A program made the position numbers and the translations under genes. Below, piece after piece: positions 1 to 64,000 of a stretch of DNA of 64,000 nucleotides. Under the pieces are notes generated by a model. That model made no database searches and was not told the DNA's origin. It saw only the letters and a list, made by a program, of their open reading frames with translations. Within the stretch, counting starts at the first letter, position 1; each line of letters begins with the position of its first letter. Source of the DNA: Lachnospiraceae bacterium G41 (GTDB taxonomy: Bacteria > Bacillota > Clostridia > Lachnospirales > Lachnospiraceae); assembly GCA_900100245.1 (NCBI GenBank), contig FNEU01000003.1, positions 124,001 through 188,000 of the forward strand, written 5' to 3'.

Positions 1-213
1 AGCAACAAGATGGATAAAACTATCGTAGTAGCTGTGGAAAACCATGTAAAGCACCCTCTTTACGGAAAAATCGTAAAGAAAACATATAAGCTTAAAGCAC
101 ATGACGAAAACAATGTTTGCCAGATCGGCGACAAAGTTAAGGTTGCAGAGACAAGACCCCTGTCAAAGGATAAAAGATGGAGACTTGTTGAGGTTGTAGA
201 AAAGGTTAAATAA
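1..213 (+). CDS. rpsQ: 30S ribosomal protein S17, 5' end cut off by the window
   Basis: Binds 16S rRNA early in 30S assembly. The reading frame is open back to base 1, and the residues before the first in-window Met fit the usual S17 N-terminus, so the ATG at 10 is internal and roughly 15 residues are missing. The body has the conserved HPLYGKIVK and [13 protein letters not shown] motifs and ends in the normal place. It opens the run of spc-operon genes, followed after 12 nt by rplN, whose ribosome binding site is AAGGAG. Confidence 0.97.
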
Positions 214-225
214 GGAGATAAGAGC

Positions 226-594
226 ATGGTTCAACAGGAAACTAGGTTGAAAGTTGCCGACAATACAGGTGCCAAGGAACTCCTTTGCATTCGCGTAGTA
301 GGCGGCTCAACAAGAAGATATGCCAACATTGGCGACGTCATCATTGCCAGCGTTAAGGATGCTACTCCCGGCGGCGTTGTAAAGAAAGGTGATGTAGTTA
401 AGGCCGTTGTTGTTCGTACCGTAAAAGGTGCAAGACGTAAAGACGGTTCTTACATTAGATTTGACGAAAATGCTGCAGTTATCATTAAAGACGACAAGAC
501 TCCCAGAGGAACTCGTATTTTTGGACCTGTAGCCAGAGAGCTTCGTGAGAAACAGTACATGAAGATTGTTTCCCTTGCTCCCGAAGTATTATAA
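226..594 (+). CDS. rplN: 50S ribosomal protein L14
   Basis: Full-length L14 of 122 residues, the usual family length. It starts [18 protein letters not shown] and keeps the central basic segment around [15 protein letters not shown] and the [14 protein letters not shown] block. L14 binds 23S rRNA and sits at the subunit interface. It lies between rpsQ and rplX in conserved order, with AAGGAG upstream of the start. Confidence 0.98.
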
Positions 595-608
595 GGAGGT
601 GCCCGACT

Positions 609-932
609 ATGATGAAGATTAAGAAGGGTGATACAGTTAAGGTTATCGCCGGTAGCTCAAAGGGCAAAGAAGCTAAGGTTTTAAGTGTAGATACTGACAA
701 GAAGAAAGTAGTTGTTGAAGGCGTTAATGTTGTTACAAAGCATTCAAAACCCTCAGCAGGCAACCCTAACGGCGGTATCATCACAAAGGAAGCCCCCATT
801 GACATCTCAAACGTAATGCTTGTAGAAGGCGGCAAGGCAACCAGAGTCGGCTTCAAAGTTACAAAGGATGAAAACGGCAAAGTGGTTAAGAAGGAACGTT
901 TCGCGAAGAAGACCGGAAACGTAATTAAATAA
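609..932 (+). CDS. rplX: 50S ribosomal protein L24
   Basis: L24 of 107 residues with an N-terminal KOW motif ([20 protein letters not shown], about residues 5-24) that contacts the 5' domain of 23S rRNA and starts 50S assembly. Two adjacent ATG codons occur at 609 and 612; AAGGAGG at 593-599 suits either. The C-terminal tail is rich in Lys, as is normal. It sits 14 nt after rplN. Confidence 0.97.
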
Positions 933-958
933 TTATTTATGAAAGGAGGTCTAGATTC

Positions 959-1498
959 GTGAGTAGACTGAAAGATCAATATAAGAATGAAATTATAGAT
1001 GCAATGCAGAAGAAATTCGGCTACAAGAACATCATGGAAGTTCCCAAGCTTGACAAGATCGTAATCAACATGGGTGTCGGCGAAGCTAAAGAAAACGCTA
1101 AGGCACTTGAGTCTGCTGTAAGAGATTTGGAAATCATTTCCGGACAGAAGGCAGTTCTTACAAAGGCTAAGAATTCGATCGCTAACTTCAAGATCAGAGA
1201 AGGTCAGAACATCGGTTGCAAGGTTACCCTTCGTGGTGACAAGATGTATGAGTTCCTTGATCGTCTCGTAAATCTTGCATTGCCCCGTGTACGTGACTTC
1301 AGAGGTGTAAATCCCAATGCTTTTGACGGCAGAGGAAATTATGCTCTTGGTATCAAAGAGCAGCTCATCTTCCCTGAAATCGAGTATGATAAGGTTGATA
1401 AGGTAAGAGGTATGGATGTTATCTTCGTAACAACAGCTAAAACTGACGAAGAAGCAAGAGAGTTATTAAGACTCTTCAACATGCCCTTCGCTAAATAG
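959..1498 (+). CDS. rplE: 50S ribosomal protein L5
   Basis: L5 of 179 residues, full length, which binds 5S rRNA in the central protuberance. The start is GTG at 959, preceded by AAAGGAGG, and gives the expected N-terminus [12 protein letters not shown]. The [19 protein letters not shown] core and the [11 protein letters not shown] segment are typical. Confidence 0.97.
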
Positions 1499-1531
1499 TA
1501 TCGTTGTCTTTTATTTAAGGAGGTATATTTC

Positions 1532-1717
1532 ATGGCTAAAACAGCAATGAAGATTAAGCAATCACGCCAGCAGAAATTCGGTGTAAGAGAATACAACCGT
1601 TGCAGAATCTGCGGACGTCCTCATGCATACTTGAGAAAATACGGTATCTGCCGTATCTGCTTCAGAGAGTTGGCATACAAGGGCGAAATTCCCGGCGTTA
1701 AGAAAGCAAGCTGGTAA
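1532..1717 (+). CDS. rpsZ: 30S ribosomal protein S14, zinc-binding short form
   Basis: A 61-residue S14 of the type-Z form common in Firmicutes. It contains two Cys pairs (CRIC and CRIC) flanking the [11 protein letters not shown] stretch, forming the usual zinc site. Start ATG follows AAGGAGG. It lies between rplE and rpsH in the standard spc order. The zinc-free long S14 paralogue is not in this window. Confidence 0.97.
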
Positions 1718-1744
1718 GATAAAAATATATAAGGAGGCACAACA

Positions 1745-2146
1745 ATGACAATGAGCGATCCTATTGCAGATATGCTTACAAGAATCCGTAACGCAAACTC
1801 TGCAAAACATGATACGGTAGAAGTTTCCTCTTCAAAGATGAAATTGGCGATTGCTAAGATTTTATTAGATGAAGGATACATCAGATCCTACGAATTAGTT
1901 GATGATGGCAATTTCAAGAATATAAAGATTACTTTAAAATACGGTGCAGACAAAAACGACAAAGTTATCTCCGGTATTAAGAGAATCTCCAAACCCGGTC
2001 TTCGCGTTTACGCAAGCAAGGATGAGTTACCCAGAGTACTCGGTGGTTTGGGCGTAGCTATCATTTCAACAAACCAGGGCGTTATCACAGATAAGGAAGC
2101 CAGAAAATTACAGGTTGGCGGCGAAGTATTAGCATTTGTATGGTAG
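1745..2146 (+). CDS. rpsH: 30S ribosomal protein S8
   Basis: S8 of 133 residues beginning [17 protein letters not shown], the family hallmark. The C-terminal half has the [17 protein letters not shown] and [13 protein letters not shown] motifs. S8 binds helix 21 of 16S rRNA; in E. coli it represses the spc operon through a structure near rplE. I did not identify an equivalent site here. Ribosome binding site AAGGAGG. Confidence 0.98.
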
Positions 2147-2181
2147 TCGTAGTCGCAAGAAATAATTAAGGAGGTACGGGC

Positions 2182-2733
2182 ATGTCACGTATAGGAAGAA
2201 TGCCAATCGCAATACCTGCAGGTGTTACTGTAGATGTTGCAGAAAATAATAAAGTGACTGTAAAAGGTCCCAAGGGTGAATTAACAAGAGTTTTACCCTC
2301 TGAGATGGAAATCAAGGTTGAAGGTGCCGAAGTTCAGGTATCAAGACCCAACGATTTAAAGAAAATGAAATCCCTTCACGGATTAACAAGAACACTTATC
2401 AACAACATGGTTGTAGGTGTTACTGAAGGTTATGTTAAGAAACTTGAAGTAAACGGTGTAGGTTACAAGGCTGCTAAGGCAGGCAAGAAGCTTACATTGT
2501 CTCTCGGATATTCACATCCGGTTGAAATGGAAGATCCCGAAGGTATCGAGACAAGCGTTGAGCAGCAGGGTAGTGCTACTGTAATCCTTGTTAAAGGTAT
2601 CGATAAAGAAAAAGTCGGACAATTCGCCGCAGAGATCAGGGATAAGAGAAGACCTGAGCCTTATAAGGGCAAGGGAATCAAGTATGCTGACGAAGTAATC
2701 AGACGTAAAGTCGGTAAGACCGGTAAGAAATAA
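2182..2733 (+). CDS. rplF: 50S ribosomal protein L6
   Basis: L6 of 183 residues made of two duplicated alpha/beta domains, binding 23S rRNA near the sarcin-ricin loop. Start [15 protein letters not shown] and the C-terminal [20 protein letters not shown] signature are clear. AAGGAGGT precedes the ATG at 2182. Confidence 0.98.
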
Positions 2734-2753
2734 GAGATAAGGAGAGTATAAAA

Positions 2754-3122
2754 ATGGTTAGTAAGACATCCAGACAGGAAGTACGTGCTGAGAAGCATAG
2801 AAGAATTCGTAGCCGTTTAAGCGGAACTGCTGACAGACCCCGTTTGGCAGTATTCAGAAGCAATGATCATATGTATGCTCAAATTATCGACGATACGGTT
2901 GGAAACACACTTGTAGCAGCTTCTACTCTTGACAAAGACGTAAAGGCAGAGCTTACAAAGACCAACAACGTTGAAGCAGCAGCATATTTAGGAAAAGTAA
3001 TTGCTAAGAAAGCATTAGACAAAGGTATTAAAGAAGTTGTCTTTGATCGTGGCGGTTATATATATCAAGGTAAAGTCGCAGCTCTCGCTGAAGCAGCAAG
3101 AGAAGCCGGCTTGGAATTTTAG
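2754..3122 (+). CDS. rplR: 50S ribosomal protein L18
   Basis: L18 of 122 residues, which binds 5S rRNA with L5. It has the basic N-terminus ([20 protein letters not shown]) and the C-terminal [20 protein letters not shown] signature. It sits 20 nt after rplF, with AAGGAGAG upstream. Confidence 0.98.
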
Positions 3123-3139
3123 GAAGGGGAGGATTTGCA

Positions 3140-3652
3140 ATGGTACGCAATATTATTAACCCTGCTGAGTTAGGTGAATTATTTAGTGATACAATCGCTA
3201 TTAAAAGAGTCAGCAAGACTACAAAGGGTGGTCGTGTAATGAGCATCGCAGCACTCGTAGTTGTTGGTGATAAGAACGGTCATGTTGGCGTTGGTACAGG
3301 TAAGGCCAAAGAAAACGGCGAAGCAATCCGTAAGGCAACTGATGATGCTAAGAAGCATCTCGTATCCATTTGTCTTGATGAGAACGCATCCGTAACACAT
3401 GATTATATCGGCAAATACTCTTCGGCAAGCATCCTTTTAAAGAGAGCTCCCGAAGGTACTGGTATCATTGCCGGAGGTCCCGCACGTAAGGTGTGTGAAC
3501 TCGCAGGCATCAGAAACATCCGTACAAAGTCATTGGGTTCAAACAATAAAACAAATGTAGCACTTGCAACAATCGAAGGATTAAGCAAACTTAAGAGTCC
3601 CGAAGATGTTGCCAGAAATCGTGGTAAGTCGGTAGAAGGCATTCGTGCTTAA
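3140..3652 (+). CDS. rpsE: 30S ribosomal protein S5
   Basis: S5 of 170 residues. The N-terminal double-stranded RNA-binding fold includes KTTKGGRVMSIAALVVVGD and GHVGVGTGKAKE; the C-terminal half has APEGTGIIAGGPARKV and RTKSLGSNN. S5 acts in decoding accuracy and the entry of mRNA. AGGAAGGGGAGG precedes the ATG. The next gene, rpmD, starts 25 nt after the stop. Confidence 0.98.
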   Translation: MVRNIINPAELGELFSDTIAIKRVSKTTKGGRVMSIAALVVVGDKNGHVGVGTGKAKENGEAIRKATDDAKKHLVSICLDENASVTHDYIGKYSSASILLKRAPEGTGIIAGGPARKVCELAGIRNIRTKSLGSNNKTNVALATIEGLSKLKSPEDVARNRGKSVEGIRA

Positions 3653-3677
3653 ACCGCGGTTAGGAAAGGAGACCAAA

Positions 3678-3863
3678 ATGGCAGACAAAATGTTAAAAAT
3701 CACATTGGTTAAGTCCCCTATAGGTGCTGTTCCCAAACACAGAAAGACCGTAGAAGCAATGGGTTTAAGAAAGCTTAACAAGACTGTTCTTTTACCTGAC
3801 AATGCAGCAACTAGAGGACAGATTCAGCAGATCGGATACCTTCTTAAGGTTGAAGAGGCATAG
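3678..3863 (+). CDS. rpmD: 50S ribosomal protein L30
   Basis: L30 of 61 residues. The frame is open upstream to 3645, inside rpsE, but ATG at 3678 is preceded by GGAAAGGAG at a good distance and gives the normal length, so I start it there. The [20 protein letters not shown] segment is the L30 signature. Confidence 0.96.
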
Positions 3864-3877
3864 AAAGGAGAGTCGCA

Positions 3878-4318
3878 ATGGAATTATCTAATTTAAGACC
3901 TGCGGAAGGCTCAAAGCACAGTGATAATTTTAGAAGAGGACGCGGCCACGGTTCAGGAAACGGCAAGACTGCCGGCAAGGGACACAAGGGACAGAAAGCT
4001 CGTTCAGGTGCACCCAGAATCGGTTTCGAAGGTGGTCAGATGCCTTTATACAGACGTATTCCCAAGAGAGGATTTACGAACAGAAATACAAAGGAGATCA
4101 TTTCAATCAATGTATCGGCACTTGAGAGATTCGAAGACGGTACTGTTGTAACAGTTGAAAAGCTTCTTGAAGAAGGTGTAATCAGCAAAGCAGCAGACGG
4201 TGTAAAGATTCTCGGAAACGGTGAAATTTCCAAGAAATTAACGGTACAGGTAAACGCTTTCAGCGAGACAGCTAAAGCAAAGATTGAAGCAGCAGGCGGC
4301 AGCGCAGAGGTGATCTAG
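3878..4318 (+). CDS. rplO: 50S ribosomal protein L15
   Basis: L15 of 146 residues with the long Gly/Arg/Lys-rich N-terminal extension that penetrates 23S rRNA ([20 protein letters not shown]) and the [18 protein letters not shown] signature. Its TAG stop shares one base with the GTG start of secY, so the two are probably translationally coupled. Confidence 0.98.
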
Positions 4319-5676
4319 TGTTTAAAACATTTATCAACGCTTTTAAGGTAAAAGATATCAGAAAAAAACTGTTATTTACCCTTTTAATGCTTGTTATAGT
4401 GCGACTCGGATGCCAGATAGCTTCTCCCGGTATCAACCAGGAGTTCGTTAAGCAGATGATGGAAAGTCTCTTCGGCTCAGACGGAAACGGCGGTCTCGGA
4501 ATCCTCGGTGCATTCACCGGAGGTTCATTCGAAAGAATGTCCATTTTCGCACTTAACATTACTCCGTACATCACTTCATCCATTATTATGCAGCTTATGA
4601 CAATAGCTATTCCCAAGTTAGAGGAAATGCAGAATGAAGGTGAAGACGGACGTAAAAAAATCGCTGCTATCACCAGATATGTGACGGTTGGACTTGCATT
4701 AATCGAATCAGGTGCCATGGCAATCGGATTCGGTTCACAGGGGTTACTTACAGAGTACAACGCATTAAACGTAATTACCGTAATTGCAGCTATGACAGCA
4801 GGTTCCGCATTCCTTATGTGGGCAGGTGAAAGAATTACAGAACACGGTGTAGGAAACGGTATATCCATTATCCTTATCATCAACATCATTTCATCCTTCC
4901 CTTCGGATGCAAAGACGCTGTTCGAACAGTTCGTAAAGAACAAATCGATTGCAATCGGTGTTCTTAATGCAGTAATTATACTTGCCGTAATTGTTGTGCT
5001 TATCTTAATGGTTATCTTCTTAAGTGACGGCACAAGAAAGATACCTCTTCAGTATGCGAAGAAGGTACAGGGCAATAAGATGATGGGTGGCAACACAAGT
5101 TCGATTCCCATCAAAATAAATACGGCCGGAGTTATCCCCGTAATCTTTGCTTCATCAATTTTACAGACCCCGATTATCATCTCCAATATGGTCGGATTTA
5201 ACGGATCCGCCAAAGCCGAGACAGGCTTCTGGGGATGGGGCTACATCTGGGGCGAGCTCTTAAAGTTCATGAATGCGAGATACTGGTTTAACAAGAACGA
5301 CATGATCTATACAATCGGAATAATCGTTTATGTATTCTTGGTAATATTCTTTGCTTACTTCTATACATCGATTACTTTCAATCCTATGGAGATTGCCAAT
5401 AACTTAAAGAAAGCCGGCGGATTCGTACCGGGTATCAGACCCGGCAAACCTACAAGCGATTATCTTAACACAGTACTCAACTATGTTATCTTCATCGGTG
5501 CCGTAGGACTTACAATCGTAGCGGTTTATCCCTACGTATTCTCGGGACTCTTCGGAGCAAGTGTAAGTTTCGGCGGAACGAGTATCATCATCGTTGTCGG
5601 TGTTATCATCGAAACGGTTAAGCAGGTTGAGTCACAGATGCTTGTTCGTAATTACAAAGGATTTTTAAATGACTAA
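4318..5676 (+). CDS. secY: Protein translocase channel subunit SecY
   Basis: Central pore of the Sec translocon, 452 residues with about ten hydrophobic segments. The start is GTG at 4318, overlapping the rplO stop (TAGTG), giving the family N-terminus MFKTFINAFKVKDIRKK. Recognisable SecY stretches include NITPYITSSIIMQL, the FVPGIRPGKPTSDYLN loop, and the C-terminal QVESQMLVRNYKGFL tail. Placement after rplO is universal in this operon. Confidence 0.98.
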   Translation: MFKTFINAFKVKDIRKKLLFTLLMLVIVRLGCQIASPGINQEFVKQMMESLFGSDGNGGLGILGAFTGGSFERMSIFALNITPYITSSIIMQLMTIAIPKLEEMQNEGEDGRKKIAAITRYVTVGLALIESGAMAIGFGSQGLLTEYNALNVITVIAAMTAGSAFLMWAGERITEHGVGNGISIILIINIISSFPSDAKTLFEQFVKNKSIAIGVLNAVIILAVIVVLILMVIFLSDGTRKIPLQYAKKVQGNKMMGGNTSSIPIKINTAGVIPVIFASSILQTPIIISNMVGFNGSAKAETGFWGWGYIWGELLKFMNARYWFNKNDMIYTIGIIVYVFLVIFFAYFYTSITFNPMEIANNLKKAGGFVPGIRPGKPTSDYLNTVLNYVIFIGAVGLTIVAVYPYVFSGLFGASVSFGGTSIIIVVGVIIETVKQVESQMLVRNYKGFLND

Positions 5677-5686
5677 ATAAAGGACG

Positions 5687-5711
5687 AGGACACTCCGTTT
5701 AGGAGTGTCTT
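5687..5711 (+). terminator. Hairpin between secY and adk
   Basis: Inverted repeat GACACTCC (5689-5696) and GGAGTGTC (5702-5709) around a GTTTA loop, extendable by two weaker pairs. Only two T residues follow, so it may be an attenuator or an mRNA-stabilising hairpin rather than a full terminator. Confidence 0.5.
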
Positions 5712-5742
5712 ATCGTGCCTATAAGCGAAAAGGAAAACTGAA

Positions 5743-6384
5743 ATGAAAATTGTTATGCTTGGCGCACCCGGTGCGGGCAAAGGAACTCAGGCAAAAATGA
5801 TTGCCGAGAAATATACCATCCCTCATATTTCCACAGGAGATATCTTCAGGGCAAATATTAAGGAAGGAACACCGCTCGGACTTGAAGCTAAGTCTTATAT
5901 GGATCAGGGAAAACTCGTTCCCGACGAACTCACGGTTAAGATTCTTCTTGACAGAGTATCAAAGGACGACTGCAAGAACGGTTACGTTCTCGACGGATTC
6001 CCCAGAACGATTCCTCAGGCAAATGTTTTAAAGGAAGCGCTTGCAAAACAAAACGACAAGATTGACTATGCAATCAACGTTGATGTTCCCGATGAAAACA
6101 TCGTAAGAAGAATGTCGGGAAGAAGAGCCTGTGTTACATGCGGAGCAACATATCACATCGAGCATGTACCTCCCAAGACAGAGGGTGTATGCGATAAGTG
6201 CGGAAGCGCTCTTATTTTACGAGATGATGATAAGCCCGATACTGTTTTAAACAGATTAAAAGTTTATCACGATCAGACACAGCCCTTGATTGACTTCTAT
6301 AATAATGAAGGAATCTTAAAAGAAGTAGACGGAACAATTGATGTTAAAGACGTCTTCGAAAACATTGTAAAAATCCTCGGATAA
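5743..6384 (+). CDS. adk: Adenylate kinase, zinc-containing LID type
   Basis: Interconverts ATP plus AMP with two ADP. 213 residues, typical. The P-loop GAPGAGKGTQ is at residues 7-16; DGFPRT (about 84-89) is the family signature. The LID carries four Cys at about 130, 133, 150 and 153, the zinc-binding version common in Gram-positive bacteria. It lies between secY and map as in most Firmicutes. Confidence 0.98.
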   Translation: MKIVMLGAPGAGKGTQAKMIAEKYTIPHISTGDIFRANIKEGTPLGLEAKSYMDQGKLVPDELTVKILLDRVSKDDCKNGYVLDGFPRTIPQANVLKEALAKQNDKIDYAINVDVPDENIVRRMSGRRACVTCGATYHIEHVPPKTEGVCDKCGSALILRDDDKPDTVLNRLKVYHDQTQPLIDFYNNEGILKEVDGTIDVKDVFENIVKILG

Positions 6385-6407
6385 AACAAATCGAAGACAG
6401 ACACACA

Positions 6408-6437
6408 TTTCCGCCGAAGAAGATTCTTTAGCGGAAA
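6408..6437 (+). other. Imperfect hairpin before map
   Basis: TTTCCGC (6408-6414) pairs with GCGGAAA (6431-6437); the loop can fold further (GAAGA with TCTT). No T-tract follows, so this is more likely a processing or stability element than a terminator. Confidence 0.4.
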
Positions 6438-6452
6438 AGAAGAGAGGAAAAA

Positions 6453-7211
6453 ATGGCAGTATCAGTAAAATCTGAGAGAGAAATTGAATTGATGCGAGAA
6501 TCCTGCAGGATTTTAGGAGAGGTTCATGACAAGCTTAAAGAGATTATAGCACCCGGTATATCCACACTTGAGATTGATATCGAGGCCGAAAAACTCATAA
6601 GAAGCTACGACTGCATTCCGAACTTCCTTCACTACAACGGTTTCCCCGGATCGGTTTGCGTTTCGATTAACGAGGAAGTCGTACACGGAATTCCTAAGAA
6701 AAGCCGCAAGTTAAAAGAAGGCGACATCGTAAGCCTCGACTGCGGATGCATTTACAAAGGGTATCATTCGGATGCCGCCAGAACCTATCCGGTCGGCGAA
6801 GTTGATCCCGAATTATTAAAACTCATAAAAGAAACAGAAAACTGCTTTTTCGAAGGCATCAAGTTCGCGAAGGAAGGCAATCATTTACATGATATATCAA
6901 ACGCCATCGCGGATTACGCCGAAAAGTGCGGATACGGAATAGTTACCGCGCTCGTAGGACACGGAATCGGAACTTCACTTCATGAAGATCCGTCAATTCC
7001 AAACTACCACATGAACAACCGAGGCATTAAGCTGGTGGCAGGCATGACGCTTGCCGTTGAGCCCATGATAAACCTCGGAAGAGGTGATGTAGATTTCTTG
7101 GATGACGGCTGGACATGCGTCACAAGCGACAGACTTCCGTCATCACATTATGAGAACACGATTCTCATTACAAAGGGTGAACCTGAAATACTCACATTAC
7201 CCAAACGATAA
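6453..7211 (+). CDS. map: Methionine aminopeptidase, type I
   Basis: Removes the initiator Met from nascent proteins. 252 residues with all five metal ligands in place: Asp96, Asp107, His170, Glu203 and Glu234, plus the catalytic His79 (EEVVHGIP). Starts at ATG 6453 with AGAGAGGA upstream. The KOW-domain gene that often lies between map and infA in clostridia is absent here. Confidence 0.97.
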
Positions 7212-7252
7212 ATTATGAAAGGATAGTAGCGATTAGTCGCCGGGTACAAGAA

Positions 7253-7471
7253 TTGTCAAAGTTAGATGTTATTGAAATCGAAGGTGTTGTTACGGAGAAA
7301 CTTCCCGGAACCCAGTTCAGGGTTGAACTCGAAAACGGCCACGAGGTTATTGCTCACATAAGCGGTAAGCTCAGACAGAATTACATAAGAATTTATCCCG
7401 GGGATAAAGTTACTTTAGAAATGTCTCCTTATGATTTGTCCAAGGGACGTATTATATGGAGAGAAAAATAA
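7253..7471 (+). CDS. infA: Translation initiation factor IF-1
   Basis: IF-1, 72 residues, one S1-like OB fold that occupies the ribosomal A site during initiation. The expected N-terminus ([13 protein letters not shown]) forces a TTG start at 7253. No Shine-Dalgarno lies in the usual place; the nearest one (AAAGGA, 7218-7223) is about 29 nt away, with a small hairpin GCGA-TTAG-TCGC (7229-7240) between. That suggests weak or regulated initiation. Confidence 0.95.
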
Positions 7472-7494
7472 ATCCTTTGCGGAAAAAATTTTTC

Positions 7495-7523
7495 TTGCAT
7501 ACTAATTTTCCGCGTGTTACAAT
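7495..7523 (+). promoter_or_regulatory. Candidate sigma-A promoter before rpmJ
   Basis: TTGCAT (7495-7500) and TACAAT (7518-7523) separated by 17 nt. The -35 is only a partial match. An inverted repeat GCGGAAAA (7479-7486) with TTTTCCGC (7506-7513) spans it. It would give rpmJ and the alpha operon a start independent of the spc transcript. Confidence 0.45.
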
Positions 7524-7558
7524 GGTAAACGGACTTTTTTGAGAAGGAGGGCTTTATC

Positions 7559-7672
7559 GTGAAAGTTAGATCATCGGTGAAACCAATTTGCGAAAAATGC
7601 AAAGTTATCAAAAGAAAAGGGAGAATCATGATAATCTGTGAGAATCCCAAGCACAAACAGAGACAAGGATAA
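7559..7672 (+). CDS. rpmJ: 50S ribosomal protein L36, zinc type
   Basis: A 37-residue protein, [20 protein letters not shown] at its N-terminus, with GTG start and GAGAAGGAGG upstream. Three Cys (11, 14, 27) and His32 form the zinc ribbon of the C+ form. It is too short for many gene callers but the match to L36 is unambiguous, and infA-rpmJ-rpsM is the standard order. Confidence 0.97.
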
Positions 7673-7941
7673 TTCGTATTCTTGTTCTATTTGTCGTTAA
7701 GCGGCTGCGGTCGATATTATTCCGTCAAATAATGTCGGCTAAAAATAAATGTGAGGAAGGCTTTAGCCTGTCCGTGCATTTACTTTTTGATACCGAGAAG
7801 CAAGATCAAAGTATCGGAAAACCGGTTTATGCCGGTCGGGTAGAAATACCCCTATCATTTAGTAACTGTTAATCAGAATTCGCTATTTACCGCCGGATAG
7901 TCCGGGGCGCGAATTCAAAAGAAAATGGAGGAAAAAGAAAC
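7673..7941 (+). promoter_or_regulatory. Structured 5' leader of rpsM (alpha operon), candidate autoregulatory RNA
   Basis: A 269-nt gap that is almost all potential secondary structure. Seen: a 13-bp hairpin (7709-7721 with 7728-7740); TAAATG/CATTTA (7746-7751, 7777-7782) closing a helix with AGGC-TTTA-GCCT; TTGATAC/GTATCGG (7787-7793, 7811-7817); ACCGG/CCGGT (7821-7825, 7832-7836); GGGTA-GAAA-TACCC (7838-7851), a GNRA tetraloop; and GAATTCGC/GCGAATTC (7876-7883, 7909-7916) enclosing CCGGA-TAG-TCCGG. The rpsM ribosome binding site lies at 7927-7931. In E. coli S4 controls the alpha operon from this position; that it happens here is inference. No ORF or tRNA is visible. Confidence 0.6.
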
Positions 7942-8310
7942 ATGGCTCGTATTGCTGGTGTTGACCTTCCGAGAGATAAGCGTGTTGAGATCGGTCTCAC
8001 ATATATCTACGGAATCGGCAGAGTAAGTTCAAACAAAATTCTTGAGGCAGCAAAGGTGAATCCTGATACTCGTGTCAGAGATCTTACCGATGATGAAGTT
8101 AAGGCAATCAGTGAAATCATCGCTGAATCCTACATGGTAGAAGGTGATTTAAAGAGAGAAGTTGCCCTTAACATTAAGAGACTTCAGGAAATCGGATGCT
8201 ACAGAGGTATCCGTCACAGAAAAGGTCTTCCTGTTCGTGGACAGAAGACAAAAACAAACGCTAGAACCAGAAAAGGTCCCAAGAAGACCGTTGCTAACAA
8301 GAAGAAATAA
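7942..8310 (+). CDS. rpsM: 30S ribosomal protein S13
   Basis: S13 of 122 residues, contacting P-site tRNA and the subunit bridges. Start [20 protein letters not shown], then the [21 protein letters not shown]-terminal signature. GGAGG at 7927-7931 is 10 nt before the ATG. First gene of the alpha-operon group, behind a folded leader. Confidence 0.98.
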
Positions 8311-8379
8311 TAAGGTAACATTAGTCGCTTTCATATTATATGGAAGAAAAATGATTTATAAGAAAGTAGGTTAGTTTTT

Positions 8380-8778
8380 ATGGCAAACAAGGCAGTAGCT
8401 AAAAAAGGCGCTAAGAAGCGTGTCAAGAAAAACGTTGAACATGGACAGGCACATATCCAGGCATCTTTCAATAATACAATCGTTACCATCACAGACGCTG
8501 AAGGTAATGCATTAAGCTGGGCAAGTGCTGGTGGTCTTGGTTTTAGAGGTTCAAAGAAATCTACTCCGTATGCAGCTCAGATGGCTTCAGAGACAGCTAC
8601 AAAGGCAGCTCTCGTTCACGGATTAAAAACAGTAGATGTATTTGTAAAAGGACCCGGAACAGGAAGAGAAGCAGCTATCAGAGCATTAGCAGCTTGTGGC
8701 TTACAGGTTACAACAATCACAGACGTTACACCCGTTCCCCATAACGGATGCCGTCCTCCCAAGCGTAGAAGAGTTTGA
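8380..8778 (+). CDS. rpsK: 30S ribosomal protein S11
   Basis: S11 of 132 residues with the [15 protein letters not shown] start of the core and the C-terminal [18 protein letters not shown] motif. The 69-nt gap from rpsM contains a small palindrome (CATATTATATG) and only a weak ribosome binding site (AGTAGG), unlike its neighbours. Confidence 0.98.
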
Positions 8779-8831
8779 TGGACGATTCGTTGTGATTATT
8801 GGATTGGTATAATTTAGGAGGAAACAAAAAA

Positions 8832-9428
8832 ATGGCAGTAGATAGAACGCCTGTGTTAAAAAGATGCAGACACCTTGGTATCGAGCCCATGGTTTTGGGT
8901 TATGACAAGAAGTCTAACAGAAAGTTTTTACATGAAGGAAGAGGTAAAAAATCTGAGTACGCCAACCAGTTAAGAGAGAAGCAGAAAGCTAAATTCATCT
9001 ACGGTGTACTTGAGAAACCTTTCAGAAATTACTATGAAAAGGCTGACCGTATGAAGGGTATGACAGGTGAAAACCTTATGATCCTTCTTGAGTCCAGACT
9101 TGATAATGTTGTATTCCGTGCAGGATTTGCAAGAACACGTCGTGAAGCACGTCAGATGGTAGATCACAAATTTTTCCTTGTAAACGGAAAATGCGTAAAT
9201 ATACCTTCATATCTTATTAAAGCCGGCGACGTAATCGAAGTAAAAGAAAAATGTCGTTCAACACAGAGAATTAAAGATGTATTCGAAGTAACGGACGGAA
9301 GACTTACACCCAACTGGATGGAAGCAGATCATGAAGCTTTCAAGGTAGAGGTTAAGTCACTTCCCACCAGAGAGGAAATTGACGTTCCCGTAGACGAGAT
9401 GCTTATCGTCGAATTGTATTCGAAATAA
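8832..9428 (+). CDS. rpsD: 30S ribosomal protein S4
   Basis: S4 of 198 residues. ATG at 8832 follows TTAGGAGGAAAC and gives the family N-terminus MAVDRTPVLKRCRHLGIEP; the frame opens further upstream but without a better signal. The S4 RNA-binding domain (LDNVVFRAGFARTRREARQM) is intact. S4 nucleates 30S assembly and is the classical alpha-operon repressor. Confidence 0.97.
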   Translation: MAVDRTPVLKRCRHLGIEPMVLGYDKKSNRKFLHEGRGKKSEYANQLREKQKAKFIYGVLEKPFRNYYEKADRMKGMTGENLMILLESRLDNVVFRAGFARTRREARQMVDHKFFLVNGKCVNIPSYLIKAGDVIEVKEKCRSTQRIKDVFEVTDGRLTPNWMEADHEAFKVEVKSLPTREEIDVPVDEMLIVELYSK

Positions 9429-9456
9429 TAGCATAGCATGATAAGGAGGGTAGTAA

Positions 9457-10419
9457 ATGTTAGCATTTGATTTTGACAACCCCAACATCGAGGTAGTTGA
9501 GATTTCAGAGGATAATAAGTACGGAAGATTCGTTGTAGAGCCCCTTGAGAGAGGCTACGGAATTACACTTGGCAACTCGCTTAGACGTATCATGCTTGCT
9601 TCATTACCCGGAGCAGCTGTAAGCAAGGTTAAAATCGACGGTGTACAGCATGAATTTTCGTCCATTAAGGGTGTTAAGGAAGATGTAACCGAGATTATCA
9701 TGAACATTAAGAATCTTGCAATCAAGGACAGCTCCGATAATGACGAGCCCAAGAAAGCATACATTGATTTCACGGGCGAAGGCGTAGTTCGCGCATCAGA
9801 TATTCATTTCGGTGATGATGTTCAGGTAATGAATCCCGACCAGGTAATTGCAACCATCAGCGGCAAGAACAACGGTTTATACATCGACCTTACAATTACC
9901 AAGGGCAGAGGCTACGTAAGTTCTGACAAGAACAAAGACGAGAGCACACCCATCGGAACAATTGCAATCGACTCAATCTACACACCTGTAGAAAGAGTTA
10001 ATGTAACAGTTGAAAACACACGTGTAGGCCAGATGACAGATTATGACAAGCTTACACTTGATGTTTACACAAACGGAACACTCGGTCCCGACGATGCAGT
10101 AAGTCTTGCAGCAAAGGTTCTTTCCGAGCACCTTAAGTTGTTCATCAACTTATCCGAGAATGCAAGAAATGCAGAAGTTATGGTTGAGAAAGAGGAAGAC
10201 AACAAGGGCAAAGTGCTTGAAATGAGCATCGAAGAACTTGAACTTTCCGTTCGTTCATTCAACTGTTTAAAGAGAGCCAACATCAATACCGTTGAGGAAC
10301 TTGTAAACAAGACATCCGACGAAATGATGAAGGTTCGTAACTTAGGACGTAAGTCTCTTGACGAAGTTCTTCAGAAATTAAAAGAACTTGATCTTCATTT
10401 AAGAGACAGCGAAGACTAA
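9457..10419 (+). CDS. rpoA: DNA-directed RNA polymerase alpha subunit
   Basis: 320 residues. The N-terminal dimerisation domain ([20 protein letters not shown]) and the C-terminal DNA- and activator-binding domain (about 255-315: [20 protein letters not shown], then [15 protein letters not shown]) are both complete. AAGGAGG precedes the ATG. Standard position after rpsD. Confidence 0.98.
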
Positions 10420-10536
10420 GATAAAAAAATGCGGTAAGTCTGAAAAGCACGCAGGAAACTCTGAAATGGAAAAGGTTCAGGACAAGTAAGACCAAAGGCG
10501 TTGCCCGGGACCCCAGGTTTGGAAAAGGAGAAAAAA

Positions 10537-11073
10537 ATGGCAAAGTACAGAAAATTAAGCAGAACAAGTGCACAGAGAAAGGCACTTCTTCGCAACCAGG
10601 TAACAGCACTTTTATACTACGGCAGAATCGAAACAACCGAAGCTAAGGCTAAGGAAATTCGTAAAATCGCTGAAAGCCTCATCGCTTTAGGTGTAAAAGA
10701 AAAAGACAACTATGAACTTGTAAAGGTTCAGGGTAAAGTTGCTCGTAAAGACAAAGACGGCAAGAGAGTAAAAGAAGTTGTAGACGGTAAGAAAGTTACA
10801 GTTTATGACGAAGTTGAAAAAGAAATCAAAAAGGATAACCCTTCAAGATTACATGCTCGTCGTCAGATGTTAAAAGTTCTTCAGCCCGTTGTAAGCGTTC
10901 CCAAGGATAACGCAGGCAAGAAGAAAGCAACAAAGAAAGTTGACATGGTTGCAAAGATTTTCGATGAACTCGGACCTAAGTATGCTGACCGTAAGGGCGG
11001 TTATACAAGAATTATCAAAGTTGGTCCCCGTAAGGGCGATGCAGCTATGATGGTTATCATCGAATTAGTATAA
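10537..11073 (+). CDS. rplQ: 50S ribosomal protein L17 with a family-typical insertion
   Basis: L17 of 178 residues, longer than the roughly 112-130 of most bacteria. ATG at 10537 follows GGAAAAGGAG; the longer open frame to 10501 has no better site. The conserved N-terminal half ([20 protein letters not shown]) is followed by a Lys/Glu/Val-rich insertion at about residues 58-130, then the usual [21 protein letters not shown]-terminus. I believe long L17 proteins occur in other Lachnospiraceae. Ends the alpha operon, with a strong terminator behind. Confidence 0.95.
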
Positions 11074-11100
11074 TTTTTACAATATTTTAAGAACTTTAGG

Positions 11101-11151
11101 ACTTCCTATTCACGATAAAATAAGTTATAATCGTGAATAGGGAGTTTTTTT
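11101..11151 (+). terminator. Rho-independent terminator of the alpha operon
   Basis: A 12-bp stem, CCTATTCACGAT (11105-11116) with ATCGTGAATAGG (11130-11141), extended by ACT/AGT, and followed by a run of seven T at 11145-11151. Confidence 0.9.
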
Positions 11152-11204
11152 CTTCTTAAAATTATATTTCATATCATATATTGAAAAGGGGAGGATTAAT
11201 TAGT

Positions 11205-12251
11205 ATGAATTTTGAAGAACTCGTGGAATATGCGAAACAGAATAAATGTTCCGATATTCATATCACCGTAGGAACAAACCTCGCTATCCGTAGATACGGA
11301 ACGCTTGAGATTTTGGAGCCTTCACCTACAGCAGAAGAATCAAGAAACATGATTTTCTCATTCCTTGATCAGGAGCAGGTTGAAAGAGTATCCAGAGGTG
11401 AAGACCTCGATGTTGGTTGTATGCTTTGGGACGGCACCCGTATCAGAGCGAACATCTATCATCAGAGAAACAACCTTGCAGCAAGTATCCGTCTTTTAAA
11501 CCAGTATATCCCTACATTCGAGGAACTCGGACTTCCTCCTGTTGTAAGAGATCTTGCTGAAATGCCCAGAGGTCTTGTTCTTGTTACAGGTCCTACAGGT
11601 TCAGGTAAATCAACCACACTTGCTTCAATGGTTGACTATATCAACAAAACAACATCAAGACATATCATGACAATCGAGGATCCTATAGAATATGTATATC
11701 CTCATAACAAAGCTATGATTCACCAGAGAGAAGTCGGTAAGGACGTTAAGTCATTCGCTACAGCTCTTCGTTCAGCTCTTCGTGAAGACCCCGATATCAT
11801 CCTCGTAGGTGAAATGCGTGACTTCGAAACAATTTCCGCTGCTATCACAGCTGCTGAAACAGGTCACCTCGTATTGTCCACACTTCATACAACTAGTGCA
11901 GCTCAGACCGTAGAACGTGTTATCGACGCTACTCCTCTTGAAGGCCAGGATCAGATCAGAACTCAGTTCTCCAACGTTATCCGTGGTGTCATCACACAGT
12001 GTCTCCTTCCTGCAGCTGACGGAAACGGACGTCACGTTGCTACAGAAATCATGGTTGCTAATGCAGCTATCGGAAACCTTATTCGTGAGAAGAAGACAAT
12101 CCAGATTCCTTCTTCAATCCAGGGTGGCCGTGCACAGGGCATGCATCTTCTTAATGACGATCTTGCTTCACTCGTACATCGTGAGAAGATTACCAAGGAA
12201 GAAGCTATGAAAGTTTCCAACGACCCTGCTTCACTTGACAAGATGTGCTAA
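11205..12251 (+). CDS. pilT: PilT-type twitching ATPase
   Basis: Type IV pilus retraction motor family, 348 residues. ATG 11205 follows AGGGGAGGATT; an upstream in-frame start at 11181 is less likely. PAS-like N-domain (1-110), then Walker A GPTGSGKST (129-137), Asp box TIEDPIEY (157-164), Walker B DPDIILVGEMRD (195-206), His box HLVLSTLHT (221-229) and the PilT-diagnostic NLIREKKTIQIPSSIQ region (about 291-306). No other pilus gene is in the window, so the partner machine must be elsewhere. It interrupts the common rplQ-ecfA1 adjacency. Confidence 0.9.
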   Translation: MNFEELVEYAKQNKCSDIHITVGTNLAIRRYGTLEILEPSPTAEESRNMIFSFLDQEQVERVSRGEDLDVGCMLWDGTRIRANIYHQRNNLAASIRLLNQYIPTFEELGLPPVVRDLAEMPRGLVLVTGPTGSGKSTTLASMVDYINKTTSRHIMTIEDPIEYVYPHNKAMIHQREVGKDVKSFATALRSALREDPDIILVGEMRDFETISAAITAAETGHLVLSTLHTTSAAQTVERVIDATPLEGQDQIRTQFSNVIRGVITQCLLPAADGNGRHVATEIMVANAAIGNLIREKKTIQIPSSIQGGRAQGMHLLNDDLASLVHREKITKEEAMKVSNDPASLDKMC

Positions 12252-12278
12252 TTATAAAAGGCAGAATATCAGTATTTA

Positions 12279-13220
12279 ATGAATGAAACGATAAAAAATT
12301 CAAAATACGGTTTAAACAGGGGCAATCTTAAAATGATTGCCCTGTTTTGTATGGCTTTAGACCATTTCGCAGGAATATTTCTGTCGGCCTGGCTTGATAC
12401 ATTAAGCAAGGACAGCGCGTTATATACATGTGATTTGCTGCTTATAATTCTTTTAAGATTTATCGGCAGACTGGCTTTCCCGATTTTTTGCTATTTTATT
12501 GTGGAAGGCCTGTTACATACAAGAAATGTATTTAAATACGCGGCGAGACTGTTATTGCTTGCGTTTATTTCCGAAATCCCATACGATCTTGCCCATGCGG
12601 GAAAACTATTTGATTTAAGCGAACAGAATGTGTTCTGGACACTGTTTTTGGGACTTGTTGCAATATACTGCATCGACGGGATTTACAGAAAATTTAAATT
12701 AAAAAAACCGTCAAGGGCTCTTTTTATTATCACAATAACCGTGCTTGCGGCATTGGTGGCATTTGCTCTAAAATGCGACTACAGTTCCTTTGGCGTTATT
12801 ACCATAATTATCATTTACCTGGTTGAAAGAGAAGAATATTACCTTCCTGTCGCAATAAATGCCCTGACCTTATTTGTATTTTATTTTGTAGTGATAAATA
12901 TGCCGGAATTAAATTTCGGAGAACTTGCAAAATATGTACCGATTGCGGTTGGAGTATACCTTGCTTTTGTACTGACAATTTCCACGATTGCACTTATCTT
13001 AAGCAGGTTTATAAAAAACAAAAACACACGCAAAATGTTTGCGGCCTGCGTTGTTCTAAGTTCCATGACTCCGGACGAACTATTTGCGTTTCCAAACGTT
13101 TTTCTCATAAAAGATTACAACGGCGAAAGAGGACCGAAAATCGGATGGCTCTTTTACATTTTTTACCCGCTTCATCTCGCAGCGTTATTTGGAATGTGTA
13201 AATTGTTCGGATTTTACTAA
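12279..13220 (+). CDS. TraX-family multi-pass membrane protein
   Basis: 313 residues with around eight to nine hydrophobic segments. The N-terminus LKMIALFCMALDHFAGIF and the LRFIGRLAFPIFCYFIVEG segment are hallmarks of the TraX family, named for the F-plasmid pilin acetylase. Chromosomal TraX proteins in Firmicutes are uncharacterised and probably acyltransferase-like; the acetylase role for this one is not established. No good ribosome binding site is seen before the ATG. It follows pilT by 27 nt, so the pair may be one transcript. Confidence 0.8.
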   Translation: MNETIKNSKYGLNRGNLKMIALFCMALDHFAGIFLSAWLDTLSKDSALYTCDLLLIILLRFIGRLAFPIFCYFIVEGLLHTRNVFKYAARLLLLAFISEIPYDLAHAGKLFDLSEQNVFWTLFLGLVAIYCIDGIYRKFKLKKPSRALFIITITVLAALVAFALKCDYSSFGVITIIIIYLVEREEYYLPVAINALTLFVFYFVVINMPELNFGELAKYVPIAVGVYLAFVLTISTIALILSRFIKNKNTRKMFAACVVLSSMTPDELFAFPNVFLIKDYNGERGPKIGWLFYIFYPLHLAALFGMCKLFGFY

Positions 13221-13252
13221 AATGTGGCAAAGTATATTTTCAGGAGAATCAA

Positions 13253-14104
13253 TTGGATATTATTAAGACTGAAAATTTAATATATGAATATAAAAGACGC
13301 GATGAAGAAGGCAATATTGAAGGAATCGACCGCGCGATAGATAATGTTTCTCTCGAAGTAAAAGAGGGGGATTTTATTTCTATTCTCGGTGCGAACGGCT
13401 CGGGAAAGTCGACCTTTGCGAAGCATCTTAATGCGATACTTGTGCCGACAGAAGGAACAGTCTGGGTAGACGGAATGGACTCGAAGGATGAGGAAAAGCT
13501 TCTTTCTATCAGACAGACCGCGGGAATGGTTTTCCAGAATCCCGACAACCAGATAATTGGTCAGGTGGTTGAAGAAGATGTTGCTTTCGGACCCGAGAAT
13601 ATGGGCATTCCGACAGAGCAGCTTCGTGAAAGAGTTGATGAAGCTTTAAAGACTCTCGGAATGATGGAGTATTCGAAAAAATCTCCGAACAGACTCTCCG
13701 GCGGCCAGAAGCAGAGAGTGTCGATTGCGGGCGTGCTTGCAATGCATCCTAAATGCATAGTGCTTGACGAGCCGACGGCGATGCTTGATCCCGCAGGAAG
13801 AAAGGAAGTAATAAGGGCTCTTCGTGCATTAAACGAAGTTGAGGGAATAACAATCATTCTTATCACGCACTATATGGAAGAGACCATTTACTCCGACAAG
13901 ATTTTCGTAATGAACAAAGGAAAGATTGCAATGGAGGGAACTCCACGCGAGATATTTAAACACGTGGAGGAACTTGAAGGATATAAACTCGAGATACCCA
14001 AAATCACATTGCTTGCACACGAACTTAAGAAAAAAGGAATTGATATTCCGGAGTGCGTTTTATCGGACAAGGAACTGGCCGAAGCACTTAAAAAACTGAT
14101 TTAA
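13253..14104 (+). CDS. ecfA1: ECF transporter ATPase EcfA1
   Basis: One of two ATPases of the energy-coupling factor module for vitamin and metal uptake. 283 residues; TTG start at 13253 behind CAGGAGAATC. Walker A GANGSGKST (46-54), VFQNPDNQI Q-loop, signature LSGGQKQR, Walker B CIVLDEPTAMLD. Followed by ecfA2 and ecfT in the standard order; substrate-specific S components must be encoded elsewhere. Confidence 0.95.
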   Translation: MDIIKTENLIYEYKRRDEEGNIEGIDRAIDNVSLEVKEGDFISILGANGSGKSTFAKHLNAILVPTEGTVWVDGMDSKDEEKLLSIRQTAGMVFQNPDNQIIGQVVEEDVAFGPENMGIPTEQLRERVDEALKTLGMMEYSKKSPNRLSGGQKQRVSIAGVLAMHPKCIVLDEPTAMLDPAGRKEVIRALRALNEVEGITIILITHYMEETIYSDKIFVMNKGKIAMEGTPREIFKHVEELEGYKLEIPKITLLAHELKKKGIDIPECVLSDKELAEALKKLI

Positions 14105-14141
14105 CAAAGAAGTAAAAAAATAAATCTTTTAGGATAAAAAA

Positions 14142-14987
14142 ATGCCAATTACCGCAGACCACCTCACATATGTTTACGGTGGAAACAAAAAATTAAAAAC
14201 AACGGCGGTCGATGATATTTCGGTATCAATCGATGACGGGCAGTTCATAGGACTTATAGGTCATACGGGTTCGGGCAAAACCACGTTTTTACAGCTCCTT
14301 GCAGGGTTAATCAAACCCGAATCGGGAACGGTTTTAATTGACGGCGAAGATATTTTCGCAAAGAACTTCGATCTTCATTCAATCCGCGGAAAAGTGGGAA
14401 TAGTTTTTCAGTATCCCGAGCATCAGCTGTTTGAAGAGACGGTTTTTAAGGACGTTTGTTACGGACCCAAAAACCTCGGACTTGAAAAAGAAGAAATCGA
14501 AAGCCGTGCAAATGAGGCATTAAGGTTAGTCGGAATCGACGAGGCCATCTTCTCACAGTCTCCGTTTGAATTATCCGGCGGACAGAAAAGAAGAGTCGCA
14601 ATAGCCGGCGTAATCTCGATGAAACCGAAGATTCTCATCCTAGATGAGCCCACGGCCGGACTTGATCCCGCAGGACGAAAAGAGATTTTAGGGCTCGTTT
14701 CAGACCTCTGTCGCGAGCAGAAGATGACGATAATACTTGTTTCCCACAGCATGGATGACGTGGCGGAATACGCAGACAGAATCCTCGTAATCAATGACGG
14801 GAAACTTGCAATAGATGCAACACCGCGTGAAGTCTTCAATCACAAGGAAGAACTCGAAAGCTTCGGACTTTCGCTTCCGCAGGTGACCAAAGCCATGGTA
14901 AGGCTTAAAGAAAGCGGCATTCCGGTTAATACCGATGCGATTACCGTGGACGAAGCACTAAACGAAATATTAAGAGTTTTAAAATAA
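14142..14987 (+). CDS. ecfA2: ECF transporter ATPase EcfA2
   Basis: Second ECF ATPase, 281 residues. Walker A GHTGSGKTT, Q-loop VFQYPEHQLFEE, signature LSGGQKRR and Walker B ILILDEPTAGLD. It pairs with EcfA1 on the EcfT scaffold. Only a weak ribosome binding site (TTTTAGGA) precedes the ATG. Confidence 0.95.
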   Translation: MPITADHLTYVYGGNKKLKTTAVDDISVSIDDGQFIGLIGHTGSGKTTFLQLLAGLIKPESGTVLIDGEDIFAKNFDLHSIRGKVGIVFQYPEHQLFEETVFKDVCYGPKNLGLEKEEIESRANEALRLVGIDEAIFSQSPFELSGGQKRRVAIAGVISMKPKILILDEPTAGLDPAGRKEILGLVSDLCREQKMTIILVSHSMDDVAEYADRILVINDGKLAIDATPREVFNHKEELESFGLSLPQVTKAMVRLKESGIPVNTDAITVDEALNEILRVLK

Positions 14988-15034
14988 CTCATAAAAGAAA
15001 TAATATGCCATAAGGCAAAAGAAATGATTTAAAA

Positions 15035-15910
15035 ATGTTTAAAGATGTAACCCTGGGACAATATTATCAGGCGGATTCCGTTATCCACAGACTTGATCCG
15101 AGAGTCAAGCTCGCGGGAACCTTCCTGTATATGATTTCCCTCTTTGTTTTCAACAATATAATATGCTATCTGGTATCGGCGATTCTTTTAACAGCGGTTA
15201 TCATCCTTTGCAAAATTCCCGTAGGATATATGTTAAAAGGATTGCGCGCCGTACTTTTTATCATGGTATTTGCGGTAGTTTTTAACGTGCTTTTTACGGA
15301 AGGTGATACTTTATTCGAATTCTGGATTTTCCATGTATCCCTAAAAGGCATCAAACTTGCATTGTTAATGGTAATAAGGCTCTTCCTTCTTATCGTATCG
15401 GCTTCGATTATGACACTTACAACAACGCCGAACCGCTTAACCGACGGCCTCGAAATGTTGTTCAGACCCCTTAAGATTTTCAAGGTTCCGGTTCACGAGT
15501 TTGCAATGATGATGTCTATAGCTTTAAGATTTATTCCGATTCTCTCGGAGGAAGCGGATAAAATCGTAAAAGCACAGACAGCCAGAGGTGCAAAATTTGA
15601 TTCAAAAAAACTGACGGACAGAGTAAAAAGCCTTATACCCCTGATCGTTCCGCTGTTTATCTCTGCATTCAGACGTGCGGCGGATTTGGCACTTGCCATG
15701 GAAGCGAGAGGTTATCACGGGGGCGACGGCAGAACAAAACTCTATCCTTTAAAATACGCAGCAAGAGACTATGTTTCGTACATAGTACTGCTTCTTTACA
15801 TCTTAGTTATTGTATTTTTGGGAATTACATTTTCAAAGCTTGCACAGGTTTTGATTTTGTATTTCGCAAACACAGATTTTGGAAATGTATTAACCTGGCT
15901 TTTTAATTAA
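15035..15910 (+). CDS. ecfT: ECF transporter transmembrane scaffold EcfT
   Basis: 291 residues with about five to six membrane segments. The cytoplasmic coupling region carries the two Ala-Arg-Gly motifs (QTARGAKF near 188 and MEARGYHGG near 226) that dock into the EcfA ATPases. N-terminus LGQYYQADSVIHRLDPRVKL is typical. Followed 12 nt later by truA, as in many clostridia. Confidence 0.95.
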   Translation: MFKDVTLGQYYQADSVIHRLDPRVKLAGTFLYMISLFVFNNIICYLVSAILLTAVIILCKIPVGYMLKGLRAVLFIMVFAVVFNVLFTEGDTLFEFWIFHVSLKGIKLALLMVIRLFLLIVSASIMTLTTTPNRLTDGLEMLFRPLKIFKVPVHEFAMMMSIALRFIPILSEEADKIVKAQTARGAKFDSKKLTDRVKSLIPLIVPLFISAFRRAADLALAMEARGYHGGDGRTKLYPLKYAARDYVSYIVLLLYILVIVFLGITFSKLAQVLILYFANTDFGNVLTWLFN

Positions 15911-15921
15911 ACGGAGTAAAA

Positions 15922-16668
15922 ATGAAAAGAATTTTTCTTCGCGTGGCTTACGACGGAACGGATTTTGTCGGCTGGCAGATCCAAAGCGAAGGCCGCACGG
16001 TAGAGGGAGAATTAAATAAAGCGATAAACGCCTTAACGGGCGAGACGATTGAAGTCATCGGTGCGAGCAGAACCGATTCGGGAGTTCATGCCAAAGGAAA
16101 TGTGGCCGTATTTGATACCGAATCGACCATTCCCGCAGACAGATTTATGTATGCGCTAAATTCACTTTTGCCCGAGGATGTTTCCGTCGTCGAGTCAAAG
16201 GAAGTGGCAGACGATTTTCATCCGAGACACTGCACAAGCATTAAAACCTACGAGTACAGAATCTTCGTATCGAGAATAAACGATCCTCTTAAAAGAAGAT
16301 ACGCCTACAGATTTCCGACGGATTTAGATGTAAACAGAATGGATGAGGCCGCAAAATATTTAATCGGTGAGCATGATTTTAAGAGCTTCTGCTGCGTGCG
16401 TACGCAAGCCGAAACCACCGTCAGAAAATTATATTCCGCGGATGTGTTCCACGACGGCGACGACATTGTAATCCGTGTAAGCGGCGCGGGATTTTTATAC
16501 AACATGGTAAGAATCATTGCGGGAAGCCTCATGGAAGTGGGCTCAGGCAAAAAAGACCCCATATTCATAAAAGAAGCACTTGAGGGGACGGATCGAACAC
16601 TTGCGGGACCGACAGCCGAACCGCAGGGACTGACGTTAATCAATATCGAGTTTGCCGACGAAGAGTAA
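15922..16668 (+). CDS. truA: tRNA pseudouridine(38-40) synthase TruA
   Basis: Isomerises uridines 38-40 in the tRNA anticodon arm. 248 residues. The catalytic Asp is Asp52 in ASRTDSGVHAKGN; GAGFLYNMVRIIAGSL is the second signature. GGAGTAAAA precedes the ATG. In many relatives rplM-rpsI follow; here they do not. Confidence 0.96.
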   Translation: MKRIFLRVAYDGTDFVGWQIQSEGRTVEGELNKAINALTGETIEVIGASRTDSGVHAKGNVAVFDTESTIPADRFMYALNSLLPEDVSVVESKEVADDFHPRHCTSIKTYEYRIFVSRINDPLKRRYAYRFPTDLDVNRMDEAAKYLIGEHDFKSFCCVRTQAETTVRKLYSADVFHDGDDIVIRVSGAGFLYNMVRIIAGSLMEVGSGKKDPIFIKEALEGTDRTLAGPTAEPQGLTLINIEFADEE

Positions 16669-16675
16669 ATTTAGT

Positions 16676-16704
16676 TTGTTAGCAGACGCGAAAAATGATA
16701 AAAT
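16676..16704 (+). promoter_or_regulatory. Sigma-A promoter
   Basis: TTGTTA (16676-16681), 17-nt spacer, TAAAAT (16699-16704), 30 nt before the ATG at 16735. Confidence 0.65.
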
Positions 16705-16734
16705 AGCATTATCAAATTATTGGAGGGATTTTTT

Positions 16735-17325
16735 ATGGGATTATTTGATTCAATTTCACGTAAAGCCGGCAGTGCCATAGGCAATGCGGCAGCAAATGCG
16801 GTAACGGGTGCAGTAAACGAAGCTGCAAGAAAAAGAGAAACATTTACATTTACAACAATCCCCAGAAGTGTTGAGGATTTAAAGGCTCTTCCCGAGAGCG
16901 ATTTATCCACACCTTTTAAAACATGTGCGCTGACAATGCTCGTTCTTTTAAACTATGGCGACGACGTTAACGCAACTATCGAAATGCTCAACTTCCTTAA
17001 AGGACCCGAGCCCATGAATCCTTATCAGATTCAGTTCTTAAAAGACAGACTCGTAGGCAAGGAATATGTTGTTCGTTCATTCTTTGAAGGCTCTTCGCCT
17101 CAGAACAATTACATTCCCACAGAACCTTTAAAGATTACGGTTTTTGACAACCCTTACAGCTATCCCGAAGCAGGATGGGCTACACTTCACATGAATTCAA
17201 CGGGCGCTGATTCACCCAGACAGATTAAGTGCAGACTTAAACCCAGCACCAATCAGTGGTTCCTCGTTGAGAACCTTGCTCTTTCGGATATCAGAACTCC
17301 GGTTGCTGCAGATCCTTGGGCATAA
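16735..17325 (+). CDS. Uncharacterised protein with Ala/Gly-rich N-terminal helix
   Basis: 196 residues. I do not recognise a characterised function; it resembles a DUF family of clostridia. The N-terminus MGLFDSISRKAGSAIGNAAA is amphipathic and Ala-rich, like proteins that lie on membranes, but it is not a signal peptide. The rest is soluble, with a segment KDRLVGKEYVVRSFFEGSSP and a Pro/Trp-containing C-terminus. ATG 16735 is preceded by TTGGAGGGATT; it has its own promoter and terminator, so it is a single-gene unit. Confidence 0.75.
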   Translation: MGLFDSISRKAGSAIGNAAANAVTGAVNEAARKRETFTFTTIPRSVEDLKALPESDLSTPFKTCALTMLVLLNYGDDVNATIEMLNFLKGPEPMNPYQIQFLKDRLVGKEYVVRSFFEGSSPQNNYIPTEPLKITVFDNPYSYPEAGWATLHMNSTGADSPRQIKCRLKPSTNQWFLVENLALSDIRTPVAADPWA

Positions 17326-17345
17326 AAAATCATAAAAGAATCAAA

Positions 17346-17376
17346 ACGGACATCAAAAAAGATGTCCGTCTTTTTT
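17346..17376 (+). terminator. Rho-independent terminator
   Basis: ACGGACATC (17346-17354), loop of six A, GATGTCCGT (17361-17369), then C and six T. Confidence 0.92.
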
Positions 17377-17437
17377 GTGTAAAATGCACAAAAAAATAAA
17401 AATGTCCGATTCATGTCCACAAATTTCAAATTTGCTA

Positions 17438-17464
17438 TAAAGAAAAATCTAAATAGGTCGATAA
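17438..17464 (+). promoter_or_regulatory. Sigma-28 (SigD/FliA-type) promoter
   Basis: TAAA (17438-17441), 15-nt spacer, GTCGATAA (17457-17464). This differs at one base from the flagellar consensus TAAA-N15-GCCGATAA and lies 38 nt before the FlgM-like start. Confidence 0.6.
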
Positions 17465-17501
17465 AGAATACAAAGGTTAAATTCGGAAGGAGGGATTGGC
17501 A

Positions 17502-17789
17502 GTGACGCGGACTGAAACGCTCCAACAGTATCCGCAAAAGAATACGTTGAAAACAAATGAAAAAACCGTTTCAAACTTTTCGGACAAGCTGCTGATTTCA
17601 TCTATGGGTAAAGATTATAACATAGCCAGAACGGCTTTATCATCTACACCGGATATCAGGGAAGATTTAATACATTCCATCAAGGAAAGGATTAAAAACG
17701 GAACATATGAAGTAAGCGGCGAGGCGTTTGCGGAAAAGATCCTAGAGAATTTCTTCAGACGGCCGCCAAATCCAAATATATTTATTTGA
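17502..17789 (+). CDS. flgM: FlgM-like anti-sigma-28 factor
   Basis: 95 residues from GTG 17502 (GGAAGGAGG is 8 nt upstream; TTG at 17496 is too close to it). The C-terminal half, with DIREDLIHSIKERIKNGTYE followed by VSGEAFAEKILENFF, matches the sigma-28-binding part of FlgM; the N-terminal half is polar and low in structure, as in FlgM. FlgM holds sigma-28 inactive until the flagellar hook is finished. A sigma-28-like promoter lies upstream, giving the usual feedback. No flagellar structural gene is nearby. Confidence 0.75.
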   Translation: MTRTETLQQYPQKNTLKTNEKTVSNFSDKLLISSMGKDYNIARTALSSTPDIREDLIHSIKERIKNGTYEVSGEAFAEKILENFFRRPPNPNIFI

Positions 17790-17795
17790 AAAGTC

Positions 17796-17825
17796 GGAGC
17801 GTTTGCCGAATGTGGCGGGCGCTCC
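17796..17825 (+). terminator. Hairpin after flgM
   Basis: GGAGCG (17796-17801) pairs with CGCTCC (17820-17825), with an inner GCC/GGC helix. Only a short T-rich stretch follows, so the terminator call is moderate. Confidence 0.55.
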
Positions 17826-17860
17826 GCCTATTATTTGTAATGCTTTAAAAGTAACTTATA

Positions 17861-17869
17861 TGATATAAT
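17861..17869 (+). promoter_or_regulatory. Extended -10 promoter giving a near-leaderless mRNA
   Basis: TGATATAAT: a perfect TATAAT (17864-17869) with the TG of an extended -10 and no convincing -35. The ATG of the ABC exporter gene is at 17879, so transcription would start at or within a few bases of the start codon; no Shine-Dalgarno is present. Confidence 0.6.
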
Positions 17870-17878
17870 AAGTTCTGT

Positions 17879-19654
17879 ATGAAAGAACTGATAAAATTCT
17901 TAAAACCATATACAAAAGAAAGCATCCTCGGGCCTCTATTTAAACTGACCGAGGCGACTTTTGAATTGTTTGTGCCCCTCGTGGTTGCGGCCATTGTCAC
18001 TAACGGTATCGAAAAGAATGACAATGCCTATATTTTAAAGATGGGTGGGCTCATGGTTTTACTCGCACTCATCGGATTAATCTGCGCGCTTACGGCACAG
18101 TTCTTCGCAGCAAAAGCCGCCACGGGCTTCGCGGCGAGCTTAAGAGAAGCAATTTTTGACAATATCCAGTCGAGGACTTACTCCGAACTTGAAGAGCAGG
18201 GTACGGGTGCACTCATCACACGCATCACGTCCGACGTCAATCAGCTTCAGACCGGAGTTAATCTTTTCTTAAGACTTTTCCTTCGTTCCCCCTTTATAGT
18301 ATTCGGCGCCGTAATCATGGCATTTACGGTAAATGTAAAAGGTGCGCTTGTCTTCACAATCTGCGTTCCGATTCTTTTCCTCGTGGTTTTCGCCGTTCTT
18401 ATAAAAAGCATTCCTTTATACAAAAAGGTTCAGAGCTCGCTTGAGACGGTCACTGTCAAAACCAGAGAAAACATCACGGGTATCCGTGTAATCAGAGCGT
18501 TCAACTGCGACGACGAAGAGAGCGAAGCATTTGACAAAGAAATCGACACCTTAAAATCCCTGCAGCTTCTTGCAGGCAGGGTCACCGCAATAATGAACCC
18601 CGCCACGTTTCTAATCGTAAACGTCGCAACACTCGCGGTCCTCTATGTCGGTGCATCACAGGTAAACGCAGGAATAATCGAAAGAGGTGCTCTGATTGCG
18701 CTTTTAAACTACATGGCACAAATCCTCGTCGAGCTTATTAAACTTGCCAACCTCATCATCACAATGATCAAATCCGTTGCCTGTGGCGACAGAATTTCAA
18801 CGCTCCTAAAAGAGAAAAACACCGAAGAATTACCCCTCATAAAAGAAAACAAATTCGAAAAAATCGATTCCGTCGAATTCGAATCGGTCGGCTTTATATA
18901 TCCCGGCGCTTCCAAGGAATCGCTTAAGGACATTTCTTTTAGGGCGAAAAAAGGCGAGATAGTAGGTATCATCGGCGGTACCGGCTCGGGTAAAACGACG
19001 CTTATCAATCTTATCTGCGGATATTACGGAGACTATTCGGGTACCATAAATGTAAATAAAGAAAATTTAAAGACCTTCGCAGAGAAGGAATGTGGCGAAG
19101 AAGCAAATGCCTCAAAAATTGCGACTGTCCTTACAAAGGCCTTAAGAGGCTCTGTAGGCATCGTTCCGCAGACTGCGGTGCTTTTTGCGGGAACCGTCGA
19201 AGATAACCTTAAATGGGGCAAAAACGACGCTACAAAGGAAGATATGGACCTAAGTCTTAAAAGAGCCGAAGCATATGATTTTGTTTACTCCAAAAAAGGC
19301 GAGCTTAAGGCAGAAGTTACCGAGGGCGGCAAGAACTTCTCGGGCGGCCAGAGACAGCGTCTTTCAATAGCAAGAGCATTCATAAAAGAGCCCGAAATCC
19401 TAATCCTTGACGACTCAACATCAGCCCTTGATTTTGTGACGGAGAAAAAGGTCAGAGCGGGCATACGCGAAATAGCCAAAGATTCCATATGCTTTGTCGT
19501 ATCACAACGTGCGGCCAGCATAATGGATGCCGATAAAATCCTCGTTTTAGACGAGGGAGAACTCGCAGGGTGTGGCAGACACGAAGAGCTAATAAAATCC
19601 TGCGAAGTTTACAGAGAAATTTACAAATCACAGTTCCCCGAAGCAGAGATTTAA
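17879..19654 (+). CDS. ABC exporter half-transporter, degenerate-Walker-B subunit
   Basis: 591 residues: six-helix exporter domain (1-310), then ATPase domain (about 335-585). Walker A GGTGSGKTT (about 366), signature FSGGQRQR (about 487), Walker B ILILDDSTSALD. The catalytic Glu after Walker B is Asp, as in the non-catalytic half of heterodimeric exporters. The insertion between Walker A and Q-loop (KENLKTFAEKECGEEAN region) is longer than usual. It pairs with the next gene, which has the complementary defect. Multidrug or lipid export is likely; substrate unknown. N-terminus MKELIKFLKPYTKESILGPL fits the family, supporting the start despite lack of a ribosome binding site. Confidence 0.9.
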   Translation: MKELIKFLKPYTKESILGPLFKLTEATFELFVPLVVAAIVTNGIEKNDNAYILKMGGLMVLLALIGLICALTAQFFAAKAATGFAASLREAIFDNIQSRTYSELEEQGTGALITRITSDVNQLQTGVNLFLRLFLRSPFIVFGAVIMAFTVNVKGALVFTICVPILFLVVFAVLIKSIPLYKKVQSSLETVTVKTRENITGIRVIRAFNCDDEESEAFDKEIDTLKSLQLLAGRVTAIMNPATFLIVNVATLAVLYVGASQVNAGIIERGALIALLNYMAQILVELIKLANLIITMIKSVACGDRISTLLKEKNTEELPLIKENKFEKIDSVEFESVGFIYPGASKESLKDISFRAKKGEIVGIIGGTGSGKTTLINLICGYYGDYSGTINVNKENLKTFAEKECGEEANASKIATVLTKALRGSVGIVPQTAVLFAGTVEDNLKWGKNDATKEDMDLSLKRAEAYDFVYSKKGELKAEVTEGGKNFSGGQRQRLSIARAFIKEPEILILDDSTSALDFVTEKKVRAGIREIAKDSICFVVSQRAASIMDADKILVLDEGELAGCGRHEELIKSCEVYREIYKSQFPEAEI

Positions 19655-19667
19655 AAGGAGAAGCGGA

Positions 19668-21416
19668 TTGAAAAATCAATCGACATTTTCTTTTATAATT
19701 AAATACGTTTTTAAAAAGTGGTTTCTGCTTTTAACCGGTATCGTTACCGCGCTTGTAACCGTTGCCGGAACGCTTTACATTCCCATCTTAATGGGTAACG
19801 GCGTCGATATGGTAGTAGGGCAGAATAATGTGGATTTTGACGGCATAAAAGCACTTATCATAAAAACACTGATCGTTATCGCAATTACGATAGTTGCACA
19901 GCTGCTTTTAAGCCTTTCAAACAACCGCCTCACGGCATCATTAGTTGCCGTTATGCGAAAAGACGTAATGGAAAAAATCCACAAACTCCCGGTATCCTAT
20001 GTCGACACCAATCCCGCAGGAGACCTCGTATCAAGAATGACAGCCGATGTGGAGACGCTTTCGGACGGTCTTTTAATGGGCTTTACGCAGGTATTCACGG
20101 GCGTTCTTACCATCCTTGGCACGCTCACAATGATGGTCGTTTTAAACTGGAAGATTACGCTCGTGGTTGTATTTATAACTCCGCTTTCATTCTTCGTCGC
20201 AGGCTTTATTTCCAAAAGAACCTTCAATCTTTTCAAAAAACAGACTGAGGCGCGAAGCACGCAGGTTTCTTTTATAAACGAAATGGTTTCAAACCAGAAA
20301 ATCGTTCGAGCCTTTGGCAAAGAAGAAGAAAATATGGACCACTTTAAAAAGATGAACGAGGAGTTTAGGGACGCTTCGCTTAAGGCCACATTTTTCTCGT
20401 CACTTACCAATCCTTCGACCAGATTTGTCAACTCGCTTGTATATGCGGGCGTTGCGATTTTCGGAGCATTATCCATCGTAAAGACGGGCAATCTTACTGT
20501 CGGAGCACTGACCATTTTCCTTTCGTACGCAAACCAGTACACAAAGCCGTTCAATGAAATCTCGGGTGTTTTGACAGAGTTTCAGAATGCACTTTCATGT
20601 GCCGAAAGAATTAAGAATCTTTTAAACGAACAGGAAATCACAGAAAAAGAAGACGCCAAGACCGAGCCCAAGGCAGACTTCGAGCATATCGAATTCAAGG
20701 ACATCAGCTTTTCATATACCGAAACCCAGAAGCTCATCGAGAATTTCTCGCTTAAAGCAGACAGAGGCAAGAGAATCGCAATCGTCGGACCGACAGGATG
20801 CGGCAAGACCACGCTTATTAACCTCCTGATGCGCTTTTATGATGTTAAATCGGGCGAAATTCTCCTCGACGACGAAAATATCAAGGACTACACGAGAGTC
20901 GCATACAGAGACAATTTCGGAATGGTTTTGCAGGAGACCTGGCTTAGAAAAGGAACGATTAGAGACAATGTTACGCTCGGCCGTGATTTTACCGACGAAG
21001 AAGTCATAAAAGCCTGCAAAAAATGCCATGCGCACAGCTTCATCGAGAGAATGCCAAACGGCTATGACACGCTTATATCCGAGGACGGCGGCAATCTTTC
21101 AAACGGCCAGAAACAGCTTCTTTGTATAGCGAGAGTAATGCTTGTAAATCCTCCGATTCTAATCCTCGACGAGGCTACAAGCTCCATCGATACCCGTACC
21201 GAATTAAAGGTTCAGGATGCGTTTGCAAATCTTATGAAAGGCAAGACGAGTTTCATCGTCGCACACAGACTATCGACGATTAAAAACGCAGACATCATTT
21301 TAGTCATGAAGGACGGTAACATCATCGAGCAGGGAAGCCACGACGAGCTCATAAAGAAAGGCGGCTTCTATAGGGAACTCTACATGAGCCAGTGGGCCGA
21401 CAAAGAAGTGAGCTAA
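19668..21416 (+). CDS. ABC exporter half-transporter, catalytic subunit
   Basis: 582 residues; TTG start at 19668 behind AAAAGGAGAAG. Exporter membrane domain (1-315) and ATPase domain (340-580). Walker A GPTGCGKTT (about 375), Walker B ILILDEATSSID with the catalytic Glu, but the signature is LSNGQ instead of LSGGQ. With its partner this gives one full ATP site (its own Walker motifs plus the partner's FSGGQ) and one degenerate site, as in LmrCD, BmrCD and TM287/288. 13 nt after the partner gene. Confidence 0.92.
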   Translation: MKNQSTFSFIIKYVFKKWFLLLTGIVTALVTVAGTLYIPILMGNGVDMVVGQNNVDFDGIKALIIKTLIVIAITIVAQLLLSLSNNRLTASLVAVMRKDVMEKIHKLPVSYVDTNPAGDLVSRMTADVETLSDGLLMGFTQVFTGVLTILGTLTMMVVLNWKITLVVVFITPLSFFVAGFISKRTFNLFKKQTEARSTQVSFINEMVSNQKIVRAFGKEEENMDHFKKMNEEFRDASLKATFFSSLTNPSTRFVNSLVYAGVAIFGALSIVKTGNLTVGALTIFLSYANQYTKPFNEISGVLTEFQNALSCAERIKNLLNEQEITEKEDAKTEPKADFEHIEFKDISFSYTETQKLIENFSLKADRGKRIAIVGPTGCGKTTLINLLMRFYDVKSGEILLDDENIKDYTRVAYRDNFGMVLQETWLRKGTIRDNVTLGRDFTDEEVIKACKKCHAHSFIERMPNGYDTLISEDGGNLSNGQKQLLCIARVMLVNPPILILDEATSSIDTRTELKVQDAFANLMKGKTSFIVAHRLSTIKNADIILVMKDGNIIEQGSHDELIKKGGFYRELYMSQWADKEVS

Positions 21417-21515
21417 GCATAATTAATCGCAAAAAAAGAATTAAATGCACATATTTTACGAAAAGAATAATATATTCATAAAAGATTGAATTATATAATT
21501 GGAGACATAAAAGAC

Positions 21516-22013
21516 ATGGTTGTTATCGAAGAAAACGTCGAATTTAAAACGGATTTTGACAAACAAAAGATTGCCGAAGATGTGGTAAAATCAATCCTAC
21601 TAAAAGAGGGCTGCCCCTTTGACTGCGAAGTGGATATCCTAATCACGGATTCCGAAGAGGTTAAGGAGTACAACAAAGAATACCGCGACATCGACAAAAC
21701 AACGGACGTGCTTTCATTTCCAAACCTTGAGTGGGAGGCACCCGCAGATTTTGAAAGTATTAATGTCGAAGATCTTGAAATGTCTGTTAATCCCGAGACG
21801 GAGCTTACGATTTTAGGGGAGATTTGTTTAAACAAAGACAGAATCATATCGCAGGCAGAAGAGTACGGACATTCCATAAAAAGAGAATATGCTTTTTTAA
21901 TCGCACACAGCATGCTGCATCTTTTAGGATATGATCACATAAAAGAAGACGAAGCCAAAGTGATGGAAGAAAAGCAGGCCGCATATCTTGAAGAACTTGG
22001 AATCAAAAGGTAG
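21516..22013 (+). CDS. ybeY: Endoribonuclease YbeY
   Basis: Metal-dependent RNase in 16S rRNA maturation and ribosome quality control, 165 residues from ATG 21516 (TTGGAG upstream). The zinc motif HSMLHLLGYDH (H-x3-H-x5-H) is intact near residue 130, and DKTTDVLSFP is the other family signature. An in-frame TTG at 21486 would add ten residues but has no ribosome binding site. Confidence 0.94.
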   Translation: MVVIEENVEFKTDFDKQKIAEDVVKSILLKEGCPFDCEVDILITDSEEVKEYNKEYRDIDKTTDVLSFPNLEWEAPADFESINVEDLEMSVNPETELTILGEICLNKDRIISQAEEYGHSIKREYAFLIAHSMLHLLGYDHIKEDEAKVMEEKQAAYLEELGIKR

Positions 22014-22159
22014 AGATTAGCAAGATTTTGACGGTACTTTCAACAAGAAAATCCTGTTTAAAAAAAGACGTAATTATGTTACAATTTATGGTGTGTTTGA
22101 CATTTAAAGACAATCGATAACAGATATCAGTCTGAATCAATTGTTAAGGAGGAAAGGCA

Positions 22160-22885
22160 ATGGCTATAGGGATCGGCAAAGGACATTCACGCGGTGGCAG
22201 ACCTAACATGGGAGGCGGCGGTGCATTCAGAGGCGCATCAAGCGGCTTCAGATCAGGCATATCAAGCGCACCCAGAACATCGACCGGTTTCAGAGGTACA
22301 AGCGGTTTAGGCGGTTTAGGCAAAACAGGCGGTTTCGGCGGTATGGCCGGAGGTGCAGGCGGTATGGGCGGCGGTTTTTCCGCACCGAGTTTTAACAGAC
22401 CCGCAGCTCCTATGGGAGGTATCGCATCTTCACCCATTAATATAAATATCAACAAACCTAAGGTAAAATACGGCGGTGGCGGCGGTATGGTAAGCTCGCT
22501 CGTTGGAAGCGCAGTGAGCGCGGGAGTAGGCGTTGCGTCAGCTGCAATCGTTAATAAAATTCAGGAAAGTTCTCAGCTTAAACTGCAGGAAAAACAGGCT
22601 CAGGCACAGGCAGTTTTACAGCAGCAGCTGGCTGAACAGCAGGCAGAGTATGCAAGACAGCAGGCAGAGTATCAGCTTGAACTCGAAAAGCTTAAAACAC
22701 AACAGGAAGAAATCAGACGCGATGTAAAGCAGGAGAAAAAATATTATGCGAACTGCCCTTACTGCCTCGGCGTAAACAACGGCGGAAAATTCTGCCAGTT
22801 CTGCGGAAGCTCGCTCGCATATTATGACGACGACGATGACGAAAAGTCTGATAATAAATCCAAAGAAGCAAACGATAAACAATAA
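22160..22885 (+). CDS. Gly-rich / Gln-rich coiled-coil / zinc-ribbon protein, unknown function
   Basis: 241 residues with three parts. Residues 1-95 are almost all Gly, Ser, Ala, Arg and Phe (RGG-like repeats such as GGFGGMAGGAGGMGGG). A short Ala/Val-rich hydrophobic stretch follows (about 112-133). Residues 135-195 are a Gln/Glu/Ala-rich coiled coil. A C-terminal zinc ribbon, CPYC and CQFC spaced by eleven residues (about 199-216), precedes an Asp-run tail. AAGGAGGAAAGG precedes the ATG. It looks like a condensate- or membrane-associated adaptor, but no function is known to me. Confidence 0.75.
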   Translation: MAIGIGKGHSRGGRPNMGGGGAFRGASSGFRSGISSAPRTSTGFRGTSGLGGLGKTGGFGGMAGGAGGMGGGFSAPSFNRPAAPMGGIASSPINININKPKVKYGGGGGMVSSLVGSAVSAGVGVASAAIVNKIQESSQLKLQEKQAQAQAVLQQQLAEQQAEYARQQAEYQLELEKLKTQQEEIRRDVKQEKKYYANCPYCLGVNNGGKFCQFCGSSLAYYDDDDDEKSDNKSKEANDKQ

Positions 22886-22896
22886 ACATTCTGTGT

Positions 22897-22922
22897 AAGG
22901 TAACCTTTTTCAGGGTTACCTT
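22897..22922 (+). terminator. Terminator-like hairpin
   Basis: AAGGTAACC (22897-22905) with GGTTACCTT (22914-22922); the following T-tract is interrupted (ATTGCAGTTTTT). Confidence 0.65.
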
Positions 22923-22971
22923 ATTGCAGTTTTTAAAGAAAGCAAAAAATAATTAAAACGGAGGGAATTTT

Positions 22972-23811
22972 ATGCAGTACGTTTTATACAACGAATTGTC
23001 CAACAACGGAAAGGGAAAAGAAATCCTTGAGGTTGTAAAGGGTAAAGTAAACGGTGAATACGAAATCGTAAATGTAGTCGGTCTCGACCCCAAAGAATTC
23101 GTGCAAAAACTTACGGCTGACGATTTGATCATACTTTGCGGAGGAGACGGCACACTCAACAAATTTGCCAACTACACCGCGGATTTGGAGATTCCCTGCG
23201 ACGTACTTCTTTTCCCCGCAGGAACGGGCAACGATTTTTACAGAGACATCAAAGAGAATTACGACGATTCCGAGATGCCTTCGATTAAGAAGTATTTAAC
23301 AAATCTTCCTGTTGTAACCATCAACGGAAACAACTACAGATTTTTAAACGGTATCGGCTTTGGCGTTGACGGTGTATGCTGTGAAATGGCAGACGATATG
23401 AAAGCCGCAGGCAAGAAGGACATTAACTATACTTCGCTTTCAATCAAAATCGTGCTTTTCAAATTCAAATGCCCTCATGCATGGATTACCGTAGACGGCG
23501 AAACAGTTGAATATAAAAGAGCATGGATTGCTTCCGCCATGAACGGCAGATACTACGGCGGCGGAATGAAGGCTGCTCCCGACCAGGACAGACTCGGCGA
23601 TAAATTAACCTGCATGGTATTTAAGGATAAAGGCCGAATCGGTACACTCATGGGCTTCCCCGCAATCTTTAAGGGCGAGCATGTTAACAACAAAAAGCTT
23701 GTTGCGGTAAGAGAGGGTAAGGAAATAACAGTTAAATTTGACAGACCCACAGCGCTTCAGATTGACGGTGAAACCGTAAGAGGCGTAACGGAATACACAG
23801 CAAGAAAGTAG
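22972..23811 (+). CDS. Diacylglycerol kinase family lipid kinase
   Basis: 279 residues, YegS/DagK/LCB5 fold. The nucleotide-binding signature ILCGGDGTLNKFANY is at about residues 61-75, followed by the FPAGTGNDFYRD motif. The C-terminal beta domain has YYGGGMKAAPDQDRLGDKL. It phosphorylates a lipid alcohol, probably diacylglycerol in phospholipid recycling; the exact substrate is not shown by sequence. CGGAGGG precedes the ATG. Confidence 0.88.
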   Translation: MQYVLYNELSNNGKGKEILEVVKGKVNGEYEIVNVVGLDPKEFVQKLTADDLIILCGGDGTLNKFANYTADLEIPCDVLLFPAGTGNDFYRDIKENYDDSEMPSIKKYLTNLPVVTINGNNYRFLNGIGFGVDGVCCEMADDMKAAGKKDINYTSLSIKIVLFKFKCPHAWITVDGETVEYKRAWIASAMNGRYYGGGMKAAPDQDRLGDKLTCMVFKDKGRIGTLMGFPAIFKGEHVNNKKLVAVREGKEITVKFDRPTALQIDGETVRGVTEYTARK

Positions 23812-23817
23812 AATGAC

Positions 23818-23848
23818 GGTGCCTGACTCGCGAAGCGTGTCCGGCTCC
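23818..23848. repeat. 31-nt hairpin element, copy 1 (GGTGCC type)
   Basis: An intergenic 31-mer starting GGTGCCTGACTCGCGAAG that is imperfectly self-complementary. It is related base by base to the element at 29423-29453; this copy has lost some outer pairing. It lies between the lipid kinase gene and trkA. Confidence 0.6.
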
Positions 23849-23877
23849 AAACATAAAAGAGAAATCAGGATTTTAAG

Positions 23878-25233
23878 ATGAGAATCATTATAGTCGGCTG
23901 CGGCAAAATCGGTTTATCGATTATCAAGCAGCTTGTTATAGAAAAACATGATATTACGGTAATTGACAAAAATGCGGAAGTAATAAACGACATCACCAAC
24001 AATTACGACGTAATGGGCTTAGTCGGAAACGGTGCTTCCTACTCGGTTCAAAAAGAAGCCGGAGTAGACAGAACAAATCTTTTAATTGCGGTAACAGGTT
24101 CCGACGAAATAAACTTACTCTGCTGTCTTTTCGCGAAGAAAGCAGGTAACTGCAATACAATAGCGAGAGTCCGAGATCCCTTGTACAGCAAGGAAATTCA
24201 GTACATAAAAGACGAACTCGGCCTTTCGATGATTATCAATCCCGAGTATGCGGCAGCAGTCGAAATCTCGAGACTTTTAAGATTCCCTTCGGCAGACAAA
24301 ATCGATACTTTTGCGAAGGGCAGAGTAGAACTTTTAAACCTTGTTATCACAGAGGATTCGCCTTTTGTAAATAAGACACTTATCGATGTTGCAAAGAGAG
24401 TTCTTTCCGACATACTTATCTGTACGGTTGAGCGAGGCGACGATATCTTTATCCCGAACGGTGCATTTATTTTACGAGCAAATGATAAAATAACCATCGT
24501 TGCATCGGCGGTTAATTCAAGAGAATTCTTTACCAAAATCGGATATGATACACATCAGGTAAAAGACACGATGATTATCGGCGGCGGTACGATGACATAT
24601 TACCTCGCAGAGATTCTTTTAAAGATGGGAATTAAGGTAAAAATCGTCGAGGTAAACAGAGACAAGTGCGAAGACTTAAGTGAGAACCTTCCTAGAGCCA
24701 CCATCATAAACGGTGATGCAACGAACCAGGAAATCTTAATCGAGGAAGGCATCAACGGCTGCGATTCGTTTGTTTCTTTAACCGGCATCGACGAAACCAA
24801 CATTATCCTTTCGCTTTTTGCAAAGACACGCACCTCAGGCAAAATTGTAACCAAAATCGACAGAATTTCTTTCGATGACATCATAAATACATTCAACGTG
24901 GGAAGTCTGATTTATCCCGATAAGATTGCTGCGGACTACATAGTTTCCTATGTCAGGGCAATGCAGAACTCCATCGGCAGCAACGTGGAGACTCTTATCA
25001 AGTTAAACGGCGGCAGAGTGGAAGCACTCGAATTTAAGATCCTAAAAGGCTCGCCCGTCATCGGAATTCCCCTTATGCAGTTGAATTTAAAGAGAGACAT
25101 CCTTATCGGCTGTATCAACAGAAGGGGAACGATTATCATTCCCAAAGGCCAGAATACCATCGAAGAGGGCGACACGGTTATCGTCGTTACCACCAAGAGC
25201 GGCCTAAGCGATATCAAAGACATTCTCGAATAA
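23878..25233 (+). CDS. trkA: Trk potassium uptake regulatory subunit TrkA
   Basis: 451 residues: two tandem Rossmann RCK domains (start IIVGCGKIGLSIIKQL, second at about 225, MIIGGGTMTYYLAEILLKMG) each followed by a TrkA-C domain (about 145-220 and 370-450). Binds NAD(H)/ATP and gates TrkH. Directly upstream of trkH, 36 nt apart. No strong Shine-Dalgarno: CAGGATTTTAAG precedes the ATG. Confidence 0.95.
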   Translation: MRIIIVGCGKIGLSIIKQLVIEKHDITVIDKNAEVINDITNNYDVMGLVGNGASYSVQKEAGVDRTNLLIAVTGSDEINLLCCLFAKKAGNCNTIARVRDPLYSKEIQYIKDELGLSMIINPEYAAAVEISRLLRFPSADKIDTFAKGRVELLNLVITEDSPFVNKTLIDVAKRVLSDILICTVERGDDIFIPNGAFILRANDKITIVASAVNSREFFTKIGYDTHQVKDTMIIGGGTMTYYLAEILLKMGIKVKIVEVNRDKCEDLSENLPRATIINGDATNQEILIEEGINGCDSFVSLTGIDETNIILSLFAKTRTSGKIVTKIDRISFDDIINTFNVGSLIYPDKIAADYIVSYVRAMQNSIGSNVETLIKLNGGRVEALEFKILKGSPVIGIPLMQLNLKRDILIGCINRRGTIIIPKGQNTIEEGDTVIVVTTKSGLSDIKDILE

Positions 25234-25269
25234 TAGGGAGAGTCCGGATAGTAATCCGGAAGCAGAGTT

Positions 25270-26709
25270 ATGAATATATCTATAATCCTGTATACGCTCG
25301 GAAGAGTTTTGGCCATTGAATCGGCATTTATGGTTCTTCCGGGAATAGTGGCGATTATCTACCGGGAAAATAACTGGTGGACTTATTTTGTTGTCGCTTT
25401 AGTTGGTATGCTGGCAGGACTTCTCATCTCTTTGAAAAAACCTAAAAACACCCAGTTTTTCGCCAAAGAGGGCTTTGCAAGCGTAGGTCTTGCATGGTTT
25501 TTAATCAGTCTTACGGGAGCACTGCCTCCTTTTATTTCCAGAGAAATTCCCAATTACATAGATGCCGTATTTGAAATGAGTTCGGGCTTTACCACTACCG
25601 GAGCGACAATTCTGACGGATGTGGAAGCAATGAGCCACGCGACTCTTTTCTGGAGAAGCTTTTCCCACTGGATCGGCGGTATGGGAATCTTCGTTTTTCT
25701 TTTAGCCGTAATGCCAATGGTCGGCGGCGTAAACATGCACCTTCTACGTGCGGAAAGCCCGGGACCAGTAGTAGGCAAGCTCGTTCCGAAGATGAAGGAT
25801 TCCTCGCAGATTCTTTATTTTATTTACATCCTGCTTACACTCGTTCAGATAATATCCCTCTGGATTATGGGCATGAGTTTCTTTGAAGCCGTATGTACTT
25901 CGTTTGCAACGGCCGGCACCGGCGGATTCGGTGTTTACAATTCAAGCATTGCCAATTTCAGCACACTTATCAAGTGGGACGTAACAATATTCATGATTCT
26001 CTACGGAATCAACTTTAACGTTTATTTCCTTATCCTGGCTCGTAAATTCAAGAACATCTTTAAGATTGAGGAAGTCAGAACATACTTAATAGTGATTGTT
26101 GTATCGGCGGCAGTCATTACATTAAACATATTCAAAACCTACGATTCGTTCGGAGGAGCCCTTACGGATGCGGCTTTCCAGGTAGCTTCGATTATCACCA
26201 CAACAGGTTTTGCGACCTGCGACTTTAATTTATGGCCGTCGCTTTCAAAGACGATTCTGGTTCTTTTGATGATAACCGGTGCCTGCGCCGGTTCAACGGG
26301 CGGCGGACTTAAGTTTTCCAGAGTCCTAATCTTAATTAAAGCCGTCAGACAGGAAATAAATTCGTTCATTCATCCAAGAAGTGTAAAGGCTGTCGGTATG
26401 GATGACAGAACGGTGGATAAAACGGTAGTTAAGAGCGTCTGCGTTTATGCGGTTTTATTCGCACTTATTTATTTCGGATCGGTATTTATCGTATCCATAG
26501 ACAAATACGATATGGTAACAAACTTTACCGCCGTACTCGCGACAATGAACAATGTCGGCCCCGGATTAGAAGTGGTAGGCGCCACGGGCAATTATGCGGG
26601 ATTTAATTATCTTTCGAAGATAGTTTTCATCTTTGACATGCTTGCGGGAAGACTCGAACTTTATCCGATTCTTCTTCTCTTTGTTCCCATGATGTGGAAA
26701 AAGCATTAG
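25270..26709 (+). CDS. trkH: Trk/Ktr potassium channel subunit TrkH
   Basis: 479 residues with the four M1-P-M2 repeats of the SKT superfamily. Selectivity-filter regions are visible at SSGFTTTGAT, ATAGTGGFG, TTTGFATCD and MNNVGPG, each with the expected Gly. Translocates K+ with TrkA. A large LVPKMKDSSQ cytoplasmic loop is present. Ends at 26709, ten bases before the next reading frame opens. Confidence 0.95.
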   Translation: MNISIILYTLGRVLAIESAFMVLPGIVAIIYRENNWWTYFVVALVGMLAGLLISLKKPKNTQFFAKEGFASVGLAWFLISLTGALPPFISREIPNYIDAVFEMSSGFTTTGATILTDVEAMSHATLFWRSFSHWIGGMGIFVFLLAVMPMVGGVNMHLLRAESPGPVVGKLVPKMKDSSQILYFIYILLTLVQIISLWIMGMSFFEAVCTSFATAGTGGFGVYNSSIANFSTLIKWDVTIFMILYGINFNVYFLILARKFKNIFKIEEVRTYLIVIVVSAAVITLNIFKTYDSFGGALTDAAFQVASIITTTGFATCDFNLWPSLSKTILVLLMITGACAGSTGGGLKFSRVLILIKAVRQEINSFIHPRSVKAVGMDDRTVDKTVVKSVCVYAVLFALIYFGSVFIVSIDKYDMVTNFTAVLATMNNVGPGLEVVGATGNYAGFNYLSKIVFIFDMLAGRLELYPILLLFVPMMWKKH

Positions 26710-26733
26710 TTATAAATTTTGGCAAAAAGCTGT

Positions 26734-27801
26734 ATGGGTAAGTTATTTGAATTAATCAACAAAGACACAAAACACAAAAACGAGAGCAAGCGCATGACCG
26801 TAATCATCAGACAGATGGTGCTTATCTTTATGTGCGTTTCGCTCTTTAATCTTGTGCTGGATGCATGTTTCATAAAATCGGTTCCGGGATCCGTATTCTG
26901 GGGCATAATGCTTGTTGTCGACGGCATAACTTTTTACATTTCCTATAATGCGCGAAAGCTTATTATACTTACAATTTTTGTATTCCAGAAAGCCCTCTGG
27001 ATAACGGCTGCAGTCGTATTGTTCGGCTGGGAAGGCGGCTTCCAGTTTTTCTTAATTCTCTTGGTAATTATGTATTCGTTCGGCGAGGCGGGCTACAACA
27101 GGAAAAAGGTTCTGCTCGATTTCTGCCTCTTTGCAATGTTCATTGTTTTCCTTATCTTTTTTAAGGGCAATCAGGGAAAAATATCCATTGAACATTTCGA
27201 CAAGAGCATTCAGGTGGTAAACGCCCTTGCATTCGTGATAATGGTTTCCATCATTTCTTTCTCGTTTTCCAAAGAGAGTCAGCACATGGAAGACAAGCTG
27301 ATTTCCTACAACAATCAGCTAAGAAAACAGGCTTCGGTTGATGCGCTCACAGGTCTTTATAATAGAAGAAGCACAATGGAAATAGTCAACGACATAGTAT
27401 TGCAGAGACGTGTGATGAGCATCTGCATCGGAGACATAGATTTCTTTAAGAAGATTAACGACTCCTACGGACATGATTTCGGCGATACCGTGCTTGTGGC
27501 AATTTCCGAAGTTTTAAAGAAAGAAACCGAAGAGTACGGCTTCGTAGCAAGATGGGGCGGTGAGGAATTCTTAATCGTTTTCGCAGACTTAAACGGAGAT
27601 GATGCATATATCAAACTCTCACACATAAGAGACGCCGTAAAAGACTTAAAACTTAACCACGGCAAAGAAGAAGTGAGAGTAAAAATGACTTACGGCCTGA
27701 CGGAATACGATTATTCGAAATCTTTTGAAGACAACATAAAAGATGCCGACGAGAAACTGTATCTCGGAAAACAGAACGGCAGAGACATGATAGTATATTA
27801 A
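26734..27801 (+). CDS. Membrane-anchored GGDEF-domain diguanylate cyclase
   Basis: About 355 residues: N-terminal membrane domain with five to six hydrophobic helices (about 25-185), a short coiled linker, and a C-terminal GGDEF domain (about 200-355). The active-site loop is RWGGEEFLIVF, a functional GGEEF variant, and the VDALTGLYNRRS start is complete. It should make cyclic di-GMP. No RxxD inhibitory site is evident before GGEEF. The start is uncertain: ATG 26734 or TTG 26719, neither with a Shine-Dalgarno. Confidence 0.88.
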   Translation: MGKLFELINKDTKHKNESKRMTVIIRQMVLIFMCVSLFNLVLDACFIKSVPGSVFWGIMLVVDGITFYISYNARKLIILTIFVFQKALWITAAVVLFGWEGGFQFFLILLVIMYSFGEAGYNRKKVLLDFCLFAMFIVFLIFFKGNQGKISIEHFDKSIQVVNALAFVIMVSIISFSFSKESQHMEDKLISYNNQLRKQASVDALTGLYNRRSTMEIVNDIVLQRRVMSICIGDIDFFKKINDSYGHDFGDTVLVAISEVLKKETEEYGFVARWGGEEFLIVFADLNGDDAYIKLSHIRDAVKDLKLNHGKEEVRVKMTYGLTEYDYSKSFEDNIKDADEKLYLGKQNGRDMIVY

Positions 27802-27825
27802 ATTTCACATAAACGGAGGTTAACT

Positions 27826-29412
27826 ATGGGAGCAAAAGAATTAATTGAAGCAGGGAAGGCTTATCTAGGAATCGAATTCGGTTCAACGAGAATCAAGGCT
27901 GTAGTATGCGATGAAGCCGGAAACGTTCTCGCAATCGGCGGATTCGGCTGGGAAAACAGCTTAAAAGACGGTATCTGGACCTATTCCGAAGAGGAGATTT
28001 TCGCAGGATTAAAGGCCTGCTATTCGGATATGGCCAAGGACATAAAAGAAAAATACGGCATAGCTGTAACTTCGTTTGCGGGCATCGGTATCTCAGCCAT
28101 GATGCACGGATATCTCGCATTTGACGCGTCAGACAAACTCCTCGTTCCTTTCAGAACATGGAGAAACACCATTACGGGCGAAGCCGCAGAAATCCTTACA
28201 AAAGAATTTAATTACAACATTCCCCAGAGATGGAGCATTTCACATCTTTATCAGGCAATGTTAAACAAAGAAGAGCACGTAAAAGATATTGACTTCTTCA
28301 CAACTCTTGCAGGCTTTGTTCACTGGAAACTGACTGGCAAGAAAGTACTCGGCGTGGGCGATGCTTCAGGTATGTTCCCCATCGATATGAGCACCGGCAA
28401 TTATGATGAAAAGATGATTGCAAAGTTTGATGTTCTTGCCAAAGAAACCGCACTTGCAAAAGGCCTTAAGGATCTTCTTCCCGAAGTTTTATCCGCTGGC
28501 GAAAACGCAGGTATTTTGACTCCTGAAGGTGCTGCACTCCTTGATGAAAGTGGCAATCTTATAGCAGGTATTCCTCTCTGTCCTCCCGAAGGCGATGCAG
28601 GAACAGGTATGGTTGCAACCAACTCCGTTAAGGTAAGAACAGGTAATATTTCCGCAGGTACATCCGTATTTGCAATGGTTGTTCTCGAAAAAGATTTATC
28701 CAAGGTTTATCCCGAAATCGACCTTGTTACAACACCCGACGGCGCACTTGTAGGAATGGTTCACTGCAACAACTGTACTTCCGAGATTAACAACTGGGTT
28801 AAGGTATTTAAGGAATTCCAGGAACTTATGGGCGCTCCCGTCGATATGAACGAGCTCTATACAAAGCTTTATTCCGTAGCTCTTGAAGGCGATGCAGACT
28901 GCGGCGGACTTACACTCTTTAACTATCTCTCCGGCGAACCTGTAACCGGATTTGAAGAAGGTGCATTACTCCTTGCAAGAAAGGCAGAGGATAAGTTAAG
29001 CCTTGCAAATCTTATGAGAGCAAACCTTTATTCCGCAATGGCAGCATTAAAGATCGGTCTTGATCTGATGTTAAAAGAAGAGGGCGTAAAGGTAGATGAA
29101 ATGTACGGACACGGCGGATACTTTAAGACCAAAGGTGTCGGCACCAAGATTGCCGCAGCAGCAATTAACGCACCCGTATCCGTAATGGAAACCGCATCCG
29201 AAGGCGGTGCATGGGGTATCGCACTCCTTGCCGCTTATATGGACAATAAGAACGGTATGTCCTTAAGCGAATACTTAAGTGCAAAGATATTCAACAATAC
29301 AGGCTGCGAGAAATGTGCTCCCGAAGCTAAGGATGTTGAAGGCTTTGATGCATTCATCGAAAAATACAAGAGGGCAATCGCTGTTGAAAAGGCAGCAGTT
29401 GAAAATCTGTAA
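27826..29412 (+). CDS. FGGY-family carbohydrate kinase, putative ribulokinase
   Basis: 528 residues. N-terminal FGGY domain begins YLGIEFGSTRIKAVVCD (phosphate-binding loop); the C-terminal domain has the GHGGYFKTKGVGTKIAAAA motif. ATP-dependent sugar phosphorylation. It is not a canonical AraB, but the next gene is an AraD-type epimerase, which suggests it acts on L-ribulose or a related pentulose feeding the pentose phosphate pathway. CGGAGGTTAACT precedes the ATG. Confidence 0.82.
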   Translation: MGAKELIEAGKAYLGIEFGSTRIKAVVCDEAGNVLAIGGFGWENSLKDGIWTYSEEEIFAGLKACYSDMAKDIKEKYGIAVTSFAGIGISAMMHGYLAFDASDKLLVPFRTWRNTITGEAAEILTKEFNYNIPQRWSISHLYQAMLNKEEHVKDIDFFTTLAGFVHWKLTGKKVLGVGDASGMFPIDMSTGNYDEKMIAKFDVLAKETALAKGLKDLLPEVLSAGENAGILTPEGAALLDESGNLIAGIPLCPPEGDAGTGMVATNSVKVRTGNISAGTSVFAMVVLEKDLSKVYPEIDLVTTPDGALVGMVHCNNCTSEINNWVKVFKEFQELMGAPVDMNELYTKLYSVALEGDADCGGLTLFNYLSGEPVTGFEEGALLLARKAEDKLSLANLMRANLYSAMAALKIGLDLMLKEEGVKVDEMYGHGGYFKTKGVGTKIAAAAINAPVSVMETASEGGAWGIALLAAYMDNKNGMSLSEYLSAKIFNNTGCEKCAPEAKDVEGFDAFIEKYKRAIAVEKAAVENL

Positions 29413-29420
29413 AAAGAAAA

Positions 29421-29455
29421 AAGGTGCCTGGCTCACGAAGTGTGCCTGGCACCTT
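29421..29455. repeat. Hairpin element, copy 2 (GGTGCC type), between kinase and epimerase
   Basis: AAGGTGCC (29421-29428) and GGCACCTT (29448-29455) enclose GGCTCAC-GAA-GTGTGCC, a near-perfect hairpin. The core 29423-29453 is 31 nt, like the copy at 23818. It may act as a terminator or mRNA-stability element between the two genes. Confidence 0.65.
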
Positions 29456-29475
29456 AACAATGAAAGGATAGAATT

Positions 29476-30171
29476 ATGCTCGAAGAACTCAAACAAAAAG
29501 TTTACGAAGCAAATATGCTTCTTCCCAAGCACGGACTTGTAACATTTACCTGGGGAAATGTTAGTGCGATTGACAGAGAGAAAGGTCTCTTTGTAATCAA
29601 GCCTTCAGGTGTTGATTATGATGTAATGAAACCCGAAGATATGGTTGTTGTAGACCTTGAGGGAAATGTTGTTGAAGGAAAGCTTAATCCTTCTTCTGAT
29701 ACACCCACACATCTGGAACTCTACAAGGGCTTCCCTGAAATCGGCGGAGTGGTACATACACATTCCACATATGCTACAAGCTTCGCACAGTCGGGAAGAG
29801 ATATTCCCTGCTACGGAACAACCCATGCGGATTATTTCTACGGAAGCATTCCCTGCGTAAGAAATCTTACCAAGGAAGAAATCGACGAAGCATACGAACT
29901 TAATACAGGAAAGCTTATAGTTAATGAATTTAAAAGAATGAATATCGATCCCGAAGCGGTTCCCGCAGTACTCTGCAAGAACCACGGACCTTTCGCCTGG
30001 GGCAAGGATGCCAACAACGCAGTTCATAATGCAGTTGTACTTGAAGAAGTTGCCAAGATGGCACTCTTTACCGAACAGATAAATCATGAAGTAATCTCGG
30101 CTCCTCAGGAGCTTCAGGATAAGCATTATTTCAGAAAGCATGGCGCCAACGCATATTACGGACAGAAATAG
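29476..30171 (+). CDS. araD: L-ribulose-5-phosphate 4-epimerase
   Basis: 231 residues, class II aldolase fold. Zinc-binding histidines lie in [14 protein letters not shown] (about residues 93-106) and near the C-terminal half; [11 protein letters not shown] and VKPSGV-like KPSGVDYD segments are typical of AraD. Converts L-ribulose 5-phosphate to D-xylulose 5-phosphate. Paired with the FGGY kinase. No arabinose isomerase gene is seen in the window. Confidence 0.9.
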
Positions 30172-30222
30172 TATCTTTGGCTATGCGGAATCAATGATTA
30201 AAAAGAATAAGGATTAAAAAGC

Positions 30223-30251
30223 AGAGGACTGCATTTTTGCAGTCCTCTTTT
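30223..30251. terminator. Bidirectional terminator between convergent genes
   Basis: AGAGGACTGC (30223-30232), loop ATTTTT, GCAGTCCTCT (30239-30248), flanked by T on the right and A (30215-30220 region) on the left, so it can end both araD and the minus-strand anti-sigma gene. Confidence 0.9.
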
Positions 30252-30267
30252 AGGTAAAAACAAATTA

Positions 30268-31332
30268 TCATTGAACAAAATCAAATCTTACTCCGTTAAT
30301 CACAATTGCTTCAAAATCATCGGGGTTAACAAGCTTGGGCTTTCCCTGTATGGAGTCTGAAAAATCCATAAATCTGGTACTGTAGAGCATTACATCCGAG
30401 TAATGGTTCTCTTCTTTGGCCTCTGTAGCGGAGTGGGCTCCTGCGCATAGATTTTCTTTGCTCCCGTCTTTTAAGATAAAATATGAATTCTTTTCAAGTG
30501 AATCAAGTTCTTCATCCGGCAGAAGCCAGGTTTCACTTGTGTATTCTCCGTTTTTTCCCGATGTGATTCTTTCATACACACCATGGTTTTGGGCGTAAAT
30601 TACAAATGTCATCGGAGAGATTTCGATATATGTCGGCGTATAATAGTCAGATGCTTTCTTGCCAGATTCCAGTTTAAATGACCGGATTTCAACATTTCCA
30701 GAAATATCCAGCATTACTTCTTCTTTACTTTCTGTCATCGGGAAAGATAAAACTCCTTTTTTTTCAAAGTAATCACGACTGTCGGCACTAAGTTCAACCA
30801 TAAAAATGCGTTCATCTTCACTTGCATATTCGCCCATTTCCACAGTGCCCCAACTGAAATTGGTTCTGTGACCGGGTATTTCGAACATAGCAGGTTTTAA
30901 ATATAAAGAATTGTTATCTGCTACTAAATTTTCAAGCCATTGCTTGCCGTCATCGTCGAGGGCAGTGTATTTTACGGTCATATTAACAACCTTACCGTCA
31001 GACAACATTTCTTCTACTGACATTTTTACATGTTCATCCGACTGTGTGTAAACAGATGTTTCGATAGAGTCTGAAAGAGGGGCATATGAAGGTGTTCTGT
31101 TTATAATTAAAGAACGTATTCCGGCTGCGATTACGGGAACTGATATACCGAGTACGCAAACAACTGCAATTGCGGCAGCCAAACCCTTCCAAGCCGGTGC
31201 GGACTTTATTTTTTTCATCGTTACGGGTTTATTCTGTGCCTCGGGATTAAACAGATTTTTCTTTATTTCATCTTTTGCATTTTTATCAGGAACGATTGAT
31301 TCAATTGCTTTTATATAATCATTTGGATACAT
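30268..31332 (-). CDS. Membrane-anchored anti-sigma factor-like protein (DUF4179-like)
   Basis: 354 residues: a short cytoplasmic N-terminus (1-48), one membrane helix (about 49-71, AWKGLAAAIAVVCVLGISVP) and a large extracellular beta-rich domain. This layout, directly downstream of an ECF sigma factor gene and 22 nt from it, marks it as the likely cognate anti-sigma factor. No zinc-binding HxxxCxxC anti-sigma motif is seen, so it would be of the DUF4179 kind. Ligand or stress unknown. Confidence 0.75.
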   Translation of the reverse strand: MYPNDYIKAIESIVPDKNAKDEIKKNLFNPEAQNKPVTMKKIKSAPAWKGLAAAIAVVCVLGISVPVIAAGIRSLIINRTPSYAPLSDSIETSVYTQSDEHVKMSVEEMLSDGKVVNMTVKYTALDDDGKQWLENLVADNNSLYLKPAMFEIPGHRTNFSWGTVEMGEYASEDERIFMVELSADSRDYFEKKGVLSFPMTESKEEVMLDISGNVEIRSFKLESGKKASDYYTPTYIEISPMTFVIYAQNHGVYERITSGKNGEYTSETWLLPDEELDSLEKNSYFILKDGSKENLCAGAHSATEAKEENHYSDVMLYSTRFMDFSDSIQGKPKLVNPDDFEAIVINGVRFDFVQ

Positions 31333-31354
31333 AATGGTACTCCTTTCAAATTAA

Positions 31355-31822
31355 TTATTCCAATTCCATTTTCAATATTTCTCTTGCTTTAGCCAGACGC
31401 GTTTGTATTGTTGAAGGTTTAGAATTAAGCATTTTCGCAATTTCTATTGTCGAATAACCCTCGTAGTAATACAAATATATCGGAATTGAATATTTTTCTT
31501 CCAAAGCCATAACGGATTGATATACATCATTTGCATAATCATCTGTCGTGCTCATTTCAACTTGATTTCCAATTTCTTCATCATATGAGACAGTTTGCTT
31601 TTTCCACCATTTTTTTAAGTTGTTTTTACATATGTTTGATGCACAAACAATCAGCCATGCTTTGGTTTTTTCATCTGATTCGTAATTGAAGGGTTTATGA
31701 AGCATTTGGTAGAAGGTTTCCTGTACCATATCTTTCGTGTCTTCAGGATTCTTCATATATAGAAAACAAACTTTGTAAACCGTATCAAAATACAAATCAT
31801 ACAGACGTTCAGGTTCAAACAC
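31355..31822 (-). CDS. ECF-type RNA polymerase sigma factor
   Basis: 155 residues. Region 2 (YDLYFDTVYKVCFLYMKNPE with DMVQETFYQML) binds the -10; region 4 (LEEKYSIPIYLYYYEGYSTI then EIAKMLNSKPSTIQTRLAKA) is the -35-binding helix-turn-helix. GTG start, with AAAGGAGG about ten bases upstream. Co-transcribed with its putative anti-sigma factor. Confidence 0.9.
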   Translation of the reverse strand: MFEPERLYDLYFDTVYKVCFLYMKNPEDTKDMVQETFYQMLHKPFNYESDEKTKAWLIVCASNICKNNLKKWWKKQTVSYDEEIGNQVEMSTTDDYANDVYQSVMALEEKYSIPIYLYYYEGYSTIEIAKMLNSKPSTIQTRLAKAREILKMELE

Positions 31823-31925
31823 CTTTCACAGTCCTCCTTTATGCATTTTTAAGCGCTTATATTAATAAAACAATTTAAAAGCTCAATTCATCCTAAAAAA
31901 ATATAATAAAAGATAAATCAAAGAA

Positions 31926-31953
31926 AAAGATATTTCATAAAAGAAATATCTTT
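31926..31953 (-). terminator. Terminator of the minus-strand lipoprotein gene
   Basis: An 11-bp perfect stem, AAAGATATTTC (31926-31936) and GAAATATCTTT (31943-31953), six-base loop. Read on the minus strand it is followed by a T-rich tract. It lies between the lipoprotein stop and the sigma factor start and should insulate them. Confidence 0.75.
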
Positions 31954-32002
31954 AAAATAAATATATTAAGAATTAAATCATTTATAAATACTTTTGAAGC
32001 AA

Positions 32003-32974
32003 TTAGAAGTCTCCATTTAAAAAGTCTTCTACGGAAATATAATGGCTTTGCAGTTCTTCGTAGCTAATGATTGTATAATCATAATCATCGGTATCGTTTA
32101 TCTCGAAAGGATAAAACACGCTTCCGCAGGAATTGTGATTTTTTGCAATCTCAACGATTTCTTCCTTGGTGGCAGCAGTTCCGGAGCCGACCAGAGTTTC
32201 GTTCCACTTTGTACTTCCCCAGCTTTCGGTAATGGCTTCGACATTTACATATCTGTAAGTGCCGTCATCGTTTTTGTATACATAGGTTTTCTCTATGATT
32301 TCGCCTGCGCCGTCGCTTAAAACTGCAATATAATCGTTGCCTGCTTCAAAATCTTCACGGTAATTTCCCTGGAAATTTAATTCAGCTCCTGATGCTGTTA
32401 CAACTTTCACTTCTTTTGGAAGAGAACTTAAACGAATGTAACATATGGGGCAGGTAAAGGCTTCCGTCACCACAGTATCGGGAGCGGGTGAGTTTTCTTT
32501 TACGGTGATGGTCATCACGGGATCTTTATAATCAATGTCGGTTATTTCAATCGAATATCCGCCGGTACTTCTTTTACCCGAACATATAGCAAGGATTACT
32601 TCATCGGTTTCATCGCTTGCCATTAAAAACCATCCTCTGTCCAAGAAAAATCCGCTGTCCATCGAACCTTCAAGAATATATTCAAAATCACCGACAGTTC
32701 CGGTTTCGCCAAGTTCCTTGACATCGCCTGTATCTTCACTTTCAGCGGTTGAATTCTCATCCAAAATTTCACCGGCAGTTTCAGTTTGCCCATTATCAGT
32801 AGCATCTTTTTCTGCAGAATTTGTCGAATCATTCGCAGGCTTTTCTTCTTCAAGCGTATCTATGGTAACAATTTCCGGCAATATTGAAGCCTGATTTCCA
32901 CAGCCCACAAGCATTCCTGCTGCAGCAAGTGAAACTGTCAGGCACAAAACAAATGATTTTAAGTTTTTTTTCAT
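32003..32974 (-). CDS. Putative lipoprotein with acidic linker
   Basis: 323 residues. Signal peptide and lipobox end in MLVGC, so Cys25 should be lipidated. A Glu/Asp/Ser/Thr-rich linker follows (about 40-85), then a beta-rich domain of unknown family containing one short CPIC motif (FTCPICYIRLSS). GGAGGG precedes the ATG. It is divergent from the lipoprotein at 33142. No function recognised. Confidence 0.75.
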   Translation of the reverse strand: MKKNLKSFVLCLTVSLAAAGMLVGCGNQASILPEIVTIDTLEEEKPANDSTNSAEKDATDNGQTETAGEILDENSTAESEDTGDVKELGETGTVGDFEYILEGSMDSGFFLDRGWFLMASDETDEVILAICSGKRSTGGYSIEITDIDYKDPVMTITVKENSPAPDTVVTEAFTCPICYIRLSSLPKEVKVVTASGAELNFQGNYREDFEAGNDYIAVLSDGAGEIIEKTYVYKNDDGTYRYVNVEAITESWGSTKWNETLVGSGTAATKEEIVEIAKNHNSCGSVFYPFEINDTDDYDYTIISYEELQSHYISVEDFLNGDF

Positions 32975-33034
32975 TCTTTTTTCCCTCCGTCAAATGATGT
33001 AAAATAATTAATGTATGGGGTTTTCTAACAAACA

Positions 33035-33103
33035 TACGAATAAAGAAATAATATTTATGGAAAAAAATAAAAATATTCAATAAATTCAGATTGCTTATTC
33101 GTA
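33035..33103. promoter_or_regulatory. Inverted repeat in the divergent lipoprotein promoter region
   Basis: TACGAATAA (33035-33043) and TTATTCGTA (33095-33103), exact 9-bp complements 51 bases apart, between two divergent lipoprotein genes. Could be two half-sites for one regulator or a loop; no protein can be assigned. Confidence 0.4.
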
Positions 33104-33141
33104 TCTTTTACATAAGACAGATGACGCAGGGAGGATGGACC

Positions 33142-34671
33142 ATGAAGAACAGATTATTATTGATAATTGCAGTGCTTTTAAATGTTCTTTTTATTGCAGG
33201 CTGCGGAAAAAAATTAAATACATATACTTACAACTTAAAAGACATCAAACATTGTGATGATTTGTATATAACCAAAACCGAATATTATGATGACAGGGTG
33301 GAAATCTCTTTTAAGAGTAAAAGAAATAATTTTTCGCTGGATAAATTTAATTTTTATGGAGATGATGTCCATGGTAAAGAACAGGAAACAAAAAACAATA
33401 CCCTGATTATTTATTCGGATAATGCTGAGAATATTAATTCTGTTATTGCAAGTTGTTCGTGGCTTGAGGTAAATTTCAGATACCTCGATTCTGACGAGTA
33501 TGCGACAATCTGGCACTACTGGGCTGACGATCTCGGATGGGTTGATTATGAAGGTGATACGGAAAAATACTATACACTCGAAGAGCAGAGAAATCAGGCA
33601 ATAGCAGAGTACCAGAGACAGGAGAACATTAAAAAATCCCAGGAAGAAAGCGCTAATATTCTTGCTATGATTAAGGGTAAATGGGTCAGCGAAGACGGTT
33701 CTTTCTTTGATATAGACGACAAGAGTGATGTTTACGGCTATGTACTGATCTATGATGCGGACAGGGAAGGTTTCAACGAATGTCCGGGTGTCGGTTTTTC
33801 CTGGATTTCGGAAGATGAAAAAAGACTGCAAATGGAATACGGAAATCCTTACGGATGGGGATGTTTCGAAACATTTGAAGTAGTGTTGTCCGAGGATAAT
33901 AAATCATTTGAGTATGAATCAAAAACCTATTATCTGATGGATGAGGAAGTTTGGGGTAATGTAGATATTGAATATGTTCAGCCTTTAAATGTTCTTTTTA
34001 ACAATTCGGATGAGTGGGAAATTGATGAGATTTGCGTTGAAACAAACGAAATTGAGCCGGAAGATTCAGATACAGCTGAAAATGAGGAAACAGACGAGGC
34101 TGAGAACGAAGAAAAGGCCGAACTTATATATAAATATGCCGTTACCGATCTTGATATGAACGGCTGTCCCGAAGTGATAGTTTCAGGACGTGATACAGAT
34201 GACACCTGTTTCTTATATATTTATGAAACCACAGAAGACGGAAGCATACAAAGGGTGAAAACAAATAATACATCCATACAGCCGGCTTTGTATGATACGA
34301 ATGAACTACTTTGCTTCTATTCTTACAACAAATATCAGGATATATACAGGTATCTGGCAGAGGGTAAAACAAATTACAGTGAAGACACTTATTTTATTCA
34401 AAATTATTACATTTCAATCCAGATAAATTCCGTAGTATTTGAAAAAGTCAGTGCACAGGAATTAATCGAAGACGAAGACGGCAGGAAAGCCACTTACTTC
34501 GATGATAATGAGAATGAGATAAAATCTGTTGATTACTCAATATTAATGAATCATGTTAGAGATGATGCCGATAAAACCGTCAATCTTTTATGGTTTGACG
34601 ATGTTACAATCGAAAATTTGGCGAAGTCCTTCGGAGTATTCCTCGAATCAATGAATTACGAGGAAGAATAG
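33142..34671 (+). CDS. Putative lipoprotein
   Basis: 509 residues from ATG 33142, preceded by CAGGGAGG; the upstream open frame is not needed. Signal peptide with lipobox FIAGC. The central part holds GKWVSEDGSFFDIDD, and about residues 310-330 are Glu/Asp-rich. Afterwards VTDLDMNGCPEVIVSG resembles the DxDxNG segments seen in EF-hand-like or VCBS-like domains. Extracytoplasmic, function unknown. Followed by a non-coding stretch with a gene remnant. Confidence 0.75.
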   Translation: MKNRLLLIIAVLLNVLFIAGCGKKLNTYTYNLKDIKHCDDLYITKTEYYDDRVEISFKSKRNNFSLDKFNFYGDDVHGKEQETKNNTLIIYSDNAENINSVIASCSWLEVNFRYLDSDEYATIWHYWADDLGWVDYEGDTEKYYTLEEQRNQAIAEYQRQENIKKSQEESANILAMIKGKWVSEDGSFFDIDDKSDVYGYVLIYDADREGFNECPGVGFSWISEDEKRLQMEYGNPYGWGCFETFEVVLSEDNKSFEYESKTYYLMDEEVWGNVDIEYVQPLNVLFNNSDEWEIDEICVETNEIEPEDSDTAENEETDEAENEEKAELIYKYAVTDLDMNGCPEVIVSGRDTDDTCFLYIYETTEDGSIQRVKTNNTSIQPALYDTNELLCFYSYNKYQDIYRYLAEGKTNYSEDTYFIQNYYISIQINSVVFEKVSAQELIEDEDGRKATYFDDNENEIKSVDYSILMNHVRDDADKTVNLLWFDDVTIENLAKSFGVFLESMNYEEE

Positions 34672-34697
34672 TGTGTTGTATAAAATAACGATAAAAT

Positions 34698-34794
34698 CTA
34701 TTATTCATTGTTGCATTGGGGACTGTCATTTATTTGATAAGTCATGACACAAAAAAATAACCGCCGGTCCAGGGCAGTTATTTTAAGACTTTAA
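34698..34794 (+). pseudogene. Remnant of a small hydrophobic (holin-like / type I toxin-like) gene
   Basis: One frame reads LLFIVALGTVIYLISHDTKK then stop (34698-34760), with stops and no start codon upstream. An overlapping frame from ATG 34744 reads MTQKNNRRSRAVILRL (to 34794). The hydrophobic helix followed by NNRRSRAVILRL resembles the C-terminal end of short putative holin-like toxins often annotated in clostridia; I rely on memory for that resemblance. It would be a decayed, frameshifted copy. Confidence 0.4.
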
Positions 34795-34801
34795 AATTCT
34801 G

Positions 34802-34829
34802 TAGGGCAACCGTCTATCGGTAGCACCTA
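34802..34829 (+). terminator. Hairpin following the toxin-like remnant
   Basis: TAGG-GCAACCG (34802-34812), TCTAT loop, CGGTAGC-A-CCTA (34818-34829): an 11-bp stem with one A-A mismatch and one bulge. It may be the terminator of the lost toxin gene or of an antisense RNA. Confidence 0.5.
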
Positions 34830-34861
34830 TAATTATTATAAACCAATCAGTTGTGAAGTCA

Positions 34862-34891
34862 AGGATATTGAGTATCCTGGCTTTTATTTTT
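34862..34891 (+). terminator. Short terminator
   Basis: AGGATA (34862-34867), TTGAG loop, TATCCT (34873-34878), followed by a T-rich tract. A TATAAT at 34904-34909 just downstream may be the -10 for the next gene. Confidence 0.55.
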
Positions 34892-34962
34892 TGTGGGAAG
34901 AAGTATAATATATTTATATAGTTTTTGATTAATGAACGGATAAAAAAGAAGGTGATTTAATC

Positions 34963-35373
34963 ATGAGTATGGTAACTGATGTGACCAAAAAAATTATTCT
35001 TGCCGGACTGGGAACCATAGATGAACAAAACGAAGAAATAAAAGACCTGCTTCGCCGCGGAAGCGAAGTGCTGGGTCTGGGAAATGTTGACAACGAAGAG
35101 CTCCTTTACAACGGCAATCGCGAAGAAATCATGCGTAAAAGAGAAGAGCGAAAGAGAGAAGACAATTCGCTTGATCTCGGAGACGGAAAGAGCCTTTATT
35201 TTAATGAGGTTAAGGACGACGACGGAAAAGTAATAGAAAGAAATCTCGAACTGTCAAAGACTCCCGTTTACGGAACCAAAGAAGTATCCGTAGAAGCCAT
35301 AAAAGAAGACGACGGCAGAAAGGCCATAAGCGTTCATACAGCGAGAGGAGGTGCCGAAGATGACAAGAACTGA
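34963..35373 (+). CDS. Small phasin-like / coiled protein upstream of UbiB kinase
   Basis: 136 residues. The N-terminus KKIILAGLGTIDEQNEEIKD followed by LLRRGSEVLG resembles phasin-like helical proteins that are often encoded next to UbiB-family kinases; the rest is charged. Its 3' end overlaps the start of the next gene by 14 nt, so the two are translationally coupled. Function unknown. AGAAGGTGAT precedes the ATG. Confidence 0.7.
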   Translation: MSMVTDVTKKIILAGLGTIDEQNEEIKDLLRRGSEVLGLGNVDNEELLYNGNREEIMRKREERKREDNSLDLGDGKSLYFNEVKDDDGKVIERNLELSKTPVYGTKEVSVEAIKEDDGRKAISVHTARGGAEDDKN

Positions 35374-36973
35374 AATGAAGTTACGAAGCATCCCCCGCGA
35401 AATGTTTGATGAGACCAAGCGTCTCGAAGAAATATTAAGTGTTATTAGAAAACACAACATCGTAAAAAACGGTCTGACACCCGAGAACTTAAGACATATC
35501 TTAGAGGATCTCGGTCCGACTTTTATAAAAATCGGTCAGATAATGAGTTCAAGAGGAGACTTTCTTCCCAAGGAATACTGCAAGGAACTTGAACTTTTAC
35601 GTGCGGATGTAAAACCGCTTGATATAGAAATTATTAAAAAAGAAATAGAGAGCGAACTCGGCAAACCGATTAACGAACTCTTTAAATCCATAGACGAAAA
35701 ATCTTTAGGCAGCGCATCCATAGCGCAGGTTCATGCAGCCGTCCTTCCTGACGGAAGAAGAGTTGTCATCAAAGTTCAGCGCCCTTACGTGGCTGATATG
35801 ATGATGAAGGATTTTGCGCTTTTAACCAAGGCTGCAAAGATGGCCAAGATCTCTCCGATAAACCAGACCATAGACTTTAACATGCTGGTCGAGGAGTTAA
35901 AAGAGGTTTCAATTAACGAACTGGATTTCCGTATTGAGGCTGAAACCACGCTGGAATTTGCCCGCAATATGGAAGGCATAAATTATGTAACATGTCCTGT
36001 AATCGAAGAGGATTACACCACACAGAGAGTCCTTACGATGGGCTATATCGACGGCTTTTCTATCGGCAATATAGAGAAACTCGACAGCGAAGGATATGAC
36101 CGAAAAGAAGTTGCTACCAAGCTTGTTAATAACTTCCTAAAACAGGTACTCGACGACGGACTGTTCCATGCGGATCCCCATCAGGGCAATCTTGAGATTT
36201 TAAATGGCAAGATTGTGTGGCTTGACTGGGGCATGGTCGGACGCTTTGGCAAAAAAGAGCAGAACATTCTTAAAACAGCCATCACAGCTGTAGTTCAAAA
36301 GGATGTCAATCTGATGAAAAATGCGGTTCTTTCCTTAGGAAAACCGCAGAAGGAAATCAACCATCCGGAACTCTTTAACGACATCGACGATATGATGGAC
36401 CGTTACTGTTCCATGAGTCTTGAGGACCTCAATATGGGTGAGCTTTTAAACGATGTGGTCGAACTTGCAGCCGCTCACGGCATTTCGCTCCCGAGAGGTT
36501 TCTCAATGCTTGTCCGTGCGCTTGTCACAATCGAGGGTGTGGTCACAAGCCTTAATGTAGATGTAAATATGGCAGAACTTTTCTCCGGCAAAGTCATGCA
36601 GGATTTGCTCAATGAATTTGACTTAAAGCAGGAGATGATAGGCGACGCCAAAGCGGTATATGATTCGGCTAAGAAATCACTCACGATTCCGTCGCTCTCG
36701 GCAGATATGATGAAGTCGGTTATCAAAGGCCAGACGAAGATTAACATCGAACCCGTCGGATTTGACTCACTTATGAGGAGAGTGGAAATATTAGTCGGAG
36801 ACATGATTCTTTGCATCATCATGGCTTCTGTAATCATCAGCTCGGCCATGATTTGCACCACCAATATGCAGCCTCAGGTCCTTGGCATTCCGGCACTCGG
36901 ATTCGCCGGATTTGTCGGCGCTTTCGGTATGGGTGTATTTTTGATAATCACAATTCATAAAAGAAGAAAATAA
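35360..36973 (+). CDS. UbiB/ABC1/AarF-family atypical kinase
   Basis: 537 residues. ATG 35360 with GAGGAGG eight bases upstream, inside the preceding gene. The family-specific KxGQ motif (FIKIGQIMSSRGD, about residue 57), the Ala-rich nucleotide loop (GSASIAQVHAAV) and the catalytic FHADPHQGNLEI and WLDWGMVG motifs are all present. Two C-terminal membrane helices (about 475-535) anchor it. UbiB proteins are ATPases linked to quinone or isoprenoid lipid metabolism; the substrate here is unknown. Confidence 0.9.
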   Translation: MTRTEMKLRSIPREMFDETKRLEEILSVIRKHNIVKNGLTPENLRHILEDLGPTFIKIGQIMSSRGDFLPKEYCKELELLRADVKPLDIEIIKKEIESELGKPINELFKSIDEKSLGSASIAQVHAAVLPDGRRVVIKVQRPYVADMMMKDFALLTKAAKMAKISPINQTIDFNMLVEELKEVSINELDFRIEAETTLEFARNMEGINYVTCPVIEEDYTTQRVLTMGYIDGFSIGNIEKLDSEGYDRKEVATKLVNNFLKQVLDDGLFHADPHQGNLEILNGKIVWLDWGMVGRFGKKEQNILKTAITAVVQKDVNLMKNAVLSLGKPQKEINHPELFNDIDDMMDRYCSMSLEDLNMGELLNDVVELAAAHGISLPRGFSMLVRALVTIEGVVTSLNVDVNMAELFSGKVMQDLLNEFDLKQEMIGDAKAVYDSAKKSLTIPSLSADMMKSVIKGQTKINIEPVGFDSLMRRVEILVGDMILCIIMASVIISSAMICTTNMQPQVLGIPALGFAGFVGAFGMGVFLIITIHKRRK

Positions 36974-36975
36974 AC

Positions 36976-38805
36976 ATGAAAAAATCAAACACTAAAAACA
37001 TATGGCGTAAGAGAATCTCGATTGTTGTTCTGGCATTTTTAAATGCTTTGTCGATCAGTTATATTACGGAAATCACAGACCCGCAGAGAGTCTTTTTCGG
37101 AACCGAAATCTATGGCTGGAATCTTTCATGCATAGCGTTTTTTGCGCTGGATATTATCCTTTTAAACCGCTTCTTTACCAAAGAGGTCATAAAAGATAAA
37201 AGAAGAATCATCTTTTCTTCGATACCGGGATGGCTTTTAAGCCTTGGTTCGGTTTGGGCTGCTTTTATGGTCTTTGGAAACAATTCACTTCTAGCAAAGG
37301 GAACGACAATTCTTATTTCCATTCCTTTATCCATAGGGCTCGCATTCTTTGTAATCCCTCTTTTTAGTGAACTTTTCGGATTATTAAACAAAATATCGGA
37401 CGGTAAAAAAGAAGAAAAAGCAAACTTTCTTACCAAAAAACCATGGCTCGCATTTGTAATTATTTGGGCTTTAATTTTTTTAAGCTTCGTTCCGATTCTT
37501 TTATACTGGTGGCCTGCAAATTTCGTATATGATGCGGACGATCAGGTTTACACATATATGACGAACAGCCTTTCCACGCACCATTCGATTCTTCATACGC
37601 TTTTCCTCGGAAAGGCCTACGAATGGGGTTATAATCGCGGCGACGTCAATTCCGGAATGATTTTCTATTCGCTTATTCAGATGCTTATTCTTTCGGGCTC
37701 TGAAGCCTTTTTCATGGAATATCTTTACGAAAAGAAAGTTAGAAAGGAATTAAGGCTTGCGGCTCTTTTAGTATTTCTTTTAAACCCCGTAAATGCATGG
37801 TTCGCCATCTCCACCATAAAAGGTGTGCTCTCCGCTGCATTTATCGTAGTCGCATTAACCTTCTTCTTAAGATTCATAGACGATGCTTCAAAGGGAATAG
37901 GAAAAAAGATTGCACTCGGAATAGGAGTGGCGGTCTTCCTTGTTCTTTCTTGTCATTTCAGAAACAATATGATTTATGCGGTTGCGGTCGGAGGCATCAT
38001 AGCAATACTCCTTCAAAAGGGCTTAAAGAAAAAGCTCGTATTCCTGGGAGTTATCCTTGCAACCATCCTTTGTTTTAAGGGCACGGAGAAGCTCTTAATA
38101 AACACTACGGGTGCATACGTAAAAGATACGCAAAGAGAGAGTATGTCGGTTCCCCTTATGTGCCTTGCAAGAGTGGCAAAGTTCCACAGGGACGAACTCA
38201 CTGATCTTGAATATAACGAAATCTGTGCATACATACCAGAGGAGTCCCTTGAGAAATATTCCTATGTTATTTCCGACGGAATTAAGAATAATGCAAATGA
38301 AAATCTGCTAAAAACAAACAAAAAGAATTTCTTAAAACTGGTCGCAAAAATCGGACTCAAACATCCTGTGGAATATATCGAGACCTTTGTCGGACTTACG
38401 GCGGGTTATTTCTATCCGTTTGATTATCCGTACTTTTTAGGCGGTACCACGAAACTTTTCGCCGAACCCATCTACGGTGATTATCCGATGGTTGCAAACA
38501 AAAACCTGCTTCCTTTTGGAACCTCCGTTATGGATTATCTTTTCAAGGATACCGACGGCAGACTTCGCATACCTCTTTTAGGATGGATGTGGAAGAGCAC
38601 CATATATGTTTGGGGATACATTTTTGCTTTCTTTTATCTTTTATACAGAAAGGATAAAAAGGGTCTTTCCCTGATGATTATTCCGCTTATGTATCTTGCG
38701 ACATGCTTTTTAGGACCTGTTTCATGGCTAAGATACATATATATAAATATCGCTACAATGCCTGTAATTACGTACCTTTGCACGCATTCCGAAAAAAATA
38801 AATAA
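36976..38805 (+). CDS. Multi-pass membrane protein, GT-C-like (DUF6020-like)
   Basis: 609 residues with roughly twelve to thirteen membrane helices. An acidic first-loop motif YDADDQVYTYMTN followed by HHSILH, just after a predicted helix, is like the catalytic loops of GT-C glycosyltransferases. It starts two bases after the UbiB stop, so it is probably in the same transcript. Substrate unknown. Confidence 0.75.
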   Translation: MKKSNTKNIWRKRISIVVLAFLNALSISYITEITDPQRVFFGTEIYGWNLSCIAFFALDIILLNRFFTKEVIKDKRRIIFSSIPGWLLSLGSVWAAFMVFGNNSLLAKGTTILISIPLSIGLAFFVIPLFSELFGLLNKISDGKKEEKANFLTKKPWLAFVIIWALIFLSFVPILLYWWPANFVYDADDQVYTYMTNSLSTHHSILHTLFLGKAYEWGYNRGDVNSGMIFYSLIQMLILSGSEAFFMEYLYEKKVRKELRLAALLVFLLNPVNAWFAISTIKGVLSAAFIVVALTFFLRFIDDASKGIGKKIALGIGVAVFLVLSCHFRNNMIYAVAVGGIIAILLQKGLKKKLVFLGVILATILCFKGTEKLLINTTGAYVKDTQRESMSVPLMCLARVAKFHRDELTDLEYNEICAYIPEESLEKYSYVISDGIKNNANENLLKTNKKNFLKLVAKIGLKHPVEYIETFVGLTAGYFYPFDYPYFLGGTTKLFAEPIYGDYPMVANKNLLPFGTSVMDYLFKDTDGRLRIPLLGWMWKSTIYVWGYIFAFFYLLYRKDKKGLSLMIIPLMYLATCFLGPVSWLRYIYINIATMPVITYLCTHSEKNK

Positions 38806-38825
38806 AAAAATTTTTAAAAAAACTA

Positions 38826-38854
38826 TTGACATACCAAATTGGTAGGTTTATAGT
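38826..38854 (+). promoter_or_regulatory. Strong sigma-A promoter with operator palindrome in the spacer
   Basis: TTGACA (38826-38831), 17-nt spacer, TATAGT (38849-38854). The spacer holds TACCAA-A-TTGGTA (38832-38844), a perfect dyad suited to a repressor binding across the promoter. An Rrf2/CymR-type regulator of sulfur metabolism is a guess only. Confidence 0.8.
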
Positions 38855-38888
38855 ATCGACTATCGAATTGAAAGGAGACATGACAAAT

Positions 38889-39008
38889 ATGAAAACATTT
38901 GCAAATAATTACATCTCAATGTGTATGTGTTGCTGTCGAATGCTTTTCTCCCGGGCCTGTATGAAAACCGGGTGTTTGGCTCATTTGTCATGCACCTGCA
39001 CGGATTAG
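38889..39008 (+). CDS. Cys/Met-rich leader peptide of the sulfur amino-acid transport operon
   Basis: 39 codons from ATG 38889, eleven bases after AAAGGAG. Cys at 12, 14, 15, 16, 24, 29, 35 and 37; Met at 11, 13, 18 and 25 (ISMCMCCCRM in the middle). Composition is far from that of a folded small protein, and it sits between a strong promoter and a terminator before a transporter operon. This is the layout of a transcription-attenuation leader that senses charged tRNA-Cys, possibly also tRNA-Met. An ATG at 38880 is in frame but too close to the ribosome binding site. Confidence 0.75.
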   Translation: MKTFANNYISMCMCCCRMLFSRACMKTGCLAHLSCTCTD

Positions 39009-39071
39009 TTTGTCATTTCGAATGAAACGTTAATTTGGCTCGGGAGTTTAAAACCCCGGGCTTTTTCTTTT
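38948..39071 (+). promoter_or_regulatory. Transcription attenuator with competing terminator and antiterminator
   Basis: Terminator: GCTCGGG (39038-39044) with CCCGGGC (39055-39061), then TTTTTCTTTT (39062-39071). Antiterminator: CTCCCGGGCC (38948-38957, inside the leader ORF) pairs over ten bases with GGCTCGGGAG (39037-39046), which includes the terminator's 5' arm. A third pairing, CCCGG (38950-38954) with CCGGG (38968-38972), can shield the antiterminator arm. A ribosome stalled at Cys codons 12-16 (ending 38936) would leave 38948 onward free. CATGACAAAT (38879-38888) can also pair with ATTTGTCATG (38983-38992). Confidence 0.7.
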
Positions 39072-39151
39072 GTAAAGGAAAAGCCGCAGGATGCAAAAAT
39101 ACAGAAAATACACATAAGTAATTATTTAAGAGAAAAGAGGATAAAAAGATC

Positions 39152-40819
39152 ATGAAAAAGAATTTTGGAAAAATATTAACAGGAATTTTAACAGCAGGAC
39201 TTGCTATAGCATCTTTTACGGGATGCGCTAATACAGCTTCGGGCGGAAACACAGTAAATGTTACCGAAGCAAATGCCACAAAGGTATACAGAACACTCGA
39301 TGAAATAAAAGAGAGCGGAAAGATAAACATCGGAGTTTTCTCAGACAAAAACCCGTTCGGTTATGTGGATGAAAACGGTAAATATCAGGGCTACGATGTT
39401 TACTTCGCAGAGAGAATCGGTGAAGACCTCGGAGTAGATATCAACTACGTCTCCACAGAGGCAGCCAGCAGAGTTGAATATCTTGAAACAGGTAAGGTTG
39501 ATATCGTTCTTGCAAACTTTACCGTAACCGAAGAGAGAGCCGAAAAGGTTGACTTTACACTTCCTTACATGAACGTGGCACTCGGTGTCGTATCACACGA
39601 AGACAACGTAATTACAGACCTTTCACAGATTGGTGCTGACGATCAAGTAATCGTTATTTCAGGTACAACAGCAGAGACATACCTTGAAAAGAATTATCCC
39701 GACATCAAGCTTCAGAAGTTTGATACATATGCATCGGCTAAGACATCCTTTGAAAACGGAACAGGCGTTGCATGGGCTAACGACAACACAGAGGTTATTG
39801 CTTACGCTATCGAAAACCCCGGATTTGTGGTTGGTATTCCGTCACTCGGAAGCCAGGATACAATAGCTCCCGCAGTATCAAAGGGTAACGATTCTCTTGC
39901 AAACTGGTTAAATGAAGAAACGGTTAAACTTGGCGAAGAGAACTTCTTCCATGCGGATTATGAAGCAACACTTATTGATACTTACGGTGCGGATTATGAG
40001 AACACACTTGTAGTTGAAGGCGGTAAAGTTGCTGAAGCAGATGCAGCAGAAGAGACAGATGCAGCAGATATTCCCAACGGAAACGGCGAGACAATTAAGA
40101 TCGCAGCAACACCCGTTCCTCATGCAGAGATTCTCGAAGAAGCAGCCAAGATTCTTGAAAACTACGGTTACAAACTTGATATTGTAGAATTTGACGATTA
40201 TGTACAGCCCAACCTTGTAGTTGAGTCAGGCGAATTTGACGCAAACTATTTCCAGCACGTGCCTTACCTTGACAGCTTCAACGCTGAACAGGGAACACAC
40301 CTTGTAGTTGCAGGCGAAATTCACTATGAGCCTTTCGGAATTTATCCCGGCAAAAAGGCAAGCCTTGACGAAATCGGTGACGGCGACAAGATTGCAATTC
40401 CCAACGATACAACAAACGAAGCAAGAGCACTTTTACTTCTTCAGGACAACGGTCTCATCACCTTAAAAGAGGGCGTAGGCCTCACAGCAACAGTAAACGA
40501 TGTGGTTGAAAACCCTCACAACATTGAATTCGTGGAACTTGAAGCAGCTCAGGTTGCAAGAGTCGTAAAGGAAGTTGAATACGTTATCTTAAACGGCAAC
40601 TATGCACTTGAAGCAGGCTATTCCGTAGGAAAAGATTCAATTGCATACGAAGCAAGCGATTCCGAAGCTGCCAAGACTTACGTAAATATCGTTACCGTTC
40701 TTGAAGGAAACGAAAACAGCGATAAGATTCAGGCTCTTGTAAAAGTTTTAAGATCCGATGAAATTAAGAAATTCATCGAAGACACATATGACGGTGCAGT
40801 AATCTTCTATGAAAAATAA
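39152..40819 (+). CDS. Fused substrate-binding lipoprotein: polar amino-acid (cystine-type) domain plus MetQ/NlpA domain
   Basis: 555 residues. Signal peptide with lipobox SFTGC, Cys25 lipidated. Residues about 45-285 are a family-3 solute-binding domain (SGKINIGVFSDKNPFGYVDE, VDIVLANFTVTEERAEKVDF). An Ala/Glu/Asp-rich linker (about 288-313) leads in frame to a complete MetQ/NlpA-type domain (about 315-555) with KIAATPVPHAEILEEAAKIL, ANYFQHVPYLD and IAIPNDTTNEARALLLLQ. Each domain is normally a separate lipoprotein. The operon then encodes MetN-MetI and a separate polar amino-acid ABC core, so one receptor may feed two importers for methionine and cystine/cysteine. GAGGATAAAAAG precedes the ATG. 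Confidence 0.9.
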   Translation: MKKNFGKILTGILTAGLAIASFTGCANTASGGNTVNVTEANATKVYRTLDEIKESGKINIGVFSDKNPFGYVDENGKYQGYDVYFAERIGEDLGVDINYVSTEAASRVEYLETGKVDIVLANFTVTEERAEKVDFTLPYMNVALGVVSHEDNVITDLSQIGADDQVIVISGTTAETYLEKNYPDIKLQKFDTYASAKTSFENGTGVAWANDNTEVIAYAIENPGFVVGIPSLGSQDTIAPAVSKGNDSLANWLNEETVKLGEENFFHADYEATLIDTYGADYENTLVVEGGKVAEADAAEETDAADIPNGNGETIKIAATPVPHAEILEEAAKILENYGYKLDIVEFDDYVQPNLVVESGEFDANYFQHVPYLDSFNAEQGTHLVVAGEIHYEPFGIYPGKKASLDEIGDGDKIAIPNDTTNEARALLLLQDNGLITLKEGVGLTATVNDVVENPHNIEFVELEAAQVARVVKEVEYVILNGNYALEAGYSVGKDSIAYEASDSEAAKTYVNIVTVLEGNENSDKIQALVKVLRSDEIKKFIEDTYDGAVIFYEK

Positions 40820-40838
40820 TTGCATTTAGGCTAATCGT

Positions 40839-40873
40839 CGGGCGGAGGAGTCAAAGCCTCCGTCCGGATTTTT
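40839..40873 (+). terminator. Attenuator/terminator between receptor and transporter genes
   Basis: CGGGCGGAGG (40839-40848) with CCTCCGTCCGG (40857-40867), one wobble pair, followed by five T. Probably lets the receptor be made in excess over the membrane components. Confidence 0.8.
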
Positions 40874-40915
40874 GCACTTAAAAGAATGAAGTGCATGAAA
40901 CTTGGAGTAACAAAA

Positions 40916-41929
40916 ATGAGCGAAATAGAGATAAAAAACCTGACTAAAATATTTGAGATAAAAGGGCATACGGTGACGGCGTTAAGCGACGTTTCGCTTT
41001 CAATAGAAAAGGGGGATATTTTCGGCATTATCGGAATGTCCGGAGCAGGGAAAAGTACACTCGTCAGAACGGTAAATTTCCTGGAAAAACCCACTCAGGG
41101 CAGCATTCTTATAGACGGTATCAATCTTTCGACATTAAGCGAAAAAGAGTTAAGGAAAAAACGCCGCGAAATCGGAATGATTTTCCAGAATTTTAATCTC
41201 CTGGAGCAAAAGAATGTTATCGACAATATCTGCTTTCCCCTGGAAATTGCGGGAGTTAAAAGAAAAGAGGCCAGAGTAAGAGCCAAGGAACTTTTAAAGA
41301 CCGTCAATCTTGAAGACAAGGAAAAGGCTTTTCCCTCTCAGCTTTCCGGCGGTCAGAAACAAAGAGTCGCCATAGCCAGAGCACTTGCAACCAATCCGAG
41401 CATTCTTTTATGCGACGAAGCAACCTCTGCGCTTGATCCTCAGACCACCGACTCGATATTAAAGCTCCTAAAAGAAATAAACGAAATGCTCGGAATAACT
41501 ATTGTTATCATCACGCATCAGATGTCCGTTGTCACTGAAGTTTGTAAGCATGTCGCAATTATCGACAACGGAAAACTCGCCGAAGAGGGAGAGGTTGATA
41601 AAATCTTCGAATCACCCTCATCCGATGCGGCAAAGGAATTAATTACGGGCAGCGAAATCAATTACACACCGCTTAAAAGCCTTGATACAAAAAGAAAAAT
41701 CAGAATTGTGTTTAAGGAAAATTCGGCATACGAGCCCGTCATTTCAAATATGATTTTAAAATTCAAAACACCGGTTAATATTCTGAAAGCCGACACGAGA
41801 AACGTGGGCGGAAAGGCAAGAGGCGAAATGATTCTTGCACTGCCTGAGGATGAGGCGGTATCGGAAGAGATTATTTTATATCTGAAAGAGAACGGACTGG
41901 CTGTAGCCGATTATGAAGGCGAAGCATAG
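40916..41929 (+). CDS. metN: Methionine ABC transporter ATPase MetN
   Basis: 337 residues; ATG 40916 behind CTTGGAG. Walker A GMSGAGKST, signature LSGGQKQR, Walker B ILLCDEATSALD. The C-terminal ~75 residues (RIVFKENSAYEPVISNMILK onward) form the NIL/ACT regulatory domain typical of MetN, by which internal methionine inhibits transport. Works with MetI and the MetQ half of the fused receptor. Confidence 0.94.
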   Translation: MSEIEIKNLTKIFEIKGHTVTALSDVSLSIEKGDIFGIIGMSGAGKSTLVRTVNFLEKPTQGSILIDGINLSTLSEKELRKKRREIGMIFQNFNLLEQKNVIDNICFPLEIAGVKRKEARVRAKELLKTVNLEDKEKAFPSQLSGGQKQRVAIARALATNPSILLCDEATSALDPQTTDSILKLLKEINEMLGITIVIITHQMSVVTEVCKHVAIIDNGKLAEEGEVDKIFESPSSDAAKELITGSEINYTPLKSLDTKRKIRIVFKENSAYEPVISNMILKFKTPVNILKADTRNVGGKARGEMILALPEDEAVSEEIILYLKENGLAVADYEGEA

Positions 41930-41940
41930 AGGTAAGAAAA

Positions 41941-42603
41941 ATGTTTGACAGCAAAGTAATAGGAATGATCATTGAAGGAATAAGGGATACGTTATACATG
42001 ACGTTGGGATCCACATTTGTCGGATACCTGCTTGGGCTTCCTCTTGGAATTCTTCTTTATGTGACGAATTCCAAGGGGCTTAAACCCAACAAAATAATTT
42101 ACGGAATCGGTGATTTTGTCTGCAACATCATAAGAAGCATTCCGTTTCTTATTTTACTGATTCTGTTAATCCCTTTTACGAGATTAATAGTAGGAAAAAG
42201 TTACGGTTCGACGGCCACAATAGTTCCGCTTGTAATCTGCGCGGCGCCTTATATAGCAAGAGTTGTGGAGTCGTCCTTAAACGAGGTTGATGCGGGTGTA
42301 ATCGAGGCCGCAAAGGCGATGGGTGCGAGCAATCTGCAGATAATATTTAAGGTGCTTTTGGTTGAAGCGAAGACTTCTCTTTTTACGGGAGCAACGATTA
42401 CCACAGGGCTTCTTTTAGGATATTCGGCAATGTCCGGAACCGTCGGCGGCGGAGGCTTAGGCGATATCGCAGTCAGATACGGCTATTACAGATGGCAGAC
42501 CGACATTATGATAGTAACGGTTATACTGCTTATCGTAATCTTCCAGATTATTCAGAATCTCGGAACATTCATGGCAAAGAAAATCGATCACAGGAAAAAA
42601 TAA
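41941..42603 (+). CDS. metI: Methionine ABC transporter permease MetI
   Basis: 220 residues, five membrane helices. The coupling-helix EAA region reads IEAAKAMGASNLQIIFKVLL, and SGTVGGGGLGDIAVRYGY is typical for MetI. Eleven bases after metN. Its TAA stop overlaps the ATG of the next permease (ATAATG). Confidence 0.94.
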   Translation: MFDSKVIGMIIEGIRDTLYMTLGSTFVGYLLGLPLGILLYVTNSKGLKPNKIIYGIGDFVCNIIRSIPFLILLILLIPFTRLIVGKSYGSTATIVPLVICAAPYIARVVESSLNEVDAGVIEAAKAMGASNLQIIFKVLLVEAKTSLFTGATITTGLLLGYSAMSGTVGGGGLGDIAVRYGYYRWQTDIMIVTVILLIVIFQIIQNLGTFMAKKIDHRKK

Positions 42604-43262
42604 TGGATTTTAACGTAATCAAGGATTATCTGCCTTTGTACATAAAGGCATTTATGCTGACAATTAAAATAGGGTGGATCGGAATCGCTCTTTCTCTCGG
42701 GATAGGAGTGATTTCGGCGTTTATATTACATTTTAAAATTCCGTTTTTCTCGGCAGTCGTAAAGGTATATGTTGAGCTTTTCAGAAACACACCGCTTCTC
42801 GTGCAGCTTTTCTTCGTATATTTCGGGCTTCCGAAACTCGGAATATCGATATCGGCAGAGGCCTGCGGAGCCTTGGGACTCGGACTTTTGGGCGGAGCCT
42901 ATATGGCAGAGAGTTTCAGGAGCGGACTTGGCGCGGTTAAGCTATCGCAGACCGAAAGTGCGCTGGCACTCGGCATGAAAAAGAGACAGCTTTTCACATC
43001 CGTCATTCTTCCTCAGGCCATAACCTTAAGTGTGCCTGCGGTAGTCGCAAACCTCATTTTCCTCCTAAAAGAAACAAGCGTCTTTTCCGCAATAAGCCTG
43101 ATGGATCTGATGTTTACGGCCAAGGATTTAATCGGCCTTTATTACAACACAACGGAATGTCTTTTTATGCTTGTAATTTTTTATGTGATTATGCTGCTTC
43201 CGGTATCGGTTTTAGGAAGTATCGTTGAGAAAAAAGCAAGATTTAAAATGTTTGGAGATTAA
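42603..43262 (+). CDS. Polar amino-acid ABC transporter permease, first subunit
   Basis: 219 residues from ATG 42603, overlapping the metI stop; the longer upstream frame lies inside metI. HisM/GlnP-type permease: VELFRNTPLLVQLFFVYFG and the EAA loop ESALALGMKKRQLF. It belongs with the second permease and the ATPase below, forming the cystine-type (TcyBC/GlnPQ-like) importer that would use the first half of the fused receptor. Confidence 0.9.
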   Translation: MDFNVIKDYLPLYIKAFMLTIKIGWIGIALSLGIGVISAFILHFKIPFFSAVVKVYVELFRNTPLLVQLFFVYFGLPKLGISISAEACGALGLGLLGGAYMAESFRSGLGAVKLSQTESALALGMKKRQLFTSVILPQAITLSVPAVVANLIFLLKETSVFSAISLMDLMFTAKDLIGLYYNTTECLFMLVIFYVIMLLPVSVLGSIVEKKARFKMFGD

Positions 43263-43263
43263 C

Positions 43264-43932
43264 ATGGGATTTGAAGTTCTACTCAAAGGAAATAATATGC
43301 TCCGCCTCCTTGGAGGCCTTGGTGTGGCGCTTTATATAAGCCTTATTTCCGTTGCCATAAGCATTTTTCTTGGAATCATACTCGGAGCGCTGATGACGCT
43401 TAAAAATCCTGTTATCAATGCGTTCTCAAGGGTATATTTGGAAATAGTCAGAATAATGCCGCAGATGGTGCTTTTATTCATAGTTTATTTCGGTGCCACC
43501 AAGGTTCTAGGAATTAATCTGTCTGCAGAGGTTTCGTCCGTCATCGTATTTACTTTTTGGGGAACCGCGGAAATGTCGGATTTGGTCAGAGGAGCGCTCT
43601 CGGGTATAGATACCATTCAGTATGAAAGCAGTGCGGCGCTTGGGATGAACACGGTACAGACTTATTTTCACGTTATTATTCCGCAGATTATAAGGCGATT
43701 AATACCGCTTTCGATAAACCTTATCACCAGAATGATTAAAACCACGAGCCTTGTCATGATGATAGGAATCGTCGAGGTTTTGAAAGTGGGACAGCAGATA
43801 ATAGAGGCCAACAGAAAGAGTTCGCCGAATGCGGCGTTCGGAGTTTTTGCCACGATTTTTCTTTTATATTTTCTGGCATGCTATCCGATAAGCCTTTTGT
43901 CCAAATATCTTGAAAAGAAGTGGGAGAACTGA
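43264..43932 (+). CDS. Polar amino-acid ABC transporter permease, second subunit
   Basis: 222 residues; ATG 43264 one base after the preceding stop, GGAGATT upstream. Same family as its neighbour but clearly diverged ([23 protein letters not shown] loop [20 protein letters not shown]), so the importer core is likely a heterodimer. Confidence 0.9.
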
Positions 43933-43933
43933 T

Positions 43934-44674
43934 ATGGAAGAGATTTTAAAAGTTAACGGATTAAGCAAACAATTTGATGATTTACCTGTGCTCGACAATC
44001 TGTCACTATCGGTTAAAAAAGGCGAAGTAGTGGTAATAGTGGGACCCTCGGGCTGCGGCAAAAGTACTTTTCTTCGCTGCTTAAACGGGCTCGAAGACAT
44101 TGATGAAGGCGAAGTTCTTTTAGGAGAAGAAAAGGTAAATCCCAACAAAAAGAATTTAAGCAGGACCAGGGAAAGAATCGGAATGGTATTTCAAAGTTAC
44201 GACCTTTTCCCTCATAAAACAATTCTTCAAAACATCACTTTAGCTCCGATAAAGGTTAAAAAACGTAAAAAAGCCGAGGTCGAAGAAGAGGCCATCAAAC
44301 TTCTCGACAGAGTAGGACTTTTGTCAAAAAAAGACAGTTATCCGAGGCAGTTATCCGGCGGACAGAAGCAGAGAGTAGCGATAGTAAGGGCACTTATCAT
44401 GCATCCTGAGGTTTTGCTTTTGGACGAAATAACAGCGGCGCTCGATCCCGAGATGGTAAGGGAAGTTCTGGATGTTGTTCTTTCTCTCGCCAAAGAAGGC
44501 AGAACCATGCTTATAGTCACTCATGAGATGGCATTTGCAAAAGCGGTTGCCGACAGGGTTATTTTTCTTGAGAACGGTAAAATTGTCGAAGAGGGAAGTC
44601 CCGAAGAGTTTTTTGACAATCCGCAAACGGACAGACTTAAGAGATTTTTGAAAACTTTCAGTTACGAGAAATAA
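43934..44674 (+). CDS. Polar amino-acid ABC transporter ATPase
   Basis: 246 residues, GlnQ/TcyC class. Walker [10 protein letters not shown], signature LSGGQKQR, Walker [13 protein letters not shown] (Ile where Pro is usual after the catalytic Glu). ATG 43934 follows TGGGAGAAC and is one base from the previous stop. Last gene of the operon, followed by a terminator. Confidence 0.92.
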
Positions 44675-44677
44675 AGG

Positions 44678-44706
44678 AGGACGGGGTATTTAAGCCCCGT
44701 CCTTTT
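44678..44706. terminator. Bidirectional terminator ending the sulfur amino-acid operon
   Basis: AGGACGGGG (44678-44686), 8-base loop, CCCCGTCCT (44695-44703), then T. On the minus strand it is followed by CCTTTATTTC and can also end the HTH gene transcript. Confidence 0.85.
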
Positions 44707-44772
44707 ATGGATACATTTCCAAAATGATTATATAAGAGATTATATATGCCAGAAGAAAAACAAACGATTGTA

Positions 44773-44985
44773 TCATTCTTCGTTGCTGTACTCGAGGATA
44801 TCGCCCGGCTGGCACTCGAGTGCTTCACAGATGGCTTCCAAAGTGGAGAAGCGGATCGCACTTATCTTGCCTGTTTTCATTTTGGAAAGGTTGACATTGG
44901 ATACACCGACTTTCTCGGCGAGTTCGTTTAATGACATTTTTCGGTCGGCCATAACGCGGTCGAGTCTTAAGATAATTCTACCCAT
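44773..44985 (-). CDS. Small XRE-family HTH regulator (YozG-like)
   Basis: 70 residues, almost entirely one Cro/CI-type helix-turn-helix (KMSLNELAEKVGVSNVNLSK with MKTGKISAIRFSTLEAICEA). GGGAGGTG precedes the ATG. It follows the DUF2975-family gene by 11 nt; this pair is a recurrent arrangement in Firmicutes. It probably represses its own operon. Confidence 0.88.
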   Translation of the reverse strand: MGRIILRLDRVMADRKMSLNELAEKVGVSNVNLSKMKTGKISAIRFSTLEAICEALECQPGDILEYSNEE

Positions 44986-44996
44986 AGTGCACCTCC

Positions 44997-45587
44997 CTAT
45001 AATGTTTCGTCAGACTGAATCTGAAGCTCTTTGCCGTACTGCATGATGGTGATGATAGCCCAGGTTACGAATCCGCCGAGGATTGTAAAGCCCCAGCCTA
45101 TTGTTCCTCCTAAGATAAGATCTACCAGTATAAGGGAGATTAGAAGCCTTCTTATTACTTTGTCGCTGAAAGGCGTTTCTTCCTTTACAATGATGTCAAA
45201 TACACTGTAAAAGAGTGCAAGCACGATAGTTGTGAAAACAAGAATTCCGAATACTATGAATAAGTATAATCCGAATACAAAGCTTATAGAACCTTCGTCA
45301 AATTTCTCCTGAATTGCGGGTACATCGGAATGCCAGTTATCGGGGTCGGGTAAATCTACTCTGCCGATTTTCATTCCGTGATACATGATGTCCACATCCG
45401 TATTGCCTTCGGCCTGTGCCTGCTTAATATACGGATCAATTTTGGAAGATCCGGCCGTCATGATAATACCTGAGGCCAGGGCGAGTATTGTGGCTACGAT
45501 TGTTGTTATCAAAAGTATCAGAGATACTATTTTAACGCCTTTACAGCTTTTCTTAACTGCCAATAATTTTTCATTTTCCTTGCTCAT
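44997..45587 (-). CDS. DUF2975-family membrane protein
   Basis: 196 residues with four membrane helices; the loop after the first helix is exported-side and contains PDPDNWHSDVPAIQEKFDEG. FDIIVKEETPFSDKVIRRL is the DUF2975 signature. Function unknown; genes of this family are regularly linked to a small XRE regulator, as here. AAAGGAGA precedes the ATG. Confidence 0.85.
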   Translation of the reverse strand: MSKENEKLLAVKKSCKGVKIVSLILLITTIVATILALASGIIMTAGSSKIDPYIKQAQAEGNTDVDIMYHGMKIGRVDLPDPDNWHSDVPAIQEKFDEGSISFVFGLYLFIVFGILVFTTIVLALFYSVFDIIVKEETPFSDKVIRRLLISLILVDLILGGTIGWGFTILGGFVTWAIITIMQYGKELQIQSDETL

Positions 45588-45717
45588 TTTTATTCTCCTT
45601 TGGGGTTAACCCACATCATATTCTTAATTTGTTACTGTTTTCCTCACGTGATTATGTATCATTAAACTGCTTTTGAATCTCCGGAAATTCATCGGCGGTT
45701 TTCCTGTTTACGAGACA

Positions 45718-45746
45718 AGAATAACACCCAAATTTATCTTTGTCAA
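45718..45746 (-). promoter_or_regulatory. Promoter of the DUF2975/HTH operon
   Basis: On the minus strand TTGACA (45746-45741) and TATTCT (45723-45718), 17-nt spacer. The 445-bp gap 45588-46032 also holds a GGGTTAACCC palindrome (45603-45612) and AT-rich DNA. Confidence 0.7.
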
Positions 45747-45879
45747 CAAAAATTTAACGATAAACATTAAAAATTTAACGAAAATGATAATTTCAAAATC
45801 ATAAAAGACACGCAAACGCCCTGTTTTCAGGCATTTTCGCTATTTGAAAATATTTTAAAAACTTTTTGAAAAATTGCTA

Positions 45880-45952
45880 TTGACAACTTTATTTGTCATC
45901 GCTATACTGTTTTTGACAATGAAAGTTGTCAAAACGACAAAATTTGTTGTCA
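45880..45952 (+). promoter_or_regulatory. CPBP-operon promoter with three phased TGACAA-N6-TTGTCA dyads
   Basis: Promoter TTGACA (45880-45885), 17 nt, TATACT (45903-45908). Dyad 1: TGACAA/TTGTCA at 45881-45898, across the promoter. Dyad 2: TTTTGACAA/TTGTCAAAA at 45911-45934. Dyad 3: GACAA/TTGTC at 45936-45951. All have a six-base spacer; centres are 33 and 21 bp apart, close to whole helical turns. Likely operator array for one of the adjacent XRE regulators. Confidence 0.75.
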
Positions 45953-46032
45953 GACAAAATTGCATCTTTTATGAGATTTTAAAAATCTTTTATGATGTAT
46001 TTCTTAATTTAATTTTTATGAGGTGATATGAA

Positions 46033-47094
46033 ATGGAAAACAGCAGTTTAATGAAGAAGTCGTATTCGAGATATGCTTTTTCGGCAATAATGTTCTTGGT
46101 GGCAGCGGTCATAGTTCAGCTTTTTAATAATATTGTTCTTGCGAACGTGCTTCCGGAAAGTTTTACGAATTCAAGTATTTTTTCATTTTTGAATATTATT
46201 ATTCCCGAATATTTCGTAGGATTCCCGGTTCTAATTATTCTGATTATGTTTGCATTCAAATTTGATGTGAAAGCACCCGAGAAAAACAAATTCGGCTTCG
46301 GAAAATTCATAGTAGTTTTGTTTCTGATGATTGGTGCCGTAGGTGTCGGAGCTGTTGTAGGTGCAATAGTAAACTTCGCATTCACACTTCCTTTTGGAGT
46401 AAAAGTAACCGATACCAATGCACTTGCAAAGCTGATGACAGGTTCTAATGCGTTTTGGAGAATTTTAACCGTCGGCGTTCTTGCACCAATCGTAGAGGAA
46501 CTTGTTTTCCGTAAGTTTCTTATAGACAGAGTGGTTAAGTACGGTGAATGGGTAGCAATTATCACTTCCGGATTAATGTTCGGTCTTTTCCACGGTAACT
46601 TCTCGCAGTTCTTCTTTGCTACATTAATTGGCGGAATATTTGCTTATGTTTATATCCGCACAGGAAAAGTATGGATCACAATCATATATCATATGTTATT
46701 AAACCTTGCTACCAGCGTAGTCACCACGACTCTTTTGGGAATGGCAGATTATGAAGCAGTTACAAGATATTCGGAACTCAGCAAACAGGTATTGGCCAAC
46801 CCCAACGATACAGCGCTTCAGGCAGAGATGACCGAAGCTATGATGGCATCGATTCCATATATATTATTAGCCTTATGGTTTATTTTCCTTATTTTCCTTG
46901 CAATTGTCGGAATAGTAGTATGGATAATAGTTCTTGCCAAAAAGAAAATCAAAGTTCAGCCTACGGAAGCTCAGGTTGAAAAAGGTATGAAATATGCCTG
47001 GGGCAACATCGGAATGATTATTTTCATAATCGGAACCGGCGCACTCTTCGTATTTAACTACCTGGCAATGATAATACCTGCGATAAAAGGATAG
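46033..47094 (+). CDS. CPBP-family intramembrane metalloprotease
   Basis: 353 residues, about eight membrane helices. The Abi/CPBP motifs are intact: EELVFRKFLIDR (EExxxR), FGLFHGNFSQFF (FxxxH) and IYHMLLNLAT (HxxxN). Roles of the family include prenyl-protein-type proteolysis and bacteriocin self-immunity. It heads an operon with an XRE regulator and a DUF3169 membrane protein under an operator-rich promoter. ATG follows GAGGTGATATGAA. Confidence 0.9.
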   Translation: MENSSLMKKSYSRYAFSAIMFLVAAVIVQLFNNIVLANVLPESFTNSSIFSFLNIIIPEYFVGFPVLIILIMFAFKFDVKAPEKNKFGFGKFIVVLFLMIGAVGVGAVVGAIVNFAFTLPFGVKVTDTNALAKLMTGSNAFWRILTVGVLAPIVEELVFRKFLIDRVVKYGEWVAIITSGLMFGLFHGNFSQFFFATLIGGIFAYVYIRTGKVWITIIYHMLLNLATSVVTTTLLGMADYEAVTRYSELSKQVLANPNDTALQAEMTEAMMASIPYILLALWFIFLIFLAIVGIVVWIIVLAKKKIKVQPTEAQVEKGMKYAWGNIGMIIFIIGTGALFVFNYLAMIIPAIKG

Positions 47095-47128
47095 ATCATA
47101 AAAGAATTGAGATTATAAGGATTTGCCG

Positions 47129-47353
47129 ATGTCTCTTAATAATCATTTGAAAGAGTACCGGGCGCGGATAGGTGTTAACCAGCAGGAGCTGGGCGCCATG
47201 GTACACGTTTCAAGACAGACAATCAGTTTGATAGAAAGAGGAGATTATTCTCCGTCAGTGACCTTGGCCTTAAAACTGGCCGGGGTTTTTGACGTTAAAG
47301 TTGAGGATATCTTCGAGTACACGGATGACGGAAAGGATGAAAGCAATGAATGA
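47129..47353 (+). CDS. Small XRE-family HTH regulator
   Basis: 74 residues from ATG 47129 (AAGGA seven bases upstream; TTG 47123 also possible). YgzD/YvaO-like Cro/CI HTH: LKEYRARIGVNQQELGAMVH then VSRQTISLIERGDYSPSVTL. It lies between the CPBP and DUF3169 genes and overlaps the latter's start. Confidence 0.9.
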   Translation: MSLNNHLKEYRARIGVNQQELGAMVHVSRQTISLIERGDYSPSVTLALKLAGVFDVKVEDIFEYTDDGKDESNE

Positions 47354-48167
47354 AGAAAAGAAAATTGAAGAGATAAAAAAAGAAGATTCTGTGAAAGCAC
47401 CGATTTTCTTTATAGTTCTGGCCGGCCTTTGTGTCTTCGGTGGTTTCTTTGGCTTTTTTATAGGCGCCATGCAGGAAAAAATGGATTATATATTGAGTCT
47501 TTGTAGAGAGAATACGCAGATTATAAGTATCTTTTTTACCATGCTTTTAATTCTTACCGGAACGATTTTTTCGCTCTATTTTATAATTCGATTTTCTATG
47601 CTTAAGAAACTTTGGGCGAAGGAAGAAGAGCGTGACGATAACTGGGATTACATTGAAGATAAACTTGCTGCACTTCTCACTGCAGTGAGCTGTGCAATTA
47701 TCATAACCTTCTTTTTATACGGCTGCGCCGTGTATAATATCCGAGGAAATTTAAGCGTAATAGAGCCCGGAATGAGAATCATAGATAAGCTGTATGATAT
47801 TGCTTTTGGATGTTCTATTATATTTATGTTGATTTTCAATTTTGTGTTCTTTTATATGCAAAAGAAACTCGTGGATTTTGAAAAGATAATGAATCCCGAG
47901 AAAAAGGGAAGCCTGTACGATTTTGGTTTCAACAAGAAATGGTATGAAAGCTTCGATGAAGCAGAAAGAAATCAGGTTGGAATAGCAAGCTACAAGGCAT
48001 TTATCATAGTAAGCAAAACCTGTCTTATAATGATAGCGGCTCTTATGTTTTTGGGAATGGTTTTGGAAATAACCATTTTACCGCTTTTAAGTGTCTGCGT
48101 TCTATGGCTGGTACAGGTAATTGCATTCGGAATCGAAAGCAAAAGAGCATCAAAGAAGTTGTTGTAA
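47346..48167 (+). CDS. DUF3169-family membrane protein
   Basis: 273 residues from ATG 47346 (AAAGGA upstream, overlapping the HTH stop); other in-frame starts exist at 47325 and 47337. About six membrane helices; the second half has the DUF3169-like segment YDFGFNKKWYESFDEAERNQ. Family function unknown, often beside XRE regulators. Its end overlaps the convergent HAD gene by 18 bases. Confidence 0.75.
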   Translation: MNEEKKIEEIKKEDSVKAPIFFIVLAGLCVFGGFFGFFIGAMQEKMDYILSLCRENTQIISIFFTMLLILTGTIFSLYFIIRFSMLKKLWAKEEERDDNWDYIEDKLAALLTAVSCAIIITFFLYGCAVYNIRGNLSVIEPGMRIIDKLYDIAFGCSIIFMLIFNFVFFYMQKKLVDFEKIMNPEKKGSLYDFGFNKKWYESFDEAERNQVGIASYKAFIIVSKTCLIMIAALMFLGMVLEITILPLLSVCVLWLVQVIAFGIESKRASKKLL

Positions 48168-48794
48168 TCCCAGAACACTTTCAAACTCGGCATAAATCAT
48201 GGGCTTTATTGAATCATCCGCCGGAGCCTGATCCGGAATAAAGATGACTTTAAGACCTGCATCATATGCACTTTTAACACCGTTCGGAGCGTCTTCGACA
48301 GCGAAGCATTCGGACGGTTTTTTATTTAATTTTTCGCATGCAAATTTATAAATGTCGGGCGCGGGCTTTCCGCATTTCACCATGGTAGCACAGATAATAT
48401 CCGTGAAAAATTCGGAGATTCCTGTCATTTCAAGATATTTGGTTGTGCGCTCCAAATCTGTAGCCGTTGCGATAGCTACGGTTATGTTTTTTTCTTTTAG
48501 GAGCGTGAGGATTTCCTTTACTTCCGGACGAAGATCGATGCCGTATTTTTCGATATGTCCTTCGACATATTCTTTTCTTCTTTGTCTCACAAGATTGTAA
48601 TCAAAATCTTCCCCGTACCAGTCTTTAAACTGTCTCGGCGCAAAAGGCCTGCCGAGAGAACGAAGCATCAGTGCACGCTCGTCGGACAACTCATATCCGT
48701 AGTCTTTAAGAGCCATCGGCCAGTATTTTCTGTATAATTTTTCGGTATCAATTAATGTACCGTCAAGATCGAATATAAATGCGGGTTTTTCCAT
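48150..48794 (-). CDS. HAD-superfamily phosphatase (beta-phosphoglucomutase-like)
   Basis: 214 residues from the ATG ending at 48794, preceded by GGGAGA; the open frame continues far upstream but only through non-coding repeats. Motif I FDLDGTLIDTEKL (nucleophile Asp), motif II ATATD, the Lys in CGKPAPDIYKFA, and motif IV VEDAPNGVKSAYDAGLKVIF are all present, with a helical cap in between. Sugar-phosphate phosphatase or mutase; substrate unknown. Confidence 0.9.
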   Translation of the reverse strand: MEKPAFIFDLDGTLIDTEKLYRKYWPMALKDYGYELSDERALMLRSLGRPFAPRQFKDWYGEDFDYNLVRQRRKEYVEGHIEKYGIDLRPEVKEILTLLKEKNITVAIATATDLERTTKYLEMTGISEFFTDIICATMVKCGKPAPDIYKFACEKLNKKPSECFAVEDAPNGVKSAYDAGLKVIFIPDQAPADDSIKPMIYAEFESVLGLQQLL

Positions 48795-48829
48795 TTTCTC
48801 CCTTTCAGGCATTTGGGGACGTGTGCGGA

Positions 48830-48904
48830 GCACTTGGCGAGGTTTTTTCGAGCCTAGTGCGTGCCATGGGATTCCACTTGGTGAGGTTCTTTCGAACCTA
48901 GTGG
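48830..48904. repeat. Two tandem 31-nt hairpin repeats
   Basis: Copy 1 (48830-48860) has arms GCACTTGGC and GCCTAGTGC; copy 2 (48874-48904) has arms CCACTTGGT and ACCTAGTGG. Both share the core GAGGTT-YTTTCGA-RCC and are separated by 13 bases. Compensatory changes between copies keep the pairing. The rest of the 289-nt gap to the next gene (48795-49083) holds GGGGAC-type phrases and a promoter. Confidence 0.75.
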
Positions 48905-49029
48905 AAGACCAGTGATATTTTGGCTTTTTGACCACCCGGGGACAGTTCTCCTGCCGTCCGACCATAATATAATATCCGAAAAAAGCGGAGAATTCAATTG
49001 GAGAAAAAGCAATAAACGTAAAAAAGTAC

Positions 49030-49058
49030 TTGAAAATACATCGGCATACCGATATAAT
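49030..49058 (+). promoter_or_regulatory. Promoter of the HTH/nucleotidyltransferase pair with operator dyad
   Basis: TTGAAA (49030-49035), 17 nt, TATAAT (49053-49058). The spacer contains ATCGG-CATA-CCGAT (49040-49053), a perfect dyad touching the -10, as expected for autorepression by the first gene product. Confidence 0.75.
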
Positions 49059-49083
49059 TTTAAAAAAGAAGGAGATGAAAAAT

Positions 49084-49653
49084 ATGTTGATTAATGACAA
49101 ACTTATAGAAAAGAATATGACAATGTATCGTTTAAGTAAGGAAAGTGGCGTTCCACAGGCAACGCTAAATGATATATGCAGCGGGAAAACCGATTTAGAA
49201 AAGTGTGCGGCAGGGACATTGTATAAGATTGCGAAAGTTCTTAATGTTTCCGTAGAAGATATTCTTGACTCGGCGAATATTATTCGGAGTGAATTTGAAA
49301 CATTTAAGAGCAATACTTGTCATTATGTAAAGGATATGGGTGATATTGATTTTATGATAGATGTTTTGGAGACAGATCAAATAAGCGCTTTATACAAAAA
49401 ACGCTGGTATCCTGAAGCTTTTTATCTTCTTGCTATGGTGGATTATCTTTCCAAGGAAAATAATATCCCTCTTTGCACAAAATATGACGATTTACGCACT
49501 AAAAAATTGCAGAAACCAATCTATCCTGCAGGTGTTCTTCTGACTAGTGAAGTCCTAAAATCAGATGAACCCATAAAAAAAGCAGAGGCAGATGCTATTC
49601 CGGAATTTAAAAAATTTAATATTATGGAAAGTGAGGTGAGAAATGTTGTATGA
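49084..49653 (+). CDS. XRE HTH protein, putative antitoxin
   Basis: 189 residues. N-terminal HTH (about 5-62: NMTMYRLSKESGVPQATLND, IAKVLNVSVEDIL) plus a C-terminal domain of about 120 residues without a family I recognise. ATG 49084 with AAGGAGA nine bases upstream. Its end overlaps the nucleotidyltransferase gene by 11 bases, the coupling typical of toxin-antitoxin operons. Confidence 0.75.
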   Translation: MLINDKLIEKNMTMYRLSKESGVPQATLNDICSGKTDLEKCAAGTLYKIAKVLNVSVEDILDSANIIRSEFETFKSNTCHYVKDMGDIDFMIDVLETDQISALYKKRWYPEAFYLLAMVDYLSKENNIPLCTKYDDLRTKKLQKPIYPAGVLLTSEVLKSDEPIKKAEADAIPEFKKFNIMESEVRNVV

Positions 49654-50362
49654 TAAACCTTTTTCGAAAGAAAATTTGGATGTTTATTTAAAAGAATTGG
49701 CTAAAGAATATCGGAAAATAAATGGGAAAAATACTCCAGCAGAAATCATTTTGGTAGGAGGAGCAGCAGTTATTGTCAATTATGGATTCAGAGAAATGAC
49801 TTATGATATGGATGTGATAATCAATGCTTCTTCCTCAATGAAAGATGCAATAAATTATGTCGGGGACAAGTATGGGCTGCCTATGGGATGGATAAATGAG
49901 GATTTTAAGAAAACAACTTCATATACTCCTAAGATTATCCAATATTCCAAGTATTACAAAACATACTCCAATGTAGTTACATTTAGGGCTGTCTCAGGAG
50001 AATATTTGATAGCAATGAAATTAAAGTCCGGAAGAAAGTATAAGTATGACAGATCCGATGTGATTGGTATTTTATTAGAACAAAAGAATTTAGGAAGTCC
50101 AATAACATTTGAGAAAATAAAAAAAGCAGTCATCAATTTGTATGGTTCATATGAGGTCCTTTCAGAAGAGATTCGTCAATTTATTGAAAGTGTTATCGAA
50201 AATGGAGATTACGAGGAATTATTTAAAAAGACACGTCAGTACGAGAAAGAGAATAAAGAGAACCTGATTGAATATCAGGAGGAAAAACCCGGAGTGATAA
50301 ACGGGAATAATTTAAACGATATTATTGATATTTTACGTAAAAGAAAAAAAGAAAATGAATAA
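49643..50362 (+). CDS. Nucleotidyltransferase (DUF6036/AbiEii-like), putative toxin
   Basis: 239 residues. N-terminal nucleotidyltransferase core: AEIILVGGAAVIVNYGFREM then TYDMDVII, giving the Gly-Gly and the Asp-x-Asp pair (about Asp55 and Asp57). LIAMKLKSGRKYKYDRSDVI matches the conserved second half of AbiEii-like enzymes. C-terminus charged. Enzymes of this group modify tRNA ends or proteins and act as toxins or abortive-infection effectors; the activity here is inferred. RBS GTGAGGTGAG lies in the preceding gene. Confidence 0.75.
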   Translation: MLYDKPFSKENLDVYLKELAKEYRKINGKNTPAEIILVGGAAVIVNYGFREMTYDMDVIINASSSMKDAINYVGDKYGLPMGWINEDFKKTTSYTPKIIQYSKYYKTYSNVVTFRAVSGEYLIAMKLKSGRKYKYDRSDVIGILLEQKNLGSPITFEKIKKAVINLYGSYEVLSEEIRQFIESVIENGDYEELFKKTRQYEKENKENLIEYQEEKPGVINGNNLNDIIDILRKRKKENE

Positions 50363-50371
50363 ACAAGAAAC

Positions 50372-50400
50372 AGCGCCTGTTACAAATTGTAGCAGGCGCT
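50372..50400. terminator. Bidirectional terminator between the NTase and histidine kinase genes
   Basis: A long stem from AGCGCCTGTTACAA to TTGTAGCAGGCGCT with a minimal loop and one wobble pair; only weak T-tracts on either side. Confidence 0.75.
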
Positions 50401-50404
50401 TCTA

Positions 50405-52108
50405 TTATTTAATGATTACTCTAAACCAACCGTCTTTTATTTTTATCTTTGATTTAAATCCCAGGTTGTCTAAAATGTTCTTTACTATCGATAAACCAAG
50501 TCCGGTTCCGTTCTTGTCACTTCTGCTTGGATCACCCTTTACGAAGGGTTCCCAGAGTTTTGAAGGTTTAACATCAATGGCATCAATGGGTGTGTTTTCT
50601 ATTACGAAAACATGCTTGCTGAAAGGTTTGTCTTTAGCGTATACATTTACATTTCCGCCCTCTTTGGTATACTTTGCGGCGTTTGATAAAAGATTATCCA
50701 TAACCCTTTCAAGCGAGGCTCTGTCGGCATTGCGATTAAACGAACCATCGACAGTTAACGTGATATTTCTCTCTTCCAAAAGAGGTTTAATTCTTTCGGC
50801 CTGAGCCTTTGCAATTTCGCAGAAATCCAGCTTTTCGACTTTGTTTTTTGCGGTCTCTTCTTCGAGCTTTGCGAGGCCTAAAACATCGGTTATTATGCCG
50901 TTCATGTAATTGGTATTTTCAAGTATAGCGTCGGCGTAATGTTCGCGTTTTTTGGTCTGAACATTTTCCTTCAGGTTCTCTGCATATCCCGACATTACGG
51001 TAAGCGGAGTTTTAAGATCATGCGCCATCGAACTCATCAGCGCTTTTCTGTAGTCCTCGTTTCTGTAAAAGCCTTTGAGCTTTTCGTAGGAGATCTTTGA
51101 AATCAAAAGACATATTCCTGTGTCAATAAATAAATAAATTAAAGCGAGGAGAATCATTACTGACATGTACGCTTTAGTGAAATTATCACTTAACATGAAG
51201 TGAACCGTATATGTGTTGCCGCTTGCATCTTTTATCTGCTTGCTGATATGCGACAGATGGTCAAGGTATGTGACTTTGGAAGTAACGTCTTTTACGCTTT
51301 CTTTTCCGCCGCAAAGAAGAGTGAAGCTGCTGATTAATTTTCCGTCAAAATATCTGGTTGTGCTGTTTTCATCAGGAATCGAAGCAGAATCCGAAACGGC
51401 GTTATATTCCAAATATCCCGAAACATCCGCAGGTGTTAAATCGGTCTCCACTTTTTTAATATAATTTTCATATAACTCTTCTTCCGATTCATATCCTAAA
51501 AACATCTTTGTTTCATAGTACGGGAATACGCATTTTCCGACATAAAATTTGTGTGTGTCGGGATCGGCATATCCGGTAAGAATTATAGGATGAGAGTCGA
51601 CTATTTTTCTGGGTAAAAGAAATTCAAGCACCGTATCGCTGATATAAGCCTCGTCGCGTCTTAAAAGATCCGCAAATTCGGGGTATGAATTAAGGTAATC
51701 AAGGTCGCATGTATAAACATCCGTAAGGCGGTTTGTTATACCTAAATCCCTGTCGATAATCAGTATCTGTATTGCTTTTTCGCTGTCCAGAACAACTTCC
51801 CCGTTCGCGTCTTCGACATATGCGATTGATTTATATCCCGGCCATGCAAAAACAGAAGAGCTTTGATAAAGACGTAAATTTAATCCAATCAAGTCCTGCT
51901 TTTCCGCGAATGAATATTCGTGTAAATATTCTTCGATATTTTTTATCCGGCTGTCGGAATAAATTTCATTATTTCTTTCAAGTTCCGATTCCGAACGCAT
52001 ATTCATAAAAGTAACCGTAATTATGAAAACGATAATAACAATCGGTATTGATATTAAAAATTTAGGAATAAAAACTTGGATAAAGTTTTTTCGTTTGTTT
52101 TTAGCCAT
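50405..52108 (-). CDS. Sensor histidine kinase
   Basis: 567 residues. Two membrane helices (about 15-35 and 310-335) flank a large extracellular sensor domain. HisKA dimerisation box with the phospho-acceptor His in MAHDLKTPLTVMSGYAEN, then the HATPase domain with N box (DNLLSNAAKYT) and G2 box NGTGLGLSIVKNIL. Sixteen bases after the regulator gene. Signal unknown; cell-envelope sensing would fit the architecture. Confidence 0.93.
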   Translation of the reverse strand: MAKNKRKNFIQVFIPKFLISIPIVIIVFIITVTFMNMRSESELERNNEIYSDSRIKNIEEYLHEYSFAEKQDLIGLNLRLYQSSSVFAWPGYKSIAYVEDANGEVVLDSEKAIQILIIDRDLGITNRLTDVYTCDLDYLNSYPEFADLLRRDEAYISDTVLEFLLPRKIVDSHPIILTGYADPDTHKFYVGKCVFPYYETKMFLGYESEEELYENYIKKVETDLTPADVSGYLEYNAVSDSASIPDENSTTRYFDGKLISSFTLLCGGKESVKDVTSKVTYLDHLSHISKQIKDASGNTYTVHFMLSDNFTKAYMSVMILLALIYLFIDTGICLLISKISYEKLKGFYRNEDYRKALMSSMAHDLKTPLTVMSGYAENLKENVQTKKREHYADAILENTNYMNGIITDVLGLAKLEEETAKNKVEKLDFCEIAKAQAERIKPLLEERNITLTVDGSFNRNADRASLERVMDNLLSNAAKYTKEGGNVNVYAKDKPFSKHVFVIENTPIDAIDVKPSKLWEPFVKGDPSRSDKNGTGLGLSIVKNILDNLGFKSKIKIKDGWFRVIIK

Positions 52109-52123
52109 AATACTTCCTCCGCT

Positions 52124-52801
52124 TTAATCGGTCAGTTTGTATCCTTTTGAAATGATGGTCTTAATCTGAGATCCTGCACTGCCGAGAGATTTACGAAGTT
52201 TTTTGATGTGATTGTCGACAACTCTGTCGCCGCCTTCGTATTCGTAGCCCCAGATGGATGAAAGCAGAGTATTTCTGCTTATTACCCAGTCTTTGTGTTT
52301 TGCAAGATACGAAAGAAGTTCGAACTCTTTGGGTGCCAGTTCTACGGTTTTTCCGTCAGCGATTACTTCCATGGAATTGAAGTTGACAGAAATTTTTCCG
52401 ATGGTAACGGAATCGTCAATTACCGTGCCCTTGGCCCTGTTTAAAAGTGCAATGCATTTTGCGTATAAGGTAGCGAGCGAAAAAGGTTTTAAAACGTAAT
52501 CGTCACACCCGGTTTCAAACCCTGCAAGAACGTCTTCTTCGAGAGTTCTGGCCGTCAGGAAAATTACCGGAACATCACTTTTTTTACGAATCATTCTGCA
52601 CAAAGAAAAGCCGTCCAGATAGGGAAGCATAACATCTAAAAGAATCAAATCGTATTCATTCTCCGATATCATTTCCTCTGCGACAAGTCCGTTTTCAGCC
52701 GCAAAAAACACGAAGGTATTGTCTTTCCTCGAGGTAAAATAGTCTTCGATTATTTCGCGAATCTGTGCATCGTCTTCAACACAAAGCATTTTGTAATTCA
52801 T
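52124..52801 (-). CDS. OmpR-family response regulator
   Basis: 225 residues: receiver domain (1-120) with acidic pocket CVEDD and phospho-acceptor Asp in DLILLDVMLPYLDG, Thr in FLTAR, Lys in YVLKPF; winged-helix DNA-binding domain (130-225) with SIWGYEYEGGDRVVDNHIKK. Cognate kinase follows. Likely autoregulated through direct repeats upstream of its start. Confidence 0.95.
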   Translation of the reverse strand: MNYKMLCVEDDAQIREIIEDYFTSRKDNTFVFFAAENGLVAEEMISENEYDLILLDVMLPYLDGFSLCRMIRKKSDVPVIFLTARTLEEDVLAGFETGCDDYVLKPFSLATLYAKCIALLNRAKGTVIDDSVTIGKISVNFNSMEVIADGKTVELAPKEFELLSYLAKHKDWVISRNTLLSSIWGYEYEGGDRVVDNHIKKLRKSLGSAGSQIKTIISKGYKLTD

Positions 52802-52841
52802 AGCTCGGACCTCATTTCATGACTTTATGATACAAAGCGGA

Positions 52842-52861
52842 TGTATCCTTTGTGTATCCTT
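52842..52861 (-). promoter_or_regulatory. Tandem direct repeat, probable response-regulator site
   Basis: On the minus strand AAGGATACA occurs twice (52861-52853 and 52850-52842), an 11-bp period, about 45-60 bp before the regulator's start; a third related half-site (GATACAAAG on the plus strand, 52829-52837) is inverted. OmpR-family dimers bind such 10-11 bp spaced direct repeats. Confidence 0.55.
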
Positions 52862-52974
52862 GAAGTAAAATGATTATAACATGATAAAGATTTATACGGT
52901 ATTGTCTAACGCGGAAAATCATTTTATAATTTTTGCAGATTTGTTTTTATTTTTTTACGAAAGGAACATAAAAA

Positions 52975-53277
52975 ATGGTAAAGCATGTAATTGTCTGGAC
53001 ACTCAAAGATGAGTATTCGGCTGAAGAAAAAGAGAATATAAAAAAGGGTATAAAAGAAGGGCTCGAAGGCCTTAAAGGAAAGATTCCCGGACTTGTTGAC
53101 ATCAAGGTAAACATCAACGCACTTGCAAGCTCGAATGCAGATCTTATGCTTGATTCGACATTTGAAAGCGAAGAAGCTCTCAAAGGCTATTCCGTTCATC
53201 CCGAGCACGTTGCAGTTGCAAACGGCAAAGTCAGACCTTATACCGCAGTAAGAAGTTGCCTTGACTTCGAAGTATAA
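52975..53277 (+). CDS. Dabb-domain (stress-responsive alpha/beta barrel) protein
   Basis: 100 residues, one dimeric ferredoxin-like domain. MVKHVIVWTLKDEYSAEEKE at the start and the YSVHPEHVAVANGKVRPYTA end are typical of Dabb proteins. Biochemical role in bacteria unknown. ACGAAAGGAAC precedes the ATG. Confidence 0.85.
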   Translation: MVKHVIVWTLKDEYSAEEKENIKKGIKEGLEGLKGKIPGLVDIKVNINALASSNADLMLDSTFESEEALKGYSVHPEHVAVANGKVRPYTAVRSCLDFEV

Positions 53278-53287
53278 AAGGAAATAT

Positions 53288-54541
53288 ATGAGCGCAGTTG
53301 TAATACTAAAAAAGAATGAAGGAAGGCTCCTAAAATCCGGCGGAGCGTGGGTTTTCGACAACGAAATCGAAAGCATTTTGGGCGAGTATGAAAACGGTGA
53401 AATTGTCATTATAAAAGATAATGACGGCATCACTTTAGGTAAAGGTTTTATCAATGATAATTCCAAAATCAGAGTAAGACTTTTATCGAGAAATGCAGAC
53501 ACCGAAATCGACAGAGCGTTCCTTAGAAAACGTGTAAAAGATGCCTGGGAATACAGGAAAACCGTGATGAAAGATTCATTCGAGGATTCCGATTCCCTAC
53601 GTCTTATTTTCGCGGAAGCTGATTTCCTTCCGGGCCTTGTAATAGATAAGTATAACGACGTCCTGGTTGTTGAATCTTTAGCACTCGGAATCGATATGCT
53701 TAAGGATGTAATTATCGAAGAGTTAAAAGACGTTCTTCGTGAAGACGGCATCAACATTAAAGGCGTATATGAACGTTCCGATTCGCCTGTCAGAAAAAAG
53801 GAAGGAATGTACCTTCACAAAGGCTTTATCGGCGAAGAATTCGACACAAATGTTGAGATAAAAGAGAACGGTATCAAATATATTGTGGATGTTGTAAACG
53901 GCCAGAAAACAGGATTTTTCCTTGACCAGAAATACAACCGTCTTGCAATGCAACGTCTCTGCAAAGGTATGCTTGATATGTCCGATAATTTGGACGGCAA
54001 GGGTACGTTAAAGGTGCTTGACTGTTTTACACATATGGGTACTTTTGCGCTTAACTGTGCAAAGGCCGGAGCAACTAATGTAACAGGTCTTGATATATCC
54101 GAATTTGCCGTAGGACAGGCAACAGAAAATGCCGTCAGAAACAATCTTGAGGATAAGGCAAAATTCAGGTGTGCAAATGTTTTGGACGAACTTCCAAAGC
54201 TCTACGCGGAGGGAGAGAAATACGATCTGGTCATCCTCGATCCGCCTGCTTTTACGAAGTCAAGAGAAGCCACTAAAAATGCAATAAAAGGCTATCGTGA
54301 GATTAATATGAAGGGCATGAAATTAGTCCGCGACGGAGGTTATCTTGCGACCTGTTCCTGCTCACATTTTATGACCGAAGAACTGTTTAAACAGACGATT
54401 TTACAGGCGGCAAAAAGTGTTCATAAAAGACTTACTCAGGTTGAATTCAGAACCCAGGCGCCCGACCATCCGATTCTCTGGGCAGCCGATGAATCATACT
54501 ATCTTAAATTTATAATCTTCCGCGTGACGGATGAAAAATAA
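53288..54541 (+). CDS. SAM-dependent rRNA methyltransferase, RlmI/RlmK-like
   Basis: 417 residues from ATG 53288 (AAAGGAA upstream). N-terminal PUA-like domain (1-75, VILKKNEGRLLKSGGAWVFD), an EEHD-like middle, and a Rossmann methyltransferase domain: motif I VLDCFTHMGTFALNCAKAGA, acidic LDIS, and motif IV YDLVILDPPAFTKSR. The Cys in CSCSH near the end fits the m5C-type RlmI group, which modifies 23S rRNA; target not proven. Ten bases after the Dabb gene. Confidence 0.9.
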   Translation: MSAVVILKKNEGRLLKSGGAWVFDNEIESILGEYENGEIVIIKDNDGITLGKGFINDNSKIRVRLLSRNADTEIDRAFLRKRVKDAWEYRKTVMKDSFEDSDSLRLIFAEADFLPGLVIDKYNDVLVVESLALGIDMLKDVIIEELKDVLREDGINIKGVYERSDSPVRKKEGMYLHKGFIGEEFDTNVEIKENGIKYIVDVVNGQKTGFFLDQKYNRLAMQRLCKGMLDMSDNLDGKGTLKVLDCFTHMGTFALNCAKAGATNVTGLDISEFAVGQATENAVRNNLEDKAKFRCANVLDELPKLYAEGEKYDLVILDPPAFTKSREATKNAIKGYREINMKGMKLVRDGGYLATCSCSHFMTEELFKQTILQAAKSVHKRLTQVEFRTQAPDHPILWAADESYYLKFIIFRVTDEK

Positions 54542-54546
54542 ACAGT

Positions 54547-54573
54547 AAAGTGGTCCCCAGGGCCACTTTTTTT
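54547..54573 (+). terminator. Rho-independent terminator
   Basis: AAAGTGG (54547-54553) with CCACTTT (54563-54569) and seven consecutive T at 54567-54573. A TATAAT at 54590-54595 just downstream may be the -10 of the next gene. Confidence 0.85.
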
Positions 54574-54632
54574 ATGAGGAATCCTATAGTATAATAAATG
54601 GGTAAAAAAATTATGTATGGAGGGATACATTT

Positions 54633-55406
54633 ATGGAATTAAAAGGATTATGGGAAGTTTGTTCCGCACAGATTTTCGATATGCAGAATATGGGAATGGT
54701 GTGGAAAACGAAAGAAGAAGCGGCAGGCATCGATGATGATATGATCAAGATGGTTTTCAGCACGCTTTTTGATTTTAAGGACGACGGTGTATTGGGCATG
54801 ATGATAAAAGGTCCCGCTGCCGATTCTGTTCCCAAGGACGAACTTGATGCTGCCGTTGCTGCAGGAAAAGTAGTAGTTGAAGACGGATTCTGTTATATCT
54901 GTGAAGAAAAAGGCTGGAAAGAGGAAGACGGAAAAGTCTTTATCGACAGCAAAGAATCCGGAGAAATCTTCGGCGAAGCCATCAATCCCTGGAAAGAAGT
55001 AATCGAAGAGGGCAATACCCTTATAGTTCTTGAAAATTATCAGATTGTAAAGGTGGGTGAAACTCCGACGAGTGTTCGTAAAGTCGAGCAAAAAGAACTT
55101 ACCGAAGAGATGAAGGCCGCAGTCGGTACTTACAAAGGTTTGTACACGAGAATGATTTGCGATGACAAGAAGAACGAAGAAGAATTTTCTCTTGAATTAA
55201 AAGATGACGGAAAGGGAATATCAAAGAGAGACGGTCTTGAGATAAAAGTTCCCGACTGGTGTGTTGAAAACGGCGAAGTTAAATTAACCGAAAAATATCT
55301 CGGAAAGATAGATTACACAGGAAAACTGGAAGGAAAGAGCCTTGTTCTTTACAACGGCGATCCCGAAGCTCCCATGACTTACGAATACGTATACGAAAAA
55401 ATCTGA
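54633..55406 (+). CDS. Uncharacterised acidic cytoplasmic protein
   Basis: 257 residues, no signal peptide or membrane helix. Rich in Glu, Asp and Lys; the start MELKGLWEVCSAQIFDMQNM and the C-terminal GKIDYTGKLEGKSLVLYNGD suggest lipocalin-like beta strands, but I do not recognise a family. Single gene between two terminators. ATGGAGGGATAC precedes the ATG. Confidence 0.7.
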   Translation: MELKGLWEVCSAQIFDMQNMGMVWKTKEEAAGIDDDMIKMVFSTLFDFKDDGVLGMMIKGPAADSVPKDELDAAVAAGKVVVEDGFCYICEEKGWKEEDGKVFIDSKESGEIFGEAINPWKEVIEEGNTLIVLENYQIVKVGETPTSVRKVEQKELTEEMKAAVGTYKGLYTRMICDDKKNEEEFSLELKDDGKGISKRDGLEIKVPDWCVENGEVKLTEKYLGKIDYTGKLEGKSLVLYNGDPEAPMTYEYVYEKI

Positions 55407-55419
55407 AGATAAAAAATTT

Positions 55420-55450
55420 AAGGACTCGTTCTGACGGGTTCTTATTTTTT
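55420..55450 (+). terminator. Rho-independent terminator
   Basis: AAGGACTCG (55420-55428) with CGGGTTCTT (55435-55443), two wobble pairs, then A and six T. Confidence 0.8.
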
Positions 55451-55534
55451 ATGAAAATTAAAAACAATGATCGAAAATGCCTGTGAAACCGCAGTTTTCA
55501 CACTTTTAGGCAGTGGTTATTGTCCCTCTTTACA

Positions 55535-55563
55535 TTGACATTTTACCCGCTTAATTGTATAAT
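55535..55563 (+). promoter_or_regulatory. Fully consensus sigma-A promoter
   Basis: TTGACA (55535-55540), exactly 17 nt, TATAAT (55558-55563), 55 bases before the lipoprotein start codon. Confidence 0.85.
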
Positions 55564-55618
55564 GTCGTGTGGCGTTTATGGCAGATACAGCGTTTTAAAT
55601 ACATAAAAAGAGAGATAT

Positions 55619-56527
55619 ATGAAGAAGATAAAAGCAGTACTTCTGATGTCGGTTTTAAGTGCGGTTGCGATGCTTGCTGCCTGCACTAAAGAAACCACCG
55701 GAGATCCAAAAGTTAAATATTTCGTTGACGGCGTGGAAGCAGAAGCTGCGCCGGACAAGAATTTTTATAAAGCAGTTTCAATCGAATCCAACAGCAAGGA
55801 AGCATCCATTGTTTGGGATGTTGCAACATGGTCGCTTGAGACTTCAAACACAACAGGCAAAGAAACGGTTAACGTTTATTTTGAATATCAGAACAAGCCC
55901 GTCACCGTAGACGGAATCGGATTTGATTCCCTTCAGGATGCGTTCAATTACATAGGTGACGGTTCTAAAAGAATCTATCTTACCCGCGATGTCAAAGGTG
56001 GCGGAAATACCGCTGAAGGCGCTGAGATCAATATTGAACTCGGCGGTTTTACTATTGACGGAATCGGCGAAGACACGATTATCAACAATGGAAAAATGAC
56101 CATTTACGGTGCAGGTACGATTACCAACAGCGTAAACGGAGAATATTCAAAGAGTATCGTAAACTACGGCGAACTCACTCTTCAGGGAGTAACCGTTACC
56201 AACGATACCGATTCTGTGGCAATCTGGAATTCCGAGAACGGCAGCAGTGTTCTTACCATCAAAGATTCGGATATTTCTCACAGTCATACAAATGTTATGA
56301 CTGTGGTTAATTCGGGTACCATGGAAATAGTCAGCGGAAGCATTACCGGTGTCGGTGATTCTTTCCATCCCGTGATTTACAACAATCGCGGATCTGCCGT
56401 ACTCACACTGACAGGCGGCAGTGTTACAAATAATGCGGAAGGCTATGCAATCTACAATGAGTCCGGGGTTATCAATCTCGGTGGGACTACCTATACAGAG
56501 TCCTACAATATGCCGTCTGCAGAATAA
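55619..56527 (+). CDS. Putative lipoprotein with beta-helix-like repeats
   Basis: 302 residues. Signal peptide with lipobox MLAAC (Cys22). An N-terminal domain is followed (about 105-295) by irregular repeats of short beta strands rich in Gly, Asn, Ser and Thr (ITNSVNGEYSKSIVNYGELT, LTIKDSDISHSH), as in right-handed beta-helix or adhesin-like surface proteins. Function unknown. Sits behind a perfect consensus promoter, so it is probably well expressed. Confidence 0.78.
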   Translation: MKKIKAVLLMSVLSAVAMLAACTKETTGDPKVKYFVDGVEAEAAPDKNFYKAVSIESNSKEASIVWDVATWSLETSNTTGKETVNVYFEYQNKPVTVDGIGFDSLQDAFNYIGDGSKRIYLTRDVKGGGNTAEGAEINIELGGFTIDGIGEDTIINNGKMTIYGAGTITNSVNGEYSKSIVNYGELTLQGVTVTNDTDSVAIWNSENGSSVLTIKDSDISHSHTNVMTVVNSGTMEIVSGSITGVGDSFHPVIYNNRGSAVLTLTGGSVTNNAEGYAIYNESGVINLGGTTYTESYNMPSAE

Positions 56528-56539
56528 AGGAATTTCCAA

Positions 56540-57010
56540 ATGATACAGTTTTTAAGTGACTTGGTTCACAACGAAGTATTAATGTCTGCGGCTTTAAGCT
56601 GGATACTGGCGCAGATCATAAAAACAATCATCCACCTTTCAATGACAAAAAAATTCGTGCCTGAGAGACTCATAGGCCCCGGCGGAATGCCAAGCTGCCA
56701 TTCTGCAGCGGTTTGCGCCATGGTAACGGCACTTGCATTAAACGAAGGACCCGGCTCATATCTCGTAGCGGTAGCCGGACTCCTCGCAATAGTGGTAATG
56801 TACGATGCCACGGGCGTTAGAAGAGAAACAGGCAACCAGGCTAAAGTCCTAAACGAATTCATCGAAATGTTCAAGAAAAACGGTTCGGAACTTTCAAACG
56901 ATGAAAAGCTAAAAGAGTTCGTCGGACATACTCCGCTTCAGGTTTTCTGCGGAGCACTGCTCGGAATCGGGTTTGCATTCCTCTATTGTCTGGTACTTGT
57001 AAAATTGTAA
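56540..57010 (+). CDS. Divergent PAP2-family membrane protein (DUF212/YuiD-like)
   Basis: 156 residues, three to four membrane helices. GPGGMPSCHSAAVCAMVTAL and MYDATGVRRETGNQAKVLNE are the family motifs, related to acid phosphatase/vanadium haloperoxidase active sites. Possibly a lipid phosphatase; unproven. AAAGGAATTTCC precedes the ATG, 13 bases after the lipoprotein stop. Confidence 0.9.
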   Translation: MIQFLSDLVHNEVLMSAALSWILAQIIKTIIHLSMTKKFVPERLIGPGGMPSCHSAAVCAMVTALALNEGPGSYLVAVAGLLAIVVMYDATGVRRETGNQAKVLNEFIEMFKKNGSELSNDEKLKEFVGHTPLQVFCGALLGIGFAFLYCLVLVKL

Positions 57011-57017
57011 AAAAAAA

Positions 57018-57042
57018 CCGCATGTTTCCATGCGGCTTTTTT
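57018..57042. terminator. Bidirectional terminator between convergent genes
   Basis: CCGCATG (57018-57024), TTTC, CATGCGG (57029-57035), with T run on the right and a run of A on the left. Confidence 0.92.
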
Positions 57043-57895
57043 AATTATTTTCATTCAACCATTTCATATACTCTTTCAGTGCATCATGCCAGTCGGCAAA
57101 CATAAATCCGTTAGTGATTTTAAACATATAGTTTTCAAGAACCGAGTAAGCCGGTCTTTTTGCTTTTGCGGGATATTCGTCACTGGTAAGTCTGTTTACC
57201 TTTACGTTCTTTCCTGCGATTTTAAAGATTTCTTCAGCAAAATCAGCCCATGAGCAGACGCCTTCGCAGGTTCCGTGGAAGGTTCCGTAGTTTTCGGTGA
57301 AAAGAAGCGAATCCATAGCCTTTGCAAGCTCAAATGTACTTGTAGGGCTTCCGACCTGATCGTATACAACGCCGATTTCGTCGCGGTCTTCGGCGAGACG
57401 AAGCATAGTTTTTACGAAGTTTTTGCCGTCACCGTAGAGCCATGCTGTACGGATGATAAAGTATCTTGTGGAAAACTCTTTTACGAAGTTTTCACCTGCG
57501 AGTTTGCTGGCTCCGTAAACACCCTGGGGATTGGGAATATCAAATTCCTTGTAGGGCTCTGTAGCATCACCTGCAAATACATAATCCGTGCTGATATGCA
57601 GGATTTTCGCACCGTTCTTTTCAGCTGCGATACTTAAGTTTCTGGGGCCGATTGCATTGATTTTGTATGCAAGTTCTTCCTGATCTTCGCAAAGATCTAC
57701 AGCGGTGTGAGCCGCGCAGTTGATGATTGCGTAGGGTTTGCAGTTTTCAACGAATGCGAGAACTTCCTCAAGATTTGTGATATCAAGTTCTCCTACATCG
57801 GTATTGATGCATTCGATGTCTGCCCTGTCCTTGTAAAGATTGTTTATGGCGCGTCCAAGCTGGCCGTTTCCGCCGGTAATCAGTAGTTTTATCAT
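57041..57895 (-). CDS. rfbD: dTDP-4-dehydrorhamnose reductase
   Basis: 284 residues, last step of dTDP-L-rhamnose synthesis. NAD(P)-binding ITGGNGQLGRAI (GxxGxxG), catalytic YGASK (Tyr-x3-Lys), and the substrate region YDQVGSPTSTFELAKAM. GGAGAA lies before the ATG. The other rhamnose genes (rfbABC) are not in the window. It starts the polysaccharide region and is divergent from the GT-C-like gene. Confidence 0.93.
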   Translation of the reverse strand: MIKLLITGGNGQLGRAINNLYKDRADIECINTDVGELDITNLEEVLAFVENCKPYAIINCAAHTAVDLCEDQEELAYKINAIGPRNLSIAAEKNGAKILHISTDYVFAGDATEPYKEFDIPNPQGVYGASKLAGENFVKEFSTRYFIIRTAWLYGDGKNFVKTMLRLAEDRDEIGVVYDQVGSPTSTFELAKAMDSLLFTENYGTFHGTCEGVCSWADFAEEIFKIAGKNVKVNRLTSDEYPAKAKRPAYSVLENYMFKITNGFMFADWHDALKEYMKWLNENN

Positions 57896-58007
57896 AATAT
57901 TTTCTCCGAATTTCTTTTAAAACTTTCAATGCAAATTCTAACATCATTCCAAGCAAATGTCCAATGATGGACAAAAGGCGAACAATTAACATAATTTTGT
58001 GGTATAT

Positions 58008-58038
58008 AATTAAGTATTATGTTATAATACACTTAATT
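58008..58038. promoter_or_regulatory. AT-rich inverted repeat in the rfbD / GT-C divergent gap
   Basis: AATTAAGT (58008-58015) and ACTTAATT (58031-58038), exact complements, enclosing TATAAT (58023-58028). Could be an operator over a promoter reading to the right. Nothing else is clear in 57896-58113. Confidence 0.4.
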
Positions 58039-58113
58039 ATGAGAATTTGAATGATATGATGGGTTAAATATGTACGGATATCGATTTTCATTATTTGACC
58101 GCGGGAAATTCTG

Positions 58114-59718
58114 ATGAGTAAAAAAGAGACTGAGAAGAAAAAAATAAATAAGACGAAAGAGGTTAACAAGAGCAGCAAAGATGTCAAAGAGATAGTACTT
58201 AAAATTCTTTTCATCTGCACTCCCTTAATCCTGTCGTTAGTTTTTATGATCATCAAGTGGATAACGCAGGGTTATGTTGCACTTCCCGGCATTAAGTGGA
58301 ACGACGAAGCCGTATATATCAAACTGATTGAAACATATTCGAGATACTTTTCTCCCAAGGGCTACTGGGGATTCGATGCAAACCACGCAATCCTCGGTAC
58401 GGGATCCGCATGGAGCCCCGCAATACTTGCGCCGTATTTTATACCCGCCATCATTTTCCCCGTAGGATATTCCTTCGTGTATATCTGCAATATGGTTTAT
58501 GTCACGGCGGCGAATGCGATTTTTATGGTGCTTACCAAACCTAATTGGAAGAACACTTTAAAGCTTATTCTCGCAGAGGTTACAAGCGTTGTTTTCATAC
58601 TGTACTTAAACACCAACATGTCCGAGATTTTCAGATACGCGCTTGCAATTCTTATCGCCGGACTTTTATACAAAATGTTCTTTGACAAATGTCCGAAATG
58701 GCTTAAATACGTTGTTACTCCGCTCGTAATCATCTACGCGGTTCAGGTTTATACATTTTTTGCATTCTGTATTCCGATTTACGTATTTGCGCTTCTTGCC
58801 AAAAAGAAACTCTGGATAAGAATCCTCGTTTCCGTAATCGCAATGGGCTTTATCGCAACCGCAAGCTACGGACTGCTCCACTTGATTTCGAGCAACTACA
58901 ACATCGGCAAAACCGAAGCGCTTTTAAACGCAGTCAGCGGAGGACATATATTTGCGGCAATAAAAAGCTTTCTTGGAATGATGCGTGACGGATTTGTCGG
59001 TCTCTTTTATTTGAAAAATTACATCAGAACCAACGGCGTTTACATCTTCCATGTGATGATTGCTTTGCTTGTAATCGTAAGTTCGACGCTTACCGCATTC
59101 TCGAAAAGCTCATCCGAAAAAGACAGAGTGATTGCGATTGCATCGGTGTATTCGATTTGCATCTTCTTCCTGATGTACTTAACGCTTTACACCATCGTTC
59201 CCGACACATTTATGAGAGGAACCGAAATAGCAATTATCTTCTGTCTGTACCTTCTGATGATGACCGAAGACAAATACCTTGCATGGACCATCATCCTTTG
59301 CAACGCGACCGGGCTTTTGTTCCTTCCGCTTAACCTTAAAAATTTCCAAGGAACGGAAAGATATTACACAAGCGAAGTTACAACGGAGTGGAAGAGTCTT
59401 GAAAACGAACTAAAAGACGTAATCACCCTAAAAGAAAGCGACAACCCCTGGGACAACACCATCATCATGTACACGATGGAACCGAAAGCTATCTTAGCAA
59501 TGCCCGAGGGATTTGGAATCAATTTTGTTTTAAACAATGATTTCTACGGAAGCGACGCCGAATATCTTTTCATCCCGAGACACAGGCATTTCAGAGATGA
59601 CTGGATAGAGAATGACTACAGCGATCTGATGATAGAACACGCACTCAGTGTGGATTATTTCTACGAGATTGTTTACGAAAACAGCAGTTACATCTGCTAC
59701 CGCAAAAAAGATTTGTAG
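58114..59718 (+). CDS. Polytopic membrane protein of a polysaccharide locus, GT-C-like
   Basis: 534 residues. A Lys-rich cytoplasmic N-terminus (1-28) precedes ten to eleven membrane helices and a C-terminal soluble part of about 130 residues. The first exposed loop has KWNDEAVYIKLIETYS, with acidic residues in the position used by GT-C enzymes. No named family recognised. Probable glycosyltransferase or polymer-assembly protein by context. Confidence 0.7.
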   Translation: MSKKETEKKKINKTKEVNKSSKDVKEIVLKILFICTPLILSLVFMIIKWITQGYVALPGIKWNDEAVYIKLIETYSRYFSPKGYWGFDANHAILGTGSAWSPAILAPYFIPAIIFPVGYSFVYICNMVYVTAANAIFMVLTKPNWKNTLKLILAEVTSVVFILYLNTNMSEIFRYALAILIAGLLYKMFFDKCPKWLKYVVTPLVIIYAVQVYTFFAFCIPIYVFALLAKKKLWIRILVSVIAMGFIATASYGLLHLISSNYNIGKTEALLNAVSGGHIFAAIKSFLGMMRDGFVGLFYLKNYIRTNGVYIFHVMIALLVIVSSTLTAFSKSSSEKDRVIAIASVYSICIFFLMYLTLYTIVPDTFMRGTEIAIIFCLYLLMMTEDKYLAWTIILCNATGLLFLPLNLKNFQGTERYYTSEVTTEWKSLENELKDVITLKESDNPWDNTIIMYTMEPKAILAMPEGFGINFVLNNDFYGSDAEYLFIPRHRHFRDDWIENDYSDLMIEHALSVDYFYEIVYENSSYICYRKKDL

Positions 59719-59737
59719 CCGAGGATTAACGGATTTG

Positions 59738-60484
59738 ATGGAAGACAAAGTCAGTGTTGTAATACCTGTTCACAACGCCGAAAAGTTCATAAAAGAAACG
59801 GTCGAAAGCGTATTCTCGCAAACCTACGACAATATCGAGCTCATCCTTTGTGAGAACAATTCGACCGACTCCACAAGAGACATCCTAAAAGAAATGACCG
59901 ATCCGAGAATAAAGGTACTTAACTTAACGGATGTCAATGACGCAGCGGGCGCCAGAAACGCAGGCGTAAAAGAAGCGGACGGCAGATACATTGCATTTCT
60001 TGATGCGGATGATTTGTGGCAAAAAGACAAGCTCGAAAAACAGATTGCGTTTATGAAAGAAAAAAATGCCGCATTCTGCTTTACCGGTTACGAGTTCGCG
60101 GATGAGGATGCAAAGCCTCTTGGCAAAATCGTAAAAGTGCCCGAGACCATCTCTTACAACGAGGCACTTAGAAACACGACGATTTTTACATCTACCGTTG
60201 CATTCGATATGTCCGTCCTTTCCAAGGAGCAAATCGAAATGCCGCATATAAAGAGCGAGGACACCGCATTATGGTGGAAACTTTTAAGAACGGGTGTTGC
60301 GGCATACGGACTAAACGAAAATCTCGTGTACTACAGAAGACCGTCCAAATCGCTTTCGTCCAACAAGCTTGAAGCGATCAGACGAATCTGGAACCTTTAC
60401 AGAAAACAGGAAAAATTAAGTCTCGCCAAAAGTGTTGTCTGCTTCATAGGCTGGGCAACAAGAGCGGTAGGACGAAGAATATAA
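59738..60484 (+). CDS. Family 2 glycosyltransferase
   Basis: 248 residues, GT-A fold. VSVVIPVHNAEKFIKETVES at the start and the metal-binding FLDADDLWQKDKLEKQ motif. Transfers a sugar from a nucleotide donor during polysaccharide assembly. Start at ATG 59738 or the TTG three bases earlier, which is better spaced from GAGGA. Confidence 0.9.
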   Translation: MEDKVSVVIPVHNAEKFIKETVESVFSQTYDNIELILCENNSTDSTRDILKEMTDPRIKVLNLTDVNDAAGARNAGVKEADGRYIAFLDADDLWQKDKLEKQIAFMKEKNAAFCFTGYEFADEDAKPLGKIVKVPETISYNEALRNTTIFTSTVAFDMSVLSKEQIEMPHIKSEDTALWWKLLRTGVAAYGLNENLVYYRRPSKSLSSNKLEAIRRIWNLYRKQEKLSLAKSVVCFIGWATRAVGRRI

Positions 60485-60507
60485 TTTACAAAACTATTGA
60501 AAGGCGA

Positions 60508-60521
60508 GCCGTAAATACGGC
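60508..60521 (+). other. Hairpin between ribosome binding site and start codon
   Basis: GCCGT-AAAT-ACGGC, placed between AAAGGCGAG (60499-60507) and ATG 60524. It would either block initiation or bring a distant Shine-Dalgarno close to the start. Confidence 0.45.
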
Positions 60522-60523
60522 GA

Positions 60524-61918
60524 ATGAAAATGGGCAAAAAAGATTCCATAAAGCGAATACTGGTTTTACAGCTGGCAACATTCGAGTTTTTGCTTGATGT
60601 CGGCGGATACGCTTTTATCTGGTTTTTCTTTTACAAGAAAATGGTTGAAGTCAGATTCTGGCAAAAGGGCGATGCTTTGGTACTCGCACTCTACGCAGTT
60701 ATTTTAGCCGGATTTTTGATTGTATACGGTGGCGGAAAAATCGGATATTTAAAAAGCTTTGAAATATTCTTATCGCACACATTCTCGATACTTGCGTCAA
60801 ACATTTTTGCATACGGCATCATCTGCCTTATGAACGGAACCGCAATCGATCCGAAATACATGATTATCCTTACGCTGATTCAGCTTTTGTTTGCGCTCGG
60901 ATGGTCATATCTTTCAAACTACATTTACCGTTCGGTATTTGCACCGAGAGACCTTTTGTTAGTCTGCGGCGAGAGACCGGTCGATGAAATCATTGAGAAA
61001 TTCAAGACCAGAAAAGACCGCTTCCAGATAGTCAAGATTATGAATGTTTCGGAAGGTGAGGAAGCAATCCTAAAAGAAATACCCAACAGATATCAGGGCG
61101 TAGTGCTTTGGGATATCCCGATGAACTTCAGAAACAATATTTTGAAATACTGCTATGCGAGATCAATCCGCGTTTATCTTATGCCCAAGATTTCCGACGT
61201 TATCATTCAGGGTGCCGATGTGCTTCACTTCTTCGACACACCGATTCTTTTGACGAGGGAATATCCGCTTAATTTCGAGCAGCGCTGCATCAAGAGAATG
61301 ATTGACCTTTTCTGCTCGATAGTTTTAATCATTCTTACCTCTCCGATAATGCTTATCACCGCGATACTTATTAAGATTACCGACGGCGGTCCTGTCTTTT
61401 ATAAGCAGACGAGAATCACGCTTAACAACAAGCCTTTTAAGATAGTCAAATTCAGATCCATGAAGGTTGATGCCGAGGCCGACGGAAAGGCCAGACTTGC
61501 ATCCAAAAACGACGACAGAATCACGTGGATCGGTAAGTTTATCAGAAAAGTGCGTATCGATGAACTTCCCCAGCTCTTTAACATTTTAAAGGGCGAGATG
61601 TCCTTTATCGGACCGCGTCCCGAGAGACCGGAAATCATCGAGCAGTACATGCAGGAAATCCCTGAGTTTTCCTTCAGAACCAAGGTAAAGGCAGGGCTTG
61701 CGGGCTATGCACAGGTTTACGGCAAATACAACACAACGCCGTACGACAAACTGAAACTCGACTTAGCATACATAGAAGGTTATTCGACCTGGATGGATAT
61801 AAAACTTATGCTTTTAACATTGAGAGTGCTTCTTACTCCCGACGCAACGGAAGGAGTGGGCGAAGATCAGGTTACGGCTATGAAACCCGAGGAGGACAAC
61901 GATGAAAGTACCGTATAG
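60524..61918 (+). CDS. Polyprenyl-phosphate sugar phosphotransferase (initiating glycosyltransferase)
   Basis: 464 residues: four to five N-terminal helices, a Rossmann-like middle, a membrane re-entrant helix, and the C-terminal bacterial-sugar-transferase domain (about 250-445) with FKIVKFRSMK, RIDELPQLFNILKGEMSFIG and GPRPERPE motifs. Loads the first sugar-1-phosphate onto undecaprenyl phosphate. Its last 17 bases overlap the Wzz-like gene. Confidence 0.92.
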   Translation: MKMGKKDSIKRILVLQLATFEFLLDVGGYAFIWFFFYKKMVEVRFWQKGDALVLALYAVILAGFLIVYGGGKIGYLKSFEIFLSHTFSILASNIFAYGIICLMNGTAIDPKYMIILTLIQLLFALGWSYLSNYIYRSVFAPRDLLLVCGERPVDEIIEKFKTRKDRFQIVKIMNVSEGEEAILKEIPNRYQGVVLWDIPMNFRNNILKYCYARSIRVYLMPKISDVIIQGADVLHFFDTPILLTREYPLNFEQRCIKRMIDLFCSIVLIILTSPIMLITAILIKITDGGPVFYKQTRITLNNKPFKIVKFRSMKVDAEADGKARLASKNDDRITWIGKFIRKVRIDELPQLFNILKGEMSFIGPRPERPEIIEQYMQEIPEFSFRTKVKAGLAGYAQVYGKYNTTPYDKLKLDLAYIEGYSTWMDIKLMLLTLRVLLTPDATEGVGEDQVTAMKPEEDNDESTV

Positions 61919-63194
61919 CAAAGAACCCGTGGATTTCAGACTAATGGTTCTGGTCTCAATCAGAAGAATCAGATTTATCATTTACGGAATATGCTTAGGC
62001 GCCCTTATTTTCGGCGGCGGTTATTATGCTGCGCGAAACATATTCTCGGGCAGACCCGAATACAGGGCTGAGGCCAAAGTATATCTTCAGTACATCGACA
62101 ATGTTGAGATTGAAAACATATACATCAACAAGCAGACCTGGGAAGACCTCGTTTACAACGACATTATTGCAGAGTATGCAGCCGACGAAATCGGAAGAAG
62201 CCTTGAGATAGAAGAGGTAAAAGAAAAGGTTTCAGCTACACTTCTTACAGACACCAGAATAGTTGTTGTAACAGGCCAGTCGACGAGCCAGGCAGAGGCT
62301 AAGCTTCTTGCAAACAAATATGCTTCCGCCATTTGTCGTTTTGCTCCCGAGCTAAAAGAGATTGAAGATGCACGAATCATATCAAACGCAAACCATGCCG
62401 AAAAGGTCGGCTTTGAAGACAGAACCTGGGCGATGTCCGCAAGCGGCGCCATCTTCGGTGGTATCGTATCTGCAATCTGGCTTTTCCTGTACTTTATATG
62501 GGACACATCAATTTACATTCCTTCCACAACGGAACTAAGATACGGCATTCCCACCCTCGGTCTTACCACAGACCAGATGAGAAAGTTTTCCATCAAAAAG
62601 GACGACAATTACGAGTTTGAAAAACCGAGAGAAAACAAAAAGACCGAATTCTACAGACTCTGGCTTCAGGTTAATTTCTTAAAGATTACAAAGGGCTTAA
62701 AGAAGATTGCGATTGTCGACACATCGCTTACCGACGATTCGCATTATGTAATTAACCTTATACACAGCATCCTAAAAGAGCAGAGAAACAAAGAAATATC
62801 CGACATCGAATGCGGAAAGCTTAAAAAAGAAGATGCATATTTCTCTTCACCCGAATATGAAATCGTTGCACCGGGATCTGTTAACAACGATCCTACGATT
62901 GCAGCAACCGCAGCTAAATGTGAGGCTACAATTGTGCTTATCAAATCCGGCGATCACAATGGAAAGATGATAGAACGTGCGCTTGATCTTTTAAGACTTC
63001 AGGAAGCAAATGTTGTGGGCGCAATCCTTTATGATGTTAATTCGTCGCTTATTAAGAGCTATGTATTCTCGACATTCTCAAGCTCCACGAGAAAACTGAA
63101 AGAGAATATTTACAACACACGAAACGAAGAAGCAGGTGCAGACAATACTTACGAGGACATTCCCGAAGTCACAGAGACAGAGGAAGACAAGTAA
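61902..63194 (+). CDS. Wzz-like chain-length regulator with degenerate BY-kinase domain
   Basis: 430 residues. Wzz domain: membrane helix at about 25-47, periplasmic part, second helix at about 182-205. The following domain (about 245-395) resembles the tyrosine kinase partner in shape (KKIAIVDTSLTDDSHYVINL... ending VVGAILYDVN), but the Walker A loop is replaced by DTSLTDDSHYV and no Gly-Lys-Ser/Thr is present, so ATP binding is unlikely. The tail is acidic, with one or two Tyr. GGAGG lies in the preceding gene. Confidence 0.8.
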   Translation: MKVPYSKEPVDFRLMVLVSIRRIRFIIYGICLGALIFGGGYYAARNIFSGRPEYRAEAKVYLQYIDNVEIENIYINKQTWEDLVYNDIIAEYAADEIGRSLEIEEVKEKVSATLLTDTRIVVVTGQSTSQAEAKLLANKYASAICRFAPELKEIEDARIISNANHAEKVGFEDRTWAMSASGAIFGGIVSAIWLFLYFIWDTSIYIPSTTELRYGIPTLGLTTDQMRKFSIKKDDNYEFEKPRENKKTEFYRLWLQVNFLKITKGLKKIAIVDTSLTDDSHYVINLIHSILKEQRNKEISDIECGKLKKEDAYFSSPEYEIVAPGSVNNDPTIAATAAKCEATIVLIKSGDHNGKMIERALDLLRLQEANVVGAILYDVNSSLIKSYVFSTFSSSTRKLKENIYNTRNEEAGADNTYEDIPEVTETEEDK

Positions 63195-63216
63195 TTAAGA
63201 AGCCCGGAGACAGAAA

Positions 63217-64000
63217 ATGAGTATGACTTTACTCGTATCCGCACTGAATGTAAATCCTGAGGAATTACTTGAAAAAATGGGCGTTAAAGGCAATGCCGTT
63301 ATCGTCAATCAGTGCGACAAAGAAAGTAAAAGAGAGATTGGAAAAGACGATTTTAAAATCGTCATTATCGAATCGCCTACACGAGGTGTCGGCGTTAACA
63401 GGAATCTCTGTATAGACAATTCATTCGGCGATATCGTTCTTTTCTCGGACGATGATATTGTTTACGACGAAGATTATATTAAAAAGGTCGAGGAAGAGTT
63501 TGAAAAACATCCCGAAGCTGAAATGATAATGTTTAACGTTTCGGTATGTGATGAAAGAAGAACCTACGTAAACGAAGGCTTCAAAAAACTCTCCCGTTTC
63601 AATATAGGCAGATTTCCCGCATACAGCATTGCTGTAAGAAGAAATGTGCTTTTAGACAAGAAAATAAGATTTTCCGAACTGTTCGGCGGAGGCGCGAAGT
63701 ATTCAAACGGCGAAGACTCACTCTTTTTAAGAGATGCGTATAAAAGCGGTATTTCGATGTATGCGACCGAAACGCATATCGGAAGTGAAATTCCGAGATC
63801 CTCCACGTGGTTTGAGGGTTATACCGAAAAGTTTTTCTTTGACAGAGGAGTGCTTTTCGCGTTCCTTTACGGCAAAAATGCATGGCTTTGGAGAACACGT
63901 TTTATCCTAACGAAAAAAGAAATGTTCCAAGGCAAGATTGACCGTAAGAAAGCAAACAAACTTATGAAAGCCGGAATTAAGGAAGGCTACAAGATAAAGA
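63217..64000 (+). CDS. Family 2 glycosyltransferase, cut by the window end
   Basis: At least 261 residues without a stop before the window edge. ATG 63217 with CGGAGA upstream. The LFSDDDIVYDEDYIKKVEEE motif gives the DxD metal site, and GRFPAYSIAVRRNVL and YSNGEDSLFLRDAY match GT-A enzymes acting late in strand assembly. 22 bases after the Wzz-like gene, same operon. Confidence 0.88.
   Translation, partial: MSMTLLVSALNVNPEELLEKMGVKGNAVIVNQCDKESKREIGKDDFKIVIIESPTRGVGVNRNLCIDNSFGDIVLFSDDDIVYDEDYIKKVEEEFEKHPEAEMIMFNVSVCDERRTYVNEGFKKLSRFNIGRFPAYSIAVRRNVLLDKKIRFSELFGGGAKYSNGEDSLFLRDAYKSGISMYATETHIGSEIPRSSTWFEGYTEKFFFDRGVLFAFLYGKNAWLWRTRFILTKKEMFQGKIDRKKANKLMKAGIKEGYKIK

Follow-up and report, generated by a model that had tools for sequence, protein, structure and literature searches.

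What does a short ORF crowded with Cys codons do in front of a transporter operon? This question is raised by the window analysed here, a 64,000-nucleotide stretch on contig C10 of a 2.59-Mb Lachnospiraceae genome, in which such an ORF is located upstream of genes for a receptor lipoprotein and its transport partners (Table 1). Judged from its gene products, the operon appears to encode a two-sided cystine/methionine-type importer. Most of the named relatives used for comparison are rumen and gut records of Lachnospiraceae. We read the ORF, together with the RNA following it, as a ribosome-mediated transcription attenuator that would sense Cys-tRNA, and probably Met-tRNA, for this cystine/methionine-type uptake operon, and assign this reading a probability of roughly 0.86. 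An attenuator for sulfur amino acids had already been proposed in an earlier sequence-only reading of the locus, and this proposal is now backed by covariation, codon enrichment and sulfur-gene context.

Table 1. Features of the leader region and of the operon behind it, in window positions.
Feature	Position	Strand	Details
Sigma-70-type promoter	38826..38854	+	TTGACA 38826-38831, 17 nt, TATAGT 38849-38854; CTATTGACA common to most members near the receptor gene
Dyad TACCAA-A-TTGGTA in promoter spacer	38832..38844	+	Perfect; candidate repressor operator
Shine-Dalgarno (SD) and spacer	38872..38888	+	AAGGAGACATGACAAAT; SD AAAGGAG at 38871-38877
Leader ORF, Cys/Met-rich	38889..39008	+	39 codons; ATG 38889, TAG 39006-39008; translation MKTFANNYISMCMCCCRMLFSRACMKTGCLAHLSCTCTD
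Regulatory codon run	38919..38936	+	Codons 11-16, M-C-M-C-C-C
CGA-ATG (Arg-Met)	38937..38942	+	Immediately 3' of the run's last Cys codon
Arm A, antiterminator 5' arm	38948..38957	+	CTCCCGGGCC; pairs with GGCTCGGGAG 39037-39046, 10 bp, one G-U
Inner hairpin B:B'	38969..38998	+	38969-38975 with 38992-38998; 38977-38980 with 38987-38990
Inner hairpin E	39013..39025	+	TCATT-TCG-AATGA in the window
Arm C, antiterminator 3' arm and terminator 5' arm	39037..39046	+	GGCTCGGGAG
Intrinsic terminator C:D with T-tract	39037..39071	+	GGCTCGGG 39037-39044 with CCCGGGCT 39055-39062; T-tract TTTTTCTTTT 39062-39071
Fused receptor lipoprotein, SBP_bac_3 and MetQ/NlpA	39152..40819	+	Family matches
MetN-like ATPase	40886..41929	+	Best NCBIfam match MetN, below its cut-off
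MetI permease	41941..42603	+	NF008049 220.8 bits, cut-off 212
Two polar-amino-acid-type permeases	42492..43932	+	ORFs 42492-43262 and 43225-43932
Amino-acid ABC ATPase, GlnQ/TcyN/EhuA kind	43910..44674	+	Below equivalog cut-offs

The leader ORF had been described as 39 codons with eight Cys and four internal Met, which was confirmed base by base for the peptide MKTFANNYISMCMCCCRMLFSRACMKTGCLAHLSCTCTD, and reading of the sequence likewise confirmed that the last base of its dense run (ISMCMCCC) is 38936, which leaves 11 nt to the antiterminator arm. A second in-frame ATG lies at 38880, ahead of the 38889 start. The peptide had no NCBIfam match, and it has the highest Cys fraction of all 250 window ORFs that start with ATG and encode 25-60 aa. 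Over 54 distinct leaders (excluding L107, which carries a different Cys ORF), the eight codons preceding CGA-ATG comprised 204 Cys (47%) and 123 Met (28%) out of 432, against a background of 0.96% Cys and 2.7% Met in nine window genes. The sequence-only reading had laid its stress on the Cys codons, and these indeed form the largest part of the run, but the roughly tenfold enrichment of Met is systematic as well. The number of Cys per leader peptide varies from 4 to 9. In the 54 leaders tabulated, arm A begins 11 nt downstream of the first CGA base, and the CGR-ATG motif was built into the leader search pattern, so that its invariance is partly by construction. Covariance-model matches, for which CGR-ATG was not demanded, mostly retain the motif, with variants in for example L112, L117, L138 and L151.

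Downstream of the codon run, the antiterminator A:C and the terminator C:D are mutually exclusive through their common arm C. This 10-bp antiterminator sharing an arm with a T-tract terminator, as put forward in the sequence-only reading, was found in the sequence and covaries in relatives. The terminator scan of the window reported none, the C:D loop of 10 being larger than the scan's loop limit of 8. Compared with 200 shuffles each, the stretch 38960-39075 (116 nt) outdid 199 in folding energy (z -3.2), the 136 nt beginning at 38940 outdid 193 (z -2.1), and the leader of 219 nt no more than 186 (z -1.75). Folding energy by itself is modest evidence, and the strong evidence is comparative.

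Specifically, in an alignment of 41 leaders, which omits 13 of the 54 (L003, L004, L009, L011, L013, L037, L043, L048, L073, L092, L101, L102 and L104), the antiterminator fold with both inner hairpins (A:C, B:B' and E) was 95.1% paired, and 14 of its 25 pairs had changed on both sides. None of 500 shuffles reached any of five measures for this fold, in a permutation test that, like the others reported here, ignores relatedness among the leaders; slid controls paired at 28-49%. The A:C helix alone was 98.5% paired, with both-sided changes in 5 of 10 pairs. For the terminator version (C:D with B:B' and E) the corresponding values were 92.0% and 12 of 24 pairs, and for C:D alone 90.8% and 3 of 9. 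The same antiterminator fold extended to 89 model-aligned members that include other genes, where it was 92.7% paired, with 24 of 25 pairs changed on both sides and no match among 500 shuffles (A:C alone: 96.3%, 9 of 10 pairs), in an alignment that was fitted by a covariance model and hence leans towards the structure. All of the 13 omitted leaders except L003 and L004 went into this 89-member fit. Moreover, an additional antiterminator helix, A2:C0 (ATGGYC with GRCCAT), adjoins arms A and C; it is only 3 bp long in the window, and across the leaders none of 5000 cross-permutations was as complementary. A direct anti-antiterminator pairing A:B (38950-38954 with 38968-38972) occurs in the window's lineage and was left out of the general mechanism because it is weaker or elsewhere in most relatives.

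Folds modelling a stalled state, with the last Cys codon in the A site, favoured A:C over C:D in 48 of the 54 leaders, with window probabilities of 0.96 for A:C and 0.04 for C:D; the six favouring the terminator were L006, L007, L008, L041, L069 and L075, of which L006-L008 are among the window's closest relatives. Together with the position of the codon run, these folds agree with the earlier suggestion that stalling on Cys codons leaves the antiterminator arm free. With a ribosome at the stop codon, C:D exceeded 0.5 in 50 of 54 leaders, a fold that omits arm A by design, so that it shows merely that C:D can form. The companion suggestion, that smooth translation covers the antiterminator arm, had to be modified, as 48 nt lie between the 38948-38957 arm and the stop codon; translation more likely obstructs the stretch separating the two arms. 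Because a ribosome at the stop codon, with the footprint that we assume for it at the leader positions, covers B' and the start of E and not arm A, termination has to rely on the arms being held apart during local formation of C:D. In a short member of the family (L142), the stop codon follows arm A by 6 nt, and a finishing ribosome would cover arm A there.

The region between the SD and the start codon of the leader ORF (38879-38888) is in turn complementary over 10 bp to the loop of B:B' (38983-38992), a pairing referred to as helix F. Helix F measured at least 7 bp in 43 of the 54 leaders and was absent or short in 11, with starts that were probably mis-picked in L013, L042, L065, L085 and L089, four of them among the 43 counted. 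Its mean score was 18.19, compared with 16.38 (sd 0.37) for cross-paired regions, of which 0 of 10,000 reached the observed value with relatedness ignored, and 11.7 for shuffled loops. Changes on both sides of the helix occur in, for example, L094 and L047. For complementarity between hairpin E and the uORF start, also considered, 438 of 5000 cross-permutations reached the observed value, so that there is no clear excess. The complementarity of helix F suggests that leader translation might be shut off once the B loop has been made. Such self-shutoff would resemble in concept that of the E. coli trp leader, where the beginning of trpL can pair with a segment further along the leader.

From these features we infer the following course of events. 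When charged tRNA is scarce, the ribosome would stall in the Cys/Met run just upstream of arm A, and arm A, helped by B:B' and E (and by A2:C0 in most relatives), would capture arm C upon its transcription; the A:C helix would then block the C:D terminator and let transcription proceed into the transporter genes. When tRNA is ample, the ribosome would run to the stop codon and sit on the B'/E region between the arms, which would thereby be held apart, so that the local C:D hairpin would form first and transcription would end at about 39071. Pairing of the leader start region with the B:B' loop would limit re-initiation, and transcription initiation is probably controlled as well, by a repressor of the Rrf2/CymR type at the promoter.

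The extent of the family was gauged with two covariance models, R1 built from receptor leaders and R2 from 89 members. With R1 on 97 sources, 87 were taken at E 0.001 for the at least 89 fitted members, and at E 0.05 there was no match in L012, L014, L018, L084, L100 and L107. R1 also gave four weak opposite-strand matches (L061, L035, L042 and L008), and both models gave weak own-genome matches that by eye are not leaders (e.g. L113, E 0.1-0.3). Within the window's family, R1 matched in 37 and R2 in 43 of 299 genomes. In a phylum-wide draw R2 matched in 6 of 398 genomes, including four that do not belong to the family (G698, G607, G719 and G722). Three of these four have the match upstream of metY-like genes (L211, the only one tested, matched TIGR01326), and the fourth has it upstream of an ORF resembling an amino-acid permease. 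Some genomes carry several copies, such as G303 with four and G357 with three. Leader-bearing strains include Lachnospiraceae bacterium YSD2013 (L055) and XBB2008 (L080).

At 49 R1 places, some of which are receptor leaders that also trained R1, the next gene was named by eye, with representatives checked by families (PF01053, TIGR01326, cysK, MetQ and MetN). It was part of a cystine/methionine-type transporter at 13 places, a Cys/Met PLP enzyme at 24 (19 metY-like) and a cysK at 1, so that 38 of the 49 precede Cys/Met transport, PLP-enzyme or cysK genes. Four others are what we take to be GST-like genes, for which two tested fragments or proteins yielded no family, and the remaining seven are HD-domain, cyclase, YezD/metK, LysR, PepT-like, SDR and sulfopropanediol dehydratase genes. 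The receptor/metNI operon setting of the sequence-only reading thus holds where it was proposed, but is too narrow, since the element also precedes other genes (metY-like, cysK). In L155 (546-2459), a family member precedes a (2S)-3-sulfopropanediol dehydratase gene (match above cut-off), which may tie the attenuator to sulfonate breakdown. A far-reaching version of our reading, which we regard as rather doubtful, is that of a Bacillota-wide attenuator family gating on Cys or Met shortage with its own start-region off switch, which in some genomes (this one included) would stand before a divergent tRNA-Cys gene right behind the terminator, so that the sensor would also govern the supply of its own ligand.

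Twelve of 18 loci with the start of the fused receptor (L002-L019) have a leader with a Cys run ending in CGA-ATG. L012, L014, L017 and L018 have leaders of quite different arm sequence (e.g. TCGGATCCCG with CGGGGTCCGA) that keep the A:C and C:D logic, with L018 the weakest case; L015 is truncated where its contig ends, and in L016 there is no more than a short Cys-rich ORF. Among 80 named receptor loci, the best 80 among the matches listed, a Cys leader was present within 700 nt in 52, including L107 of another type. The other 28 include two detected by the covariance model (L105 and L109), three with other Cys-rich ORFs (L099, L100 and L103) and one remnant (L084, by eye). Setting aside four loci with less than 300 nt upstream (L057, L068, L096 and L097) leaves 76 testable ones. 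In 18 of these no leader could be recognised, although L052 and L053 contain a short CFCC-bearing ORF, and it follows that the leader is dispensable for the operon. Homologous loci devoid of Cys codons or of both pairings had been named in the earlier reading as the observation that would count against it: wherever the leader is present, Cys codons and both covarying pairings co-occur, but these 18 loci do without it. Scanning of 19 leaderless or remnant loci revealed no Rfam match near the receptor gene, and one c-di-GMP riboswitch far off on L040. In the leaderless loci L040, L051-L054, L070, L071 and L087 (L053 uncertain), a TTATCACTAACGATAA-like element was seen by eye where the attenuator promoter would be, and is probably another operator. 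As for the receptor itself, one lipoprotein (39152-40819) joins two substrate-binding domains of different families, and the operon includes a corresponding type of transporter for each; the matches seen in other genomes extend over just one half of the fusion (SBP_bac_3 or MetQ/NlpA).

The perfect dyad in the promoter spacer had raised the possibility that initiation is controlled too. The dyad is indeed perfect, and recurs exactly in L003, L004, L005 and L019 and imperfectly in L002 and L006-L008, but this exact form is a local version, and the more widely common promoter motif is CTATTGACA with a TAGG half-site; [CT]TATT[GT]AC[AT] was found upstream of 42 of the 54 leaders. In this genome, ACCTATTGACATAGTAGGT has three exact occurrences, of which one precedes a rhodanese/TusA-like gene, another a second attenuator, and the third a Cys-rich uORF with metY; a further site, with one mismatch, lies ahead of a cysteine desulfurase-like gene (names at these sites assigned by eye, except Rrf2). 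Because allowing up to three mismatches yielded 9 matches versus 10 for a reversed control pattern, only the exact and one-mismatch sites carry weight; the window dyad is of a different layout. In the same genome, on contig C20, metY precedes a gene that by eye is cysK-like and a gene for an Rrf2 regulator, with a related promoter operator at the head of the cluster. This regulator scored above the cut-off of TIGR00738 and below that of the IscR equivalog. The dyad is a possible repressor operator, presumably of the Rrf2/CymR type, and may be under the control of this Rrf2 protein.

Were such repression of initiation the main regulation, with the leader minor or vestigial, one would understand why some receptor loci are leaderless and why an operator-like motif is exact at three places here, one of them heading metY-cysK-rrf2. 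However, pairings that covary in 89 members from several gene families are unlikely to have been retained by a vestigial leader, and both layers can coexist, as with CodY and Rli60 in Listeria (PMC5864092), which leaves repression as the main regulation unlikely. A closer contest concerns the amino acid that is sensed. The leader could respond to cysteine alone, with the ATG-TGT alternation merely tolerated and stalling only at Cys codons, as Cys is commoner than Met in the run (204 versus 123 of 432) and most non-receptor downstream genes are metY-like or related PLP enzymes and cysK; given the strong enrichment of Met (28% versus 2.7%) and the metNI-type genes of the operon, we grant this somewhat less than an even chance.

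The two further alternatives dispense with tRNA charging. Copper-sensing Cys-rich leader ORFs are a precedent for a nascent-chain or metal/thiol sensor in which the peptide itself arrests the ribosome, and Cys-rich peptides can bind metals. Part of the leader peptide is well conserved (CRMLxS[RQ]AxNxxGxLAHLSC), including its 3' half (GxLAHLSC), for which RNA pairing accounts only partly. Nevertheless, the number and spacing of Cys vary, and the alternation of Q and R (CAG/CGG) at one conserved position tallies with an A-U/G-C alternation of one A:C pair, suggesting that at this Gln/Arg site the RNA pairing rather than the peptide may have been kept. Moreover, most of the genes that follow the leaders are related to sulfur, and no metal gene was noticed at the 49 places; we hold a peptide sensor to be very unlikely. 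The branched antiterminator with its conserved hairpins is aptamer-like in outline, as would befit a metabolite-binding riboswitch or T-box overlapping the Cys-rich ORF by chance. Yet no T-box, SAM or other cis-regulatory Rfam family reached its gathering threshold in the window leader or at ten further leader-bearing loci, and a conserved ORF with SD and regulatory codons would be superfluous for a riboswitch, making this explanation extremely improbable.

Attenuation through Cys-tRNA and probably Met-tRNA, our preferred reading, has its classical counterparts in the E. coli trp and his attenuators, which combine a short ORF carrying codons of the amino acid under control with an antiterminator that overlaps the terminator and with a U-tract. 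The present leader resembles them in its short ORF, its overlapping antiterminator and terminator and its U-tract, and differs in its Cys and Met codons, its branched antiterminator with two inner hairpins and its occurrence in Bacillota. Of the hallmarks of an attenuator, it has a short ORF with a ribosome-binding site, codons for the amino acid of the downstream genes (as far as the presumed substrate of the window's transporter goes), mutually exclusive and covarying antiterminator and intrinsic terminator, and a codon run so placed that a ribosome stalled on it would leave the antiterminator arm free. It adds to classical ribosome-mediated attenuation, the principle itself not being new. 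In Bacillota, control of sulfur amino acids is usually credited to T-boxes, SAM riboswitches and CymR.

Several related systems have been described. Rli60, the ilv-leu leader of Listeria monocytogenes, is likewise a Gram-positive ribosome-mediated attenuator and works beneath a second layer, the CodY repressor, but has a 13-codon branched-chain amino acid peptide and other genes (PMC5864092). In bacilli, His leader peptides upstream of hisS*/hisZ represent regular leader-peptide attenuation replacing T-boxes; histidine is the amino acid there, and 'cysteine' occurs in the main text only within a reference title (PMC2965389). The uORFC-8-2 motif of Rhodobacterales is a predicted cysS attenuator with Cys codons and a terminator, which in contrast to the longer Cys/Met run here has two tandem Cys codons and is described only upstream of cysS in Alphaproteobacteria (PMC8632094); by eye, no cysS was noticed as next gene at the 49 places, which sets the present leader apart from that motif. 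In the Cys-codon leader peptides of Mycobacterium, Propionibacterium and Bifidobacterium cys/cbs, the Cys run of a short ORF lies close to the stop codon and a conserved terminator hairpin is lacking, so that the authors suggest Rho (PMC1262725), whereas the window leader has its run away from the stop codon and an intrinsic terminator. The same 2005 paper reports no Firmicutes aminoacyl-tRNA-synthetase gene under classical attenuation (PMC1262725). A full-text literature search, with preprints and most subscription papers outside its scope, found no description in Lachnospiraceae and no Firmicutes Cys-codon leader. A Cys/Met attenuator family would fill a gap and provide a marker for predicting sulfur regulons: with its at least 89 fitted members, translation-coupled sensing of Cys/Met would extend, in rumen and gut bacteria, to metY-like genes, a cysK, genes for cystine/methionine-type uptake and one for sulfonate breakdown. 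In these bacteria, sensing of Cys (perhaps Met) shortage would switch on genes for uptake and synthesis of sulfur amino acids.

Elsewhere in the window's genome, a second, divergent attenuator (G000:C14:29095-29350; L112 1501-1756) scored 56 bits with R2 and has, by eye, one Cys codon in its run. Directly behind it lies a divergent tRNA-Cys(GCA)-like gene (G000:C14:29281-29350), and after that a Cys/Met PLP enzyme gene (PF01053). This tRNA-Cys-like gene is the weakest of 42 tRNA matches in the genome (34.7 bits), and a stronger tRNA-Cys is located on contig C7. The same order of leader and tRNA-Cys-like gene is found in L145/L203, where ARAGORN calls a tRNA-Cys, and in L117/L201, where ARAGORN makes no call. 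The D-arm motif of the tRNA-Cys-like gene occurs in 5 of the 299 family genomes, two of which (L202 and L205) are without such a leader.

A second kind of short Cys ORF is located upstream of the gene in L012, L014, L015, L017, L018, L024, L103 and L164. It has Arg as CGA before Met or Cys (e.g. STRMC..RCC or RMC), and sits either between terminator and gene or by itself further upstream, an example of the latter being the ORF ahead of metY in this genome (MAKDYIINFVKNILLIRMCSRCRCCL). This kind of ORF might constitute a translational layer.
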